Below are positions 1-59,754 of a stretch of DNA of 59,754 bases, piece after piece (the stretch's first letter is position 1; each line of letters opens with the position of its first letter). Position numbers and translations under genes: made by a program. The stretch is from Acidobacteriota bacterium. Its GTDB lineage: Bacteria > Acidobacteriota > Vicinamibacteria > Vicinamibacterales > JAFNAJ01. The DNA lies in contig JAHDVP010000034.1 in assembly GCA_023384575.1 (NCBI GenBank), positions 1 through 59,754 of the forward strand. Direction: 5' to 3'. The notes under the pieces are model-generated. The model saw nothing but the letters and a program-made list of their open reading frames with translations, had not been told where the DNA came from and made no database searches.

Positions 1-1499
1 CCGGCGCCCCAGTACACCGCGCGCTCCGCCACGAAGGGCAGGTCGTTCATCGACTCGATGAGCGTCGCGAACCGGTGACCGTGCAGCTCGGGCACCATCC
101 ACGAGGCCACCGTGCACCGCGCCTCGCGCGGGCACGTGTCGTCGCGCGCGATCGCGACACCGTCCTCACGGAAGAACGTCATGCGAACCTGCAGGTCGCG
201 CGTCAGGCTCGTGTTCGCGATCAGGAAGTACGACTGGAACGGCGTCGCCTCTGGACCGAACGTGCCGTCGAGGCCCTCGGCGAACGCCCATGTCAGGGCC
301 TCGCCAGTGGCGCCGGGCGAGTTGTGCGCCTCGCGCCACGTCGCCGGGGTCCCGTCGCCCCAGTAGACGGCGCGCTCGGCCAGGATCGGCACGTTCGACA
401 CCACGTCCATGGAGAACGCCGCCGTCTCGAAGCCGGGCACGTCGAAGTTCACCCAGACGGTCCGGCGCGCGCCGCTCTCCACGGTGAGCGCCTGCTCGTG
501 ACGCAACCCGTCGGCATTCCTGTAGTAGACGCGAACGTTGGCCGCGACCGGGCCGGGATTGGCCAGCAGCAGGAACGTGTCGAAGATGGGGTTGGGCGCG
601 ACGCCGCCCGTGACCCCTTCGGCGAAGATCCAGCGTGTCGACGGCTGCGTCAGCCCGTGGCTGCCGTGGCCGACCGGCCCCGGGAACCGGCCGCTCGCCG
701 ACGGGGCGTACATCGCGCGCTCGACGATGATGGGCACGCCGTTGGTCGAGTCGACCCGGGTCGAGAACGACGCGCTGGCGAGCGACGGCACGTCGACGTT
801 CACGAACACGGCGCTGCGCTGGCCGGGCGCCACCGTTCGCAGCACGGGGAAGGGCGCCCTGGTGTCGTCCTGGCTCGAGAACGTCACCGCGACGTCGGCC
901 GCTTCGGTCGGGTGCGGGTTGGCGATGAGCACGAAGTCGTTGAAGTCGCCCGTGGCGCCTTCGGCCAGGTACCAGGTCGTGGCCGGTGCGGTGACGCCCG
1001 GCGCGTTGTGGCCCTTCACCTGGCCCTGGTCGCGCCAGTACATCGACCGTTCGACAACGATGTCGCGGGCGGGCGTGCCCAGGCTCTCGACGCGGGCCGA
1101 GACCGCCGTGGCCTGGAGCCCGTGAATCGCGTTCACGCGGACCGTGGCGCGGCTCGTGGGCGCCAGGGTGAGGTGGGTCGGTTCGCGGCCCGGCGTACCT
1201 GCGGGCAGGAGCCACGTGATGCGGATGTTCACCGGCTCGTCGTGCGGGTTGCCGATGAGGATGTCGTTGTCGAAGTCGCCGGTGGCGCCCTCGGCGAGGA
1301 ACCAGGTGGTGTGGGAGCCCGGGCCATTCGTCTGGGCTGTGCTGGGGGTCGGAACCGTCGAGGCGGCACCAGCGGCTGAGGTCGTGGCGCCTGTCGGGGG
1401 CCCTGGGCTGGCGAGCAGCAGGCCGCACAGCAGGCCGAGCGGCGTCACGCGACGGAGAGCCTTCGACGAGGGGACGGAAATGGAGAGCTGAGCAGCCAT
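1..1499 (-). CDS. Secreted AEG/ERxMYW repeat protein (3' end beyond window)
   Basis: The gene starts at the ATG at 1499-1497 on the minus strand and stays open to the window edge, so the C-terminus is missing. The first ~37 residues are a Sec-type signal peptide: basic RR near residue 16, then a Leu-rich core and small residues. After a Ser/Thr/Ala linker come at least four copies of a ~115-125 residue unit. Each unit opens with W-(F/Y/I/A)-x-A-E-G-(A/V/L)-T/D-G, carries an I-(G/A)-N-P/T segment and ends E-R-(S/A)-(M/V)-Y-(W/A). The same unit is found in the truncated gene at 57098-59754, so the two are paralogues. The units are rich in beta-strand patterns, suggesting an extracellular or surface beta-sandwich protein. 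Function is unknown; similar AEG-repeat proteins occur in other bacteria. Long open frames in other frames here are shadows. Confidence 0.85.
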   Translation of the reverse strand, partial: MAAQLSISVPSSKALRRVTPLGLLCGLLLASPGPPTGATTSAAGAASTVPTPSTAQTNGPGSHTTWFLAEGATGDFDNDILIGNPHDEPVNIRITWLLPAGTPGREPTHLTLAPTSRATVRVNAIHGLQATAVSARVESLGTPARDIVVERSMYWRDQGQVKGHNAPGVTAPATTWYLAEGATGDFNDFVLIANPHPTEAADVAVTFSSQDDTRAPFPVLRTVAPGQRSAVFVNVDVPSLASASFSTRVDSTNGVPIIVERAMYAPSASGRFPGPVGHGSHGLTQPSTRWIFAEGVTGGVAPNPIFDTFLLLANPGPVAANVRVYYRNADGLRHEQALTVESGARRTVWVNFDVPGFETAAFSMDVVSNVPILAERAVYWGDGTPATWREAHNSPGATGEALTWAFAEGLDGTFGPEATPFQSYFLIANTSLTRDLQVRMTFFREDGVAIARDDTCPREARCTVASWMVPELHGHRFATLIESMNDLPFVAERAVYWGA

Positions 1500-1623
1500 C
1501 GACCGACGAACGCCTCGATTGAGTATCGGCCGATTGGGGTCGCTTCACCAGTCGGCGGGCGGTGCGGTCGGCGAGGTCGCGACTCGGCGGCGGTCGGCGG
1601 CGAGCCGCGTCGTCGGATCGGGG

Positions 1624-1629
1624 TAGACT
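1624..1629 (+). promoter_or_regulatory. -10 hexamer TAGACT before the GT4 gene
   Basis: TAGACT lies 17 nt before the GTG at 1647 in the 147 bp divergent gap between the secreted repeat protein and the glycosyltransferase. No convincing -35 box and no Shine-Dalgarno sequence are visible. A transcript would have a leader of only about 10 nt. Confidence 0.4.
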
Positions 1630-1646
1630 GCAAGCCGAAGCGTTCC

Positions 1647-2846
1647 GTGCCCCAGCGTCTCCGCGTCCTTCGTGTCATTGCCCGCCTCAACGTCGGCGGG
1701 CCCGCCATTCACGCGACGCTCCTCAACGAGCGCCTCGACCCGGCACGGTTCGAGTCGACGCTCGTCGCCGGCTCCGAGGCGGCGGGGGAGGCGAGCTACC
1801 TCGACCTGCACGGACGAACCTTGCGGAGCCTCGTGACGATTCCCGACCTCGGCCGCGAGCTGAGCGGCGTCCGGGATGTCTCAGCCCTTCGCCAGGTCAT
1901 CGCCGTCATCAGGCAGACCCGCCCGCACATCGTCCACACGCACACGGCCAAGGCCGGCGCGCTCGGACGTGTCGCCGCCTGGTTGTGCCGCGTGCCAATC
2001 GTCGTGCACACCTACCACGGCCACGTCCTGCACGGGTACTTCTCGCCGGCGCGCACCCGCGTCTTCGCCGGGATCGAGCGAGCCCTGGCACGTGTGTCCG
2101 ACGCGCTCGTCACCGTGAGCCCCAAGGTGCGCGACGAACTGGTGGCGTTCGGCGTCGGCAGGGCAGAGCAGTACCACGTCGTGCCGCTCGGCTTCGACCT
2201 CGATCGCTTCACGCACGCCGACGCGAAACGCGGCGAGCTGCGGGCCGAGCTCGGCATCGACGCCTTCGCCCTGCTCGTGGGCATCGTCGCCCGCCTCGTG
2301 CCCATCAAGCATCACGAGCTCTTTCTCGAGGCGGCTGCCATCGTGCGGGAGCGGAGGCCCGACACCCACTTCGTGGTCGTCGGCGACGGCGAGTGCCGTG
2401 CGGACCTGGAGAGGCTGGCCGAGCGGCTGGGCCTCGGTGGGCACGTCCACTTCCTCGGGTGGCGCGCCGACCTCGACCGCATCTACGCCGACCTGGATCT
2501 CGTTGCGCTGACGTCGAAGAACGAGGGGTCGCCGGTGGCCCTGATCGAGGCCATGGCCGCAGGGCGAGCTGTCGTCGCGACCGACGTCGGTGGCGTTGCC
2601 GATGTGGTGGCCGACGGTGAGACCGGTCGCCTGGTGCCCGCGCCGCCGGCCGGCACGGCGACGCTGTTCGCCGATGCGCTGCTGTCGCTGGCGGAGGCGC
2701 CGGCGCTCAGGGAGTCGTTCGGGCGCGAAGGACGCCGTGGGGTGCTCGCCCGCTACGGGGCGTCACGCCTCGTGCGCGACATCGAGGCGCTCTACGAGAC
2801 CCTGGTGGCCGCCCACCCGCGCCTGCGGGGAGTCGTTCGTCTGTAG
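1647..2846 (+). CDS. GT4-family glycosyltransferase
   Basis: A 399-residue cytoplasmic glycosyltransferase of the GT-B fold, GT4 group. The N-terminal acceptor domain has the glycine-rich stretch NVGGPA near residue 16 and a HTHTAKAG segment near residue 95. The C-terminal donor domain has the Rossmann strand LLVGIVARLVPIKHH and the E-x7-E type motif around SKNEGSPVALIEAMA, which binds the nucleotide-sugar diphosphate. It probably adds one sugar to a lipid-linked saccharide made by the neighbouring membrane transferase. The start is a GTG; no earlier in-frame start has a better context. The TAG stop lies inside the first GTAGCGCC copy of a downstream repeat. Donor and acceptor cannot be told. 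Confidence 0.88.
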   Translation: MPQRLRVLRVIARLNVGGPAIHATLLNERLDPARFESTLVAGSEAAGEASYLDLHGRTLRSLVTIPDLGRELSGVRDVSALRQVIAVIRQTRPHIVHTHTAKAGALGRVAAWLCRVPIVVHTYHGHVLHGYFSPARTRVFAGIERALARVSDALVTVSPKVRDELVAFGVGRAEQYHVVPLGFDLDRFTHADAKRGELRAELGIDAFALLVGIVARLVPIKHHELFLEAAAIVRERRPDTHFVVVGDGECRADLERLAERLGLGGHVHFLGWRADLDRIYADLDLVALTSKNEGSPVALIEAMAAGRAVVATDVGGVADVVADGETGRLVPAPPAGTATLFADALLSLAEAPALRESFGREGRRGVLARYGASRLVRDIEALYETLVAAHPRLRGVVRL

Positions 2847-2858
2847 CGCCAGCATCTC

Positions 2859-2914
2859 GTAGCGCCGGGGCCTCAGCCTCGGCGGGTCGCGAGGGCTGAA
2901 GCCCCTCGCGCTAC
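2859..2914. repeat. Palindromic intergenic repeat, GTAGCGC...GCGCTAC
   Basis: A 56 bp element bounded by GTAGCGC and GCGCTAC. Its inner dyad is GCGAGGG-CTGAA-GCCCCTCGC. A further GTAGCGCC copy at 2843-2850 overlaps the GT4 stop codon. The same GGGGCTGAA(A/G)CCCC-type core appears at 9921-9934 and at 23082-23103, so this is a dispersed family and not a single terminator. No T-run follows. Confidence 0.7.
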
Positions 2915-2949
2915 GGAAGGAGAAAGCCCCTGCCGCTGCGGAAGAAGGC

Positions 2950-2986
2950 CGCCAGCCGCCGGTCACGAGCCGCCAGCCGGATAGAG
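2950..2986. repeat. Degenerate GCCGCCAGCC repeat
   Basis: Several degenerate copies of GCCGCCAGCC occur between the palindromic repeat and the next gene. A similar run is found at 20655-20690. They resemble the heptamer-type intergenic repeats seen elsewhere in the window and have no visible coding content. Confidence 0.45.
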
Positions 2987-3026
2987 ATTGACCCACCGTT
3001 CAGCTGACGCCAGCCCGGGTTCCGCA

Positions 3027-3042
3027 TACGATTGGAAGGCGC
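3027..3042 (+). promoter_or_regulatory. -10 hexamer TACGAT close to the start codon
   Basis: TACGAT at 3027-3032 is followed by 10 nt and then the ATG at 3043. The 10 nt contain GGAAGG. Either this is a Shine-Dalgarno sequence or the transcript begins only a few bases before the ATG. Confidence 0.4.
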
Positions 3043-4809
3043 ATGGTCGTAGTCGCCGTCTCGGGTGTCGTCGCATTCGTGCTCTCGATCGCCTTCACGC
3101 TGGTCGTCAAGCGACTCGCGTTGCAGGCCGGCATCGTCGCGACCCCCAAGGCCGATCGGTGGCACCGGGGCGCCATCCCGCTGCTCGGCGGCGGCGCCAT
3201 CTTCCTCGCCGTCGTCCTCACCGCACTCGCGATGCCCGGGCACGCCGCGGGCCTGTGGGTCCTCCTCGCCGGCGCGAGCGCGCTCTTCTTCGTCGGTCTC
3301 GCCGACGACCTCCGGCCGCTCAAGCCGCAGACGAAGCTCATCGCCCAGATTCTGGTCGCGGCCGGGCTTGCGGCAGCGGGCCTGCAGCTCCATCTGACGG
3401 GCAACGCGGTCCTCGACGTGCTGCTGACGATGTTCTGGTTCGTCGCGATCACGAACGCCTTCAACCTGCTCGACAACATGGACGGGCTCGCCGCAGGTAT
3501 TGCCGCCATCACCGCGGGGTTCCGCCTCGGCTTCCTCCTGCTCGATGGCAACTACGAGGGCGCGGCCATCGCTGCCGCCGTGACCGGGGCCGCGCTCGGT
3601 TTCCTCTGCTTCAACTTCAACCCCGCGTCGATCTTCATGGGCGACGCGGGCAGCCTGTTCCTCGGCATGATGGTGGCCGGACTCAGCCTCGTCGGCGGGT
3701 GGCCCTACTCGAAGGGCACGCTCTCGGTCCTGCTCTTCCCGGTGCTGATCCTCCTCGTGCCGATCTTCGACACGGCCTTCGTCACCATCGCGCGCACGGT
3801 AGCCGGACGGTCCATCTCGATCGGCGGCCGCGACCACACGTCGCACCGGCTCGTCGCGCTGGGGCTGTCGGAGCGCGAGGCGGTGCTGCTGCTGTACCTG
3901 GTGGCGCTGGTGTCGGGAGCCGTGGCGTTCTTCGCCTACCGCTACGGGTTGTCGTACACCGTCGTGCTCATCGTGTTCCTCGGGATTGCGCTGGGCCTGC
4001 TCGGGGTCTTCCTGGGGCGCCTCAAGGTGTACGCGGAGAACGAGGCCACGCTCGACGAGGGCGCGCGGTTCGTCAGCCTCGTCGCCGACTTTCCGTACAA
4101 GCGCCAGATCGCCACCGTCTGTCTCGACGTCGTGCTCATCGTCACGGCCTACTACACCGCGTACCTGCTGCGATTCGAGGGCGACCTGGCGCTCGAGCGG
4201 CCGCTCTTCATCGAGTCGCTGCCGGTCGTGATTGGCAGCCAGCTCTTTGCGTTCGCGCTCTTCCGCGTCTACCAGGGCGTCTGGCGGTACACGAGCCTCA
4301 GCGACCTGTTCCGGCTCGGCCAGGCGGTCTCGGTGGGGTCGACGATCGCCGTGCTGCTCGTCCTGTTCATCTGGCGGTTCGAGGGCTACTCGCGCACCAT
4401 CTTCGTGCTCGACTGGCTGCTGCTCTTCTCGTTCGTGGCCGGGAGCCGCCTGTCGTTCCGGGCGCTCGGCGAGCTGGTCCGCCCCGGCACCGACCACACC
4501 GAGCGCGTGCTCATCTACGGCGCGGGCGACGGCGGCCTGATGGTCGCGCGCGAGTTCGCGAACAACCGGGCGCTCGGCGGTCGCGTGGTGGCCTTTCTCG
4601 ACGACGACCGCGGCAAGCACAACGCGACGATTCTCGGCGTACCCGTTGCCGGTGGCTTCGACCGGCTGGCCGAGATCATCGACCAGCGGCGCGTGGCGCG
4701 CGTGGTCATCTCCTCGTCCCGGGTCGGACCCGAGCGCGAGCAGGAGATCAGGCGGGTGTGCGACGAGCGCGAGGTGCGCGTGAGCCGGGCGGTGCTGTCG
4801 CTGGAGTAG
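3043..4809 (+). CDS. WecA-like glycosyl-1-phosphate transferase fused to CapD N-terminal domain
   Basis: A 588-residue polytopic membrane protein with two parts. Residues 1 to ~320 are a MraY/WecA-type transferase, which moves a sugar-1-phosphate from a UDP-sugar to undecaprenyl phosphate on the cytoplasmic face of the membrane. The hallmarks are the Asp pair in GLADDLRP, the Mg-site segment NLLDNMDGLAAG near residue 145, FMGDAGS near 205 and the nucleotide loop GGRDHTSHRL near 265. Residues ~345-588 match the N-terminal half of CapD/WbpM-type proteins: four helices, then a Rossmann domain with IYGAGDGG and FLDDDRGKH. The catalytic dehydratase half is missing, so this part may only bind a nucleotide or regulate. 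A duplicate of its last codons lies at 6334-6372. Confidence 0.88.
   Translation: MVVVAVSGVVAFVLSIAFTLVVKRLALQAGIVATPKADRWHRGAIPLLGGGAIFLAVVLTALAMPGHAAGLWVLLAGASALFFVGLADDLRPLKPQTKLIAQILVAAGLAAAGLQLHLTGNAVLDVLLTMFWFVAITNAFNLLDNMDGLAAGIAAITAGFRLGFLLLDGNYEGAAIAAAVTGAALGFLCFNFNPASIFMGDAGSLFLGMMVAGLSLVGGWPYSKGTLSVLLFPVLILLVPIFDTAFVTIARTVAGRSISIGGRDHTSHRLVALGLSEREAVLLLYLVALVSGAVAFFAYRYGLSYTVVLIVFLGIALGLLGVFLGRLKVYAENEATLDEGARFVSLVADFPYKRQIATVCLDVVLIVTAYYTAYLLRFEGDLALERPLFIESLPVVIGSQLFAFALFRVYQGVWRYTSLSDLFRLGQAVSVGSTIAVLLVLFIWRFEGYSRTIFVLDWLLLFSFVAGSRLSFRALGELVRPGTDHTERVLIYGAGDGGLMVAREFANNRALGGRVVAFLDDDRGKHNATILGVPVAGGFDRLAEIIDQRRVARVVISSSRVGPEREQEIRRVCDEREVRVSRAVLSLE
4772..4807 (+). repeat. 36 bp direct repeat, copy 1
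   Basis: These 36 bases encode the last residues of the WecA-like fusion protein. They recur at 6335-6370 with only two mismatches. The two copies bracket the DUF4143 ATPase gene and its operator. Confidence 0.85.
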
Positions 4810-4811
4810 GC

Positions 4812-4860
4812 TGCTGACAGGCTGCAGGCTGCAGGCGACACGCGACGGGCTACGGGCTGC
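4812..4860. repeat. Degenerate GGCTACAG/GGCTGCAG heptamer repeat
   Basis: The stretch holds repeated CAGGCTGCAGG, GCGACA and GGGCTACGGG words, one of several intergenic loci with this heptamer pattern (also at 9990-10025, 17986-18031, 38259-38310 and 45167-45194). It immediately follows the WecA-like gene. Confidence 0.6.
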
Positions 4861-4990
4861 CGGCCACCGGCGGGCGACAGCCTGTCGTACAGGCCATGGG
4901 CTGCGACACGGCCACGGCAACGCGACACGGCGGCGCTGTCTCGCCGTGCGCGCGAATCACTGGTTCTGGCGTGTTGTCGAGAGAATTGTT

Positions 4991-5032
4991 TTACTCACTG
5001 TGCTGAGTAACAATACTCATCGTGTTGAGTAA
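4991..5032 (+). promoter_or_regulatory. Phased operator: four ACTCA/TGAGT half-sites, 11 bp apart
   Basis: Half-sites ACTCA start at 4993 and 5015 and their complements TGAGT at 5004 and 5026, so all four are 11 bp apart. They form two perfect dyads, TTACTCA-N6-TGAGTAA (4991-5010) and TACTCA-N6-TGAGTA (5014-5031), repeated with a 22 bp period. The block is markedly AT-richer than its surroundings. The second dyad covers the GTG start at 5022. This looks like a site for a dimeric repressor bound along one face of the helix, possibly the gene's own product or a partner. Confidence 0.75.
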
Positions 5033-6239
5033 TTCAGAAAGTGGCGGCTTCGCCCGGCGACAGGCTGGTGTCCTCGATGCCCGGCTGCGCGAGCCTCGAC
5101 GTTTCATCCAGGTCGTCGGCGGCCCGCGGCAGGTTGGCAAGACGACCCTCGTCTTGCAGGTGCTCGGCCCTTGGGGTCAGCGGGCCCGCTACGCGTCGGC
5201 CGACGAGCCGGCCCTGCGTGACCGTGCCTGGCTCACCGCGCAATGGGAGGGCGCCCGTGCCGCCGCGCGGCAGCCTGGCCATCCGGGTGCGGTGCTCGCC
5301 ATCGACGAGATTCAGAAGATCTCGGGCTGGTCCGAGACGGTGAAGGCGCTGTGGGACGAAGACACCCGCACCGGCGTGCCACTCCAGGTGGTCCTCCTCG
5401 GGTCGTCGCCCCTGCTCGTGCAGCGCGGACTCGGCGACAGCCTCGCCGGCCGCTTCGAGGCGATCGCGCTCGGTCACTGGCGCCTTGCGGAGATGCGCGA
5501 GGCCTTCGGGTTCTCGCTCGACGAGTTCCTGTACTTTGGCGGCTACCCAGGAGCCGCGCCCCTCATCGGCGACCTCGATCGCTGGACTCGCTACGTGCGC
5601 GATGCCCTCGTCGAGACGACAATCGCGCGCGATGTGCTCCTGCTCACGCGCGTCGACAAACCAGGGCTTCTGCGCCAGCTGTTCGACCTGGCCTGCAGGT
5701 ACTCGGGGCAGGTGCTCTCCTTCACGAAGATGCTCGGCCAGTTGCAAGATGCCGGCAACAGTACGACGCTTGCGCACTACCTCGATCTGCTCGGCGCGGC
5801 CGGGATGGTCGTGGGTCTGCAGAAGTACTCCGGCTCAGCCGTGCGACGGCGGGGCTCGATCCCGAAATTGCAGGTGCTCAACACGGCCCTGCTGACGGCG
5901 CTCTCCGGGCTGACGCCAGACGAGGCGCGTGAGCAGCGTGAGTTCCGTGGGCGTCTCGTCGAGTCGGCGGTCGGCGCCCACCTCGCGAACGCCGCGGCAG
6001 CGAATGAGTGCGAGCTCTTCTACTGGCGGGAGGGACAACGCGAGGTCGACTTCGTCGTGACACGCGGGCCCGGCGTGGTCGCTATCGAGGTCAAGTCAGG
6101 GCGGCGCCGCGACGCCCTGCCGGGCCTCGACGCCTTTCTCCGGCGCGTCGAGCACGCGCGGCCGCTGCTCGTCGGCGCCGATGGCGTGAGCCTCGAGGAG
6201 TTCTTCGACACCCCCGTCAGTCACTGGTTCCGTTCGTGA
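5022..6239 (+). CDS. AAA ATPase with DUF4143 domain
   Basis: A 405-residue member of the AAA_14/DUF4143 family. Walker A is GPRQVGKTT (residues 34-42), Walker B is the AIDEIQK segment near 90-96, and a sensor-like LLGSSP follows near 125. The DUF4143 half has YFGGYPGA near 185. The C-terminal core EVDFVV...IEVKSG resembles a PD-(D/E)XK nuclease fold. The family is widespread, often horizontally moved, and its role is not settled; defence, toxin-like and phage-related roles have been suggested. It is a single-gene transcription unit behind the phased operator. The GTG start falls inside the second operator dyad; TTG at 5025 is an alternative. It is bracketed by a 36 bp direct repeat, which suggests insertion. 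Confidence 0.85.
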   Translation: MLSNSESGGFARRQAGVLDARLREPRRFIQVVGGPRQVGKTTLVLQVLGPWGQRARYASADEPALRDRAWLTAQWEGARAAARQPGHPGAVLAIDEIQKISGWSETVKALWDEDTRTGVPLQVVLLGSSPLLVQRGLGDSLAGRFEAIALGHWRLAEMREAFGFSLDEFLYFGGYPGAAPLIGDLDRWTRYVRDALVETTIARDVLLLTRVDKPGLLRQLFDLACRYSGQVLSFTKMLGQLQDAGNSTTLAHYLDLLGAAGMVVGLQKYSGSAVRRRGSIPKLQVLNTALLTALSGLTPDEAREQREFRGRLVESAVGAHLANAAAANECELFYWREGQREVDFVVTRGPGVVAIEVKSGRRRDALPGLDAFLRRVEHARPLLVGADGVSLEEFFDTPVSHWFRS

Positions 6240-6253
6240 ACGGGATGATCTCA

Positions 6254-6331
6254 CTGGCCCTCCGGCAGACGAAGACGATGGAAGTCTCAACGTCGGGCAC
6301 GGTTTGGCCCGCCAGCTCGATCGTCCGCTGC
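6254..6331 (-). pseudogene. Fragment of a FlaA1/CapD-type gene
   Basis: On the minus strand about 26 codons read RTIELAG-Q-TVPDVETSIVFVCRR. This aligns with the RQMIRLAG-YVPDVEIPIVFVGRR segment of the intact gene (plus-strand positions about 8135-8205). It lacks any start or flanking domain. It is a decayed piece of a CapD-type gene, and the divergence from the intact copy suggests a different paralogue. Confidence 0.75.
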
Positions 6332-6333
6332 GC

Positions 6334-6372
6334 AAGGTGCGCGTGAGCCGCGCGATGCTGTCGCTGGAGTGA
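6334..6372 (+). pseudogene. Duplicated last codons of the WecA-like fusion gene
   Basis: The frame reads KVRVSRAMLSLE then TGA. It matches the end of the 3043-4809 gene, VRVSRAVLSLE then TAG. The 36 bp core (6335-6370) is 34/36 identical to 4772-4807. The CapD-type fragment on the opposite strand abuts it at about 6331-6334, so the two scars form a mosaic junction. Confidence 0.8.
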
Positions 6373-6427
6373 TTCGCTGTCGACGTAGATGTCGGTCTCG
6401 ACCGGAGTCGCTGTGATTGGTCCCACC

Positions 6428-7789
6428 ATGGAGAGTGATCATGAGCGCGTTGTCGTTCGCAGCGTCGCTGGTGGTCGAGCGCGGGATCTGGGCTGCTGGG
6501 TCGTCATTGGGCTCGTCGTCCTCTCGGCCTCCGGCCTTCGCATTGCTGCGTCGTGGTTCGAGGAGCCGCAAGTGAGCCCGGACTCGGCGGTGTTCCTCGG
6601 CATGGCTGCCGAACCCGCTTTCAGCCGCGCGATGTGGTTCGGGGGCCGCGCCCCGGTCGTTCCGCTCGTCTACAAAGCGCTGGGTGGCGACGCGAAGCGG
6701 ATTACGAGGTTCCAGGCAATTGCGGGATCCGCGGCCTGGGGGCTTCTGACACTCGCCGTTGCCGCGCGTTTGCGCACGCGCGTGGGCCGCGTGGCCGCTG
6801 CGGCGGCGCTCGCCTCGTTCTCTGTCCTGCCTTCGCTCGCGCACTGGGACAGCGCGATCCTGGCGGAGTCGCTGTCGTTCTCCCTGATCGCTGTGTCGGT
6901 GGCTTTCATGGTCTGCCTACTGGAACGGCCCCGTGCAGTGCTGTTCTTCGCGTTGCTGTGTGTGCTCTTGCTGTGGTGTTTCGTCCGCGATGCCGACACG
7001 TTCATCGTCGCAGCCCTGGGTGGCTTCATCCTGGCGGCGGCGCTGGTCGACCGGTTCTGGCGGCGGTGGATGCCGGTTGCTGCCACGTGCCTCGTCGCCG
7101 CGTTCGCTGCGCACGGCTTGGCATCCGCGTCGAACCGCTGGGTGTTCCCGTTCCTGAACGTGATCGCGCAGCGGATCCTGACCGACGAGACGCGGACGGC
7201 CTACTTCGCGTTCCGAGGGATGCCGGTCAGCGACAGGCTCGTCGGATTGGCGGGTCAGTGGGCGAGTAGTGACGATTGGGCTTTCTACTCGGCAACTGAG
7301 CTCGAGACGTTTCGCCAATGGGTGCATGCGGACGGTCGTCGGGTCTATGCGCTGTTCCTCATCACCCACCCTGGTTATTCCCTGTTCGCGCCGCTGCCGG
7401 AGGCAAGAGTTCTCCTTCGACCCGATGTCTCGGGCTACTTTCCTCCGGGCGCGGTGAACTCGTATCTCACTCGCGTTTCCGGTTGGCGTGGAAGGCTACG
7501 CGGGCTGTGGGAGCCACCCCTGGCTCTGGCGGTCGTCATCGTGTTGACCGCATCGTGGGGTCTTCGCGGCCGCAGTCGGTTTGGAGCGCTTGCCCTGTTC
7601 TTGATGTGGTCGGCGATTGCGTGCAGCTGGCTGGTGTGGCACGCGGATGCGATGGAAGTCGCTCGGCATGCCCTCCCTCCGTCCTTGCTCGGGCACCTAG
7701 GGCTGTGTCTGGCGGGCGTCGAACTAGTGGACAGGGCTGCGTTCGCCTTGGCAGCCAGACGGCGTCTCTCCGCCTCAACGCACAGCTGA
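6428..7789 (+). CDS. Polytopic membrane protein, possibly GT-C type
   Basis: A hydrophobic protein of about 453 residues from the ATG at 6428; an upstream in-frame start at 6389 lies in the scar region and is less likely. Around nine to ten membrane helices are visible. After the first helix comes an exoplasmic-looking loop with EEPQVSPDSAVFLGMA, and then short loops bearing WDSAI and RDADTF. This pattern of an acidic residue after helix 1 followed by many helices resembles GT-C glycosyltransferases, which use lipid-phosphate sugars outside the cytoplasmic membrane. No family signature is certain. It sits between the ATPase and the CapD-type gene in the polysaccharide region. Its base composition is slightly less GC-biased than that of its neighbours, so it may be acquired. 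Confidence 0.6.
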   Translation: MESDHERVVVRSVAGGRARDLGCWVVIGLVVLSASGLRIAASWFEEPQVSPDSAVFLGMAAEPAFSRAMWFGGRAPVVPLVYKALGGDAKRITRFQAIAGSAAWGLLTLAVAARLRTRVGRVAAAAALASFSVLPSLAHWDSAILAESLSFSLIAVSVAFMVCLLERPRAVLFFALLCVLLLWCFVRDADTFIVAALGGFILAAALVDRFWRRWMPVAATCLVAAFAAHGLASASNRWVFPFLNVIAQRILTDETRTAYFAFRGMPVSDRLVGLAGQWASSDDWAFYSATELETFRQWVHADGRRVYALFLITHPGYSLFAPLPEARVLLRPDVSGYFPPGAVNSYLTRVSGWRGRLRGLWEPPLALAVVIVLTASWGLRGRSRFGALALFLMWSAIACSWLVWHADAMEVARHALPPSLLGHLGLCLAGVELVDRAAFALAARRRLSASTHS

Positions 7790-7871
7790 ATCGAGACGAC
7801 CTCGGCTCGCTCCACGTGGGACTTCGTCGGCGGGTGTGAACCTGGCGTGTCACCAGGTGACGTGCCCGTCG

Positions 7872-9785
7872 TCACGCCCCCGCACCGGGGCTGAAGGGGA
7901 TCACCTCGCCGGCGGGCGGGCGCTCGGGCTGGAGCGTCGGCACGAGGCGCCCGAGCAGATGACGCGTCGCCGCCTCGTCGTTGGCGAGCGCCGCTGCCGC
8001 GAGTTCCTGTAACACGTGGCTCAGCGTCGACGGCTCGGGGACGTGGTGCGACACGAGACGCCGCACGTGCGGCACGCCACTCGGCTCGACCCGCTCGTCG
8101 GCGCCGACCAGCACCTCTTCGAGCTTCTCGCCTGGCCGCCGGCCGACGAAGACGATGGGAATCTCCACGTCGGGCACGTAGCCCGCCAGCCTGATCATCT
8201 GCCGCGCGAGGTCGACGATGGCCACCGGCTCGCCCATGTCGAGCACGTAGACCACGCCGTGGCCCGAGAGCGCGGCGGCGTGCTGCACGAGCTCGACGGC
8301 TTCGGCGATCAGCATGAAGTAGCGCCGCATCCCGGCATCGGTCACCGTCACCGGGCCACCCTCGCGGATCTGCCGCAGGAACGTCGGGACGACGCTGCCG
8401 CTGCTGCCGAGCACGTTGCCGAACCGCACGGCCGTGAACGACGTCGCGCTCGACGCGAGCAGCGACTGCACGATCATCTCCGCCACGCGCTTGGTCGCGC
8501 CCATCACGCTCGCTGGATCGACCGCCTTGTCGCTCGAGATGAGGATGAAGCGCTCGACGCCGGCGAGGTCGGCCGCCCGCGCGGTGGTCAGCGTGCCGAG
8601 CACGTTGTTCTTCACCGCTTCGCACGGGTGCCGGTCCATGAGCGGCACGTGCTTGTGCGCGGCCGCGTGGAAGACGACGTCGGGACGATGCCGTTCCATG
8701 ATCTGGCGCATGCGCGCCGAGTCGGTGACGTCGGCGACGAGCGGCACCTGGTCGCTGCCCGCCGGCGCGCGGAGCGTTTCGGTGAGCGTGAAGAGGGCGT
8801 GCTCGTGGCGCTCGACCATCACGATCGAGGCCGGACCGAGCCGCGCGATCTGCCGGCACAACTCGCTGCCGATCGACCCGCCGGCACCGGTCACAAGCAC
8901 GCGCCGGCCGGCCACGAGCGCGCGCACGGGTGCCGGGTCGAGGCCGACGACCGGACGCGACAGCAGGTCCTCGAGCGCGAGGCTGCGAATCTGCGCGACC
9001 TCGACATGGCACTCGGGCAGCTCGCGCAGATCGGGCAGCGTCTTGATCGCGACGCGATACGGCTGGAGCGCGGTCAGGACGCCGCGGCGGACGTCGAGGC
9101 TCGCGCTCGGCATGGCGAGCAGGACTTCGTCAGGCGCGACCCGCGCCATGACCTCGGGCAGCACGTCGCGCCCGCCGAAAACGCGCACGCCGTGGATCCG
9201 GAGACCCCGCTTGGCGGGGTGGTCGTCGATGAACCCGACCGGCCGGTAGCGCGACTCGCGCCGCTGCTGCATGTCCCGCACGATCATCTCGCCGGCGTCG
9301 CCCGCCCCGAACACCAGCACACGCTTCTCGGCGAGGTCGTCGTCGACGCCGCGCCGGCCGAAGTCGCGGGGAAGCCGCTGCGACAGCCGCACTGCACCGA
9401 GCAGGACGCCGAGCAGCAGGGCGTCGAGCACGAGCACGACCGGGGGAAAGGCCTGCGCAACGCCGACGAGGCGCACCAGACCGGCGATGGCGAGGCTGCC
9501 GAGCCCGACGCCGCCGGCTACCGCGAGCGACTCGCGCACGCCGGCATAGCGCCACAGGCCGCTGTAGAGGCCAAACGGCCAGAAGGCGAGCGCGCGCACG
9601 GCCAGCAGCCACGGCAGCAGCGCGACCCACGCCTGCCACGCCGCGTCGGGCATGGCGCCGTCGTGGAAGAGCCACAGGGCGCCCCAGCTCGTGAAGCCGG
9701 CGAGCGCCACCTGCCCGACGCCGATGAGCCCCTGGCGGAGCGAGTGTGTGCGCGACATGATCGGCGCCGACGGGCGCGACGGCAT
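7872..9785 (-). CDS. FlaA1/CapD-type nucleotide-sugar 4,6-dehydratase
   Basis: A 637-residue membrane enzyme of the CapD/WbpM/FlaA1 type, which makes UDP-4-keto-6-deoxy sugars for O-antigen or capsule. The N-terminal ~150 residues carry about four helices. A first Rossmann domain follows with VFGAGDAGE and GFIDDHPAKRG. The catalytic short-chain dehydrogenase domain starts at about residue 300 with VLVTGAGGSIGSE; HAAAHKHVPLM and the SSDKAV(x5)GATKR segment are present, in place of the classic YxxxK, as expected for this group. The ATG at 9785 has AGGG a little upstream; the ATG at 9758 is an alternative. The open frame continues far upstream into the antisense of asnB, but that part is not coding. 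It is divergent from asnB. Confidence 0.9.
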   Translation of the reverse strand: MPSRPSAPIMSRTHSLRQGLIGVGQVALAGFTSWGALWLFHDGAMPDAAWQAWVALLPWLLAVRALAFWPFGLYSGLWRYAGVRESLAVAGGVGLGSLAIAGLVRLVGVAQAFPPVVLVLDALLLGVLLGAVRLSQRLPRDFGRRGVDDDLAEKRVLVFGAGDAGEMIVRDMQQRRESRYRPVGFIDDHPAKRGLRIHGVRVFGGRDVLPEVMARVAPDEVLLAMPSASLDVRRGVLTALQPYRVAIKTLPDLRELPECHVEVAQIRSLALEDLLSRPVVGLDPAPVRALVAGRRVLVTGAGGSIGSELCRQIARLGPASIVMVERHEHALFTLTETLRAPAGSDQVPLVADVTDSARMRQIMERHRPDVVFHAAAHKHVPLMDRHPCEAVKNNVLGTLTTARAADLAGVERFILISSDKAVDPASVMGATKRVAEMIVQSLLASSATSFTAVRFGNVLGSSGSVVPTFLRQIREGGPVTVTDAGMRRYFMLIAEAVELVQHAAALSGHGVVYVLDMGEPVAIVDLARQMIRLAGYVPDVEIPIVFVGRRPGEKLEEVLVGADERVEPSGVPHVRRLVSHHVPEPSTLSHVLQELAAAALANDEAATRHLLGRLVPTLQPERPPAGEVIPFSPGAGA

Positions 9786-9890
9786 GGTAGCAGAGCCCTG
9801 CCGGGCGGCGCGCGTCGGATTCGGTCGGGTCGCGGCTCGTGAGAGACTAGCGAGGGTTCGCTTGGGCTGCCTTCGACTTCGCGAGGGACG

Positions 9891-9955
9891 CCCCGGCGCG
9901 ACGACTGCGGCGACGCCCGCCGGGGCTGAAACCCGGCGCGACGGCTGCGGCCACG
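9891..9955. repeat. 40 bp period direct repeat with GGGGCTGAAACCC core
   Basis: Two 25 bp copies, 9891-9915 and 9931-9955, agree at 22 of 25 positions. Between them is CGCCGGGGCTGAAACCCGGCG, a palindromic core of the same dispersed family as 2859-2914 and 23082-23103. It lies in the divergent gap between the CapD-type gene and asnB. Confidence 0.65.
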
Positions 9956-9989
9956 TCCAGAGGGTGGAAGGCCGTGTAGGCCAGCAGCC

Positions 9990-10025
9990 TGTAGTCGACA
10001 GCCTGTAGCCTGTACTGTAGCCAGA
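9990..10025. repeat. AGCCTGTAG heptamer-type repeat
   Basis: Several AGCCTGTA(G) words, spaced 7 to 14 bp apart, run up to the asnB promoter area. They are the reverse complement of the GGCTACAGG words seen at other loci. A possible -10 box, TACTGT, lies inside the run at about 10013. Confidence 0.55.
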
Positions 10026-10049
10026 TCCTCGGACCGGAGACCAGCCACG

Positions 10050-11930
10050 ATGTGCGGAATCGCGGGCAAGGTGACGAACGGTGGCGACCCCGCCGCCGCT
10101 CGGGTCGTGGTCGAAGCGATGTGCGGCGCCCTCGCCCACCGCGGCCCCGATGGTGCCGGTGTCGAGATCGTCGACGAGGCCGTGCTCGGCCATCGCCGGC
10201 TCGCGATCATCGACCTGTCGGATGCGGCCGCGCAGCCCATGCGCAGCGCCGACGGCCGCGCGGTCGTCGTCTTCAACGGTGAGATCTACAACTTCGGCGA
10301 GCTGCGCCGCGACCTCGAGGGGCTCGGCCACACGTTCCGCACGCGGTCGGACACGGAAGTCCTGCTCGCCGCCTACCGGCAGTGGGGCCGCGACTGCCTG
10401 TCGCGCCTGCGGGGCATGTTCGCCTTCGCCATCTGGGACCGCGACGCGCGGCGGCTGTTCGCCGCGCGCGATCGGCTCGGCAAGAAGCCGTTCCTTTATG
10501 CGGCGACCGACGGCGGGCTGACCTTCGGATCGGAGCTTCGCGCCCTGGTGGCCGATCCGGCCGTCGCGCGCACGCCCGATCCCGATGCCATCAACGACTT
10601 CCTGTCGTACGGCTACGTGCCGGCGCCGCGCACCGGCTTCGCGGGCGTCTCGAAGCTCCCGCCGGCGCACTGGCTGGAATACCAGGAGGGCCGGGTCACA
10701 ACGGGCTGCTACTGGACGCTGTCGTACGAGCCCAAACACGATCTGTCCGACGATGAGGCGGCGGAGGGCGTGCTCGCGCGCCTGCGCGAAGCCGTGGCCC
10801 TGCGCCTGATCAGCGACGTGCCGCTCGGCGCCTTCCTCTCTGGCGGCGTCGACTCGTCGGTGGTCGTCGCCCTCATGGCCGAGCATGGCGCCGTGCGCAC
10901 CTTCTCGATTGGCTTCGAGGAGAAGGAGTACGACGAGCGCCAGTACGCGCGGGCCGTGGCGCGGCACTGCGCGACCGAGCACGAGGAGTTCGTCGTGCGG
11001 CCCGCCGTCGAGGACCTGCTGCCGTCGCTCGTCCGTCACTACGGCGAGCCTTACGCCGACTCTTCGGCCATCCCCACCTGGTATCTGGCGCAGATGACCC
11101 GTCGTCACGTGACCGTCGCGCTCAATGGCGACGGCGGCGACGAGTCGTTCGGTGGGTACGAGCGGTACCTCGCCGCGGTCGTGGCCGGCCGGACGGAGCG
11201 CGTGCCGCGCTGGGTGCGCCGCGCCGGTTCGCGCGCGGTCAAGCTCGTGAACCGGCGGCCACGCAAGGATGCCCTGCTGCACCGGCTCGACCGGTTCTTC
11301 GAGGCGCTCGACGAGACGCCGCCCCGCCGCTACGGCCGCTGGGTCGGGTATTTCTCGAACCCCCAGAAGGCCGCGCTGCTGACACCGGCGTTCGCCGAAC
11401 GCCTCGTGAGGCCCGACTCGATGCAGGCGCTCGACGACGCGTATGCCGCCGGCGACGCGCGCGCCCTGCTCGACAAGACAATGCACGCCGACGTGTTGAC
11501 GTACCTGCCGGGCGACCTGCTGCCCAAGGTCGACATCGCGTCGATGGCGCACTCGCTCGAGGCGCGGTCGCCGCTGCTCGACCACGAGGTCGTGGAGTTC
11601 TGCGCGCGGCTGCCCGTGTCGATGAAGGTCCGGGGACGGACGACCAAGTACCTGCTGAAGAAGATCGCGCGCACGCTCGTGCCCGCCGAGGTCGTCGACC
11701 GGCCGAAGCGGGGCTTCGGGGTGCCCGTGGACCACTGGCTGCGCGCGGAGCTGCGCGAACTGGCCGACGACTGCCTCTTCTCGCCGCGTGCCTCGGGACG
11801 GGGCTACTTCGAGCCCGCGCTCGTCCGCCAGGTCTGGCAGCGTCACCAGGACGGCACCGGGCGCTACCAGCACCTGCTCTGGAACCTGCTGATGCTCGAG
11901 CTGTGGCACAGGGAGTTCATCGACTCGTGA
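10050..11930 (+). CDS. asnB: Glutamine-dependent asparagine synthase (AsnB type)
   Basis: A 626-residue class II glutamine amidotransferase. Cys2 (after Met removal the N-terminal nucleophile) releases ammonia from glutamine in the first ~220 residues, shown by MCGIAGK, HRGPDG and NGEIYN. The synthetase half has the ATP-pyrophosphatase loop SGGVDSS at 264-270 and the later NGDGGDE and SIGFEEKEYDE segments. Length and motifs fit AsnB. Inside a polysaccharide cluster such proteins may amidate a sugar acid instead of aspartate, as WbpS-like enzymes are proposed to do; sequence alone does not decide. The start is preceded by CGGAGACC. It overlaps the next gene by 4 bp (GTGA), heading a four-gene operon 10050-15449. 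Confidence 0.9.
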   Translation: MCGIAGKVTNGGDPAAARVVVEAMCGALAHRGPDGAGVEIVDEAVLGHRRLAIIDLSDAAAQPMRSADGRAVVVFNGEIYNFGELRRDLEGLGHTFRTRSDTEVLLAAYRQWGRDCLSRLRGMFAFAIWDRDARRLFAARDRLGKKPFLYAATDGGLTFGSELRALVADPAVARTPDPDAINDFLSYGYVPAPRTGFAGVSKLPPAHWLEYQEGRVTTGCYWTLSYEPKHDLSDDEAAEGVLARLREAVALRLISDVPLGAFLSGGVDSSVVVALMAEHGAVRTFSIGFEEKEYDERQYARAVARHCATEHEEFVVRPAVEDLLPSLVRHYGEPYADSSAIPTWYLAQMTRRHVTVALNGDGGDESFGGYERYLAAVVAGRTERVPRWVRRAGSRAVKLVNRRPRKDALLHRLDRFFEALDETPPRRYGRWVGYFSNPQKAALLTPAFAERLVRPDSMQALDDAYAAGDARALLDKTMHADVLTYLPGDLLPKVDIASMAHSLEARSPLLDHEVVEFCARLPVSMKVRGRTTKYLLKKIARTLVPAEVVDRPKRGFGVPVDHWLRAELRELADDCLFSPRASGRGYFEPALVRQVWQRHQDGTGRYQHLLWNLLMLELWHREFIDS

Positions 11931-12913
11931 CCCGGCCGCCTCCGCTCTCCGTCGTCATGCCGGTGCGCAACGCGGCGCCCTTTCTCGAAGCGTGCGTGAG
12001 GAGCATCCTCGCCCAGACGTTCGCCGACTTCGAGTTCGTGATCTTCGACGACGGCTCGACCGACCCATCGAGCGCGATGCTGGCGTCGTGGGCCGTGCGT
12101 GAGCCGCGCGTGCGGGTGGTGCGGTCGGAGACGTCGCTCGGCCTCGTCGGCAGCAGCAACGCCGCGGTCCGGGCCAGCCGGGCGCCCATCGTCGCCCGCA
12201 TGGATGCCGACGACGTGGCGCACCCCGACCGCCTTGCCGAGCAGTACGCCATCCTGGCGCGCGAACCGGACGCCGTGCTCGTCGGCACCGTCTTCGAAGG
12301 CATCGATGCGAGGGGCCGGACGGTGCGTTCTCCCGACCGCTGGCGACTGCTCCGCCCGTCGCCCTTCGCGCCGTTCCCGCACGGATCGATCATGTTCCGG
12401 CGCGGCGCGTTCGACGCCATCGGCGGGTACGATCCGCGCGCGGAGTACTGGGAGGACCTCGACCTGTTCCGGCGCCTCGCGGCACGCGGGCGGGTCTTCG
12501 TGCTGCCACAGGCGCTCTATCGCTACCGTTTCCATGCCAGCAGCGTGCGTCTCGCCGACCGGCCCGCCGAGGTCGAGCGCGCGGTCGCCCGCATGTGGCG
12601 GACGGTGGCGCCGCGTCGCCGCGCGGGCGGTGCGGGCGAGGACCAGGCCGAGGACGAGCGCGACCCGCGCGTGCTCTACTCGCTCGCCGCGTCGCGCCTG
12701 TGGGCCGGCCACGATCCTCACCTGTGGCCGCGGCTGCGCTGGCGCGCGCTCGCGAGCGCCGACCCCATCGTCGCCGGCATCTTCGGCGTGGCTGCGGCGG
12801 CCTCCGTGAGCCCACGGGCCGCGCGGTTCGCGCTGGCGACCATCATCGCCGCGCGCGACCGGCTCGCCGGCTGGCGCATCGGCAGGGAGCCCAGGGAATG
12901 GCACTTCGCGTAG
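11927..12913 (+). CDS. GT2-family glycosyltransferase
   Basis: A 328-residue GT-A fold enzyme. The N-terminal LSVVMPVRNAAPFL strand, the FDDGSTD motif near residue 44 and the DxD-like RMDADD near residue 90 are typical of GT2 transferases using a nucleotide-sugar and a divalent metal. GSIMFRR and YWEDLDLFRRL follow, matching the acceptor-side ED motif. The GTG start at 11927 overlaps the asnB stop, so translation is probably coupled. The C-terminal ~80 residues are Arg/Ala rich and hydrophobic and could lie along the membrane. It is in an operon with asnB, the oxidoreductase and the AlkP-like gene. Confidence 0.9.
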   Translation: MTRPPPLSVVMPVRNAAPFLEACVRSILAQTFADFEFVIFDDGSTDPSSAMLASWAVREPRVRVVRSETSLGLVGSSNAAVRASRAPIVARMDADDVAHPDRLAEQYAILAREPDAVLVGTVFEGIDARGRTVRSPDRWRLLRPSPFAPFPHGSIMFRRGAFDAIGGYDPRAEYWEDLDLFRRLAARGRVFVLPQALYRYRFHASSVRLADRPAEVERAVARMWRTVAPRRRAGGAGEDQAEDERDPRVLYSLAASRLWAGHDPHLWPRLRWRALASADPIVAGIFGVAAAASVSPRAARFALATIIAARDRLAGWRIGREPREWHFA

Positions 12914-13923
12914 GGGTCGTCGGCCTCGGCGCTCGCGGACTCGACTGGGCCAGAGTGCTGCGGTCGTCGGCGGTGGCCTCGTTCGCTGGCGCCTGCGAGG
13001 TCGACGCCGGTGTGCGCATGCGCGCGTCTGCCGATCCGGCGCTCTCAGGACACCCGATCGAGGCCGATCTGGCGTCGCTGGCCGGGTCGCACGCGCCCGA
13101 CGCGGTCGTCGTCGCGACACCTCCGCAGTCTCACGTGCCGGTCGTGGAAGAAGCCCTCGAGCGAGGCCTTGCCGTGCTGGTCGAGAAGCCGTTCACGCTC
13201 GACCTCGCGTCGGCCGTCCGCCTCGTGCGACTCGCGGAGGCGCGCCGCGTGCCGCTGCTCGTCGCGCAGAACTATCGCTACATGCGCGCGCACCGCACGG
13301 TGCGCCGCCTCGTCGGCGACGGAGTGCTCGGCCGGCTGTCGGCGGTCACCTGCCACTACTGGCGGGCCTCGCACGTCGTCAACGCGGGGCTCGCGGCGCT
13401 CGAGGCGTCGGCGCTGTGGGAGACGGGCGTGCACCACCTCGACGCGCTTCGCCACGTCCTCGGCCGGCGGGTCGTCGGCGTCGCGGCCGACGTGTCGGCC
13501 GCGCCGTGGACGAAAGCGCTTCGCGGGACGTCGGCCCGCGTGCTGCTCGAGTTCGAGGGCGGCGTCGGTGGCGAGTACAGCGTGTCGTGGGACGCGCCCG
13601 GCCACGAGTTCTTCGAGGCCGGGCAGCAGTTCTACCAGCGGCTCACCGGCGAGCGCGGCACGCTGCACGTGGTGCAGCGCTGGCTCGTGCTGTGCCTCAC
13701 CGGGCGGTGGCCGCGGCTCGTCTCGCGCGGCCGCCGGGCCGAGCCCGAGGAGGCGGTGCTGCTGCGGCAACTGGCGCAGGCCGCAGGCGAGGGCACCGAC
13801 CCGGAGTGCTCGGGTCGAGACAATCTGGAGACGATGGCCATGCTCGAGGCGTGCATGGCCTCGTGGAGGACCCGGCGCTGGGTCGACCCGCAGGCCCTGC
13901 TCGGTGAGGCCCTGGCGTCATGA
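12898..13923 (+). CDS. Gfo/Idh/MocA-family oxidoreductase
   Basis: A 341-residue NAD(P)-dependent oxidoreductase. The N-terminal Rossmann fold has GVVGLGARGLDWA and the strand VVVATPPQSH followed by VEKPFTLD, whose Lys is the usual catalytic Lys of this family. The second domain has ETGVHHLDALRHVLG, with the conserved His near residue 180. Such enzymes oxidise or reduce a sugar hydroxyl or ring carbon, often in nucleotide-sugar or glycan pathways, which suits the setting. The ATG at 12898 lies 16 bp inside the preceding gene and has AGGGA just upstream. Its stop overlaps the next start by 4 bp (13920-13923). Confidence 0.88.
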   Translation: MALRVGVVGLGARGLDWARVLRSSAVASFAGACEVDAGVRMRASADPALSGHPIEADLASLAGSHAPDAVVVATPPQSHVPVVEEALERGLAVLVEKPFTLDLASAVRLVRLAEARRVPLLVAQNYRYMRAHRTVRRLVGDGVLGRLSAVTCHYWRASHVVNAGLAALEASALWETGVHHLDALRHVLGRRVVGVAADVSAAPWTKALRGTSARVLLEFEGGVGGEYSVSWDAPGHEFFEAGQQFYQRLTGERGTLHVVQRWLVLCLTGRWPRLVSRGRRAEPEEAVLLRQLAQAAGEGTDPECSGRDNLETMAMLEACMASWRTRRWVDPQALLGEALAS

Positions 13924-15449
13924 GCGCTACCCGGATGCTCGCCCAGCCGGTCGTGGCCATTGCCATCGACGCCGCCGAGCGACGCGTCATCCTGCGCCTC
14001 GCGGCCGAGGGACGGCTGCCGGCGCTCGCGCGTCTTCTCGAAACCGGCCGGTGGGGGACGGTGCGGGCGCCGGCCGATATCGGCAGCGGCGCCGTGTGGC
14101 CCACGTTCACCACCGGAGACCCGCCCGACCGCCACGGCATCTTCGGCGAGTACTCCTGGGATGCGGCCGGGATGGCGCTGCGGCGGCCCACGTTCGACCA
14201 CCTCGATCCGTTCTGGCGCGGGCTGGCCGAGCGCGGACGGCGAGTCACGGTGGTCGACGTGCCCTTTGCCCCCGTGCTCGGGCACGAACGCCTCGTCGAG
14301 ATTGCCGACTGGGGGGCGCACGACTGGTTCGGAGGCGCGCCGGTCGTGCGGCCGCCAGAGGTCGAAGCGGCACTCACCGGTCTGCTCACACCAAGGCACC
14401 CGCTCGTCGCGGGGCCCATCGACGCCGGCGGGCCTGGCGACGTCGCCGGCCTGACGCACCTCGTCCGGGCGCTCATCGCCGGGGTGCGGCAGCGGGGCGC
14501 GCTCGTCGAGCGCCTGCTCGAGGTCGCGCCGGCCGATCTGCTGCTCGTCGTCTTCACCGAGGCCCACCGCGCGTCGCACCTGCTCTGGCACACGCTCGAC
14601 ACGACGCACCCGGCGTGGCGCGAGGATCTCGGCGTTCTGCCCGAGGAAGTGATGACCGGCCTCGTCGACCTCTTCGCGACGATCGACGCGCAGGTGGATC
14701 GCATCGTGCGGCATGCCGGCGTCGACGCGCCCGTCGTCGTGTTCGCGCTGCACGGCATGCAGCCGGCACGCGGCATCCCGGCGTTTCTCAACGACGTGCT
14801 CGAGCACTGGGGGTTCGCCGCCCGCCGGCAGTGGTGGCAGCAATCGCCGCGCGAGGTCGCGGGCGCGGCGCTGAAGGCGCTGAAGCAGCGCCTCCCCGCG
14901 TCGCTCAAGGCGGCGTACTACCGGCGCGTGCCGAAGTCGGTGACGTTCCAGCTCGCGCAGCCCTCGATGCCGATGCCGCCGTGGCACTGGGCGCGAACGC
15001 GCGCCTTCGCCCTGCCGACCGACCAGCACGGCTGGATTCGCGTGAACCTGGCGGGCCGCGAAGCGCGAGGGTCGGTGCCGGCCTCGGCGTACGAAGCGGT
15101 CTGCTTCGAGCTCAAAGCGCGCCTGCAGGCGCTGTCGTCAGACGAGGGCCCGCTCGTGCACGACGTCGTGCTGACCGCTGAGCAGGCCGGCGCACCGCCG
15201 CGATGGCTGCCCGATCTCGTCGTCCACTGGACACGGCGTACCTGGCGTCCGCGCCTGCGGGTGGTCGACCCGCCCATCGAGGCGACGCCGGTCGGGCTCA
15301 AGTTCGTGGCGCAGCACGACGAGGCCGGTTTCTTCGTGGGTACGGGGGGCGGCATCGACTTGTGGCCCGACGTGGTCGACGCTGCCGACCTGGGCGCGCG
15401 GCTCAGCGAGGTGGTCGACACCGTCGCCGCGAGAGCCCGGCCGGGCTGA
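13920..15449 (+). CDS. AlkP-superfamily phosphohydrolase-like protein, ligands partly lost
   Basis: A 509-residue protein of the alkaline-phosphatase/nucleotide-pyrophosphatase superfamily. The first metal Asp (AIAIDAAE) and the nucleophile region WPTFTTGDPPDRHGI are clear. The C-terminal NLAGREARGSV matches the family's usual NxxGRE motif. Two metal-binding motifs look altered: the expected D-x-x-x-H segment reads TEAHRASHLLWH, and the usual SDHG reads ALHGM. It may therefore be catalytically changed or inactive. There is no signal peptide, so it is cytoplasmic. Its place as last gene of the asnB-GT2-oxidoreductase operon suggests a role in handling a phosphorylated or lipid-linked saccharide; that is inference. 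Confidence 0.75.
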   Translation: MSATRMLAQPVVAIAIDAAERRVILRLAAEGRLPALARLLETGRWGTVRAPADIGSGAVWPTFTTGDPPDRHGIFGEYSWDAAGMALRRPTFDHLDPFWRGLAERGRRVTVVDVPFAPVLGHERLVEIADWGAHDWFGGAPVVRPPEVEAALTGLLTPRHPLVAGPIDAGGPGDVAGLTHLVRALIAGVRQRGALVERLLEVAPADLLLVVFTEAHRASHLLWHTLDTTHPAWREDLGVLPEEVMTGLVDLFATIDAQVDRIVRHAGVDAPVVVFALHGMQPARGIPAFLNDVLEHWGFAARRQWWQQSPREVAGAALKALKQRLPASLKAAYYRRVPKSVTFQLAQPSMPMPPWHWARTRAFALPTDQHGWIRVNLAGREARGSVPASAYEAVCFELKARLQALSSDEGPLVHDVVLTAEQAGAPPRWLPDLVVHWTRRTWRPRLRVVDPPIEATPVGLKFVAQHDEAGFFVGTGGGIDLWPDVVDAADLGARLSEVVDTVAARARPG

Positions 15450-15626
15450 CACCTGAAGCTGGGCTGCCAACCCCAATGTGACAATCCGGCTGGCGGCCTG
15501 GTGGAGACCTCGGCGATCTTCATCGTGCCGGCCGGGAGCCGCTGGCCGCTCGTCGCGAGCCGAACGTCGTCTCGGCTCCCGCAACCGTGGCCCTGGCAGG
15601 TCGACGGGTGTGGCGCGTTCCGGCTC

Positions 15627-16436
15627 TCAGGGCCGCACGTCGCGGAGCGTGGCGCTGAAGGTCCCGACAGGAAGCTGCGCCTCCATCCGGATCGGAAGGC
15701 GACGGGCGTCGGCCGAGACGTACACCACGATGCCGCGGGCGGCCTCGCGACGCTCGTCGGCGTCGACGATCTCGGGGACGAGCTTCCACGCGTCGCGTGC
15801 CCCGATGGGCGTCGCGATCGTCTCGCGACCGTCGACTCGCACGCGCACGTGGTAGATCGCGCCTGAGTCGCTCACGCGCAGAGTTTCGGACGCCCCGGCG
15901 CGCATGGGCAGGCGCCGGATCGCATGGAGCGCCGACAGTGCGTCGTGCGTCTGCGCACCGGTCGCGACCTCCTGCGACACCACGGTGGCCGTGTGGACCT
16001 CGTACCGGGCGCGGCCACGCGCCTGGTCGAAGGTCGTGACCTTCGTGCGCCGCCGGTTGCCCTCGCGGCTCACGATCTCCGCCCGGCGCGGCAGCCACGT
16101 GCGCGTGTCGACGAGCGTCACGGCCCGGTAGTGCAGCGTGTAGAGCCGCTGGAGCAGCGCGATGGGCTCGCCTTCGGCGACGAGGCGATAGACCGGCGAG
16201 CCGTCGCGATCGCCGTCGCGCGCCTCGACGGTCACCGTCGCGGTGCCCGCGGTGACGAGGCCCGACCAGCCGATGTCGTACACGAGCTGTTCGCCGACGA
16301 CGAAGGCCCCGGCCGGCTCGGCTCTCGCCGCCGGCGCCTGGCGGGTCGCCGGGGCCTGGGCGGCGAGCCAGGCCATGGCCGCGATGCCGACGACGCCGGC
16401 CGCCAGCACGAGGCGCGGGGCGCTGGCCACGTTCAC
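15627..16436 (-). CDS. DUF3108-domain exported protein
   Basis: A 269-residue protein with an N-terminal hydrophobic segment (about residues 8-27) that acts as signal peptide or anchor, then a Pro/Ala linker. From about residue 45 it is a beta-rich DUF3108 domain: FVVGEQLVYDIGW, YRLVAEGE, the RRAEIVSREG strand and late RMEAQLPVGTFSATL. DUF3108 proteins are periplasmic or outer-membrane associated with unknown function; the fold resembles lipoprotein-carrier-like beta sheets. The start overlaps the stop of the upstream methyltransferase gene by 4 bp, so the two form an operon. The 177 bp after its stop hold no gene that I can see. Confidence 0.8.
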   Translation of the reverse strand: MNVASAPRLVLAAGVVGIAAMAWLAAQAPATRQAPAARAEPAGAFVVGEQLVYDIGWSGLVTAGTATVTVEARDGDRDGSPVYRLVAEGEPIALLQRLYTLHYRAVTLVDTRTWLPRRAEIVSREGNRRRTKVTTFDQARGRARYEVHTATVVSQEVATGAQTHDALSALHAIRRLPMRAGASETLRVSDSGAIYHVRVRVDGRETIATPIGARDAWKLVPEIVDADERREAARGIVVYVSADARRLPIRMEAQLPVGTFSATLRDVRP

Positions 16437-17965
16437 CCCCGCTCCGCGACGACCGCGTAGTCCATGTAGCCGAAGATGAGCGAGTTCAGCCGATCGAGGT
16501 TGCCGTTGAGCAGTTCATGGCGCGGGTCGCCGTCCGGCAGCAGCGTCAGTTTCTGGTGGTCGGGCACCGGAGACCGGAACTGCACCGAGACGCGCTGGAA
16601 CCCGCTCACGCCGACGTAATAGCTCAGCGTGTCGGGGTGCAGCGGGCGCACGTGGGTGATGTCGCGGATGTAGCTCTCGAAGAACGCCACCCAGCAGGTG
16701 GGGTTGATGGTCTCGAGCACGAGGCGCGAGCCCGGCCGGAGCTTGTAGTACGCCGTCTGGATGAGGGCCAGGAGGTAGTCGGGCGCGAGGTGCTCGACCA
16801 CCTGCGTGGCGATCAGGCCGCCGAGCGCTCCGTCGTCGACGCCCTCGAGAAAGGCGAGCGCGTCGCCCTCGTCGACGGTGAGGCCGCGGGCCCGGCAGAT
16901 CTCGATCATCTCGTGGTTGCTGTCGAGCCCGCGTCCGGAGATCCCCCGCTCACGCAGGAGATCGAGGAACTCGCCCCGGCCGCACCCGAGGTCGACCACG
17001 TCCGAGGCACCCTCGAACAGCGGCAGGTAGTCGGCGAGGCGCGAGCGGATGTCGTCGGGCGAGCCGCGGAACCGATCCTCGAACCCGACGTACTTGAACG
17101 CTTCGACCGGCGGCGGGGCCGGCGGCACGATGGCCGCCGTCGCGCTCGCGCGCTCCGGGGCGAGGGGAGCGGGCGCGGGCGGCCCCGCGGCCCCGGGGGC
17201 GCCTGGCGTCGCAGGGGCCGCCGCCATCCATCGCTCGAGCTCCCGCTTCACGGTGAGGCTCATCTGCCGAGCGGCGGCCAGCGTGGTTCGCAGGTCTTCG
17301 TGCCCCGTGGCGAGCGCGGCCACGCTCGCCTCGAACCGACGCTCGCGTGCCACCATCGATTCCCACCGCTTGGCCAGCTCGTCGCCCACCCCGCTGATGG
17401 CCCCGCCGAGCCCGACGGTCCGGTGATCGAGCACGTCGATCAGCTCGCGGTCGTCCTCGTGCACCCGGCGGGAGAGCCCGGCGAACTCGTAGTCCTTCGT
17501 GTCGATGTAGGGCGTGATCTGCTGGAGGAAGACGAGCAGCCGCGACTCGAAGGCCGCGAGCGCGTCCGACTGCGCGCGCAGGCCCTCGAACAGGCGGGCC
17601 AGCGCCTCGCGCGTCGCGCGGTCGCCCGGCGTTCCACGGTTCACGTGGTCGACCACCAGCGCGTTGAACGCCTGCTGGCGTTCGAGCATCGGGCCGACGA
17701 ACGCCCAGACGAAGCGCCGGATGCGGGCACGCCAGCCGGTGCCGAACTCGGGCCCCGCCCCGACGACCGGCCACTGCTCGTTGAGCGGCGTGACCTGGTG
17801 CTCGTCGGGCGGCGGAGGCGCGTCGGGCCAGGCCGAGGCGGGGGGCATCGCCTGGTCGAGAGCGGTGAGTGCGTCGTTGTAGCGCCGGTCGGCCTCCTCG
17901 CGCGCGGCCTTCAGACGCGCGAGCTCGTCGATGCTGACGGTCCGCTCGAACATGCGGGGCAGCAT
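16433..17965 (-). CDS. SAM-dependent methyltransferase with long N-terminal helical region
   Basis: A 510-residue protein. Residues ~1-240 are charged and helical, with coiled-coil-like heptads in the first 40 residues and again near 130-235. A Pro/Ala linker (~240-290) separates this from a class I methyltransferase domain: VVDLGCGRGEFLDLL is the SAM-binding loop, GLDSNHEMIE the acidic strand-2 motif and VEHL the strand-4 segment. This layout recalls WbdD-like and other O-antigen chain-length or capping methyltransferases, in which a coiled coil acts as a ruler. That role is inferred. The ATG at 17953 is an alternative start. It is the first gene of a two-gene operon with the DUF3108 protein. 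Confidence 0.82.
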   Translation of the reverse strand: MLPRMFERTVSIDELARLKAAREEADRRYNDALTALDQAMPPASAWPDAPPPPDEHQVTPLNEQWPVVGAGPEFGTGWRARIRRFVWAFVGPMLERQQAFNALVVDHVNRGTPGDRATREALARLFEGLRAQSDALAAFESRLLVFLQQITPYIDTKDYEFAGLSRRVHEDDRELIDVLDHRTVGLGGAISGVGDELAKRWESMVARERRFEASVAALATGHEDLRTTLAAARQMSLTVKRELERWMAAAPATPGAPGAAGPPAPAPLAPERASATAAIVPPAPPPVEAFKYVGFEDRFRGSPDDIRSRLADYLPLFEGASDVVDLGCGRGEFLDLLRERGISGRGLDSNHEMIEICRARGLTVDEGDALAFLEGVDDGALGGLIATQVVEHLAPDYLLALIQTAYYKLRPGSRLVLETINPTCWVAFFESYIRDITHVRPLHPDTLSYYVGVSGFQRVSVQFRSPVPDHQKLTLLPDGDPRHELLNGNLDRLNSLIFGYMDYAVVAERG

Positions 17966-17985
17966 ACCGCCGATGTCCTCGTCTC

Positions 17986-18031
17986 GGCTACAGGCTGCAG
18001 GCGGCTACGGGCTGCAGGGCTACAGGCCAGG
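17986..18031. repeat. GGCTACAGG/GGCTGCAGG heptamer repeat
   Basis: Five degenerate GGCTAC(A/G)GG or GGCTGCAGG words lie upstream of the methyltransferase gene. The locus belongs to the dispersed heptamer family also seen at 4812, 9990, 38259 and 45167. Confidence 0.6.
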
Positions 18032-18048
18032 GCGACGGGCGGGGTGGA

Positions 18049-18272
18049 CTTCGCGCGGATCTCCCTGAGGTTGATGCTGCCCATCCCGGTTCCGACGACC
18101 GGACCGCCCTGCGAGGGCCCTGCGGACCGCTGGCCGCGCGGGTCGCGCCGGCGCACTCTCTCCCGGCGCTCAACCGCGCTGGGTCCCTGAGCCTTCTCGG
18201 GCGGTCAGGCGTGCCGTGTCGGTCGTCTCCACAGGGATTGGCATCCTCAACTTCAGTGAGATCCGCCCGAAT
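18049..18272. repeat. Inverted-repeat element, 54 bp arms
   Basis: The arms 18049-18102 and 18219-18272 are reverse complements at 42 of 54 positions without gaps. They enclose 116 bp with no clear gene. The element fills most of the 414 bp gap (17966-18379) between the methyltransferase gene and vapC. The outward ends carry GGATCT/AGATCC-like words. It has the form of a small non-autonomous element or two opposed copies of one repeat. Confidence 0.65.
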
Positions 18273-18379
18273 GACGATTCGCCCTCACGCTCCCGCGCGC
18301 GAGCAGAGGGGGCGAAGGCGCATTCAGGCAAGCAGGTCGCGCAGGCGGGGCAGCGCCGAGGCGAGCGGCAGCAGGAGCG

Positions 18380-18859
18380 TCAGCGCCTCTTCTGCGATCG
18401 CATCGCCGCGAGGAACTCTCCGGGCGTCTCCACGCGCAGGCCGTGGCGCAGCGCCGCGAGAAAATGGCGCCGGTTGTCGGTGACGATCACGCGTGCGCCG
18501 GCCGCACGGGCCACCTCTGCGATGTGCACGTCGTAGATGCGCCCGCCGGCGATGCCGTCCTCGGCGACAAGGCGCAGCATGCCCTCGCGGTTCGCTGCCG
18601 GCAGATCGTGCAGCGCCATCCGCGCGAAGACCTCCTCCCTCAGCAGCCGGACGGCATCCGCCGGCGACACCCTGAACTCCGGCGGCAGCCGCGTCGACAC
18701 GGAGTAGAACTCGAGGCAGCAGTGCCAGGCCGTGGCGGGACCGCGGACGGTTCCCTCCGAGACGCCGTCCATGAGCGATTGGGCTGGAGCGCTCTGCGGA
18801 CCCAGATCGATCAAGCCCGCGAGCAGCACGCTGGTGTCGAGAAAGACCTCTACGGCCAC
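18380..18859 (-). CDS. vapC: PIN-domain toxin (VapC type)
   Basis: A 159-residue PIN-domain ribonuclease. The four acidic metal ligands are in place: D8 in FLDTSVL, E50 in CLEFYSV, D110 in IYDVHIAE and D128 in IVTDNRRHF. VapC toxins cleave tRNA or rRNA to halt translation until neutralised by a cognate antitoxin. The ATG overlaps the upstream AbrB-type gene by 10 bp, giving the usual antitoxin-first order on the minus strand. The strong match to the active-site set suggests an intact toxin. An inverted-repeat element lies just downstream. Confidence 0.88.
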   Translation of the reverse strand: MAVEVFLDTSVLLAGLIDLGPQSAPAQSLMDGVSEGTVRGPATAWHCCLEFYSVSTRLPPEFRVSPADAVRLLREEVFARMALHDLPAANREGMLRLVAEDGIAGGRIYDVHIAEVARAAGARVIVTDNRRHFLAALRHGLRVETPGEFLAAMRSQKRR

Positions 18860-19104
18860 CGGTTCCGCTCGTCCTCGATGAGGGTGGCGACGTCGAGACT
18901 CGGACGCGATCCCGCCGGCGCGGTCGGACGCGCGACGAGGCGGCGGCCGACCTTGACGAGCCGAGGCCCGGGCGCGACACGTTCGATGCGAACCCCGGTC
19001 TCGTCGGCCGTGACCTCCAGCTCGGCCCCCGGCGTCAAGCCGGCACGGTCCCGCAATGCCGACGGAATGACCACCCGACCTGCCTTGTCAATGGTTGCCC
19101 GCAT
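18850..19104 (-). CDS. vapB: AbrB/SpoVT-family antitoxin (VapB type)
   Basis: An 84-residue protein. Its N-terminal ~45 residues are a swapped-hairpin AbrB DNA-binding domain: MRATIDKAGRVVIPSALRDRAG, with the GRVVIP turn diagnostic, then AELEVTADETGVRI. The C-terminal tail (PSLDVATLIEDERNRW) should wrap the PIN toxin and block its active site. Such antitoxins also bind their own promoter, so autoregulation through the 59 bp gap upstream (19105-19163) is expected. Its stop lies within the toxin gene. Confidence 0.88.
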   Translation of the reverse strand: MRATIDKAGRVVIPSALRDRAGLTPGAELEVTADETGVRIERVAPGPRLVKVGRRLVARPTAPAGSRPSLDVATLIEDERNRWP

Positions 19105-19163
19105 GGCAGGAGTCTACCATGCCGTCGCAAGGTCCGCCTGCCCAACCGCGCGCACGATCTGCA

Positions 19164-20576
19164 TCACCCCAGGAGATCGACCTCCACCCCGAATGGCGCG
19201 ACGAGCGCCCGCGCGTGGGCGACCCCCTCGTCGAGCACGTGGGCCGGGAGGCGCCGGCGCGCCGGCGGGTCGGCGGGCGCGGCGAGCGCCGCCGCGAACG
19301 CCTGCTGATAACCAGCCGCCAGGTGATCGAGGGTGTGATGCGCGTCCCACCACGCCCTCGCGTTCGCGCCCAGCCTGTGCCGCATGCCCTGATCGTGAGC
19401 CAGGCGCCGCATGGCGAGCCCGAGCGAGTGCGCCTCGTCGAGGATGTCGATGGCCACGGCGACGCCGCGGCGCCAGTCGCGCGGGGACACGACATCGGCC
19501 GGGTCGCGAGGGGCGAGCATCAGCGTCCAGCTGCGTGGGTCGATCGTCGGGACATCGACCAGGTCGGCGAGGTCGGTGATGACGGTTGGCCGGCCGGCGG
19601 CGAGTGCGCGCAGCCACGACGCCGACGTCTCGCGGGCGGTGGGCCAACGCAGGCACAGGCAGATGTCGGCCAGCGCGAGCCACCCGTCGAGGTCCGCCTC
19701 GTCCACCCAGCCCGTCACGTCGACCTCGTCGGTGAGATTGAGGGTGGCGAGGTCGGCCGCGACGTCGTAGAACGAGGCGGTCTCTCCGACGAGCAGCAGC
19801 CTCGCGCGCGGCACGAGCGGGCGCAGGTCGGCAAACGCCCGGAGCGCTTCCGGCACGCGCTTCTCCTGGGTGACGAGGCCGAAGGCGGCGAAGATCGGGC
19901 CATCGCCTTCCTCGAGCCAGCGCCGGGCCCGTGGCGACATCGTCGTTGGGAGGCTAGGCGCGACGTCCCTCGTGCCCATGGGCAGGGCGACAACGGCCGT
20001 CTCACGGTGTTCAGACGCCAGTTCGGCCGCAAGACGCGGGTTGTGGACGGCCACCGCGCGCGCCGCGTCGATGGGCACGCGCCGCATCGGCCAGAGGTAG
20101 TAGGGCGAGCCGTTCAGGCCGGCCACGGCGAAGTCGGCCAGAGCGGCGGGCGCGTCGGCGTGCGCCGCGGCCAGCTCGGCGCGGTAGTCGCGCTCGCGGT
20201 CCTCCGCGAGGAGCGCCCGCGCCCGCGCGTGGTGCAGGTGGCCATCGTGCAAGACGACGAGCCCCGGCCAGCGCACCAGGTAGGCCCACATGAAGTCGTG
20301 GCACCTCGCGTTGCCGAGCTGGTAGACCACCAGGTCGTACGGCCTCCGGCGATGTGCCGGGAGAAACGCATGGGCTGGCTGCACCGAACACGGCCCGCCG
20401 TCTGGCGGCACTGAGGCGACCAGGCGGGCACACGCGTCGACGAACACATCGATGGACGACGGCCAAGGCAGCGCGGGGTCCGGGGGCGGGCCCGCCAGGC
20501 GGCCGAGGGCCTCGACGCTGTACGCGGAGATGCCCGACCGGGTCGGGGGCCACGGCGTGAACCAGGCGACGCGCAC
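19164..20576 (-). CDS. GT4-type glycosyltransferase
   Basis: A 470-residue GT-B fold protein. The N-terminus has the GT4-like strand RVAWFTPWPPTRSGISAYS, with the Gly-Ile-Ser-x-Tyr motif that contacts the acceptor side. Then come YDLVVYQLGNARCHDFM and a HDGHLHHAR segment. The donor half has IFAAFGLVTQEKRVPEALRAF and RLLLVGETASFYD, followed by a late Glu motif near RETSASWLRALAAGRP. The C-terminal ~60 residues are Ala/Arg rich. It stands alone on the minus strand, divergent from the nuo operon, and closes the polysaccharide region. Substrates are unknown. Confidence 0.82.
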   Translation of the reverse strand: MRVAWFTPWPPTRSGISAYSVEALGRLAGPPPDPALPWPSSIDVFVDACARLVASVPPDGGPCSVQPAHAFLPAHRRRPYDLVVYQLGNARCHDFMWAYLVRWPGLVVLHDGHLHHARARALLAEDRERDYRAELAAAHADAPAALADFAVAGLNGSPYYLWPMRRVPIDAARAVAVHNPRLAAELASEHRETAVVALPMGTRDVAPSLPTTMSPRARRWLEEGDGPIFAAFGLVTQEKRVPEALRAFADLRPLVPRARLLLVGETASFYDVAADLATLNLTDEVDVTGWVDEADLDGWLALADICLCLRWPTARETSASWLRALAAGRPTVITDLADLVDVPTIDPRSWTLMLAPRDPADVVSPRDWRRGVAVAIDILDEAHSLGLAMRRLAHDQGMRHRLGANARAWWDAHHTLDHLAAGYQQAFAAALAAPADPPARRRLPAHVLDEGVAHARALVAPFGVEVDLLG

Positions 20577-20711
20577 GAGAGCAGGCTATCAGAGGCGCCG
20601 GCCGCGCGCGACGATCGCGGCTCGATCGCGGCTTGCATCGTGTGGTTCCGGCCAGCGGGCCGGCAGCCGTGAGCCGCCAGCCGCCAGCCAGATCGGTCGG
20701 GTCGAGGTTCA
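20577..20711. other. Divergent gap with GCCGCCAGCC-type repeat
   Basis: Part of the 309 bp gap between the GT4-type gene and nuoA. A degenerate GCCGCCAGCC run occupies 20655-20690 and matches the run at 2950-2986. No gene or RNA is visible. Confidence 0.5.
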
Positions 20712-20741
20712 TTGACGGCCCCGTGACCGCTCCGGTAGCAT
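20712..20741 (+). promoter_or_regulatory. nuo operon promoter
   Basis: TTGACG (20712-20717) and TAGCAT (20736-20741) are separated by 18 bp, a good fit to a housekeeping sigma-70 promoter. Transcription would begin near 20748, leaving a leader of about 138 nt. The leader contains a hairpin, CAGACGG-N8-CCGTCTG (20804-20825), of unknown effect. Confidence 0.6.
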
Positions 20742-20885
20742 GAGGTGTCCACGGCGCCCCTGCGCCGTCCTGCCGACCCGTGGTCGGAGGGGGGGGCGTG
20801 TGGCAGACGGGCGTTCTGCCGTCTGTCTTGCGAGATCTTTCACAAGCGAGGCGATCCGTGGCGGTCGCCGGAGATACTCCAGACT

Positions 20886-21272
20886 ATGGACGGTTGGCTT
20901 CCCGTCGTCATCATGAGCCTGCTCGGCGCGGCGTTTGCCGGGTTCGGCATGCTGGCGTCGCAGTTCCTCGGTCCGCGCAATCCCACGCCCGAGAAGCTCG
21001 CTCCCTACGAGTGCGGCGTGCCGCCGGTGGGCGACGCGCGCGAGCGGCAGTCGGTCAAGTTCTACCTCGTTGCGATGATCTTCCTGCTGTTCGACATCGA
21101 GGTCGCGTTCCTGTACCCGTGGGCGATGGCGTTGCGCGACACGGCCGACGGGCTCGGTCTCGGGTGGTTCGGCTTCGTGCAGATCGTGGTCTTCATCGCC
21201 CTGCTGTCGACGGGCTTCATCTACGTCTGGCGGAAGGGCGTGCTCGACTGGGGGAGCCGTGAAGGGCTCTGA
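20886..21272 (+). CDS. nuoA: NADH-quinone oxidoreductase subunit A
   Basis: A 128-residue three-helix membrane subunit of complex I. The marker segment is [42 protein letters not shown] (residues ~37-80), read here as its short pieces YECG, RFYLV-like KFYLV and FDIE. The loop with Cys between helices 1 and 2 lies near the quinone site. The ATG at 20886 follows CGGAGA; the frame is open further upstream but without similarity. It opens the nuo operon and its stop lies 19 bp before nuoB. Confidence 0.95.
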
Positions 21273-21291
21273 CCCCGGAAGGCAAGGAGAA

Positions 21292-21789
21292 ATGAGCGGT
21301 ATGGGTGTTGCCCCTCCTGACGAACAGCTGCCGATCCTGACGACGACCGTGGAGAAGGTCGTGCAGTGGGCCCGGCGGTCGGCCATCTGGCCGGTGACCT
21401 TCGGGCTCGCCTGCTGCGCCATCGAGATGATGGCGATGACCTGCTCGCGCTACGACGTGGCGCGGTTCGGGTCGGAGGCGTTCAGGGCCTCGCCGCGCCA
21501 GGCCGACCTGATGATCGTGGCCGGCCGGCTGTCGCGGAAGATGGCGCCGGTCCTGCGGCGCATCTACGACCAGATGACCGAGCCGAAGTGGGTCATCTCG
21601 ATGGGCGCGTGCGCCTCGTGCGGCGGCGTGTTCGACAATTACGCGCTCGTGCAGGGCGTGCACCAGGTGGTGCCCGTCGACGTGTACGTGCCGGGGTGCC
21701 CGCCGCGGCCCGAGTCGCTGCTCTACGGCATCGTCCAGTTGCAGCGGAAGATCGACCAGCAGCGCGCGTTCGCGAAGCGCACTGCGTAA
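21292..21789 (+). CDS. nuoB: NADH-quinone oxidoreductase subunit B
   Basis: A 165-residue peripheral-arm subunit that carries cluster N2, the last iron-sulfur centre before quinone. Ligands are visible as the CC pair (C41, C42 in [10 protein letters not shown]), C107 in MGACASCGG and C136 in VPGCPPRPE. The ATG at 21292 is preceded by AAGGAG at ideal spacing, which decides it against the in-frame ATG at 21259 inside the nuoA end. Confidence 0.96.
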
Positions 21790-21874
21790 CCCCTGTCGCG
21801 CGAGCGGCCGGGTCGCTTGGGGCGGCCCGGCCGCGCGTTGGTCCGAGGCCGCCCGAACCGAGGTTCCCTCGCCG

Positions 21875-22462
21875 ATGGACGCCACCACCCTGTTGAGCCG
21901 CCTGCAGTCGCTCGTGCCCGAGGCACGGATCGAGGTTGCCCCGTCGGTCGACATGCCCACGCTCTTCGTCGCGCGCGAGCACATCGTCGACGTGGCGCGC
22001 GCCCTGCGCGAGACCCCAGGGCTCGACTACACGGTGCTCGTCGAGTTGACCGCGGCCGACTACCTGCCCCGCGAGCCGCGCTTCGAGGTCATCTACCAGT
22101 GCCTGTCGCTCGGCCTGGCCGACTTCCCGCGGCCGTCGGGCAACGGGCCGGCCGCGCGCGCGCGCCTGAAGGTGCAGGTGCCCGGCGACGACCCGCGCGT
22201 GCCGACGGTGGCGGGTGTCTGGACGAACGCGAACTGGCTCGAGCGCGAGGTGCTCGACCTGTACGGGCTGACGTTCGACGGCCATCCCGATCCCCGGCGG
22301 CTGATCATGCCCGAGGACTGGGACGGGCATCCGTTGCGGAAGGACTACCCGGTGCAGGTACACCTGCCCGTGGCGACCGGGCAGGCCATCCAGGTGACGG
22401 AGGCCGACTTCCTCGAGAACATCGCGAGGCAGCGGGCCTTCACCGCCCGGCGCGGCGAGTAG
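21875..22462 (+). CDS. nuoC: NADH-quinone oxidoreductase subunit C
   Basis: A 195-residue peripheral-arm subunit without cofactors. The C-terminal signature is ANWLEREVLDLYGLTFDGHPD followed by RLIMPEDWDGHPLRKDYP, seen at residues ~118-160. It is separate from NuoD, unlike the fused NuoCD of some proteobacteria. An 85 bp gap precedes it and only 4 bp separate its stop from the gmhA start. Confidence 0.94.
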   Translation: MDATTLLSRLQSLVPEARIEVAPSVDMPTLFVAREHIVDVARALRETPGLDYTVLVELTAADYLPREPRFEVIYQCLSLGLADFPRPSGNGPAARARLKVQVPGDDPRVPTVAGVWTNANWLEREVLDLYGLTFDGHPDPRRLIMPEDWDGHPLRKDYPVQVHLPVATGQAIQVTEADFLENIARQRAFTARRGE

Positions 22463-22466
22463 CGGC

Positions 22467-23093
22467 ATGACCGAGGCTCCAGGCGCGTTTGCCTCAGACG
22501 AGGCCTCGGTGTCGTCGCTGCTCGCCGAGGCGGCCGACGTGCACCGGGCGCTCTCGGGCGACCGCCGCCTGGCCTCGGCGCTCGCCCGCGGCGTGGCGGC
22601 CATCCGGGAGGCGCTCGGGGCGGGGGGGAAGGTGCTGGTCTTCGGCAACGGCGGGAGCGCTGCGGAAGCGCAGCACTTCGCGGCCGAGTTCGTGGGGCGC
22701 TTCGCGCGCGAGCGCGCGGGTCTTGCGGCGATCGCGCTCAGCACCGACACGAGCGCGCTCACGGCGATTGCCAACGACTACGGGTTCGGGCGCGTGTTCG
22801 CCCGGCAGGTCGAGGCGCTCGGCCGGCCGGGCGATGTCGCGCTCGGCATCTCGACGAGCGGGACGTCGGAGAACGTCGTGGCGGCGCTCGAGGCCGCGCG
22901 GGCGGCGGGCCTCGTCACGATCGGGCTGACGGGTCGCGACGGCGGCCGGATGGCCGATCTGGTCGACGTGCACGTGAACGTGCCGCACCAGTCGACGGCG
23001 CGCGTGCAGGAGGCGCAGTTGACGCTGCTGCACGCCATCTGCGACCTGGTGGACCGGGTGGCCGGCCCCGGCGGGGGGGCGGCGAGGGGCTGA
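22467..23093 (+). CDS. gmhA: D-sedoheptulose-7-phosphate isomerase, SIS domain
   Basis: A 208-residue sugar isomerase domain protein. It fits GmhA, which converts sedoheptulose 7-phosphate to D-glycero-D-manno-heptose 7-phosphate for the LPS inner core. The phosphate-binding SIS motifs are VLVFGNGGSAAEAQHFAAE near residue 52 and GISTSGTSENVV near residue 128; the active-site Glu and Gln/His segment is HQSTARVQEAQL near residue 175. It starts 4 bp after nuoC and is followed by nuoD, so it sits inside the complex I operon with no functional link. The last codons (GGAARG) and the TGA stop read into a palindromic repeat. Confidence 0.88.
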   Translation: MTEAPGAFASDEASVSSLLAEAADVHRALSGDRRLASALARGVAAIREALGAGGKVLVFGNGGSAAEAQHFAAEFVGRFARERAGLAAIALSTDTSALTAIANDYGFGRVFARQVEALGRPGDVALGISTSGTSENVVAALEAARAAGLVTIGLTGRDGGRMADLVDVHVNVPHQSTARVQEAQLTLLHAICDLVDRVAGPGGGAARG

Positions 23094-23103
23094 CGCCCCT
23101 CGC
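23082..23103. repeat. GCGAGGGGC-TGAC-GCCCCTCGC palindrome at the gmhA stop
   Basis: A perfect 9 bp stem with a TGAC loop. The TGA of the loop is the gmhA stop codon. It belongs to the GGGGCTGAAGCCCC repeat family. No T-run follows, and the downstream nuo genes need read-through, so it is probably a repeat or mRNA-processing hairpin and not a terminator. Confidence 0.7.
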
Positions 23104-23163
23104 GCGACCGACAGTGAGACGTCGTGCCCGCCGCGGCGGGCCGAGAACGATACGGAACGTGTG

Positions 23164-24354
23164 ATGTCCCAGACTGGCTCCGTTCGCACCGAGACCCTGA
23201 CCGTCAACATGGGGCCGCAGCACCCGAGCACGCACGGCGTGCTGCGTCTGGTCCTCGAGCTCGATGGCGAAACGGTCGTCTCGGCCGAGTCGACCATCGG
23301 CTACCTGCACACGGGCATCGAGAAGACCGCCGAGCAGAAGAAGTGGCAGCAGGTCATCCCGCTCGTCGAGCGGATGGACTACCTGGGCGGCCAGTCCAAC
23401 TCGATGGCCTACGTGCTGTCGGCCGAGCGTCTGCTCGGCATCGAGGTGCCCGATCGGGTGAAGTGGATCCGCGTGCTGCTCGCCGAGCTGCAGCGGCTCA
23501 ACAGCCACCTGGTGTGGCTCGGGACGCACGCGCTCGACCTCGGCGCGGCGTCCGTGATGATGTACTGCTTCCGCGAGCGCGAGAAGCTGCTGAACGTCAA
23601 CGAGATGATCGCGGGTTTCCGGCTGTTCCCGAGCTACCACCGGGTCGGCGGGTTCCGCGAGGATCTGCCCACCGGCTTCCACCAGTACGTGCGCGACTTC
23701 CTGGCGCGATTCCCGAGCGAGATCGACGAGTTCGAGCGGCTGCTCACGAAGAACGTCATCTTCCGCAAGCGCACGACGGGCATCGGCGTCCTCTCGAAGG
23801 AGGACACCGTCGCGTACGGTCTCGTCGGGCCGATGGCGCGGTCGGTCGGCGTCAGCTACGACGTGCGCCGCGCCTTCCCGTATCTCGTGTACGACCAGTG
23901 TGACTTCGAGGTGCCGACGCGGACCGAGGGCGACGTCTACGCGCGGTATCTGGTCCGCGTGGCCGAGATGCGCGAGAGCGTGAAGATCTGCCGGCAGGCG
24001 CTCGACCGGGTGACGCCGACCGGCGAGTGGGCCATCGACGACCCGCGCATCACGCCGCCGACGAAGGACCGCGTGTACTCGGAGATGGAGGCGCTCATCC
24101 AGCACTTCCTGCTCTACTCGCAGGGCTTCACGGTGCCGGCCGGCGAGGCGGTGTTCCCCATCGAGGGGCCGCGCGGCGAGCTGTCGTTCCACGTGATCTC
24201 GGACGGCACGAACCGGCCGTGGCGCGTGAAGGCGCGCTCGCCCTCGCTCGCGGCCTGCCAGGCGATCCCGAGGATGATCATCGGCGGGCTCATCGCCGAC
24301 GTCGTGGCCATCATCGGGTCGACCGACATCGTGCTTGGAGACGTGGATCGATGA
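23164..24354 (+). CDS. nuoD: NADH-quinone oxidoreductase subunit D
   Basis: A 396-residue 49-kDa-type subunit that forms the quinone pocket with NuoB. The GPQHPSTHGVLRL segment near residue 16 includes the quinone-contacting His, and the family's IGYLHTGIEK, GTHALDLGA, FPSYHRVGGF and late SDGTNRPWR are all present. The C-terminal VVAIIGSTDIVLGDVDR is typical. The ATG at 23164 is chosen over the GTG three bases upstream. It overlaps nuoE by 4 bp. Confidence 0.96.
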   Translation: MSQTGSVRTETLTVNMGPQHPSTHGVLRLVLELDGETVVSAESTIGYLHTGIEKTAEQKKWQQVIPLVERMDYLGGQSNSMAYVLSAERLLGIEVPDRVKWIRVLLAELQRLNSHLVWLGTHALDLGAASVMMYCFREREKLLNVNEMIAGFRLFPSYHRVGGFREDLPTGFHQYVRDFLARFPSEIDEFERLLTKNVIFRKRTTGIGVLSKEDTVAYGLVGPMARSVGVSYDVRRAFPYLVYDQCDFEVPTRTEGDVYARYLVRVAEMRESVKICRQALDRVTPTGEWAIDDPRITPPTKDRVYSEMEALIQHFLLYSQGFTVPAGEAVFPIEGPRGELSFHVISDGTNRPWRVKARSPSLAACQAIPRMIIGGLIADVVAIIGSTDIVLGDVDR

Positions 24355-24953
24355 GCTTTCACCCTGCAATTCCCTACGGCACCCCGGCGTGGCACAAGTC
24401 GGAGCGCAAGCTCGCCGAGCCGGGGCCGCCCTTCGAGTTCACCCCCGAGAACCGGCGCCACGTCGAGGACCACGCCTCGCACTACCCGGCCGAGCGGCGG
24501 AAGTCGGCCGTCATCGGCGCGCTCTACGTCGCGCAGGCGCAGCAGGGCTACATCAGCGGGAACGCCATGCGGCACGTCGCCGAGGTCATCGGCTGCTCGA
24601 CGGCCGAGGTCGAGGACGTCGTCTCGTACTACGTGATGTTCTTCACGCAGCCGGTCGGCAAGTACGTGCTGCAGGTGTGCCGCACGCTGTCGTGCGCGCT
24701 GCGCGGGGCCGGGCGCGTCACCGAGGAGATCCAGAAGGAGCTCGGTATCCACGTCGGCGAGACCGACCCGACGGGCACGTTCACGCTGATGGAGATGGAG
24801 TGCCTCGGCGCGTGCGATCGCGCGCCGGTCGTCATGGTCAACAACGAGCACTGGCACGAGTGCCTGCAGCCCGGCCAGGTGGCCGAGTTCCTGCGGGCCC
24901 TGCGCGAGCGGGGCGTCGAGTCGCTCGGCGGCTGCCACCACGTGAGAGAGTAG
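24351..24953 (+). CDS. nuoE: NADH-quinone oxidoreductase subunit E, [2Fe-2S]
   Basis: A 200-residue thioredoxin-fold subunit that binds cluster N1a. The four ligands are C110 and C115 (VCRTLSC) and C151 and C155 (ECLGACD), the classical CX4C...CX3C spacing. The N-terminal helical part ends in YPAERRKSAVIGALYVAQ. The ATG overlaps the nuoD stop. NuoE works with NuoF in the NADH-oxidising module, which normally also needs NuoG. Confidence 0.95.
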   Translation: MSFHPAIPYGTPAWHKSERKLAEPGPPFEFTPENRRHVEDHASHYPAERRKSAVIGALYVAQAQQGYISGNAMRHVAEVIGCSTAEVEDVVSYYVMFFTQPVGKYVLQVCRTLSCALRGAGRVTEEIQKELGIHVGETDPTGTFTLMEMECLGACDRAPVVMVNNEHWHECLQPGQVAEFLRALRERGVESLGGCHHVRE

Positions 24954-24963
24954 CGTCGCACCC

Positions 24964-26262
24964 ATGGAACCCGTCCTCATTCCGCACGTCCACGAGCCCC
25001 ACGCGTTCACGCTCGAGACCTACCTCGCACACGGCGGCTACCGCGGCATGCGCGCGGCGCTGGCGCAGGCACCGGCCGACGTCATCGAGACGGTGAAGCT
25101 GTCGGGTCTGCGCGGCCGCGGCGGGGCCGGCTTCTCGACGGGCATGAAGTGGAGCTTCGTGCCGAAGGACGTCTCGAAGCCGAAGTACCTGTGCGTGAAC
25201 GCGGACGAGAGCGAGCCGGGCACGTTCAAGGACCACGTGCTCATGGAGCGCAACCCCCATCTGCTCTTCGAGGGGTGCGTCATCACGTGCCACGCCATCG
25301 GCGCGAAGGTCGCCTACATCTACATCCGCGGCGAGTTCTATCACGTGCAGCGCGTGCTCGAGGCGCAGATCGCCGAGGCCTACCGGGCCGGCTATCTGGG
25401 CAGGAACATCCTGGGCACCGGCGTCGACTGCGACGTCTACGTGCACCGGGGCGCCGGAGCCTACGAGGCGGGCGAGGAGAGCGCGCTGCTCGAGTCGCTC
25501 GAGGGCAAGCGCGCGCAGCCCCGGCTGCGTCCGCCGTTCCCCGCCGTCGTGGGCCTCTACGGCTGCCCGACGATCATCAACAACGTCGAGACCATCTGCA
25601 ACGTGCCGCTGATCTTCGAGCGGGGCGTCGACTGGTACAAGTCGCTCGGTCCCGACAAGAACACGGGCCCGAAACTGTACTGCATCAGCGGGCACGTCGA
25701 GAAGCCGGGCGTCTACGAGACGACGATGGACGTGACGCTCCGGCAGTTGATCTACGATTACGCGGGCGGCATCCCCGGGGGGAAGGCCCTCAAGGCCATC
25801 ATCCCGGGCGGATCGTCGACGCCGGTGCTGACGCCAGACAGCCTCGACGCCCAGGCGAGCTTCGATGGCCTGATGAAGGCCGGCTCGATGCTCGGGTCGG
25901 CGGCCATGATCGTGATGGACGAGACGACCGACATGGTCTGGGTGGCCGAGAACCTCACGCACTTCTACACGCACGAGTCGTGCGGCAAGTGCACGCCGTG
26001 CCGGGAGGGCAGCGACTGGATGCTGAAGATCCTGCGCAAGATTCTCAGGGGCGAAGGGGCGATGCGCGACCTCGACCTGCTGCTGAGCGTCGCCGACAAC
26101 ATCGGCGGCAAGACGCTCTGCCCGTTCGGCGACGCCGAGATCGCGCCCGTCGTCAGCACGATCCAGCACTTCCGCCATGAGTTCGAGCACTACATCCGCG
26201 AGGGGCGCAGCCTCGTGCCGACGCCCGACTGGCAGGCCCGCCAGCTCGTGGCGTCGCACTGA
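24964..26262 (+). CDS. nuoF: NADH-quinone oxidoreductase subunit F, FMN and [4Fe-4S]
   Basis: A 432-residue flavoprotein, the entry point for NADH electrons. SGLRGRGGAGFSTGMKW (residues ~47-63) and YLCVNADESEPGTFKD form the NADH/FMN site. Cluster N3 ligands are C340, C343 and C346 in SCGKCTPCREG, plus C386 in LCPFGDAE. Ten bp follow nuoE. Where nuoG is expected there are only 27 bp before nuoH, so no catalytic-arm NuoG is encoded here. Confidence 0.96.
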   Translation: MEPVLIPHVHEPHAFTLETYLAHGGYRGMRAALAQAPADVIETVKLSGLRGRGGAGFSTGMKWSFVPKDVSKPKYLCVNADESEPGTFKDHVLMERNPHLLFEGCVITCHAIGAKVAYIYIRGEFYHVQRVLEAQIAEAYRAGYLGRNILGTGVDCDVYVHRGAGAYEAGEESALLESLEGKRAQPRLRPPFPAVVGLYGCPTIINNVETICNVPLIFERGVDWYKSLGPDKNTGPKLYCISGHVEKPGVYETTMDVTLRQLIYDYAGGIPGGKALKAIIPGGSSTPVLTPDSLDAQASFDGLMKAGSMLGSAAMIVMDETTDMVWVAENLTHFYTHESCGKCTPCREGSDWMLKILRKILRGEGAMRDLDLLLSVADNIGGKTLCPFGDAEIAPVVSTIQHFRHEFEHYIREGRSLVPTPDWQARQLVASH

Positions 26263-26289
26263 GCCCGCTCTTCGCCCGGGTCATCGCCG

Positions 26290-27312
26290 ATGGACCTGAT
26301 ATTCGTCGCGCAGATCGTCGTCGTCCTCTTCACCTTCTTCATGGCGCTCAACTCGGCCGCCGTGAACGTGCTGCTCGAGCGCAAGGTGGCCGGCTGGCTG
26401 CAGGACCGGCTCGGTCCCTACCGGGTGGGCCCGTGGGGCACGCTGCAGCCGGTGGCCGACATCATCAAGCTGCTGATGAAGGAGGAGACGCGGCCCAAGG
26501 CGGCCGACGCGCTGCTCTTCGCGGCCGCGCCGATCCTCTCGGCCACCGCCGCCTTCGCCGCGTGGGCCGTCGTGCCGTGGGGGCCCGAGACGACGTTCTT
26601 CGGCCTGCTCGACGAGCCGATCAAGCTGCAGGCGTCCGACGTCGGCGTCGGCGTGCTCGTGCTCTTCGCCATCACCTCGATGGGCGTCTACGGCATCGTG
26701 CTCGCCGGCTGGAGCTCCAACAGCAAGTACTCGCTGCTCGGCGGCCTGCGATCGTCGGCGCAGATGATCAGCTACGAGCTGTCGTTCGGCATGGCGCTCG
26801 CGACGGTCATCCTCGTCTCGAGCTCGCTCTCGCTGCGCGAGATCGTCGACGCGCAGGCCGGGTACTGGTTCGGCGTGATCCCGAAGTGGTACGTCTTCAC
26901 GCAGCCGGTCGCCTTCGTCGTCTTCATGATCGCGGCCATCGCCGAGACGAACCGCGCGCCGTTCGACTTCCCCGAGGCCGAGCAGGAGCTCGTCGCCGGA
27001 TACCACACCGAGTACAGCAGTTTCAGCTTCGCCATGTTCTTCCTGGCCGAGTACATCGCCATCACGACGATGTCGGCCGTGGCGACGACGCTGTTCCTCG
27101 GCGGCTGGCACGGCCCGTTCCTGCCCGAGTGGCTCGGGTGGGTGTGGTGGCTCGTCAAGGTGGTCGCCCTGATCTTCTTCTACATCTGGATGCGGTGGAC
27201 GCTGCCGCGCTACCGCTACGACCAGCTGATGCACTTCGGCTGGAAATTCCTGCTGCCGATCGCGACCGTCAACCTGATCGTCACCGCGGCGGTCGTGCTC
27301 TCGCTGGGGTAG
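26290..27312 (+). CDS. nuoH: NADH-quinone oxidoreductase subunit H
   Basis: A 340-residue subunit with about eight helices that joins the peripheral arm to the membrane arm and shapes the quinone channel. Markers are LLERKVAGWLQDRLGPYRVGPWG, the loop AETNRAPFDFPEAEQELVAGYHTEYS (residues ~218-243, read as its shorter blocks) and the ending WMRWTLPRYRYDQLM. The NuoI gene that usually follows is missing: only 4 bp separate it from nuoJ. Confidence 0.96.
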   Translation: MDLIFVAQIVVVLFTFFMALNSAAVNVLLERKVAGWLQDRLGPYRVGPWGTLQPVADIIKLLMKEETRPKAADALLFAAAPILSATAAFAAWAVVPWGPETTFFGLLDEPIKLQASDVGVGVLVLFAITSMGVYGIVLAGWSSNSKYSLLGGLRSSAQMISYELSFGMALATVILVSSSLSLREIVDAQAGYWFGVIPKWYVFTQPVAFVVFMIAAIAETNRAPFDFPEAEQELVAGYHTEYSSFSFAMFFLAEYIAITTMSAVATTLFLGGWHGPFLPEWLGWVWWLVKVVALIFFYIWMRWTLPRYRYDQLMHFGWKFLLPIATVNLIVTAAVVLSLG

Positions 27313-27316
27313 GGAC

Positions 27317-27835
27317 GTGGACACCTTCTTGTTCTACCTGTTCGGGGCCCTCGCGGTGGGCGGGTCGCTCGTCGTCGTCGCCCAGCGCAACCCGATGTAC
27401 AGCGTGCTCGCGCTCATCGGGTCGTTCATCGGCCTCGCGGGGCTCTACGTCCTGCTCGACGCGCCGTTCACCGCGGTCACGCAGATCATCGTCTACGCCG
27501 GCGCGATTGTCGTCCTGTTCCTGTTCGTGGTGATGCTGCTCAACGCGCCCCGCGAGGAGGTGCCGGCGAGCGAAGGGCGATGGCCCATCCCGACCGGCGT
27601 GCGCCGCGTCGGGCTGATCTTCGGGGCCATCTTCCTGGCGCAGCTGCTGTGGATGGTCGGCCGGTTCGGGCGGACGCCGATCGGCGAGGACGCCGACGTC
27701 GTGGCGTACGTGTCGTCGGTGCGTAACATCGGGCTCGAGCTGTTCACCGCCCACGCGCTCGCCTTCGAGGTGACGTCGCTGCTCATCCTGGTGGCGATGG
27801 TGGGCGCCGTGGTGCTCGCGAAGCGGCGGTTGTGA
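27317..27835 (+). CDS. nuoJ: NADH-quinone oxidoreductase subunit J
   Basis: A 172-residue membrane subunit with about five helices. The family segment is FTAVTQIIVYAGAIVVLFLFVVMLLN (helix 3, residues ~54-78, with its pi-bulge region YAGAI). GTG start at 27317, close behind AGGGA at the nuoH stop. It overlaps nuoK by 4 bp. Confidence 0.93.
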   Translation: MDTFLFYLFGALAVGGSLVVVAQRNPMYSVLALIGSFIGLAGLYVLLDAPFTAVTQIIVYAGAIVVLFLFVVMLLNAPREEVPASEGRWPIPTGVRRVGLIFGAIFLAQLLWMVGRFGRTPIGEDADVVAYVSSVRNIGLELFTAHALAFEVTSLLILVAMVGAVVLAKRRL

Positions 27836-28133
27836 TCATGCCCACGCTCAATCACTTCATCGTGCTCTCGGTCGTCCTCTTCGTCATCGGGACGTCCGGC
27901 GTGTTCCTCCGGCGCAACGTGATCACGCTCCTGCTGTCGATCGAGATCATGCTCAACGCCGTGAACCTGATGTTCGTCGCGGCCGGCCGGCACTTCGGCC
28001 AGGTCGACGGGCAGATCATCGTCTTCTTCGTGATGACCGTCGCGGCGGCCGAGGCGGCCGTCGGGCTCGCCATCGTGATCGCGCTCTTCCGCCATCGCGA
28101 GACGCTCAGCCCCGACGCCTTCACCTCGCTCAA

Positions 28134-28140
<7 letters not shown>
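27832..28140 (+). CDS. nuoK: NADH-quinone oxidoreductase subunit K
   Basis: A 102-residue, three-helix subunit. The conserved Glu residues of the proton path are seen in LSIEIMLNAVNL (helix 2) and AAAEAAVGLAIV (helix 3). The GTG at 27832 overlaps nuoJ; the ATG at 27838 is possible. The stop overlaps the nuoL start. Confidence 0.94.
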
Positions 28141-30166
<2,026 letters not shown>

Positions 30167-30170
<4 letters not shown>

Positions 30171-31762
30171 CCGCCTTGCTGACGCTCACCATCTTCCTGC
30201 CGCTCGCCGGCGCCCTGCTGCTGCTCGTCGTCCCGAACCGCGACGGCGCGCGCGACGGGCTCGTCCGGCAACTGACGCTCGTCGTGTCGATTGCGGTGTT
30301 CGGGCTGACGCTGCTCCTCTGGCGCGGCTTCGACCCGGCCGGGCCCGAGTTCCAGTTCGTGGAGCGCCACGCCTGGATCCCGCTCTTCGGCATCGAGTAC
30401 TACATCGGCATCGACGGCATCAGCCTCCTGCTCATCGTCCTCACGGGCTTCCTGACGCCGGTCTCGCTGCTGTCGTCGTGGGGCTCGGTCAAGAAGAAGG
30501 TCAAGGAGTTCTCGATCTTCCTGCTGGTGCTCGAGGCGGCCATGATCGGCGTCTTCGCGGCGCTCGATCTCTTCCTCTTCTACATCTTCTGGGACGCCAT
30601 GCTCATCCCGATGTACTTCCTCATCGGGGTGTGGGGCTACGAGCGGCGCATCTACGCCGCGATCAAGTTCATCCTGTTCACGATGGCGGGCAGCGTGCTG
30701 ATGCTCGTCGCCATCATCGGCCTCGCCTGGCTGCACAAGAGCGCGACGGGCGCCTACAGCTTCGACCTGCTCCGCCTCTACGCGCTCGAGATCCCGACGT
30801 CGACGGGGCAGTGGTTCTTCCTGGCCTTCGCACTCGCGTTCGCCATCAAGGTGCCGCTCTTCCCGCTGCACACGTGGCTGCCCGACGCCCACGTCGAGGC
30901 GCCCACGGCCGGCTCGGTCATCCTGGCCGGCGTCCTGCTGAAGATGGGCACCTACGGGCTCGTGCGCTTCGCCTTCCCGCTCTTCCCCGAGGCGGCGCTG
31001 CAGTTCGCTCCGTGGATCGCAGTGCTCGCCGTCGTCGGCATCGTCTACGGCGCGCTCGTCGCCATGGTGCAGCCCGACATGAAGAAGCTCGTGGCCTACT
31101 CGAGCGTGAGCCACCTCGGCTTCGTCGTGCTCGGCATCACCGCCGTGAACATGCAGGGCATGCAGGGCGCCGTCTACCAGATGCTGGCGCACGGCATCAG
31201 CACCGGCGGGCTCTTCCTCATCGTCGGCATGCTGTCGGACCGGCGCCACACCCGGCTCATCGTGGAGTTCGGCGGCCTGAAGGGCGTGATGCCGCAGCTC
31301 ACGGCCGCCTTCATGGTGATCACGCTCGCCTCGATCGCGCTGCCGCTCACCAACGGCTTCGTGGGCGAGTTCCTGATTCTGCTCGGTACCTACCGGTGGG
31401 ACTGGCGCTTCGCCGCCGTGGCTGCGTCTGGCGTCATCCTCTCGGCGGTGTACATGCTCTGGATGTTCCAGCGGGTCAACTACGGCGAGGTGACCAACCA
31501 GAAGAACGCCAGCCTGCCCGACCTGAGCGTCCGCGAGTGGTGGACGATCGGGCCGGTGGCGGCCCTGGCCATCGTCATGGGCGTCTTCCCCAACGTCTTC
31601 CTCGCGCCCATGGCGCCCGCCGTCGACCGCATCGTGACGCGCGTGCAGAGCCACCAGGCCCACGTCGTCGCCGTCGAGCCGCCCGCCCCGGCGTCCCCGA
31701 CCGTCCTCGTTCCGCCGGCCGGCCAGGTGGCGACCGCGGCCTCCCTCGCGAGTGCACAGTAG
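30167..31762 (+). CDS. nuoM: NADH-quinone oxidoreductase subunit M
   Basis: A 531-residue antiporter-like subunit with about 14 helices. WDAMLIPMYFLIG, AFAIKVPLFPLHTWLPDAHVEAPTAGSVILAG and LVAYSSVSHLGFVVLG are the family blocks carrying the channel Glu, Lys and His residues. The ATG at 30167 overlaps the nuoL stop (ATGA), which decides it against a longer upstream frame. The last ~40 residues form an Ala/Pro/Val tail after the final helix. Confidence 0.96.
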
Positions 31763-31764
31763 CC

Positions 31765-33198
31765 ATGGACAACCTCCAAGCCATCATGCCGATGCTCATC
31801 GTCACGCTGTCGGGAGCGGCGACGATGCTGGCCGAGGCGTTCCGAAAACCAGGCGAGCGCATGCCGATCGGAGGCCTCGGCGCCATCGGGCTCGTCGGCG
31901 CCGCCATCGCCTCGTGGCTGCTGTGGAACCGCAACGCCGTCGGGTTCGGCGTGGTCGTCTCCGACAACTTCGCCCTGTTCGTGAACCTCGTGCTCGTCGT
32001 CGTGGGCCTGCTGACGATCATGTTCAGCTCCGAGGTCGTCGAGCGAGAGCAGCTGCCGCAGGGCGAGTACTACGCCATCACGCTCTTCGCCATCGCCGGC
32101 ATGATGCTGATGGCACAGGCCACCGACCTGCTCGTCGTCTTCCTGTCGCTCGAGGTGTTCTCGATAGCGGTGTACGTCCTGACCGGCATCCGGCGATCGA
32201 GCGTGGCCGGCACGGAAGGCGCCTTCAAGTACTTCCTGCTCGGCGCGTTCTCGAGCGCGTTCTTCCTGTACGGGATCGCCTTCACCTACACCGTCGTCGG
32301 CAGCACCAGGCTCGAGGCCATCGCCAGCGCCATCGCCGGCGAGACGATGACCGCCGGCCCGATGACCTACGTGGCCCTCGGCCTGCTCCTCGTCGGATTC
32401 GCCTTCAAGGTGTCGGCCGTGCCCTTCCACATGTGGGCCCCCGACGCGTACGAGGGCGCGCCGACCGTCGTGACGGGGTTCATGTCGACGGCGGTGAAAG
32501 CGGCCGCGTTCGCCGCGCTCGTGCGCGTGTTCCTCGCGACCTTCGAGCCGTTTCGGGCCGACTGGGCGCCCATCGTGTGGTTCGTCGCCGTCGCCACGAT
32601 GATCGTCGGCACCGTCGTCGGCGTCGTCCAGTCGAACGCCAAGCGCATGCTCGCCTACTCGAGCATCGCCCACGCCGGCTACCTGCTCGTCGGCGTCGTC
32701 GCCGCCAACGAGGTGGGCCGCGCCGCCATCCTGTTCTACCTGGCGACCTACGCGCTCACGAACGTCGCGGCCTTCGGCGTCGTCGCGCTCATCGCGACTC
32801 CCGAACGCCCGGGCGGTGACGTGCGCGACTTTCATGGCCTGTGGCACACGCGGCCGGCGCTCGCCGCGCTGATGACCGTCTTCCTGTTGTCGCTCGGGGG
32901 CTTCCCGCCGACAGCCGGCTTCATCGGCAAGTGGTACATCTTCAGCGCGGCCGTCCAGGAGGGCTACTACGGCCTCGCGATCATCGGCGTGCTGTCGAGC
33001 GTCGTCTCGGTCTTCTACTACCTGCGCATCGTCGTGATGATGTACATGGCCGACGGGAAGGCCGAGTTCGAGGCGCCACGACCGAGCCTGGTCGGGATGA
33101 CCGCGCTCGGCCTCGCCGCCGTGGGCATCTTCTACCTCGGCGTGCTGCCGTCACGGGTGATCGAGATCGCGGCGCAGTCGGTGCAGATGATCTTCTGA
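31765..33198 (+). CDS. nuoN: NADH-quinone oxidoreductase subunit N
   Basis: A 477-residue antiporter-like subunit, last gene of the operon. Markers are LSLEVFSIAVYVLTG (Glu), AFKVSAVPFHMWAPDAYEGAPT (Lys, residues ~213-234 in shorter blocks), RMLAYSSIAHAGY and the FIGKWYIF segment. ATG at 31765, two bp after the nuoM stop. An extended palindromic element follows the stop and may end transcription. Confidence 0.96.
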   Translation: MDNLQAIMPMLIVTLSGAATMLAEAFRKPGERMPIGGLGAIGLVGAAIASWLLWNRNAVGFGVVVSDNFALFVNLVLVVVGLLTIMFSSEVVEREQLPQGEYYAITLFAIAGMMLMAQATDLLVVFLSLEVFSIAVYVLTGIRRSSVAGTEGAFKYFLLGAFSSAFFLYGIAFTYTVVGSTRLEAIASAIAGETMTAGPMTYVALGLLLVGFAFKVSAVPFHMWAPDAYEGAPTVVTGFMSTAVKAAAFAALVRVFLATFEPFRADWAPIVWFVAVATMIVGTVVGVVQSNAKRMLAYSSIAHAGYLLVGVVAANEVGRAAILFYLATYALTNVAAFGVVALIATPERPGGDVRDFHGLWHTRPALAALMTVFLLSLGGFPPTAGFIGKWYIFSAAVQEGYYGLAIIGVLSSVVSVFYYLRIVVMMYMADGKAEFEAPRPSLVGMTALGLAAVGIFYLGVLPSRVIEIAAQSVQMIF

Positions 33199-33212
33199 CG
33201 GCGCGGAGCAGG

Positions 33213-33531
33213 CAGAGGCGCGGAGAGGCTCACCGCAAAGGCGCCAAGACGCCAAGACGCGCAGAGAAAGGCACGCCGCTCACGCAGGCACGCCGCCCGG
33301 CCTCGCCAGGAGGATCCGTGGGCACGGCCCGGCGGGTCCGGCCGCGAAGCGGCCGTGACGCGAGAGGGCCGGGCGGGCGCGCGAGTGAACCGGCCTGAGA
33401 GGGAACCCGCCGGTTCACTCGCGCGCCCGCCCGACCCTCTCGCTGCGCGGCGTTGCCGCGCCCGCCGGGCCTCGGCCTGTGCTCGTCTCAGCGTCTCCGC
33501 GTCTCTGCGGTAATCTCCTCCGCGTCTTCGC
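33213..33531. repeat. Nested inverted-repeat element between nuoN and selA
   Basis: Three layers are visible. The outer arms (about 33213-33270 and 33480-33531) are degenerate CGC(A/C)AAGACGC-type repeats in opposite orientation, sharing CGCGGAG and ACCGCA words. Inside, GGCCCGGCGGG (33326-33336) pairs with CCCGCCGGGCC (33462-33472), and each side holds its own hairpin (CGGCCGC-GAA-GCGGCCG at 33339-33355; CGCGGC-GTT-GCCGCG at 33446-33460). The core is a 34 bp stem, 33361-33394 with 33409-33442, matched at 33 of 34 positions, around a 14 nt loop. It has no T-run. It sits between convergent genes, so it may stop transcription from both sides, but its size fits a mobile or structural element. 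Confidence 0.85.
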
Positions 33532-34945
33532 TTCCTCCCCGCCTCCCGGCGCGTAGTGCCTCGGTCAGCACCCTGGTGAGAAGATCGTCCTGCGAGGGAA
33601 GGACCGTGCGCAGGTCGAGCACCACGCGTCCCGCTTCGATGCGGGCGACGACGGGCGGGTCGAGGGCCCTCAGGCGTGCTTCGAGCGCATCCGGGCCGCA
33701 GCCGTCAACCTCGATCGCCACGAGAACGGTCGGCATCGTCGCGCCAGGTGCGCTCCCGCCGCCCACCGCCGACGCCCCAGGCAGCACCGTCGCCTCGACC
33801 CCGGCGACGCCGTTGAGGCGCTCGGCGAGACACCGGCTGCGATGGTCCACGCTCGCCGCCGTGGCCGACAGCATCGCCGCCACCGGCACCGTCGTGCGTG
33901 CGCGGCCGGCCGCGTACTCCAGCAGCGTCGCCTCAAGTGCGGCGTACGTCAGCTTGTCGACGCGGAAGGCACGCATCAGCGGGTGGTGGCGTATCGTCGC
34001 CATCAGGTCGTCACGCCCGACGATGAGCCCCGACTGGGGCCCGCCGAGCAACTTGTCGCCGCTGAAGCAGACGAGATCGAGGCCGGAGGCGAGCGTCTCC
34101 TGCACGGTGGTCTCGATCGGGCCGGCAGCGTCGCCGGTAATGGCGGGCCCGAGCAGGTTGCCACTGCCGAGATCCTCGGCGACCGTCACGCCGAACCGCC
34201 GGCCGAGCGCGGCGAGATCGGCGGCCGCCGGCCGCTCCGTGAAACCCTCGATGCGGAAGTTCGACGGGTGGACCCGGAGGATCAGGGCGGTGCGGTCGCC
34301 AATGGCGGCCGCGTAGTCGGCCAGCCTCGTCCGGTTGGTCGTGCCGACCTCGCGCAGTACCGCGCCGGACTGCGCCATGATCTCCGGCACGCGGAACCCG
34401 CCGCCGATCTCGACGAGTTCGCCCCTCGAGATGAGGACCTCGCGTCCGCGCGCGAGGGCGGCCAGCAGGAGCAGCGTTGCCGCGGCGTTGTTGTTCACGA
34501 CCACGGCTGCCGCGGCTCCGGTGAGGCGGCGGATGAGGGCTTCGGCGTGCACGTCGCGCCGGCCGCGTCCTCCGGCCTCCAGGTCGTACTCCAGGTTCGA
34601 GTAGCCACGGCCGATCTCGGCCACGCGCGCGAGCGCCGCCTCGGCGAGCGGGGCGCGTCCGAGGTTGGTGTGGACGATGACGCCCGTCGCGTTGATCACC
34701 GGCCGAAGGCTCGGACGGAGCGCGGCCGCGAGACGGCGCGTCGCAGCAGCCAGAATCGCCGCGCCGACCGCGTCGGCGGTGGCGGGGGGCGCCTCCCCGC
34801 GGCGTGCGGCCTCGCGAACGGCCGCGGCTTCGTCGCGCAGGGCGTCGACGAGCGCCGCCCGTCCGTACCGCGCCTCGAGCGGCGCGGCGTCCGGGTGCTG
34901 CCTCAGGTGTTCGATCGAAGGGATCAGTCGCGGCGACGTAGCCAT
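33488..34945 (-). CDS. selA: L-seryl-tRNA(Sec) selenium transferase
   Basis: A 485-residue PLP enzyme that converts seryl-tRNA(Sec) to selenocysteyl-tRNA(Sec) using selenophosphate. VINATGVIVHTNLGRAPL near residue 83, the VVNNNAAATLLLL segment and the PLP-Lys in FSGDKLLGGPQ near residue 294 are clear. Length is near the usual 460-470 with a slightly long tail. The last ~13 residues (EDAEEITAETRRR) are read from the neighbouring repeat element, so the 3' end was probably overwritten. Usually selB is next to selA; here the gene stands alone. It implies that the genome makes selenoproteins, but I saw none in this window. Confidence 0.93.
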   Translation of the reverse strand: MATSPRLIPSIEHLRQHPDAAPLEARYGRAALVDALRDEAAAVREAARRGEAPPATADAVGAAILAAATRRLAAALRPSLRPVINATGVIVHTNLGRAPLAEAALARVAEIGRGYSNLEYDLEAGGRGRRDVHAEALIRRLTGAAAAVVVNNNAAATLLLLAALARGREVLISRGELVEIGGGFRVPEIMAQSGAVLREVGTTNRTRLADYAAAIGDRTALILRVHPSNFRIEGFTERPAAADLAALGRRFGVTVAEDLGSGNLLGPAITGDAAGPIETTVQETLASGLDLVCFSGDKLLGGPQSGLIVGRDDLMATIRHHPLMRAFRVDKLTYAALEATLLEYAAGRARTTVPVAAMLSATAASVDHRSRCLAERLNGVAGVEATVLPGASAVGGGSAPGATMPTVLVAIEVDGCGPDALEARLRALDPPVVARIEAGRVVLDLRTVLPSQDDLLTRVLTEALRAGRRGGSEDAEEITAETRRR

Positions 34946-35106
34946 GCGAGGCGCTGACGAACCTGCATTCGAATGACGAAAGCGTGCGCGAGGCCTTCGA
35001 TTCGGCTCGCGATCGTGGCGAGTTCACGCGATGGACAGCGGCACGGCCGTTGGCACCGTGGTTGCGGGTGCATGGGCAGCAGGATACCATCGTAGCCGCG
35101 TGCCTC

Positions 35107-35122
35107 ACGTTCCCCGGAACGT
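35107..35122. promoter_or_regulatory. Dyad ACGTTCC-CC-GGAACGT
   Basis: A perfect 7 bp dyad around CC, ending 17 bp before the ATG at 35140. It lies in the divergent gap between selA and a conserved hypothetical gene. The size and symmetry fit an operator, though no regulator can be named. Confidence 0.45.
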
Positions 35123-35139
35123 TTGCGAGTGTGCCAGCG

Positions 35140-35583
35140 ATGACCCTTCAGGATCCTTCCACGTCCCCAGACAGCGTTGACGTGCCCGCTCATCGGCCGA
35201 GAGAGCGGTTCTGGCCGTACGTCGAGTTGGCCGAGGCGCCGACCGCCGAGGAGCTCGCCGCGCTCGATCCCGATCTGCACGACGCGCTCTACGGGCCGGC
35301 CGACCGGCCGTTCTCGTACACGATCGTCTTTCCCCGTTTCGACGGGCCCGATTACACGCAGGCGCTCGACGTGGCCCGTGCGTCGGCCGAGTGCCGCGAG
35401 GTGGGCGAGGGGGCGGCGTTTCGCGTCCGTGCGAGGTTCTATCCAGCCGACGCCGCGCGGATGCGCGACCTCTTCGCGCTCGTCGGCGGCCAGCCCGGCT
35501 GCGAGGTCCTCGTCGACGATCGTCCCGTGCCGTTTGCGCGCGAGTTGTGGCTGCCCCTGGCGTGGTTCCTCCTGCCCCGGTAG
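35140..35583 (+). CDS. Conserved hypothetical protein, 147 residues
   Basis: I do not recognise this family. The product is soluble and acidic, with an N-terminal low-complexity stretch of about 20 residues, then ERFWPYVELAEAPTAEELAALDPDL, a TIVFPRFDGPDY strand and a C-terminal Trp/Leu-rich end (ELWLPLAWFLLP). No signal peptide or membrane helix is seen. The frame is open further upstream to 34984 but that part has no coding look; GTG at 35131 is another start. It ends 4 bp before the next gene, with which it should form an operon. Confidence 0.65.
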   Translation: MTLQDPSTSPDSVDVPAHRPRERFWPYVELAEAPTAEELAALDPDLHDALYGPADRPFSYTIVFPRFDGPDYTQALDVARASAECREVGEGAAFRVRARFYPADAARMRDLFALVGGQPGCEVLVDDRPVPFARELWLPLAWFLLPR

Positions 35584-35587
35584 GTGG

Positions 35588-36244
35588 ATGGTGACCGAGC
35601 CGTTCGACATCGAACGCGACCTGCAGGCGCTCGCGGCCGATTTGCGCCGGCTCGAGGGGGAGTACACGATGTTCTTCGCGGGGCGGCTCCCCCGACCGCC
35701 CTGGGAGACGCGCGCCCGCGTCGAGGCGGTGTTCAAGCGCTGGGACCGCGGCCACATCGAGCAGGCGGGGCAGCGTTTCCGCCTGTCGACGCTCCAGGCA
35801 CGGTACGCCGCGTTCACCGACCTCTGGGACCGCGGCGTACGAGCGAAAGAGGAGGGGCGGCCCGGTCCGTTCGCCTCCGGCTCGCCTGCGCGTCCGGCGC
35901 CTCGGGACGAGCGGCCGCCCGAGCGCATCGTGCACGTCGCCGCGTTCCGCGATCCGGTCCGGGAGGCCGAGAAGCTCGAATCGCTCTACACCGCCGTGAT
36001 GGACGCGAGGCGTCAGGCGGGCGAGGCGGTCGTGCCGTTCCATCGGTTCGCCCAGCTCGTCAAGGACCAGGTGAAGACGCTCCAGGCCGAGGGATCGTCC
36101 GAAGTGGCGCTGCGCGTGACGTTGCGGGAGGGGAAGGTGAACCTGACCGCGAGAGCTTTGCGAGGGGTGCCGGCCGGGCCGGAGGGGAGCAGGGAAGGAG
36201 GCGAGGCCGACCGACCTCGCCCCCGGGACGGTGACGCCGGTTAG
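35588..36244 (+). CDS. MXAN_5187 C-terminal-domain-like protein
   Basis: A 218-residue soluble protein. The N-terminal ~75 residues, with [29 protein letters not shown] (in pieces: [20 protein letters not shown]) and [20 protein letters not shown], resemble the helical C-terminal domain described in Myxococcus protein MXAN_5187 and relatives. The second half is helical with [15 protein letters not shown] and a short beta piece [18 protein letters not shown], then a charged tail. The role is unknown. The ATG at 35588 follows the stop of the upstream small gene by 4 bp. Its end overlaps the cspA stop region on the other strand by 4 bp. Confidence 0.6.
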
Positions 36245-36450
36245 TTTGCCTTCGTCACGTTGCCGGCCTGCGGACCTTTCGGGCCGTCAACGATCTCGAA
36301 CTCGACTGCCTGGCCTTCCTCGAGCGTCCGGAATCCGGCGCCTTGAATGGCGGAGAAGTGGACGAACACGTCACTTCCGCCCTCCCGCTCGATGAACCCA
36401 TACCCCTTGGCGTTGTTGAACCACTTGACCTTGCCTGTGATGCGCGTCAT
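36241..36450 (-). CDS. cspA: Cold-shock domain protein
   Basis: A 69-residue single cold-shock domain, an RNA/ssDNA-binding OB fold that melts RNA structure. RNP1 is KGYGFIE (residues 15-21) and RNP2 is VFVHFSAI (28-35). The full length matches CspA. A strong promoter at 36606-36634 gives a leader of about 150 nt with an early intrinsic terminator, which suggests post-initiation control. GGAAG lies upstream of the start within GCAGGAAGAGTACG. Confidence 0.95.
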
Positions 36451-36542
36451 CGTACTCTTCCTGCCTTGCTAGTCGCGGCGCGCTGCCGCGTGACACCCTG
36501 GCCTCCGGTGGCACCCGTTCCGGGTCGTCCGACCGGGGACAC

Positions 36543-36569
36543 AAAAAAACAGACCGCCGGGGGCGGCCT
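36543..36569 (-). terminator. Intrinsic terminator in the cspA leader
   Basis: On the minus strand an 8 bp GC-rich stem (AGGCCGCC with GGCGGTCT, loop CCC, one G-U pair) is followed, one base later, by seven T residues. It lies about +30 to +57 from the predicted cspA start site, ahead of the coding region. It would cut short most cspA transcripts unless antitermination occurs, so it looks like an attenuator. Confidence 0.75.
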
Positions 36570-36605
36570 GCACGTCTCCCGGCTCGTCCGAGGGACGCAA
36601 ACGGA

Positions 36606-36634
36606 AGCATAACGGGGGGTTACGGGCCTGTCAA
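36606..36634 (-). promoter_or_regulatory. Sigma-70 promoter of cspA
   Basis: TTGACA and TATGCT on the minus strand are separated by exactly 17 bp: a perfect -35 box and a 5-of-6 match to the -10 box except for two bases. It is the best promoter in the window. The start site should be near 36599. Confidence 0.8.
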
Positions 36635-36661
36635 GGAATTACGGCCGAGGCCGCCGGCACG

Positions 36662-36667
36662 TATACT
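36662..36667 (+). promoter_or_regulatory. -10 box TATACT directly before purH
   Basis: TATACT is followed by only 10 nt and then the purH ATG. A weak -35 (TTACGG) lies 17 bp upstream. The transcript would have almost no leader. The promoter is back-to-back with that of cspA. Confidence 0.55.
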
Positions 36668-36677
36668 AGCCTCCGTC

Positions 36678-38258
36678 ATGCCTCGCGCTCTGCTTTCCGT
36701 TTCCGACAAGTCCGGTCTCATCGCCTTCGCTTCGGCCCTGGCGGCCCGCCGCTACGAACTCGTCTCGACCGGCGGCACGGCCCGGGCCCTGGCCGACGCC
36801 GGCCTGCCGGTGATCGCCGTCTCCGACGTCACCGGATTCCCCGAGATACTCGACGGCCGGGTGAAGACGCTCCATCCGCGGATTCATGGGGGCATCCTCG
36901 CCCGACGGTCGCGTGCGGATGACCTCGAAGCGCTCGCCGAACACGGCATCGGCCTGGTCGACATCGTGGTGGTGAACCTGTACCCGTTCGCCGCGGCGGC
37001 GGCGAAGCGCGACCTGCCGTTTGACGACCTCGTGGAGGAGATCGACATCGGCGGGCCGAGTCTCGTGCGCGCGGCCGCCAAGAACTTCCGCGACGTCCTC
37101 GTGGTCGTCTCGCCCGACGACTACCAGGCCGTGGTCGCGGCCCTCGACGCGCCGGGCGGGCCCTCGCCGGCGTTCCGCTTCGACCTCGCGCGCCGGGCGT
37201 TCGCTCATACCGCACAGTACGACGCGACGATCGCGTCGACGCTGGCCGGGGTGACGGCGGGAGAGGGCGGCTTCGAGCGCGCGCCCGCGGCGGCGTTCGC
37301 GCTCCAGCTCGTCACGTCGTGGACCAAGGTGCGCGACCTGCGGTACGGTGAGAACCCGCACCAGCCGGCGGCGTGGTACCGAAGCGAGCCGTCCTCCGGC
37401 CTGGGCGCCGCCCACGTGCTGCAGGGCAAGGAACTGTCGTACACGAACCTGCTCGACCTCGATGCCGCGGCGCGCATCGCGCTCGAATTCGACGAGCCGG
37501 CGGCCGTGGTCATCAAGCACACGAACCCGTGTGGCGTCGCCACGGGCACCGATGCGGCCGACGCCTACGTCCGCGCCCGCGACGCGGACGCCCTCTCCGC
37601 CTTCGGCGGCATTGTCGGTCTGAACCGACCGATCGACGAGGCCTCGGCGCGGGCCATCGTGTCGACGTTCATCGAGGCCGTGGTCGCGCCAGGCGTCGGC
37701 GCTGGCGCCCGCGCGGTGCTCGCGACGAAGGCCAACATGCGCGTGGTCGTGGCCGACCTGGCTGCGGCCGCATCGGGCGGTGTCGAGCTGCGGTCGATCC
37801 TCGGCGGGCTGCTCGCGCAGGCACGCGATCGGGTGGCCGAGGCGACTGTGGAGTGGGGTGACGAGGGGGCAGGCGCGTTCCGCGTGGTCACGAAGCGCCA
37901 ACCGACACCCGACGAGTGGCGCGCGTTGCGGTTCGCGTGGCGCGTGTGCGCGCACGTCAAGTCGAACACGGTGATCTTCACCGGGCCCGACCGCACCCTC
38001 GCCATTGGCGCCGGCCAGATGAGCCGCGTCGACGCGGTGAAGGTGGCCGTCATGAAGGCGAACGCCAGCCTGCAGGGGGCAGTCGCCGCCTCGGACGCCT
38101 TCTTCCCGTTCCGCGACGGCCTCGACGCCGTGGCGACGGCGGGCGCGACGGCCGTCGTCCAGCCGGGAGGTTCGGTGCGCGACCACGAGGTGATCGCCGC
38201 CGCCGACGAGCACGGCCTCGCGATGGTGTTCACGGGGAAGCGGCACTTCCGGCACTGA
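36678..38258 (+). CDS. purH: Bifunctional AICAR formyltransferase/IMP cyclohydrolase
   Basis: A 526-residue enzyme for the last two steps of IMP synthesis. Residues ~1-150 are the MGS-like cyclohydrolase domain: LLSVSDKSGLIAFA, STGGTARALADAG, GFPEILDGRVKTLHPRIHGG (blocks) and NLYPF. The formyltransferase domain follows, with LRYGENPHQPAAWY, KELSYTNLLDLDAA, the catalytic Lys-His in VIKHTNPCG, SAFGGIVGLNRP and the C-terminal FFPFRDGLD...GKRHFRH. Complete and of normal length. It is probably monocistronic behind its own near-leaderless promoter. Confidence 0.97.
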   Translation: MPRALLSVSDKSGLIAFASALAARRYELVSTGGTARALADAGLPVIAVSDVTGFPEILDGRVKTLHPRIHGGILARRSRADDLEALAEHGIGLVDIVVVNLYPFAAAAAKRDLPFDDLVEEIDIGGPSLVRAAAKNFRDVLVVVSPDDYQAVVAALDAPGGPSPAFRFDLARRAFAHTAQYDATIASTLAGVTAGEGGFERAPAAAFALQLVTSWTKVRDLRYGENPHQPAAWYRSEPSSGLGAAHVLQGKELSYTNLLDLDAAARIALEFDEPAAVVIKHTNPCGVATGTDAADAYVRARDADALSAFGGIVGLNRPIDEASARAIVSTFIEAVVAPGVGAGARAVLATKANMRVVVADLAAAASGGVELRSILGGLLAQARDRVAEATVEWGDEGAGAFRVVTKRQPTPDEWRALRFAWRVCAHVKSNTVIFTGPDRTLAIGAGQMSRVDAVKVAVMKANASLQGAVAASDAFFPFRDGLDAVATAGATAVVQPGGSVRDHEVIAAADEHGLAMVFTGKRHFRH

Positions 38259-38310
38259 CAGGCGACAGGCTACGGGCTGCGGGCCGGCCTCGGGCTGCAG
38301 GCTGGAGCGG
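38259..38310. repeat. GGCTACGGGCTGCGGG heptamer-type repeat
   Basis: Starts right at the purH stop with GACAGGCGACAGG, then GCTACGG, GCTGCGG and GGCTGCAGG words. Another member of the dispersed heptamer family in a short intergenic gap. Confidence 0.55.
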
Positions 38311-38333
38311 CAGGGCCCGCTCGCGGCGAGTGG

Positions 38334-38339
38334 TAACCT
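38334..38339 (+). promoter_or_regulatory. -10 box TAACCT, 6 nt before a GTG start
   Basis: TAACCT is followed by 6 nt and the GTG at 38346, with no room for a Shine-Dalgarno sequence. Transcription would start at or next to the start codon. Confidence 0.5.
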
Positions 38340-38345
38340 CTTGGC

Positions 38346-39149
38346 GTGCCTTCGCCAAGGGCGATTGCCGTCGCGCAGACCGTTCCCGTGCGGGGTGACG
38401 TGGACCGGAACGTCGACGAGCACGTCCGGCTTGCGCACGTCGCGGCCGACGCGGGCGCCAGGGTCGTCGTCTTTCCGGAGCTGTCGCTCACGGGCTACGA
38501 GATGGACCTGGCGGCCGACCTCGCGTTCTCGCGCGACGATGCGCGGCTCGACCCGCTCGTGGCCGTCGCGGGTTCCCGTTTGCTGACCCTGGTCGTGGGC
38601 GCGCCAGTCGCGTTGGAGGCGCGACTTCACATCGGCGCGTTCATCCTGGGCCCGGACGGCAGCTTGGAGCTCTACACGAAACAGCGGCTCGGGGCATTCG
38701 GACCCGCCGCGAGCGTCGATGGCGTCGTTCCGCCCGCCGAGGCGACGGTGTTCAGCCCCGGTGTGCTCAACCCGCTCGTCCGGCTCGATGGCCACACGGC
38801 GGCGGTGGCCGTGTGCGCCGACATCGGTCGCCCGTCCCATCCGCTCGAGGCGTCGGCACGCGGGGCGGACACCTACCTCGCGAGCATGTTCGTGATTCCC
38901 CCGGAATTCGACCGCGAAGCCGCGACCCTCGGCGCGTACGCCGCGCGACACTCGCTCGTCGTGGCGTGTGCGAACTACGGCGGGCCGTCCGGGGGCCTCG
39001 GTTCGGCAGGCCGCAGCACCATCTGGTCGGACCGGGGCGCTCTGCTCGTGCAGCTCGACGCGGTCGGCGCGGGTGTGGCGGTGGCCGCCGAAGACGGCAC
39101 GGGCTGGCACACGCAGGCGATCCGGGCTCGGTCCGGGCCTCAGGGCTGA
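38346..39149 (+). CDS. Nitrilase-superfamily carbon-nitrogen hydrolase
   Basis: A 267-residue alpha-beta-beta-alpha amidohydrolase. The catalytic triad is visible: E45 in VFPELSLTGYE, K112 in ELYTKQRL and C157 in AVCADIGRPSH. Members hydrolyse amides such as omega-amides, carbamoyl-amines or nitriles; substrate cannot be assigned. No signal peptide, so cytoplasmic. The GTG start is set by TAACCT six bases upstream. It is convergent with the pilin-like gene region on the other strand. Confidence 0.85.
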   Translation: MPSPRAIAVAQTVPVRGDVDRNVDEHVRLAHVAADAGARVVVFPELSLTGYEMDLAADLAFSRDDARLDPLVAVAGSRLLTLVVGAPVALEARLHIGAFILGPDGSLELYTKQRLGAFGPAASVDGVVPPAEATVFSPGVLNPLVRLDGHTAAVAVCADIGRPSHPLEASARGADTYLASMFVIPPEFDREAATLGAYAARHSLVVACANYGGPSGGLGSAGRSTIWSDRGALLVQLDAVGAGVAVAAEDGTGWHTQAIRARSGPQG

Positions 39150-39322
39150 TCGCGCACGACCGTCTGGTGCGCGGCGATCAACCGCCGGCCGTCGATCAGC
39201 CTGACGACGATGAGGAGGCGGCCGTCCACCGTGACGCCAGCGTTCGTGCCCTGACAGGTGCCAATCCAGTAACCGAGCGAGTCGGTGTGGAAGCCATCGC
39301 AACGCCCGCTACGGACGCCCAT
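39140..39322 (-). CDS. Possible small ORF, 60 residues
   Basis: The frame starts 14 bp inside the end of the preceding minus-strand gene and ends 10 bp inside the convergent amidohydrolase gene. Its sequence alternates polar and hydrophobic residues (AGVTVDGRLLIVVRLIDGRR), as in beta strands, and begins with a Cys/Gly-rich stretch. No known family. It could be a real short product, translationally coupled to the gene before it, or a chance frame. Confidence 0.3.
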   Translation of the reverse strand: MGVRSGRCDGFHTDSLGYWIGTCQGTNAGVTVDGRLLIVVRLIDGRRLIAAHQTVVRDQP

Positions 39323-40307
39323 TCACGGGCGTCGTGTTCGGCGGCGCGGTTCCGTGCGTTACGGCGATGGGCGAGGTCGAGTGGAAGACCACGCCGCTGT
39401 CGTTCGTGGCGAAGTGCCGCGCCCCGGAGGGTTCGGCCTCGATCGGGTTCGCCGACACGAAGTAGCCGGCCACGACGGCCACACCATTGCACGCCACCGG
39501 TGCATCGGGCACGGCGTCGCCCGCCGCGAGGGCGATCCGGTACTGGCTCTTGAATGAAGGGTCGGACGCGAGGTCGCCCGCCACGAACCCCGCTGACTCT
39601 CCGGGAGGTGGTGTCGCGAGGCTGGCGAGCGTCGGCGCGTAGTACCCGTGGCCGCACACTGCCGCGAAGGTGGCCTGCGCGCTGTTGATGGCCCGCAGCG
39701 AGCCGATGACCGAAGCCTCGTTCCCTGCGGTCCGAGCCCTGAGCAGGCCCGGGATGGTCACGGCGGCAATCACGCCCAGAGCCGCGACCGAGGCGAACAT
39801 CACGAGGAGCACGACCGTGATGGCGGCGAGAGAGCCCTGGGCGATCGCGTCCACTTGTGCCTGTTCCTCGGCCGTGAACTCCGCCGACGGCTTGCCGGAG
39901 AACAACACCTTCACGCCCGGCTTGAGGAAGTACACGAGAATGAGCGCCGAGACGATGGTGCCGAGCGGAACGCCGAGCAACCCGACCACCGCGAGCGCGA
40001 TCTGGAGCGTCCGGCCCCAGGGCTTCAACATCCACAGCCCGATGCCGCACGCGAGCTGGACGACACCCAATCCGAGGAGCACGAGCCCCACCACGGCTTC
40101 CAATGCGCCGGCGCTGTCGGCGCCGGCCGAAGTCACGGCCACGATCCCGACGAGAAGGCCGAACGCCGCGCCCAGCAGGTGGAGGAGTGCCAGGACGGTG
40201 ACAAGGGTTGGCCGCTTCGGCGTCGCGCGGCCCCCGACGGGGGTCCCGCAGTAGCCGCAGGTCGTGGCGTGGGGACTCAGCGTGTTGCCGCACCTGGCAC
40301 AGAACAT
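39309..40307 (-). CDS. Zinc-ribbon membrane protein with pilin-like C-terminal domain
   Basis: A 332-residue protein in three parts. Residues 1-26 are a zinc ribbon (CARC...CGYC, two CxxC knuckles). Residues ~30-140 hold about three membrane helices and a cytoplasmic-looking loop with FSGKPSAEFTAEEQAQVDAI. A fourth helix, VMFASVAALGVIAAVTIPGL, runs straight into LLRARTAGNEASVIGSLRAINSAQATF, the N-terminal alpha-1 pattern of type IV pilin and pseudopilin-like proteins, followed by a C-terminal globular part with CGHGYYAPTL. The ATG at 40307 has GGAG 9 bases upstream. Function unknown. The 199 bp upstream hold no other gene. Confidence 0.78.
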   Translation of the reverse strand: MFCARCGNTLSPHATTCGYCGTPVGGRATPKRPTLVTVLALLHLLGAAFGLLVGIVAVTSAGADSAGALEAVVGLVLLGLGVVQLACGIGLWMLKPWGRTLQIALAVVGLLGVPLGTIVSALILVYFLKPGVKVLFSGKPSAEFTAEEQAQVDAIAQGSLAAITVVLLVMFASVAALGVIAAVTIPGLLRARTAGNEASVIGSLRAINSAQATFAAVCGHGYYAPTLASLATPPPGESAGFVAGDLASDPSFKSQYRIALAAGDAVPDAPVACNGVAVVAGYFVSANPIEAEPSGARHFATNDSGVVFHSTSPIAVTHGTAPPNTTPVNGRP

Positions 40308-40506
40308 CGCAGGATCTCCGGATGTGCCCGACACCGCGTCCCGCGGCGGGCGGGACCGTTCCTCACTCCGCGTGGACGGCACGATACCGGAAACCGCAGC
40401 CACTCGCCACGGGATTTTCAGCCAACACGGGATTCTCAGCCAGGTTGTTCGCGGCCTGCGGCCCGGGCAACGCGCGGGAGGTGCCACCCGGGGGCCAGGC
40501 GACGCG

Positions 40507-40827
40507 TCACGCGTCTTCGAGCACAACTGCGGTGCCGTAGGCCAGCAGCTCGGCCGCTCCCTGCATGACCATCGCCGTGACGAAGCGCACCTCGATCACG
40601 CCGTTTGCGCCGAGCCCACGGGCCTCTTCGACCATGCGATCGAGGGCCTGCTCGCGCGACTCCGCGAGCATCTTCGTGTACTCGGCGATCTCCCCGCCCA
40701 CGATGTTGCGCAGGAGCGCCAGGATGTCCTTGCCGATGTGCCGGGCGCGGATCGTGTTGCCCCGCACCAGGCCGAGTGTCCGCACGACCCGCTTTCCCGA
40801 GACCCCTGCACTCGTGACGACGATCAT
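40507..40827 (-). CDS. YbjQ/UPF0145-family protein
   Basis: A 106-residue protein with the family layout: MIVVTSAGVSGKRVVRTLGLVRGNTIRARHIGKDI (start), GGEIAEYTKMLAESREQALDRM, ARGLGANGVIEVRF, and a C-terminal LLAYGTAVVLE. YbjQ-like proteins form homopentamers and are annotated as putative heavy-metal binding, with unproved function. It starts with an overlap of 4 bp into the anti-sigma gene, so it is the third gene of the sigma operon. Its product may be an effector or sensor of that regulon. Confidence 0.88.
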   Translation of the reverse strand: MIVVTSAGVSGKRVVRTLGLVRGNTIRARHIGKDILALLRNIVGGEIAEYTKMLAESREQALDRMVEEARGLGANGVIEVRFVTAMVMQGAAELLAYGTAVVLEDA

Positions 40828-41267
40828 CGCTCCACCCCCCGGTAACGATCCGTCCGCGCGCTGCGAATCCGGTCGAGCAGCACCGACAGGAAGAGGAGCG
40901 CCACACCCGAGAGACCGCCGAAGACCAGCAGCTTCTCGAGAGGCGCCTCCGGTCCGGTGGCGACCTGCCACAGGGCGAAGCCCACGACGCCGGCCAGCCA
41001 GACGAGCAGCAGCGGCCACCCGACCAGGCGGGCCAGACGGCTGCCGTGAGTTCGAGGCGCCTCGTTCCAATCCCCGGCTGACGGTTCCTGGAGTCTCGTG
41101 CTCATCGTCACCTCCCGCAGCGCCCGGAGTTCCTGCAGGAGCTCGCGGCACCGCTCGCACTCCGCAACGTGCAGTGTCGTTCGCTGCTCGTCCTGCTGGG
41201 TCAGTTCCCCGTCGACGAGGCCGGACAGCAGCCGATCGTCGAACCCGCGGGGGCAGCTTCCGGTCAT
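40824..41267 (-). CDS. Anti-sigma factor with zinc-finger (ZAS) domain
   Basis: A 147-residue membrane protein. The N-terminal ~50 residues have the ZAS motif HVAECERC (HxxxCxxC, residues ~33-40) expected to hold the ECF sigma factor. Two membrane helices follow, GWPLLLVWLAGVVGFALWQ (~83-101) and LLVFGGLSGVALLFLSVLL (~112-130), ending in a short basic tail. Overlaps the sigma gene by 4 bp. The signal that releases the sigma factor cannot be deduced. Confidence 0.88.
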   Translation of the reverse strand: MTGSCPRGFDDRLLSGLVDGELTQQDEQRTTLHVAECERCRELLQELRALREVTMSTRLQEPSAGDWNEAPRTHGSRLARLVGWPLLLVWLAGVVGFALWQVATGPEAPLEKLLVFGGLSGVALLFLSVLLDRIRSARTDRYRGVER

Positions 41268-41869
41268 GACCTCCTCCCGGCCCCGCGACCGAGCGCCTCG
41301 CGCAGCGCTAGGCGGGCCCTGTGCAGCCGCGACATCACCGTACCCACCGGCACGCTGAGCACCGCGGCGATCTCGGCGTACGGCAGATCCTGGAAGTCGC
41401 GCAGCACCAGGATTTCGCGGTGGGGCGTGTCCAGAACGCCAAGGGCCCGTACGACGCGCCGCCGTTCATCCTGCTCGATGGCGCGCCGCTCTGGCCCGGC
41501 CGCGGCGTCGGGGGCGTCGAACCCCTGCTCGACGAGCAGGGCGTCGAGCGACTCGGCACCCCGGTGCCGACGCCGACGCCAGAGATCGCGCGCGAGGTTC
41601 GTGACCACGCGCAGCACGTACGGGCGCCACGACCGGTCGGGGTCGAGCGTGTCAATCGACCGCATGACCCGGAGCATCGCCTCCTGAGCGAGATCCATCG
41701 CATCCTCGCGGTGGCCGACGAGCTGCAGTGCCGCGAGGAACGCGACCCGCCGGCACTTGACGATCTCGGCATCACGCGCGCTGCCCTCGAGGTCCGGCCC
41801 TGCCGGGGCCTCGCCCCCGCTCGAGTCGGGCACGAAAGCCGGGGGACGCTCCATCACGGTGACGCTCAC
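41264..41869 (-). CDS. ECF-type RNA polymerase sigma factor
   Basis: A 201-residue sigma-70 family protein without region 1 or 3. Region 2 is seen in GHREDAMDLAQEAMLRVMRS...RPYVLRVVTNLARDLWRRR (residues ~53-100). Region 4 is LDTPHREILVLRDFQDLPYAEIAAVLSVPVGTVMSRLHRAR (~144-184). Between them is an acidic linker. The GTG start at 41869 stands 5 nt after a minus-strand TAGACT, so the message may be leaderless. First gene of the operon with its anti-sigma factor and a YbjQ-like protein. Confidence 0.93.
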   Translation of the reverse strand: MSVTVMERPPAFVPDSSGGEAPAGPDLEGSARDAEIVKCRRVAFLAALQLVGHREDAMDLAQEAMLRVMRSIDTLDPDRSWRPYVLRVVTNLARDLWRRRRHRGAESLDALLVEQGFDAPDAAAGPERRAIEQDERRRVVRALGVLDTPHREILVLRDFQDLPYAEIAAVLSVPVGTVMSRLHRARLALREALGRGAGRRS

Positions 41870-41874
41870 GACAG

Positions 41875-41880
41875 AGTCTA
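41875..41880 (-). promoter_or_regulatory. -10 box TAGACT, 5 nt before the sigma-factor start
   Basis: On the minus strand TAGACT is followed by CTGTC and the GTG at 41869. A GGGAAT word lies about 20 bp further upstream and might serve as an ECF -35 element for autoregulation. Confidence 0.45.
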
Positions 41881-42011
41881 CGCGCGACCGGCGGATCTAT
41901 TCCCGAGAACCGGAACTCCCGGGCGCTTCGACCAAACAGCGTGCCCAGGTCGGTCCCTCCTTCGGGCGAGTGCGCGCCTGCCTCTCTGCTGGGCCTGCGC
42001 GGGCGCCGCGG

Positions 42012-42220
42012 TCAGGCGCGCGGCCACCACCGGCCGACCTGTTGCCGGTACCGCTCGTACTCGCGGCCGAAGGCCGCCGCGAGCGCGCGCTCTTCGTGGA
42101 GCACGACGAAGAGGTGCGCGACCAGGACGAAGTCCAAGGCGTACGCCGCCAGCGCCAAGGCCTGGTAGACGAGCGATGCGCCGGCAAGCCCCAGTGTCGC
42201 GCGAGGGTGCGGCCTCGACA
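42012..42220 (-). pseudogene. Fragment of an ICMT/PEMT-type methyltransferase
   Basis: The frame ends with two hydrophobic segments (SLVYQALALAAYALDFVLVA) and the signature HEERALAAAFGREYERYRQQVGRWWPR. The latter matches the C-terminus of isoprenylcysteine-carboxyl-methyltransferase/phospholipid-methyltransferase-like proteins. The N-terminal half is absent, and the same open frame upstream encodes transposase residues, so this is a chimeric, truncated remnant. Confidence 0.7.
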
Positions 42221-42299
42221 TCCCGGCCGCGCCGGCTGTGTTGCGACGGCGGCACGACATCACACGCGGCGGCTCGGGCAACTGCCTGTGGGTCATGGG

Positions 42300-42660
42300 C
42301 GCGTCCAGCGTTCCCAGACCGAGCAGCGATTGAGAACCGGCTTGGGGTGTCCGTCGCCGGTCGAAGCGGAACGCGAACTCGTCGAGGTACACCTGCAGGT
42401 ACTTGCGCCCGACGCGATGGTGCGTCCCACGCAACCAGGTTCGGAGTTTCCGAACACGCGATGCAGGCGGGGGAGCAACTTGGCGGCCCGTCGGGATCCG
42501 CTCCGCGCGTGCGGGGACGATGTCGAAAGCCGAGGCTCCCCTGTGGCGCGTGCCCTTGCCAGCCGTTCGTCCGCACCACGCTCCGGGGTTCGACCTGCCG
42601 CTGCACGAAGCCCGTCAGCGACCCGGCCGACGCGTCGGGCACCACCTTCGTACGCGACGC
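42300..42660 (-). pseudogene. IS1595-type transposase remnant, frameshifted
   Basis: On the minus strand three frames give consecutive parts of an ISXO2/IS1595-type transposase end. First is VVPDASAGSLTGFVQ followed by VVRTNGWQGHAP near 42650-42570, then LLPRLHRVFGN near 42450, then RGTHHRVGRKYLQVYLDEF and AFRFDRRRTP near 42430-42350. At least two frameshifts separate them and the 5' half is missing. No terminal inverted repeats were identified. Confidence 0.8.
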
Positions 42661-42689
42661 ACCTACTCGACGCTGTTCCGAGCTGCGAC

Positions 42690-43172
42690 TCAGAGTTGCC
42701 AGAGGCCGTATTGAATGCCCCCCTGGAAGTAGATGGCAAACTTACCGTGGCCGGGGACTTCCGTGGGATACATCGCGAAATCAGCACCAGCCGCGTCCGC
42801 TGCCTTCACAGCAGCCTCGATGTCATCTACCAAGACATAGGGCCGTACGACGGGGTCCTCGTCCTCCCGCATCGGCGCGCGCACGCCGATGCGACCGCCG
42901 CTCTTCAGTGACGCTGTGCGGGCATTACCAAGCATCGCCTCTGGCTCGCCGAAGCTAATCCCGTGCAACTTCTCCAAGGCAGAGCACGTCGCGTCCACGT
43001 CGGCGGTCACGACTTCAAGGTACTGGATCAGCATAGTTCGCTCCCTAGTGGAAGGTTGGGCGTCAGATGCGTCCGAATCCTCAGGACCCTGGACATTGGG
43101 AACGCAAGCACACAGAACAAGCGCCGATGCGAGCAGCGCAAGGACGGACCGGAGGGTCAAAGCAGCTCTCAT
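42690..43172 (-). CDS. VOC-domain protein with lipoprotein leader, integron-cassette-like
   Basis: A 160-residue protein from the ATG at 43172. Residues 1-22 are a lipoprotein signal: RAALTLRS, a Leu/Ala core and the lipobox LCAC. A 25-residue acidic linker leads to a glyoxalase/VOC beta-alpha-beta-beta-beta domain (LIQYLEVVTADVDATCSALEK, RPYVLVDDIEAAVKAADAAGADFA, FQGGIQYGLWQL, given in blocks). A cytoplasmic version could start at the ATG at 43034, which has AGGGAG upstream. The attC site lies 66 bp before the first start, so the gene is placed as an integron cassette. Its own attC is missing: the IS1595-type remnant begins right after the stop. VOC proteins are diverse metalloenzymes or resistance proteins; substrate unknown. 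Confidence 0.75.
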   Translation of the reverse strand: MRAALTLRSVLALLASALVLCACVPNVQGPEDSDASDAQPSTRERTMLIQYLEVVTADVDATCSALEKLHGISFGEPEAMLGNARTASLKSGGRIGVRAPMREDEDPVVRPYVLVDDIEAAVKAADAAGADFAMYPTEVPGHGKFAIYFQGGIQYGLWQL

Positions 43173-43237
43173 TCTTGAGTCTCCACGCAGAGTAGTACCC
43201 ATGCGAAACCCGACTGCGGTGCAAAGCACCTCTGGCG

Positions 43238-43311
43238 GTCCAACGTTCGCGCTTCAGCCGCGGCGGCTCAGGATCGCACCAGCCGCCGTCGGCTGCAACC
43301 GCTGGTTGGAC
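43238..43311 (-). other. attC: Integron attC recombination site
   Basis: Seventy-four bp with perfect 7 bp ends, GTCCAAC (R'') and GTTGGAC (R'), read on the minus strand. Inside, TTGCAGCCG pairs with CGGCTGAA, leaving one extrahelical G. The stem continues CAGCCG(A)CGGCGGCT with AGCCGCCGCGGCTG, leaving a bulged A, around a 12 nt loop. Unpaired spacers of 6 and 8 nt separate the outer and inner stems. These are the features of an attC site, with the extra bases placing R' at the 43238 end. The frame through it reads NQRLQPTAAG, a stretch often translated from attC sites. Confidence 0.85.
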
Positions 43312-43314
43312 TGA

Positions 43315-43331
43315 ATCCGCCTGCGGCGGAT
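43315..43331. repeat. Hairpin ATCCGCC-TGC-GGCGGAT
   Basis: A perfect 7 bp stem with a 3 nt loop, just beside the attC site on the side of the preceding cassette position. Confidence 0.5.
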
Positions 43332-43462
43332 AGATGAAATCCATGCCTGCACGTCTCTGTTGATCCGCCTGCCTGCATGACGAGGATCTCCCTCCCAGGA
43401 GGCTGCCACCTCCCTGGAAAAGAGACCGTCATGACCCGTCTGCGACAACGGAGGCTGGCGGA

Positions 43463-43576
43463 TATCCACGCGATGTACGCGTCCTCGGTGCGCCGGCCGT
43501 AGTGCCGCAGTCGAGTGGCTTCGCGGACACGATCGAGCACACGCGGCGGTCGCTGCGGCTCCTCTGTGGCGTGCAT
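43463..43576 (-). pseudogene. N-terminal fragment of an integron-type integrase
   Basis: The ATG at 43576 opens a frame reading PPRVLDRVREATRLRHYG and RRTEDAYIAWI. This is the SAM-like N-terminal core-binding region of IntI-type tyrosine recombinases, where LRxRHYSxRTExAYxxWI is typical. After about 38 codons the similarity stops and no catalytic R-H-R-Y part is present. The fragment lies ~150 bp before the attC site and in the same orientation as the cassette, whereas in most integrons intI points away from the array. Confidence 0.75.
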
Positions 43577-43937
43577 GCCGCCCGCCCGTCAGAGAAGCGT
43601 GCCACCTCGAAGGGGCCGCCAACACCGGCCCGGGCACCGACACTGCCGGAGGTACCGCAGGGAGTGCACAGGGCATCCACCCCGCTGAGTGCAGATAGTG
43701 CGACGACCGCGCGCCGGGAAGAACCCGTCGCATCGCGGGCGCCACCGTGCGTGCCCTCGGCCCGATGCCTCACGACGGCTGGCGGCTCGCGGTGAGCGGC
43801 GCCGCACGCCGTGACGTGGCGGAGTCAGCCCCTGGCGGAACCTCACCAGGCGCAAGACGAAAATCCCGGAGCCATTGGGGCAGAACGCCGTGCAGACCAG
43901 GAGTCCGCAGCCTACAGCCGCGCTGTCGGATTGGGCG
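43577..43937. other. 361 bp without a recognised gene
   Basis: Lies between the integrase fragment and the MacB-type permease gene. Several short frames are open but none shows family similarity. A GCAGCCTACAGCC word near 43907 is related to the dispersed heptamer repeat. Base composition is less GC-biased than in the flanking operons. Confidence 0.5.
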
Positions 43938-45155
43938 CTACTCGTACCTGAGCGCCTCGATGGGGTCGAGGCTGGCGGCGCGGCGCGCCGGATACCACCC
44001 GAAGAACACGCCGACGAGCGCGGCGAAGCCCGCCGCGAGCGCCATCGACTCGGCCGACACCGCGGTCGGCCACTGCATCGTTGCCGTCATCACGCGCGAG
44101 ATCCCCATGCCGATGCCGATGCCCACGAGCCCTCCGATCAGGCTGATGACGATGGCCTCGACGAGGAACTGCAGGAGCACGTGACGCCCCTTGGCGCCGA
44201 CCGCCATGCGCAGCCCGATCTCGCGCGTCCGCTCGGTCACCGACACGAGCATGATGTTCATGATGCCGATGCCCCCGACGAGCAGCGACACGCCCGCGAT
44301 CCCCGCGAGCAGCATCGTCATCGTCCGCGTCGCCTCGCTGCGGACGCTCGCGATTTCCTCGAGCGTCCGCACCATGAAGTCGTCGGGATCGCCGGGCGCG
44401 ATGCGGTGCCGGACGCGCAGTTCGGCGGTGATGCGATCGGCCACCGTCGCCACGTCGGCCGCCGACGCGGCCGATACGGTGATGTTGTTGAGGTGCGTGA
44501 TCCCCAGCAGCTTCTTCTGGACCGTGGTGTACGGGACGAAGAGCGTGTCGTCCTGGTCCTGACCGAACGACCCGGCGCCCTTGCTCGCGAGCACGCCCAC
44601 CACGCGGAACGGCTGGTTGCGCACCCTGATGATCTCACCCGTCGGGTCGACGCCCTCGCCGAAGAGCATCGTCGCCACCGTCGTGCCGAGCACCGCGACC
44701 TTGTTCGCGGTGCGCACGTCGTTCGGGCCGAAGAACATGCCGTCGCGCATCGGCCAGGATCGGATGAGCGGCAGGTCGACGTCGACGCCCTCCACCCGCG
44801 TCGACCAGTTCTGATTGCCGGCCACGAGCTGCGAGCGCGTGTTGACGCTCGCCGACACGTACTGCACGCCGGGCAGCTTCTCGATGGCCTCGGCGTCCTC
44901 AGGCGTCAGCGTGGTCGAGGCGCCCGAGCCCTGGCGTACGCCGCCCATCGTGAAGTTGCCCGCCATCACGGTGATCATGTTCGTGCCGGCCGCCCGGATC
45001 TGATCTTCGATGGTCGCCTGCGCGCCCTTGCCGAGCGCGACCATCGTGATCACGGCGGCCACGCCGATGATCACGCCGAGCATGGTGAGGCTCGTCCGCA
45101 TCTTGTTGCGACCAAGCGCGCCGAGCGCGATCCGGAACGTCATGGCAATCGACAT
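43938..45155 (-). CDS. MacB-type ABC transporter permease
   Basis: A 405-residue permease of the MacB/FtsX group. Helix 1 is near residue 20 (SLTMLGVIIGVAAVITMVAL, with KGAQATIEDQIRAAGTN after it), followed by a periplasmic MacB_PCD domain (~50-270). The FtsX core then has three helices with MLVSVTERTREIGLRMAVGAKGR between helices 2 and 3, and ends PARRAASLDPIEALRYE. Unlike E. coli MacB, the ATPase is a separate gene upstream. It is third in the operon macA-like, ATPase, permease, exporting drugs, peptides or lipids across the cell envelope. Confidence 0.93.
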   Translation of the reverse strand: MSIAMTFRIALGALGRNKMRTSLTMLGVIIGVAAVITMVALGKGAQATIEDQIRAAGTNMITVMAGNFTMGGVRQGSGASTTLTPEDAEAIEKLPGVQYVSASVNTRSQLVAGNQNWSTRVEGVDVDLPLIRSWPMRDGMFFGPNDVRTANKVAVLGTTVATMLFGEGVDPTGEIIRVRNQPFRVVGVLASKGAGSFGQDQDDTLFVPYTTVQKKLLGITHLNNITVSAASAADVATVADRITAELRVRHRIAPGDPDDFMVRTLEEIASVRSEATRTMTMLLAGIAGVSLLVGGIGIMNIMLVSVTERTREIGLRMAVGAKGRHVLLQFLVEAIVISLIGGLVGIGIGMGISRVMTATMQWPTAVSAESMALAAGFAALVGVFFGWYPARRAASLDPIEALRYE

Positions 45156-45166
45156 GTTCGATGACT

Positions 45167-45220
45167 GCTACAGGCTACAGGCTACAGGCTGCAGGCACCA
45201 ACAACCAACAACCAACAACC
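45167..45220. repeat. Tandem heptamers (GCTACAG)3-GCTGCAG and (ACCAACA)3
   Basis: Three exact GCTACAG units and one GCTGCAG unit (45167-45194) are followed by three ACCAACA units (45197-45220 region). Both arrays have a 7 bp period. They occupy most of the 79 bp between the ATPase and permease genes of one operon. Confidence 0.85.
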
Positions 45221-45234
45221 AGCCCCCCGGCCTC

Positions 45235-45963
45235 CTACCCCGATGCGGCCGCCGCCTTCGCGGGAGCCGTGCGCTCGTCCTCGACGACGAGACCGTCACG
45301 AAACCGGATGATCCGCGAGCCGTACCGCGCGATGTCGGGCTCGTGCGTCACGAGCATGATCGTGATGCCACGCTCCTCGTTGAGCGCCTGGAACACGCGC
45401 ATCACCTCGACGCTCGTCTTCGTGTCGAGATTCCCCGTCGGCTCGTCGGCGAGGATGAGCGACGGGTCGTTGATGAGCGCCCGCGCGATCGCGACCCGTT
45501 GCTGCTGCCCACCCGAGAGCTGGCTCGGGGTGTGGTGCGCACGGTCGGCGAGCCCCACCATCTCGAGTGCCGCCCTCGCCCGCCTGTGCCGCTCGGTCGC
45601 CGTGCTCCGCCTGCCGTTGTAGAGCAGCGGCAGCTCCACGTTGTCGAGGGCCGTCGTCCGCGCCAGGAGGTTGAACCCCTGGAACACGAAGCCGATCTGC
45701 GCGTTGCGCACCACCGCCAGGTCGTCGCGCGAGAGGTTAGACACCTCGCGCCCGCCGAGGACGTATCGTCCGGCTGAAGGGCGATCGAGACACCCGACGA
45801 TGTGCATGAACGTCGACTTGCCCGAGCCGGACGGTCCGATGACCGAGACGAATTCGCCGGCCTCGATGTCGAGCGAGACGCCGCGCAGCGCGTGCACCTC
45901 GACATCACCCGTGTGATACACCTTGCGCAGGTCGCGCACGCTGATGAGCGGCGTCGCGCTCAT
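45235..45963 (-). CDS. ABC transporter ATP-binding protein (MacB/LolD type)
   Basis: A 242-residue nucleotide-binding subunit. Walker A is GPSGSGKST (43-51), the Q-loop lies in GFVFQGFNLLARTT, the signature is QLSGGQQQRVAIARAL near 145, Walker B is LILADEPTGNLD near 168, and the switch His is in LVTHEPDIA. It pairs with the separate permease downstream and the periplasmic adaptor upstream. ATG at 45963 overlaps the adaptor stop by 4 bp; the frame upstream of it is antisense-like and not coding. Confidence 0.95.
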   Translation of the reverse strand: MSATPLISVRDLRKVYHTGDVEVHALRGVSLDIEAGEFVSVIGPSGSGKSTFMHIVGCLDRPSAGRYVLGGREVSNLSRDDLAVVRNAQIGFVFQGFNLLARTTALDNVELPLLYNGRRSTATERHRRARAALEMVGLADRAHHTPSQLSGGQQQRVAIARALINDPSLILADEPTGNLDTKTSVEVMRVFQALNEERGITIMLVTHEPDIARYGSRIIRFRDGLVVEDERTAPAKAAAASG

Positions 45964-47765
45964 CGGCGTCCCGTGCCTCCGCGTTGCGGCGGCCCCATGG
46001 GCCCCATGAGCGGATTGCCGGTGGCGCCGCCGGTCGGCCGCTGCGCGGCCTGCTGGCCCGTCACGACGTTGGTCACGAGCCGCGTGCCCTCCGCGAGCTC
46101 GTCGCTCAGCAGCTCGGTGAACTGGCCGTCGGTGATGCCGAGCCGCACACGCACCGGCGTCAGCCTGCCGTCGGTCTCGAGCCACACGCGCGCGAAGCTC
46201 ACCTGCGGCGGCAGGGGGCCGAAAAGCGCATCGATGGTGGTGGCGCCGCCTGAGGCCGTCGTGGCACGCGGCGGCGTCGAGGCCACGCGCGCCGGCTGGG
46301 CCCCCTGACCGGCCGGCCGGCCCACGGCCTCGCCAGAAGCGCCTCCGGCGCTCGCCTCGCGTCCCTCGGCCGCCATCCTCGCCTGACGCTGGCGGCGCCG
46401 CTCCTCGCGCTGCTCGGGCGTCAGGTTCGCCAACGCCCAGGGACCGCGGCCGGCACCGCCGCCCGGACCGAATCCGCCGGGCCCGCCGGCGACCTCACCG
46501 GAGGGACGGCCGCCCTGTCCATCGTTTCGCGCGGCGCGTTCGCCCGCGGCCGCGGCGTCTGGTCCGGAACCCCCCGCCCTCTGCGGCCCCATCCGCGGAC
46601 CCGGCCGGCTGTCGGACGACGTCCGGTTGGCGTCCGCGCCCTGGGCGCCAGAGGCCGTCGCCACCGGCCGGGGCACCGGCTCGGTCGGGAGGGACGGCGC
46701 TGGCGCCGCCGCCTCCGCGGGCTCCATTGCGGCCGCATTGTCCCCGGCCCCTCGACCAGGACGCTCCATCGGCAGCTCCGGCGGCTCCTGCCCGAGGGCC
46801 GCGAAGACATCCGTGCTCGGCCGGAAGCGCAGCGCCATCGTCGGCACGCGCAGCACCTGCTGCCGGTTCGCGACTTCGATGGTGACGTTCGCCGTGAGCC
46901 CCGGCTTCAGCTTCAACTCGGGGTTCGGCACGTCGATGACGACCGAGTAGGTGACCACGTTCTGCTGGATCACCGGGTTCAGCCTGACCTGCACGACCGA
47001 TCCGCGGAACTCCTCGTTCGGGTACGCGTCGACGCGGAATCGCACGACCTGCTGCGGCCGGATGCGCCCGACGTCGGCTTCGTCGATGCTGGCGTTGACC
47101 TGCATCTTGGTGAGGTCGGCCGCGATCACGAACAGCGTCGGCGCCTGCAGGCTGGCCGCGACCGTCTGACCCACGTCGACGTTGCGGGCGATCACGATGC
47201 CGTCGATGGGCGCGGTGATGACCGTGTGTTCGAGGTTGACCTGCGCCTGGTTGAGGCTCGCCCTGGCCTGCACGACCTGGGCCTCACTCGAACGCAGCTG
47301 CGCCCGCGCCGCCCTGACCGCGACCTCGGCGGCTTCGAGCTCGGTCGCTGGAATGAGACCCCGCTTCGACAGCTCCCGTGCGCGGTTCAGTCGCACCTCG
47401 CTGTCACCGAGCCCGACCTCGAGGCGCTCGACCTCCGCCTCGGCCCGCACGAGGTTGGCGCGCGCCTGCTCGACCTGCGTCTCGAAGAGCGAGGGGTCGA
47501 GTCGAGCGACGACCTGGCCCTGGCGGACGATCGAGTTGAAGTCGGCGTACAGGTCCTGCACGGTGCCCGACACCTGCGTGCCGACCTGGACGGTCGTCAC
47601 GGCCTCGAGCGTGCCGGTGGCGCCGACGCTCTCGACGATGTCGCCGCGCGAGATGGTCTGCGTCTGGATTTCGGGTTTCGGGTCGGTGCGGCGGGCGTAG
47701 TAGACCCCGGACGCGAGCCCGACTCCCACCACCAACACCGTCGCCCACGTGAACACGCGCCTCAT
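45960..47765 (-). CDS. MacA-type periplasmic adaptor with low-complexity insert
   Basis: A 601-residue membrane-fusion protein. A single N-terminal helix (residues ~5-24) anchors it. The lipoyl half-motifs are VGATGTLEAVTTVQVGTQVSG (blocks) and ITAPIDGIVIARNVDVGQTV, flanking a coiled coil (~85-175) with VEQARANLVRAEAEVERLEVG. The beta-barrel follows, with VVTYSVVIDVPNPELKLKPGLTANVTI. Between the strand LRVPTMALRFRP and the final VWLETDGRLTPVRVRLGITDGQ lies an unusual ~195-residue insert (about 315-510), rich in Ala, Gly, Pro and Arg, which makes the protein much longer than the usual ~370-420. It heads the efflux operon. Confidence 0.92.
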   Translation of the reverse strand: MRRVFTWATVLVVGVGLASGVYYARRTDPKPEIQTQTISRGDIVESVGATGTLEAVTTVQVGTQVSGTVQDLYADFNSIVRQGQVVARLDPSLFETQVEQARANLVRAEAEVERLEVGLGDSEVRLNRARELSKRGLIPATELEAAEVAVRAARAQLRSSEAQVVQARASLNQAQVNLEHTVITAPIDGIVIARNVDVGQTVAASLQAPTLFVIAADLTKMQVNASIDEADVGRIRPQQVVRFRVDAYPNEEFRGSVVQVRLNPVIQQNVVTYSVVIDVPNPELKLKPGLTANVTIEVANRQQVLRVPTMALRFRPSTDVFAALGQEPPELPMERPGRGAGDNAAAMEPAEAAAPAPSLPTEPVPRPVATASGAQGADANRTSSDSRPGPRMGPQRAGGSGPDAAAAGERAARNDGQGGRPSGEVAGGPGGFGPGGGAGRGPWALANLTPEQREERRRQRQARMAAEGREASAGGASGEAVGRPAGQGAQPARVASTPPRATTASGGATTIDALFGPLPPQVSFARVWLETDGRLTPVRVRLGITDGQFTELLSDELAEGTRLVTNVVTGQQAAQRPTGGATGNPLMGPMGPPQRGGTGRR

Positions 47766-47875
47766 CGTCTGTGCCTGCCTCCGGCGCCGGCAACCGCGAC
47801 GCCCTCTACTGAGCCATTACGACGAGGGTATGGCAGACGCGTAGCGGGACGGTGAAGATTCTGTGGCGGCCGGCG

Positions 47876-48937
47876 CTACCGGACCGCCGCGAGCTCTTCC
47901 TCGATGATCTGGACGAAGGCGTCGAAGGGCTGGGCCCCCGAGAGCATGCGGCCGTTGATGAAGAAGGCCGGAGTGCCGTCAGCGCCCAGGCGAGAGGCCT
48001 CCTCGATGTCGCGCTGGATGGCGGCGCGGTGACGGCCATCGGCGAGGCACGCCGTGAACGTGGCGAGATCGACGCCGACATCGCGCGCAATGGCGGTGAG
48101 CCGCTCGTCGGACACGTCGTTGCCCGAGGCGAACAGCCGCTCGCGGTACTCCCAGAACCGGCCCTGGTCGTTGGCGCACCGAGCGGCTTCGGCCGCACGC
48201 CGCGCGTTCGGGTGCAGCCCGTCGAGCGGCAGGTCCTTGAAGACGTGCCGCACGCGGTCGCCGTATCGCTCGAGGAGCCGCGTCAGCGTGGGCTGGACCT
48301 GGCGGCAGAACGGGCAGTGGAAGTCGGTGAACTCGACGAGCGTGACCTGGGCGTCGGCCGGCCCGCGCGAGGGGGCCCCCTCGGTCGACACGGACGCCCG
48401 CCGGACGGTCGGGCGAGGCAGGAGCAGCTCGACCGGCGTCGACTCGCGCAGCCGTTCGACGAGCGCGTTCCGCGCTGCCGCCTCCCGCTGGTCCTCGAGG
48501 TAGGCCCGGATCTGGTCCTTGATGTTGGCCTGGTCGGGCAGGCGCGCCTTGTTGGTCTCGTAGAAGGCGTCGACGTCGGCATCGCCGACCGGCGCCACCT
48601 TGCCCGCGATCTCGCGCTCGACGAGCTGGCTGGTGGCGATGCCCTGGCGGGCGGCCTCGCGTGCCAGCAATCGCTCCGCGACGAGGTTGTCGAGACGCTG
48701 ACGCCGCCTCTCGTAGATCTGCTGCTCGAGCCGCGCGAGCGCGGCCCCGAGTGCCGCGTCGAGCTCGCCGGCCGTGATGACCTCGTCGCCGACCCTGGCT
48801 ACGACGGTGCTGCCGTCGACGGGGGGTGGGGCCCCGGCAGACGACGACTGGGCGCCAGTCGTGACGAACATGACGGCCGCGGCGCCAACACCGAGCAGGG
48901 CGGCACCGAGCAGTGAGTACCGGGCGGTCGAGGACAT
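47876..48937 (-). CDS. Secreted SurA_N-DsbA-type thiol oxidoreductase
   Basis: A 353-residue exported protein. An N-terminal helix (~8-30) is a signal or anchor. Residues ~45-165 resemble the SurA N-terminal chaperone domain (VVARVGDEVITAGELDAAL, LVAERLLAREAARQGI). From ~190 a DsbA/thioredoxin domain begins with VTLVEFTDFHCPFCRQVQPTL, whose CPFC is the redox centre. HVFKDLPLDGLHPNA, AARCANDQGRFWEYRERLF and the cis-Pro loop GTPAFFINGRM follow. It likely makes or repairs disulfides while holding unfolded clients in the periplasm. The start is set at 48937, because the ATG at 48949 overlaps the predicted -10 box. Confidence 0.85.
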   Translation of the reverse strand: MSSTARYSLLGAALLGVGAAAVMFVTTGAQSSSAGAPPPVDGSTVVARVGDEVITAGELDAALGAALARLEQQIYERRRQRLDNLVAERLLAREAARQGIATSQLVEREIAGKVAPVGDADVDAFYETNKARLPDQANIKDQIRAYLEDQREAAARNALVERLRESTPVELLLPRPTVRRASVSTEGAPSRGPADAQVTLVEFTDFHCPFCRQVQPTLTRLLERYGDRVRHVFKDLPLDGLHPNARRAAEAARCANDQGRFWEYRERLFASGNDVSDERLTAIARDVGVDLATFTACLADGRHRAAIQRDIEEASRLGADGTPAFFINGRMLSGAQPFDAFVQIIEEELAAVR

Positions 48938-48947
48938 GAGCCCTGCC

Positions 48948-48976
48948 ATCTTTTCAGGAAGCCGACCCGCTGTCAA
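48948..48976 (-). promoter_or_regulatory. Promoter of the DsbA-like gene
   Basis: On the minus strand TTGACA (48976-48971) and AAAGAT (48953-48948) are 17 bp apart. The -10 box includes the AT of the upstream in-frame ATG at 48949, so that codon is probably not transcribed. The ATG at 48937 lies 10 nt after the box. Confidence 0.55.
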
Positions 48977-49054
48977 AGCTCGTGCGGTGGGCGACGTGTC
49001 GCGCCTGCGGCGGAGCGGCGCCAGACGAGAGCCACGCGACAGCAGGATTGGGGG

Positions 49055-49060
49055 TATCCT
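49055..49060 (+). promoter_or_regulatory. -10 box TATCCT, 8 nt before the glgX start
   Basis: TATCCT is separated from the ATG at 49069 by 8 nt that contain no Shine-Dalgarno sequence. A leaderless transcript is likely. No clear -35 box is seen. Confidence 0.5.
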
Positions 49061-49068
49061 AGCGCCGC

Positions 49069-51246
<2,178 letters not shown>

Positions 51247-51262
51247 GGACGACCCCGTGCGG

Positions 51263-51268
51263 TATGCT
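51263..51268 (+). promoter_or_regulatory. -10 box TATGCT before the PBP gene
   Basis: TATGCT lies in the 55 bp gap after glgX. It would give a leader of roughly 25 nt before the ATG at 51302. No clear Shine-Dalgarno sequence is present. Confidence 0.4.
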
Positions 51269-51301
51269 GGGATCGGGTGATTCCTGGTGCCCGCAGCCGT
51301 C

Positions 51302-53716
51302 ATGCCTCAGCTCCTCATCCGGTTCCTCGGCCGCGTGTCGTCGCGCCTCGCGCGGCTCGCCGCCGGCCGTCCGGTCCTCGTGGCGGCCGGCGTGACGGCT
51401 CTCGCGCTCCCGGCCTGGAGCGTCGCCCTCTTCCTCGCCTGGCTCACCTGGGACATCGCCTGGACGCTGCCCGGCCGCGACGACCTGCAGGGCGTGGCGA
51501 AGATGGCGCAGGCGACGACCATCTACGACGCCGACGACCAGCCCATCTTCACCATCTTCAAGGAACAGCGCATCGAGGTGCCGATCGATCGCGTCTCGCC
51601 GCGCCTCATCGAGGCGGTCGTGGCCATCGAGGATCAGCGGTTCTTCGATCACCGTGGCGTCGACCTCGTGCGGGTGGCCGCGGCCGCGCTCGCCAACCTG
51701 CGCGAGCGGCGGGCCGCCCAGGGCGGGAGCACCATCACGCAGCAGCTCGCGCGACAGAGCTTCCTCACCCCCGACAAGACGATCCGGCGGAAGCTGAAGG
51801 AGATCCTGGTCGCCTCACAGCTCGAGCACTCGTTCTCGAAGGACGAGATTCTCGAGATGTACCTGAACAAGGTGTACTTCGGCGACGGCTTCTACGGTGT
51901 CGAAGCGGCCTCGCTCGGGTACTTCGACAAGCACGCGGCGGAGCTCGACGTCGCCGAGGCGGCGCTGCTCGCCGGGCTCATCCAGTCGCCCTCGGCGTAT
52001 GCGCCCACCGGCAACCGCGCCCGGGCCCTCGCACGGCGGCGCGTCGTGCTCAACGCCATGCACGAGATGGGCGCGATCGACCGCGAGACGCTCGAGCGCG
52101 CGCGGGAGGTCGAGCCGGTGCTGCGCAGCCGCTTCCGGCCCGACGAGCCGTTCGGCCTCTACGCGAAGGAGCAGATCCGCCGCGATCTCGTCGAGCGCTT
52201 CGGGTGGGAGCGGGTATCGCAAGGTGGCCTCCGCGTGTACTCGACCATCGACGCCGGCCTCCAACAGCAGGTCGAGCGCGCCGTCGAAGCCGCCCTCGTG
52301 CGGATCGAGTCGCGGCCGGCGTTCCGGCACCCTTCGCGTGTGGCCGTCGCGCAACCCGCGGACGACCAGGCCCCCGACTACCTGCAGGCCGCCGTCGTCG
52401 TCCTCGACGCCGCGACCGGTCACGTGCGGGCGATGGTCGGCGGCCGCGATTTTCGCGAGAGCCGGTTCAACCGCGCGGTGCAGGCGCGGCGCCAGCCCGG
52501 CTCGGCATTCAAGCCGTTCGTCTTCGCCGCCGCCATCGAGTCGCGGCGCTTCACGCCGGCCTCGCTCGTCACCGGGCTCGACGAGGCCCTGCTCACCGGC
52601 GACGGCGAGTGGATGCCCGAGGACGAGCACCTCACGACCACGGAGATGACGCTGCGGACGGCGCTCCGCACCTCGAGCAACCGCGCCGCCGTGCGCCTGC
52701 TGCAGCAGGTCGGCATCACCGAGGCCGTGCGGCAGGCCGACGGCTTCGCCGTCGGACCCGTGCCCGCCGTGCCGTCGCTGGCGCTTGGCGCGGGCGAGGT
52801 CACGCTGCAGTCGCTGACCACGGCCTTCGCGGCTTTCGCCAACGGCGGACTGGTCAACCGCCCGGTGCTCGTGCGGCGCGTCGAAGATGCCGACGGCGCG
52901 CTCCTCGCGAGCGCCGACGAGGCGCCGCAGCGGGCCGTCTCGGCGCAGACGGCGTTTCTCGTCGCGAACATGCTCGCCGACGTCGTCAACGCGGGGACGG
53001 GCTACCGCGCCCGGCAGAGTGGGTTCACCCTGCCCGCCGCCGGCAAGACCGGCACGACCAACGACTACAAGGACGCCTGGTTCGTCGGCTTCACGCCCCG
53101 CGTGGTCGCGGGCGTCTGGATCGGGTTCGACCAGCCGCGGACGATCCTGCCTGGCGGCTACGCCGGCGACCTCGCGGTGCCGCTGTGGGCGGCGATCATG
53201 CGCGCGGCCACCGCCGGAGACCCCGCCACGTGGGTCGAGCGTCCCGAAGGGGTCGTCGCCGCCCAGGTGTGCCGCCTGTCGGGCAAGCTGCCGGCCGCCG
53301 GATGCGGGGAGGTGGAGGTGGTGTCCGACACGGGCGAGGTGAACCTCCGGTCGATGATCTACACCGAGTACTTCCTCCGCGGCACCGTGCCCGACGAGAC
53401 GTGCGCCCTCCACACGCGGCGGTCGTTCTGGGAGCGACTGGCCGGGGTGTTCAAGGGGCAGGACACGCCGGCCCCTGTGAGGGCGAGTGACGTCGGCGTA
53501 CCGATTGTCGGCCCGCCGCTCTCACCGCCGGAGGCCCCCCCGCCCGCTCGCGTCGAGGCCGCCGAGGCTGCGGTCGAACCCGAGGCGCCGCCAGCGAAGA
53601 AACGCGGCTTCTGGGGGCGCCTGTTCGGCCGGCGCGGCAAACCCGACGACGCCGGCAGGCCCTCCGGGGCGACGGCCCCGCCGCCGACGCCGACGCCCCG
53701 CCCCCGGCCGCAGTGA
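51302..53716 (+). CDS. Class A penicillin-binding protein (PBP1a type)
   Basis: An 804-residue bifunctional peptidoglycan synthase with one N-terminal helix (~25-50). The GT51 transglycosylase domain has the catalytic Glu in AIEDQRFFDHRGVD (~108), GGSTITQQLARQ, KEILVASQLEHSFSKDEILEMYLNKVYFG (in blocks) and GLIQSPSAYAP. The transpeptidase domain has the SxxK motif in QPGSAFKPFVF (~400), SSN in LRTSSNRAA and KTGTTNDYKDAWF (~581). After it, a 150-residue Pro/Ala tail includes a basic amphipathic block, KKRGFWGRLFGRRGK, which could touch membrane or DNA. GTG at 51287 is an alternative start. Confidence 0.94.
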   Translation: MPQLLIRFLGRVSSRLARLAAGRPVLVAAGVTALALPAWSVALFLAWLTWDIAWTLPGRDDLQGVAKMAQATTIYDADDQPIFTIFKEQRIEVPIDRVSPRLIEAVVAIEDQRFFDHRGVDLVRVAAAALANLRERRAAQGGSTITQQLARQSFLTPDKTIRRKLKEILVASQLEHSFSKDEILEMYLNKVYFGDGFYGVEAASLGYFDKHAAELDVAEAALLAGLIQSPSAYAPTGNRARALARRRVVLNAMHEMGAIDRETLERAREVEPVLRSRFRPDEPFGLYAKEQIRRDLVERFGWERVSQGGLRVYSTIDAGLQQQVERAVEAALVRIESRPAFRHPSRVAVAQPADDQAPDYLQAAVVVLDAATGHVRAMVGGRDFRESRFNRAVQARRQPGSAFKPFVFAAAIESRRFTPASLVTGLDEALLTGDGEWMPEDEHLTTTEMTLRTALRTSSNRAAVRLLQQVGITEAVRQADGFAVGPVPAVPSLALGAGEVTLQSLTTAFAAFANGGLVNRPVLVRRVEDADGALLASADEAPQRAVSAQTAFLVANMLADVVNAGTGYRARQSGFTLPAAGKTGTTNDYKDAWFVGFTPRVVAGVWIGFDQPRTILPGGYAGDLAVPLWAAIMRAATAGDPATWVERPEGVVAAQVCRLSGKLPAAGCGEVEVVSDTGEVNLRSMIYTEYFLRGTVPDETCALHTRRSFWERLAGVFKGQDTPAPVRASDVGVPIVGPPLSPPEAPPPARVEAAEAAVEPEAPPAKKRGFWGRLFGRRGKPDDAGRPSGATAPPPTPTPRPRPQ

Positions 53717-53807
53717 ACCTGCGCCCGGTTGCACCACGTGGCCCATCGTCTGGGTCCTCCCGCACCCCGTCCGGCCCCCGTGATACGATCTCGTGACACG
53801 TCGGGCC

Positions 53808-54878
53808 ATGCGGTTTCGCGATTTGATCGGGCACGAGCCCCTCGTTCGTTTGCTGGCGCGCGCGGTCGGTCGGGGCACGCTCCCCCCGAGCCTGATCTTC
53901 GCGGGACCTGAGGGGGTGGGCAAGCGCACGGCCGCACTGGCGCTTGCGCACGTGCTCAACTGCGAGACACCCCTGGCCCCCGGCGGGGCCGAGGCTGACG
54001 GGCTGGCGACCGACGCCTGTGGCGCCTGTGCGACTTGCCGGCGAATCGGACGCTACATCGAGGCGTCGAGCCATGGCCGGGAGTTCGCGCTCGACTGCCT
54101 CGTCTGGGTGCAACCCGACGAGAAGCAGTCGATCAAGATCGAGGCCGTGCGCGACGTGATCCGGCGGGTGGGGTTCAGGCCGTTCGACGGGCGCCGGCGC
54201 GTGGTGGTCATCGATGAGGCCGACACGCTCGAGGTGCCCGCGCAGCAGGCGCTGCTCAAGAGCCTCGAGGAGCCACCGGCGGCCACCGTCTTCGTGCTGG
54301 TGACGGCGCGACCCGATGCGCTGCTCGCCACCATCCGGTCGCGCTGTCGCAGGTTGCGGTTCGGCCCGCTCCCGGCCGATACCGTGGCGAGGGCCCTCGT
54401 CGAGCGGTTCGGGTCTGCCTCCGAGGACGCGTCGGCCGCGGCAAGCGTGTCGGGTGGGAGCCTCGGGCGGGCGCTGGTGCGGGGCTCGGCCGAGGCCGCG
54501 GGCATCAGGGCCGTCGCGACGGAATTCGTCGACCGCGTCGTGCAGGCTGGTGACGACGTCACCGAACGCCTTCGCGCGGCGCAGACGCTTCTCTCACGGG
54601 AAGGTGAAGCTCGGAAGGGCTCCCTCTCGCGTGTGCAGATAGGCGAGCGCCTCGAGGCCCTCGCCTCGCTCGCACGAGACCTCGGTCTCGTGGCAACCAG
54701 CGCGGACCCCCGGTGGCTCGCCAACGCCGATCTCGCCGAGTGGACGGCCACCGTCGCGACGGTCATGGGCAGCCAACGGGCGCACCGCGCGTTTTCGACC
54801 GTCGATCGGGCCGGGGTCGCCCTGGGCCGGAACGTGGGGTTCAAGAACCTCGCCGACTGGCTCGCCTGTCATCTCTGA
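53808..54878 (+). CDS. holB: DNA polymerase III delta' subunit
   Basis: A 356-residue clamp-loader subunit. FRDLIGHEPLVRLLARA is the entry motif, GPEGVGKRTAALALA the P-loop, and a Cys cluster (NCET, then CGACATCRRI) the zinc module typical of delta'/gamma proteins. Next come VVVIDEADTLEVPAQQALLKSLEEPPA, with Walker B and the LLKxLEEPP block, and SRCRRLRFGPL with the SRC sensor motif. ATG at 53808; an in-frame GTG at 53793 is only 3 nt after a TACGAT -10-like box and is unlikely. The order holB followed by a PSP1-domain gene is also seen in Firmicutes. Confidence 0.93.
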   Translation: MRFRDLIGHEPLVRLLARAVGRGTLPPSLIFAGPEGVGKRTAALALAHVLNCETPLAPGGAEADGLATDACGACATCRRIGRYIEASSHGREFALDCLVWVQPDEKQSIKIEAVRDVIRRVGFRPFDGRRRVVVIDEADTLEVPAQQALLKSLEEPPAATVFVLVTARPDALLATIRSRCRRLRFGPLPADTVARALVERFGSASEDASAAASVSGGSLGRALVRGSAEAAGIRAVATEFVDRVVQAGDDVTERLRAAQTLLSREGEARKGSLSRVQIGERLEALASLARDLGLVATSADPRWLANADLAEWTATVATVMGSQRAHRAFSTVDRAGVALGRNVGFKNLADWLACHL

Positions 54879-54905
54879 CCTCCGCCCGGTCGGTCGGCGA
54901 CATAG

Positions 54906-55691
54906 ATGTCGGCCATGCCTGACGGAGTCCGTCCGTTCATCGGTGTCAAGTTCACGCCGATGGGCCGTGTGCAGACCTTCCTGCTGCCGGAGTTCGCGCT
55001 CGACGATCCGCCCCGGCCGGGCGAGGCCGTCGTCGTGCAGACGGGCCTCGGTCCCGGGGTCGGCACGGTCGCCCGCGTCCCGCCGGTCGTCTCGGACCGG
55101 CGCCAGCCGCCCGCCGATTCGCCACAGGTGTTCGTGCGGCGCGCCACGCGCGACGACGTCACGGCGCGGCTGCGGCAGCAGCAGCGCGAGCGCTCGGCCT
55201 TCCAGTTCTGCCTGTTGAAGATCCGCGAGCGCCAGTTGCCGATGAAGCTGACCCGCGTCGAGCAGGCGGGCGACGGCTCGCGCCTCGTGTTCTACTTCAC
55301 CGCGGACGGCCGGGTCGACTTCAGGGAGCTCGTCAGGGACGTCGCGGCGGAGTTCCGGACGCGCATCGAGATGCGACAGGTCGGTGTGCGTGATGAGGCC
55401 CGGATGCTCGGGGGCTACGGCTCGTGCGGGCGCCCGCTCTGCTGCACGACCTGGCTCCAGAGCTTCGAGCCCGTCTCGATCAAGATGGCGAAGCAGCAGC
55501 GCCTCAGCCTCAACCCGTCCAAACTGTCGGGCCTGTGCGGCCGGCTGAAGTGCTGCCTGCGTTACGAACTGCCGAATGCGAAGGGCGAGACCCACGCGGG
55601 TTGTGCCCACGAAGGCGGCTGTGCCGACGGCGGCGGCTGCCAGGGCGGCGGCGCGTGCGGGGACGGCGGCTGCGGGAGCTGCGCGAGATGA
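54906..55691 (+). CDS. PSP1-domain protein (RicT/YaaT-like) with Cys-rich tail
   Basis: A 261-residue PSP1-domain protein. Family blocks are LKIRERQLPMKLTRVEQAGDGSRLVFYFTADGRVDFRELVRD (read in pieces) and the Cys motifs YGSCGRPLCC and LCGRLKCCLRYE. In B. subtilis RicT these Cys positions help bind [4Fe-4S] clusters in the RicAFT complex, which guides mRNA processing by RNase Y. Here the last ~30 residues form a Gly/Cys tail with seven Cys (GGCADGGGCQGGGACGDGGC). The gene lies between holB and pdxA and overlaps pdxA by 4 bp. The ATG at 54915 is also possible. The exact role in this lineage is not known. Confidence 0.85.
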   Translation: MSAMPDGVRPFIGVKFTPMGRVQTFLLPEFALDDPPRPGEAVVVQTGLGPGVGTVARVPPVVSDRRQPPADSPQVFVRRATRDDVTARLRQQQRERSAFQFCLLKIRERQLPMKLTRVEQAGDGSRLVFYFTADGRVDFRELVRDVAAEFRTRIEMRQVGVRDEARMLGGYGSCGRPLCCTTWLQSFEPVSIKMAKQQRLSLNPSKLSGLCGRLKCCLRYELPNAKGETHAGCAHEGGCADGGGCQGGGACGDGGCGSCAR

Positions 55692-56593
55692 CGGCCACGC
55701 TGCCGATCGTCGGCATCACCGTCGGGGATCCCGCCGGAATCGGGCCTGAAGTGGCCGTCCGCGCGGCCGCCGATGCGCGCGTCCGTGCGGCCTGCACGCC
55801 GAAGCTCTTCGGGCCGGCGGACGAGGCAGGGCTGGCGCCATTCGTCCCGGGCGTGCTGTCGGCCGCCGCCGGGCGCGCCGCCTACGACGCCGTTGTCGAG
55901 GCGGTCCACCAAGCGCGGGCCGGACACATCGACGCCGTCGCGACGGCCCCCATCAACAAGGAGGCCTTCGCGCTCGCGGGGCTCCCGTGGCGCGGCCACA
56001 CGGAGCTGCTCGCGTCGTTGTGCGGTGTCGACGACGTGGCCATGCTGTTCTGGTCCGAGGCGCTGCGGGTCGTGCTCGCCACCGTGCACGTGCCGCTTGC
56101 CGAGGTACCGCGCGCGTTGACGGCCGACCGCCTCGAGCGGACGCTCACACTGGTCGCGCGCGAGCTGCCCGACTTCGGTGTGGCGCGTCCCCGGATCGCC
56201 GTGGCGGGACTCAACCCCCACGCCGGCGAGCACGGTCTGATGGGCCGCGAAGACGACGAGGTGATCGCGCCGGTCGTCGTCGCCGCACGCGGGCGGGGCC
56301 TCGACGTGACCGGACCGATTCCCGCCGACACCGTCTTCCTGAGGGCGGTGCGCGGGGAGTTCGACCTCGTCGTGGCCTGCTACCACGACCAGGGTCTCGT
56401 GCCGGTGAAGCTCGTGGCCTTCGGCGAGGCCGTGAACGTGACGCTGGGCCTGCCGATCGTTCGCACGTCGGTCGACCACGGCACCGCGTTCGACATCGCC
56501 GGCAAGGGGCGAGCCGACGCGTCGAGCCTGGTTGCCGCCGTCCTGCTCGCGGCGCGGCTCGCCGTGAGCCGTCGCGCGCGACGGGGCGCGTGA
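55688..56593 (+). CDS. pdxA: 4-hydroxythreonine-4-phosphate dehydrogenase
   Basis: A 301-residue NAD-dependent enzyme of pyridoxal-phosphate synthesis (DXP-dependent route). VGITVGDPAGIGPEVAV opens it, TAPINKEAF and GHTELLASL give the substrate and metal site, NPHAGEHGLMGREDDEVI the metal His, and ACYHDQGLVPVKLVAF and VDHGTAFDIAGKGRAD complete the active site. Slightly shorter than E. coli PdxA (329). ATG at 55688 overlaps the PSP1 gene stop (ATGA). It is 9 bp before smpB. Confidence 0.94.
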   Translation: MTATLPIVGITVGDPAGIGPEVAVRAAADARVRAACTPKLFGPADEAGLAPFVPGVLSAAAGRAAYDAVVEAVHQARAGHIDAVATAPINKEAFALAGLPWRGHTELLASLCGVDDVAMLFWSEALRVVLATVHVPLAEVPRALTADRLERTLTLVARELPDFGVARPRIAVAGLNPHAGEHGLMGREDDEVIAPVVVAARGRGLDVTGPIPADTVFLRAVRGEFDLVVACYHDQGLVPVKLVAFGEAVNVTLGLPIVRTSVDHGTAFDIAGKGRADASSLVAAVLLAARLAVSRRARRGA

Positions 56594-56602
56594 GCCGCCA
56601 CG

Positions 56603-57085
56603 ATGGCCGAGCGCCCGCCACGCCCGTCGGATCGCCTGCTCGCCGAGAACCGCAAGGCCTCGCACGACTATCACTTCCTCGACACCATCGAGGCGGGGGT
56701 CGTGCTGCTCGGCACAGAGGTGAAGGCCATCCGCGAAGGCCGGGTGAACCTGCGCGACAGCTACGGGCGGGTCGAAGACGGCGAGGTGTTCGTCTACAAC
56801 ATCCACATCAGCCCGTACAGCCACCGCGGGTACACCGAGCACGAGGCGCTGCGGAAGCGCAAGCTGCTCATGCGCCGGTCCGAGATCCGGAAGCTGATCG
56901 GGAAGACCGTCGAGAAGGGCATCACGCTCGTGCCCGTGCGGATGTACCTGAAGAACGGCCGGGTGAAGATCGCCATCAGCCTGGCCAAGGGCAAGAAGTC
57001 GCACGACAAGCGCGAGACGGAGAGGAAGAGGGAAGCCGACCGCGAGACGCGCGCGGCGATCAAGGAGCGGGTGCGCCCGCGCTGA
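56603..57085 (+). CDS. smpB: SsrA-binding protein
   Basis: A 160-residue OB-fold protein that binds tmRNA and delivers it to stalled ribosomes. AENRKASHDYHFLDTIEAGVVLLGTEVKAIREGRVNLRDSY is recognisable in blocks, as are YNIHISPYSHRGYTEH and the basic C-terminal tail GKKSHDKRETERKREADRE that reads the empty mRNA channel. The ssrA gene itself is not in the window; the next gene starts on the other strand 12 bp after the stop. Confidence 0.96.
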   Translation: MAERPPRPSDRLLAENRKASHDYHFLDTIEAGVVLLGTEVKAIREGRVNLRDSYGRVEDGEVFVYNIHISPYSHRGYTEHEALRKRKLLMRRSEIRKLIGKTVEKGITLVPVRMYLKNGRVKIAISLAKGKKSHDKRETERKREADRETRAAIKERVRPR

Positions 57086-57097
57086 CGCGCGCGAGCC

Positions 57098-59754
57098 CTA
57101 TCGCAGCTTGACCGCCGTTTCGTTCGTGCCGCCGCCCCAGAACAGCGTCGGCGAGCTCCAGTACATGGCCCGCTCGACGACAATCGGCACCCCGTCGAGC
57201 GACTCGACGAGCACGCCGAACTTCTCGCCCGACTCGAGGCCGGGGAAGATGTCGGCGCCGTAAGTACGTCGGCGATTCGCCGGCACCGCCTGTGGCACGT
57301 CGACGACGATGGGCGGGCGTCCGCCGGCGCGGAGCGCGGTGAGGCGGATGCGTGCGTTCAGGCTGCTCGGGTTCGCCACGAGGATGTACGTCGCGTAGCC
57401 CTTGAGGCCGCCGTGCTCGCCCTCGGCCAGCGCCCAGGCGGTACCAGTGGACGAGATGCCGGCACTCGCGTGCGCCTCGTACCAGTTGCCGTAGCCCTGC
57501 GGCCAGTACATCGCCCGCTCGACGATGATCGGCTGCGGAGCCGTGATGGAGGCCGAGACCTCCGTCGAGGCCAGGCGGCCCTGCGCATCGGCGCCGTTCA
57601 CCCAGATCGTCTCGCGGCTCTTCGCCGGCACGGTGATCGAGCGCGTGATCTCGCGGTCTGGCGTCAGGTACCGGACCGTTGCCGTCGTGCTCGTCGACCC
57701 CGGGTTGCCGATGAGCAGATACATGTCGAAGAACGGCCCGGTCGCGCCCTCGGCGACGAACCAGCTGGTCGACGGCGTCGGGATGCCGGCGGCGCCGTGG
57801 CCGACGAGGAAGAACTGGCCGTGGCGGGTCATGTACATCGCGCGCTCGACCGAGATCGGGATGTTGCTCGTCACCACCGTCGAGAACGACCGGCCGTTGA
57901 GGGGCCGGCCCACGCAGGGCTGGGTCTCGTTCGACTGCTCGCACACGAGGTTCGCCAGGATGTTCATGCGCGACTGGGCCGGCACCGTGTAGGTCTTCAC
58001 GATCGGCGGTTCCGGCGCGGCCGACTGGAGCAGGAACTCGACGGTCACCGTGGCTGGCGTCAGGTTCGCGTTGGCGAAGAGGATGTAGGTCTCGAAGTCG
58101 CCGGTCGCGCCCTCCGCGAGGTACCACCTGGTCTCGGCCTTCTGGATGCCCTTGCCGGTGTGGCCGCCGTAGAGGCCGCTGCCCCAGGCCATGGTGCGCT
58201 CGACGACCACGCCGCCGGTGAGCGCCGTGACGACGGCTGACACCGCCGTGTCGGCCAGGCCGGCGACGGCGTTCACCTCGACGGTGGTGCGCCCGAACGG
58301 CAGGATCTCGTAGTACCGATCGATGGGCGGCGGCACGCCCGACGGGCCAGGCACCCGCAGGTAGCGTACCCTGACGGTCGCGTGGGTGTCGGTCGGGTTG
58401 GCGAGCGCCAGCCGCTCGTTGAAGAAGCCGGTCGCCCCTTCGGGCAGAATCCACGTGTTCGGCAGGTGAGGATCGGTGCCGAGCTGGTACTCCTCGAGGT
58501 TCGTCACGCCGTCGCCGTCGGCGTCGCCCGAAGGCGAGCCGATGCCGTACTTCGCCTCCCACCAGTCGGGCAGGCCGTTGCCGTTGGAGTCGGTGGCCGG
58601 CTGGAACACCTGGCGCAGCCGCACGGGCCCCGTCGAGTAGCGCGCCTGCGTGTTGCCGGCCGAGTCGGTGATGCGCGCGTAGATCCAGTACCGTCCCGTC
58701 GGCAGGCCGGCGACGTTCCACGAGTAGCGCTCGTTGGCCGCCGGGATGTTCGACGCGATGAGCGTCATGCCGTTGGTCGGGTTCGTGTCGGTGTCGTAGT
58801 ACAGGGTCACGGTGCCCTGGGCGGGTCCGGAGCTGCCGTATCGATACGTCGCGTCGAGCGACTGCCACGTGATCGTGAAGAACCCGTTGCCGTTCGGCTC
58901 GTCGTCGGCCGCGAGCTTCACGTCCGCGATGCGGAACGAGCGCGAGACGATGTTGCTCTCGTGCGGATCGATGCGCAGGATGCCCATCGACCCCTGCCAG
59001 GGGTCGGTGCCGCCGTTGGGGTCTTCGTTCTCGATGTCGCAGTCCCTGCACGTCGCGCCGCCCGCCTTGGTCATCGAGTGCAGGTCGAGCGAGAAGGTGT
59101 GCGGGCCGCCATCCTTGATGAAGATGTCCTGGGTCGCGGTCATGGGCGCGTGCTTGTTGAACGCCCGGCGCCACACGACGCGCGCCACACTGCCCCAGTG
59201 GCCGAGCGCCTCGTGCCCGGTCAGCTCCTTCCGATCGAGCTCGATCGTGAACGTCAGCCGGTGCCAGTCGTTCGCGTTGACCACGAGCTCCGAGCCCGGC
59301 GGCCGCAGGATGTCATCGACGAGCGAGATCACCGGATCGCCGTTCGTGCTCCAGCCGGTCAGGCCGTTGCCGCCGAAGGCCAGGCTGTGGACGTTCCACG
59401 ACGCGCCCCACCGCGACACGTCCTCGGGGTTCGTCATGTCCCACTCGTCGCCGATGACCGAGCGCGCGAAGTCGCGGCCGCCCGAGGCGTCGGGCTCGAC
59501 GACGTGCAGCACCGGTGCGGCATCGACGACCAGCGTCGCCGAACGGGTGGTCGAGTTGCGGCGGACCGTCACCGTCCACGTGCCAGGCGGCAGGAAGCCG
59601 TAGTCCCAGGTGAACGAGCGGTTGTCGGCGAACGTCGTCGCATCGCCGCTCTCCGGGAAGACCTGCACGGTGTCGCCCGTCTGCGCGCTCTGCGCCGTGA
59701 CGGTGACCGATCCGCCAAACCCGCTCCAGGCGAGCGTGGCCGTCCGCTCGCCCC
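57098..59754 (-). CDS. Secreted AEG/ERxMYW repeat protein with EF-hand-like motif (5' end beyond window)
   Basis: At least 885 residues; the frame is open past the right edge, so the N-terminus is missing. The first visible part is beta-rich (TWTVTVRR), then a ~330-residue domain with a Cys pair (CRDC) and a WDLP-like fibronectin-type stretch ending LPTGRYWIYARITDSAGN. Next is a Ca-binding-looking motif, DSNGNGLPDWWE then GDADGDGVTNLEE. The C-terminal ~430 residues are four repeat units of the type found at 1-1499: WILPEGATGFF, WYLAEGATGDF, WFVAEGATGPF and WALAEGEHGGL, each closing ERxMxW/M. It ends VKLR without an anchor. Probably extracellular; function unknown. Confidence 0.88.
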   Translation of the reverse strand, partial: GERTATLAWSGFGGSVTVTAQSAQTGDTVQVFPESGDATTFADNRSFTWDYGFLPPGTWTVTVRRNSTTRSATLVVDAAPVLHVVEPDASGGRDFARSVIGDEWDMTNPEDVSRWGASWNVHSLAFGGNGLTGWSTNGDPVISLVDDILRPPGSELVVNANDWHRLTFTIELDRKELTGHEALGHWGSVARVVWRRAFNKHAPMTATQDIFIKDGGPHTFSLDLHSMTKAGGATCRDCDIENEDPNGGTDPWQGSMGILRIDPHESNIVSRSFRIADVKLAADDEPNGNGFFTITWQSLDATYRYGSSGPAQGTVTLYYDTDTNPTNGMTLIASNIPAANERYSWNVAGLPTGRYWIYARITDSAGNTQARYSTGPVRLRQVFQPATDSNGNGLPDWWEAKYGIGSPSGDADGDGVTNLEEYQLGTDPHLPNTWILPEGATGFFNERLALANPTDTHATVRVRYLRVPGPSGVPPPIDRYYEILPFGRTTVEVNAVAGLADTAVSAVVTALTGGVVVERTMAWGSGLYGGHTGKGIQKAETRWYLAEGATGDFETYILFANANLTPATVTVEFLLQSAAPEPPIVKTYTVPAQSRMNILANLVCEQSNETQPCVGRPLNGRSFSTVVTSNIPISVERAMYMTRHGQFFLVGHGAAGIPTPSTSWFVAEGATGPFFDMYLLIGNPGSTSTTATVRYLTPDREITRSITVPAKSRETIWVNGADAQGRLASTEVSASITAPQPIIVERAMYWPQGYGNWYEAHASAGISSTGTAWALAEGEHGGLKGYATYILVANPSSLNARIRLTALRAGGRPPIVVDVPQAVPANRRRTYGADIFPGLESGEKFGVLVESLDGVPIVVERAMYWSSPTLFWGGGTNETAVKLR

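What the first reader, a model, noticed from the sequence alone, without database searches (positions are those of the whole stretch)
42690..43311. Single integron cassette: attC site followed by a VOC-domain lipoprotein gene
A 74 bp attC with perfect 7 bp ends, an extrahelical G and a bulged A sits 66 bp before the VOC gene on the same strand, as if the gene were a cassette. Integrons are not well described for this type of genome. The gene's unusual fusion of lipobox leader and VOC domain would fit a captured cassette.
Basis: partly seen in the sequence, partly recalled or inferred. Interest (0 to 1): 0.75.

Follow-up and report, generated by a model that had tools for sequence, protein, structure and literature searches.

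The report
Broken integron remnant beside lipoprotein gene
The site is a real integron recombination site (attC) left from a broken second integron in an Acidobacteriota genome that also keeps an intact integron, and the gene next to it belongs to a small protein family that travels as an integron cassette in other bacteria; this is a new example of a known kind of system.

Summary
Observation confirmed. The 74-bp attC at 43238-43311 is genuine and reads canonically on the minus strand. A covariance model built from five other attCs of the same genome, with this site held out, scores it 79.4 bits (E 5.5e-19 genome-wide, third best; opposite strand 24.5 bits). The genome holds 14 strong attCs and an intact integron integrase (435 bits) whose contig overlaps a contig carrying a toxin-antitoxin cassette array.

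"Single cassette" is only partly right. The attC lies upstream of the gene, so formally it ends a lost preceding cassette. The gene has no attC of its own: an IS1595 transposase remnant begins about 30 bp after its stop. The whole looks like the wreck of a second integron.

The small VOC family is cassette-borne elsewhere: in a gammaproteobacterial MAG it sits between two attCs. The lipobox leader is not unusual: about 36 of 80 homologues carry export leaders, mostly Planctomycetota.

Integrons are common in this order (58 of 161 genomes). In 14 of 17 scorable loci the integrase reads toward the array, an atypical layout known from Treponema. New member of a known kind.

The parts
43238..43311 (-). 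attC site, 74 bp, canonical direction on the minus strand; closes a preceding cassette that is now lost
   Evidence: held-out CM 79.4 bits, E 5.5e-19; DNA fold z -5.8; covariation over 25 sites
42690..43172 (-). VOC lipoprotein gene, 160 aa, ATG with GGAGA upstream, no attC behind it
   Evidence: VOC fold by structure; profile match to Rv0577
43035..43172 (-). lipoprotein leader, lipobox LCAC, 46 aa
   Evidence: sequence; similar leaders in about 36 of 80 homologues
42693..43034 (-). VOC domain, 114 aa
   Evidence: alignment of 47 homologues, AlphaFold2 model pLDDT 95.1
43463..43576 (-). N-terminal stub of an integron integrase gene
   Evidence: 50% identity to residues 1-36 of the genome's own IntI, E 1.3e-6; 75-79% to IntI of relatives, E about 1e-12
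43312..43462 (-). remains of the preceding cassette; the last 27 bp or so match the ends of other cassettes
   Evidence: 87% over 55 bp with C21 and 90% over 86 bp with G053
42360..42660 (-). decayed IS1595 (ISXO2-like) transposase domain, 5' part missing, frame-shifted
   Evidence: PF12762 positions 130-153, E 3e-6; positions 52-100, E 0.03, weak

Best explanation
This is the decayed remnant of a second chromosomal integron. Shown: an integrase N-terminal stub, an intact attC and a VOC lipoprotein gene lie in that order on one strand, and an IS1595 remnant abuts the gene. Inferred: an integrase of the 'toward' layout once stood here; the array held at least two cassettes, the first now reduced to its attC, the second carrying the VOC gene. 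A deletion removed most of the integrase and of the first cassette, and an IS-linked rearrangement removed the attC of the VOC cassette, so the VOC gene can no longer be excised as a cassette on its own. The remaining attC keeps the known functional features; folded as a single strand it could still recombine with other attC or attI sites through the intact IntI encoded on C37. The VOC protein is predicted to be a lipid-anchored binding or enzyme domain of unknown substrate.
For: attC. Intact IntI in the genome. Integrase stub. Orientation of the stub matches the majority layout of the order (14 of 17 loci). VOC family as a true cassette between two attCs in L136 and beside attCs in several phyla. 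attC upstream of the gene in 4 of 6 carriers of the order. IS remnant about 30 bp after the VOC stop, beginning inside the transposase domain.
Against: No attC behind the VOC gene here or in the three other Acidobacteriota carriers, so its cassette status in this genome is not shown directly. The closest exported homologues in Planctomycetota are not next to attCs. A motif test over 80 loci gave no excess of attC starts behind the gene. The integrase stub is only about 38 residues, and the 5' part of the IS match is weak.
Confidence: 0.65

Rival explanations
1. The attC marks the far end of an old array and the VOC gene is ordinary flanking chromosome, or arrived by another route, and was never a cassette here.
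For: No attC behind the gene in four of four Acidobacteriota cases; nearest exported homologues lie in ordinary chromosomal settings.
Against: The gene family is a true cassette in L136 and beside attCs in several phyla; downstream neighbours differ in all four Acidobacteriota cases, so the gene is not a fixed chromosomal flank.
Confidence: 0.28
2. A single cassette was inserted by IntI at a non-integron site elsewhere in the chromosome (a lone attC), and the integrase stub is unrelated debris.
For: Lone or scattered attCs occur on five other contigs, and an active-looking IntI is present.
Against: Such an insertion gives gene then attC, the reverse of the order seen; the integrase stub in the expected place and direction would be a coincidence.
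Confidence: 0.06
3. The element is a chance palindrome or another dispersed repeat, not an attC.
For: GC-rich palindromes are frequent in such genomes.
Against: Held-out model score, strand asymmetry (79.4 against 24.5 bits), covariation, and members lying next to integrases in 17 relatives.
Confidence: 0.01

Closest known systems
Chromosomal integrons of Acidobacteria (attC model in PMC8352920)
   Same: attC sequence and structure type, integrase family TIGR02249, cassette arrays
   Different: the window locus has only an integrase stub and one attC; the published model itself could not be run here
CALIN / lone attC sites (IntegronFinder 2.0, PMC9024848)
   Same: attC without a neighbouring complete integrase
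   Different: CALIN is reported by default only from two attCs; here there is one, plus an integrase remnant
Treponema chromosomal integrons with intI transcribed toward attI (PMC3607928)
   Same: integrase and array read in the same direction
   Different: other phylum; here the integrase is broken and attI was not identified at the window locus
Rv0577 (TB27.3, PDB 3oxh) and other VOC proteins
   Same: VOC fold; profile E 9e-14, Foldseek TM 0.78 over the query
   Different: Rv0577 is a longer protein (251 residues in the structure); this family has one 114-residue domain, often with an export leader; about 20% identity

Membership tests
attC site | complementary R'' (RYYYAAC) and R' (GTTRRRY) ends | tested here: met
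   GTCCAAC / GTTGGAC, perfect
attC site | single-strand hairpin with extrahelical bases on the L'' arm, giving a strand preference | tested here: met
   fold z -5.8; R1 79.4 bits on minus, 24.5 on plus strand
attC site | recombination by IntI at G^TT | not testable with these tools
   needs an assay; an intact IntI with its catalytic motifs is in the genome
complete integron (intI + attI + cassettes) | intact integrase gene next to the array | tested here: not met
   only an N-terminal stub at 43463-43576; the intact integrase is on C37
complete integron (intI + attI + cassettes) | attI site | tested here: inconclusive
   no attI recognised by reading the locus; attI has no strong consensus
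gene cassette (VOC) | gene followed by its own attC | tested here: not met
   no attC match within the 3' flank (best window hit there 11.8 bits); met for the homologue in L136
VOC superfamily | VOC fold | tested here: met
   AlphaFold2 pLDDT 95.1; Foldseek E about 1e-8 to VOC structures
VOC superfamily | metal site or catalytic residues | not tested
   Y5, E7 and R52 are among the invariant residues, but no ligand assignment was attempted
bacterial lipoprotein | signal peptide with lipobox cysteine | tested here: inconclusive
   LVLCAC after a hydrophobic stretch by reading; no signal-peptide predictor was available; similar leaders in homologues

The most novel reading that the evidence does not exclude
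In Acidobacteriota the VOC gene recurs behind the last attC of an array, without an attC of its own, in four genomes with different downstream genes; it may therefore be carried with array ends by a route other than ordinary cassette exchange, in both cytosolic and lipoprotein forms.
Probability: 0.12. Interest if true: 0.55.

Novelty: new member of a known kind. Interest (0 to 1): 0.3.

Why it matters
It shows that integrons are common equipment in this Acidobacteriota order (58 of 161 genomes) and mostly use the atypical layout with the integrase facing its array, so attI sites and cassette promoters there should be sought behind the integrase. It also names a small VOC family, including probably lipid-anchored forms, that moves between phyla partly as integron cassettes.

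Tried and rejected
Rfam scan of the window: no match at gathering scores. A loose home-made hairpin scan for attCs gave too many chance hits to use; an apparent attC in L081 proved to lie in the end of a coding gene. My first idea that the lipobox leader was unique to the window was wrong: the order relatives lack it, but about 36 of 80 wider homologues have one. NCBIfam gave nothing for the VOC protein. A motif test for attC ends around the gene in 80 loci was mildly positive upstream (11 against 5 on the other strand) and negative downstream (5 against 6), so most homologues are not in cassettes. No other copy of the IS remnant was found in the genome by DNA.

Full report
Observation. The 74-bp element at 43238-43311 is present as described. 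It is nearly palindromic, so direction matters: on the minus strand it reads GTCCAAC-CAGCGGTT-GCAGCCG-A-CGGCGGCT...AGCCGCCG-CGGCTGAAGCGCGAAC-GTTGGAC, the canonical R''-L''-L'-R' order with an extrahelical G and a bulged A on the 5' arm. The minus strand folds better, as DNA, than all 200 shuffles (z -5.8; plus strand -4.5).

Independent attC test. A DNA search with the site found attC-like sequences on contigs C98 and C1 of the same genome. Five of these, without the window site, were aligned and made into covariance model R1. R1 scores the window site 79.4 bits, E 5.5e-19 over the 5.9-Mb genome, third best after two of its own seeds; the plus strand of the same site gets only 24.5 bits. The genome has 14 strong sites (36.8 bits or more), and the next match is at 23.6 bits. 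A model from 25 sites, R2, repeats this with a clean gap between 49 and 24 bits (R2 includes the window site). Over the 25 sites, 16 of 24 pairs show changes on both sides, and the covariation score is 0.419 against 0.126 in shuffles and at most 0.058 in slid controls (the alignment was fitted to the structure, which favours it).

The genome's own integron. TIGR02249 finds one integrase over cut-off, C37:53743-54687, 435 bits. The end of C37 and the start of C98 (minus strand) share 55 identical bases, so the two contigs very likely adjoin: integrase, attI region, then attCs separating DUF5615/DUF433, BrnT/BrnA and helix-turn-helix antitoxin cassettes. C1 carries a two-attC array with HEPN/AbiU2 and DUF2569 genes. 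Other attCs are scattered on C21, C43, C54, C68 and C81.

The window locus. On the minus strand, in order: an integrase N-terminal stub at 43576-43463 (50% identity to residues 1-36 of the own IntI, E 1.3e-6; 75-79% to IntI of relatives); about 150 bp of remains, the last 27 bp of which match other cassette ends; the attC; 65 bp; the VOC gene (ATG 43172, stop 42690-42692); then, about 30 bp further, a decayed IS1595 transposase domain (PF12762 positions 52-100, weak, E 0.03, and 130-153, E 3e-6). The transposase match begins inside its domain, which points to a deletion or rearrangement at this junction (inference). Chromosomal genes on the two sides are a sigma-factor/anti-sigma pair and a MacB-type permease. 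From the known chemistry of integrons (cleavage G^TT in R'), an inserted cassette ends with its attC; the window attC therefore closes a cassette that stood before it, and the VOC gene would begin the next one, whose attC is missing.

The VOC family. Six of 162 genomes of the order have it. Four of the six have attC upstream on the same strand: this one; G059 (attC 11030-11103 with the gene right behind, R' box altered to GTCAGGC); G098 (five attCs, then a toxin-antitoxin cassette and, by eye, a degenerate attC about 40 bp before the gene); G156 (attC, ankyrin-like gene, then by eye a half attC and a truncated BrnT start). None has an attC behind the gene. In public genomes the family is spread over many phyla at 52-75% identity to the window protein. 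With R2, attCs on the same strand occur near it in L143, L119, L147, L144, L156 and L136. L136, a gammaproteobacterial MAG, is decisive for the family: attC 4880-4977, gene 5001-5342, attC 5356-5427. Nitrosospira sp. NpAV (L133) and, less surely, Vibrio and Enterovibrio loci show attC ends beside the gene by eye. A simple motif test over all 80 loci was only mildly positive upstream and negative downstream, so most homologues are not in cassettes.

The leader. About 36 of 80 homologues have an in-frame leader with a hydrophobic stretch or lipobox, mostly Planctomycetota (my classification, partly by eye). The window protein groups with five of them, support 98/91, while G059, G098 and G156 fall elsewhere among forms without leader. 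So the window gene probably came from a Planctomycetota-like donor, separately from the other Acidobacteriota copies (inference; the alignment is short and many forks are unresolved).

Function. The AlphaFold2 model is confident (pLDDT 95.1) and matches VOC proteins: RHA04853, Rv0577, the mitomycin-binding MRD protein, methylmalonyl-CoA epimerase; by profile the nearest is Rv0577 (E 9e-14). VOC proteins include metal enzymes and drug-binding proteins; the substrate here is unknown. A lipid-anchored binding or detoxifying protein at the cell envelope is my best guess, with low confidence.

Integrons in this order. With TIGR02249 at E <= 1e-60, 58 of 161 genomes have an integrase and 0 of 14 controls. 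Of 30 integrase loci, 17 have an attC within the stretch read: 14 behind the integrase on the same strand, 3 divergent (the tally is mine). The window remnant follows the majority layout. That layout is called atypical in Treponema (PMC3607928). Acidobacteria attCs were modelled in 2021 (PMC8352920), so integrons in this phylum are known.

Verdict. A genuine attC in a broken second integron, next to a gene of a family that is cassette-borne elsewhere: a new member of a known kind, of moderate to low interest.

Noticed in passing
L160-L188 (integrase loci of the order): In 14 of 17 loci with an attC in reach, the integrase reads toward the array; in 3 (L174, L185, L188) it is divergent as in textbook integrons. 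Both layouts coexist in one order.
   Followed up: partly
L040 (contig C98) 3490-5668: The intact integron's first cassettes are toxin-antitoxin pairs (DUF5615/DUF433, BrnT/BrnA, a HTH antitoxin), the first with its genes against the array direction.
   Followed up: partly
L040 2307-2383 and 1837-2280 (minus): A weak, degenerate attC (24 bits) is followed by another small VOC/PhnB-like gene, an arrangement like that of the window.
   Followed up: no
L041 8451-9864 (contig C1): Two attCs with an AbiU2/HEPN gene (possible phage defence) in the cassette, next to genes that look like a conjugation or secretion system.
   Followed up: no
window 43315-43338; L051; L190: A small inverted repeat ATCCGCC-GCA-GGCGGAT lies directly before the attC and similar sequence ends other cassettes; it could be a terminator shared by cassettes.
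   Followed up: no
window 43763-43933: A stretch of about 170 bp matches four other contigs of the genome (C32, C22, C42, C2) at 70-74%: an unidentified repeat.
   Followed up: no
L147 upstream of 5001: A lipobox leader precedes the VOC domain but in another frame, as if by a one-base shift; real or assembly error is unknown.
   Followed up: no
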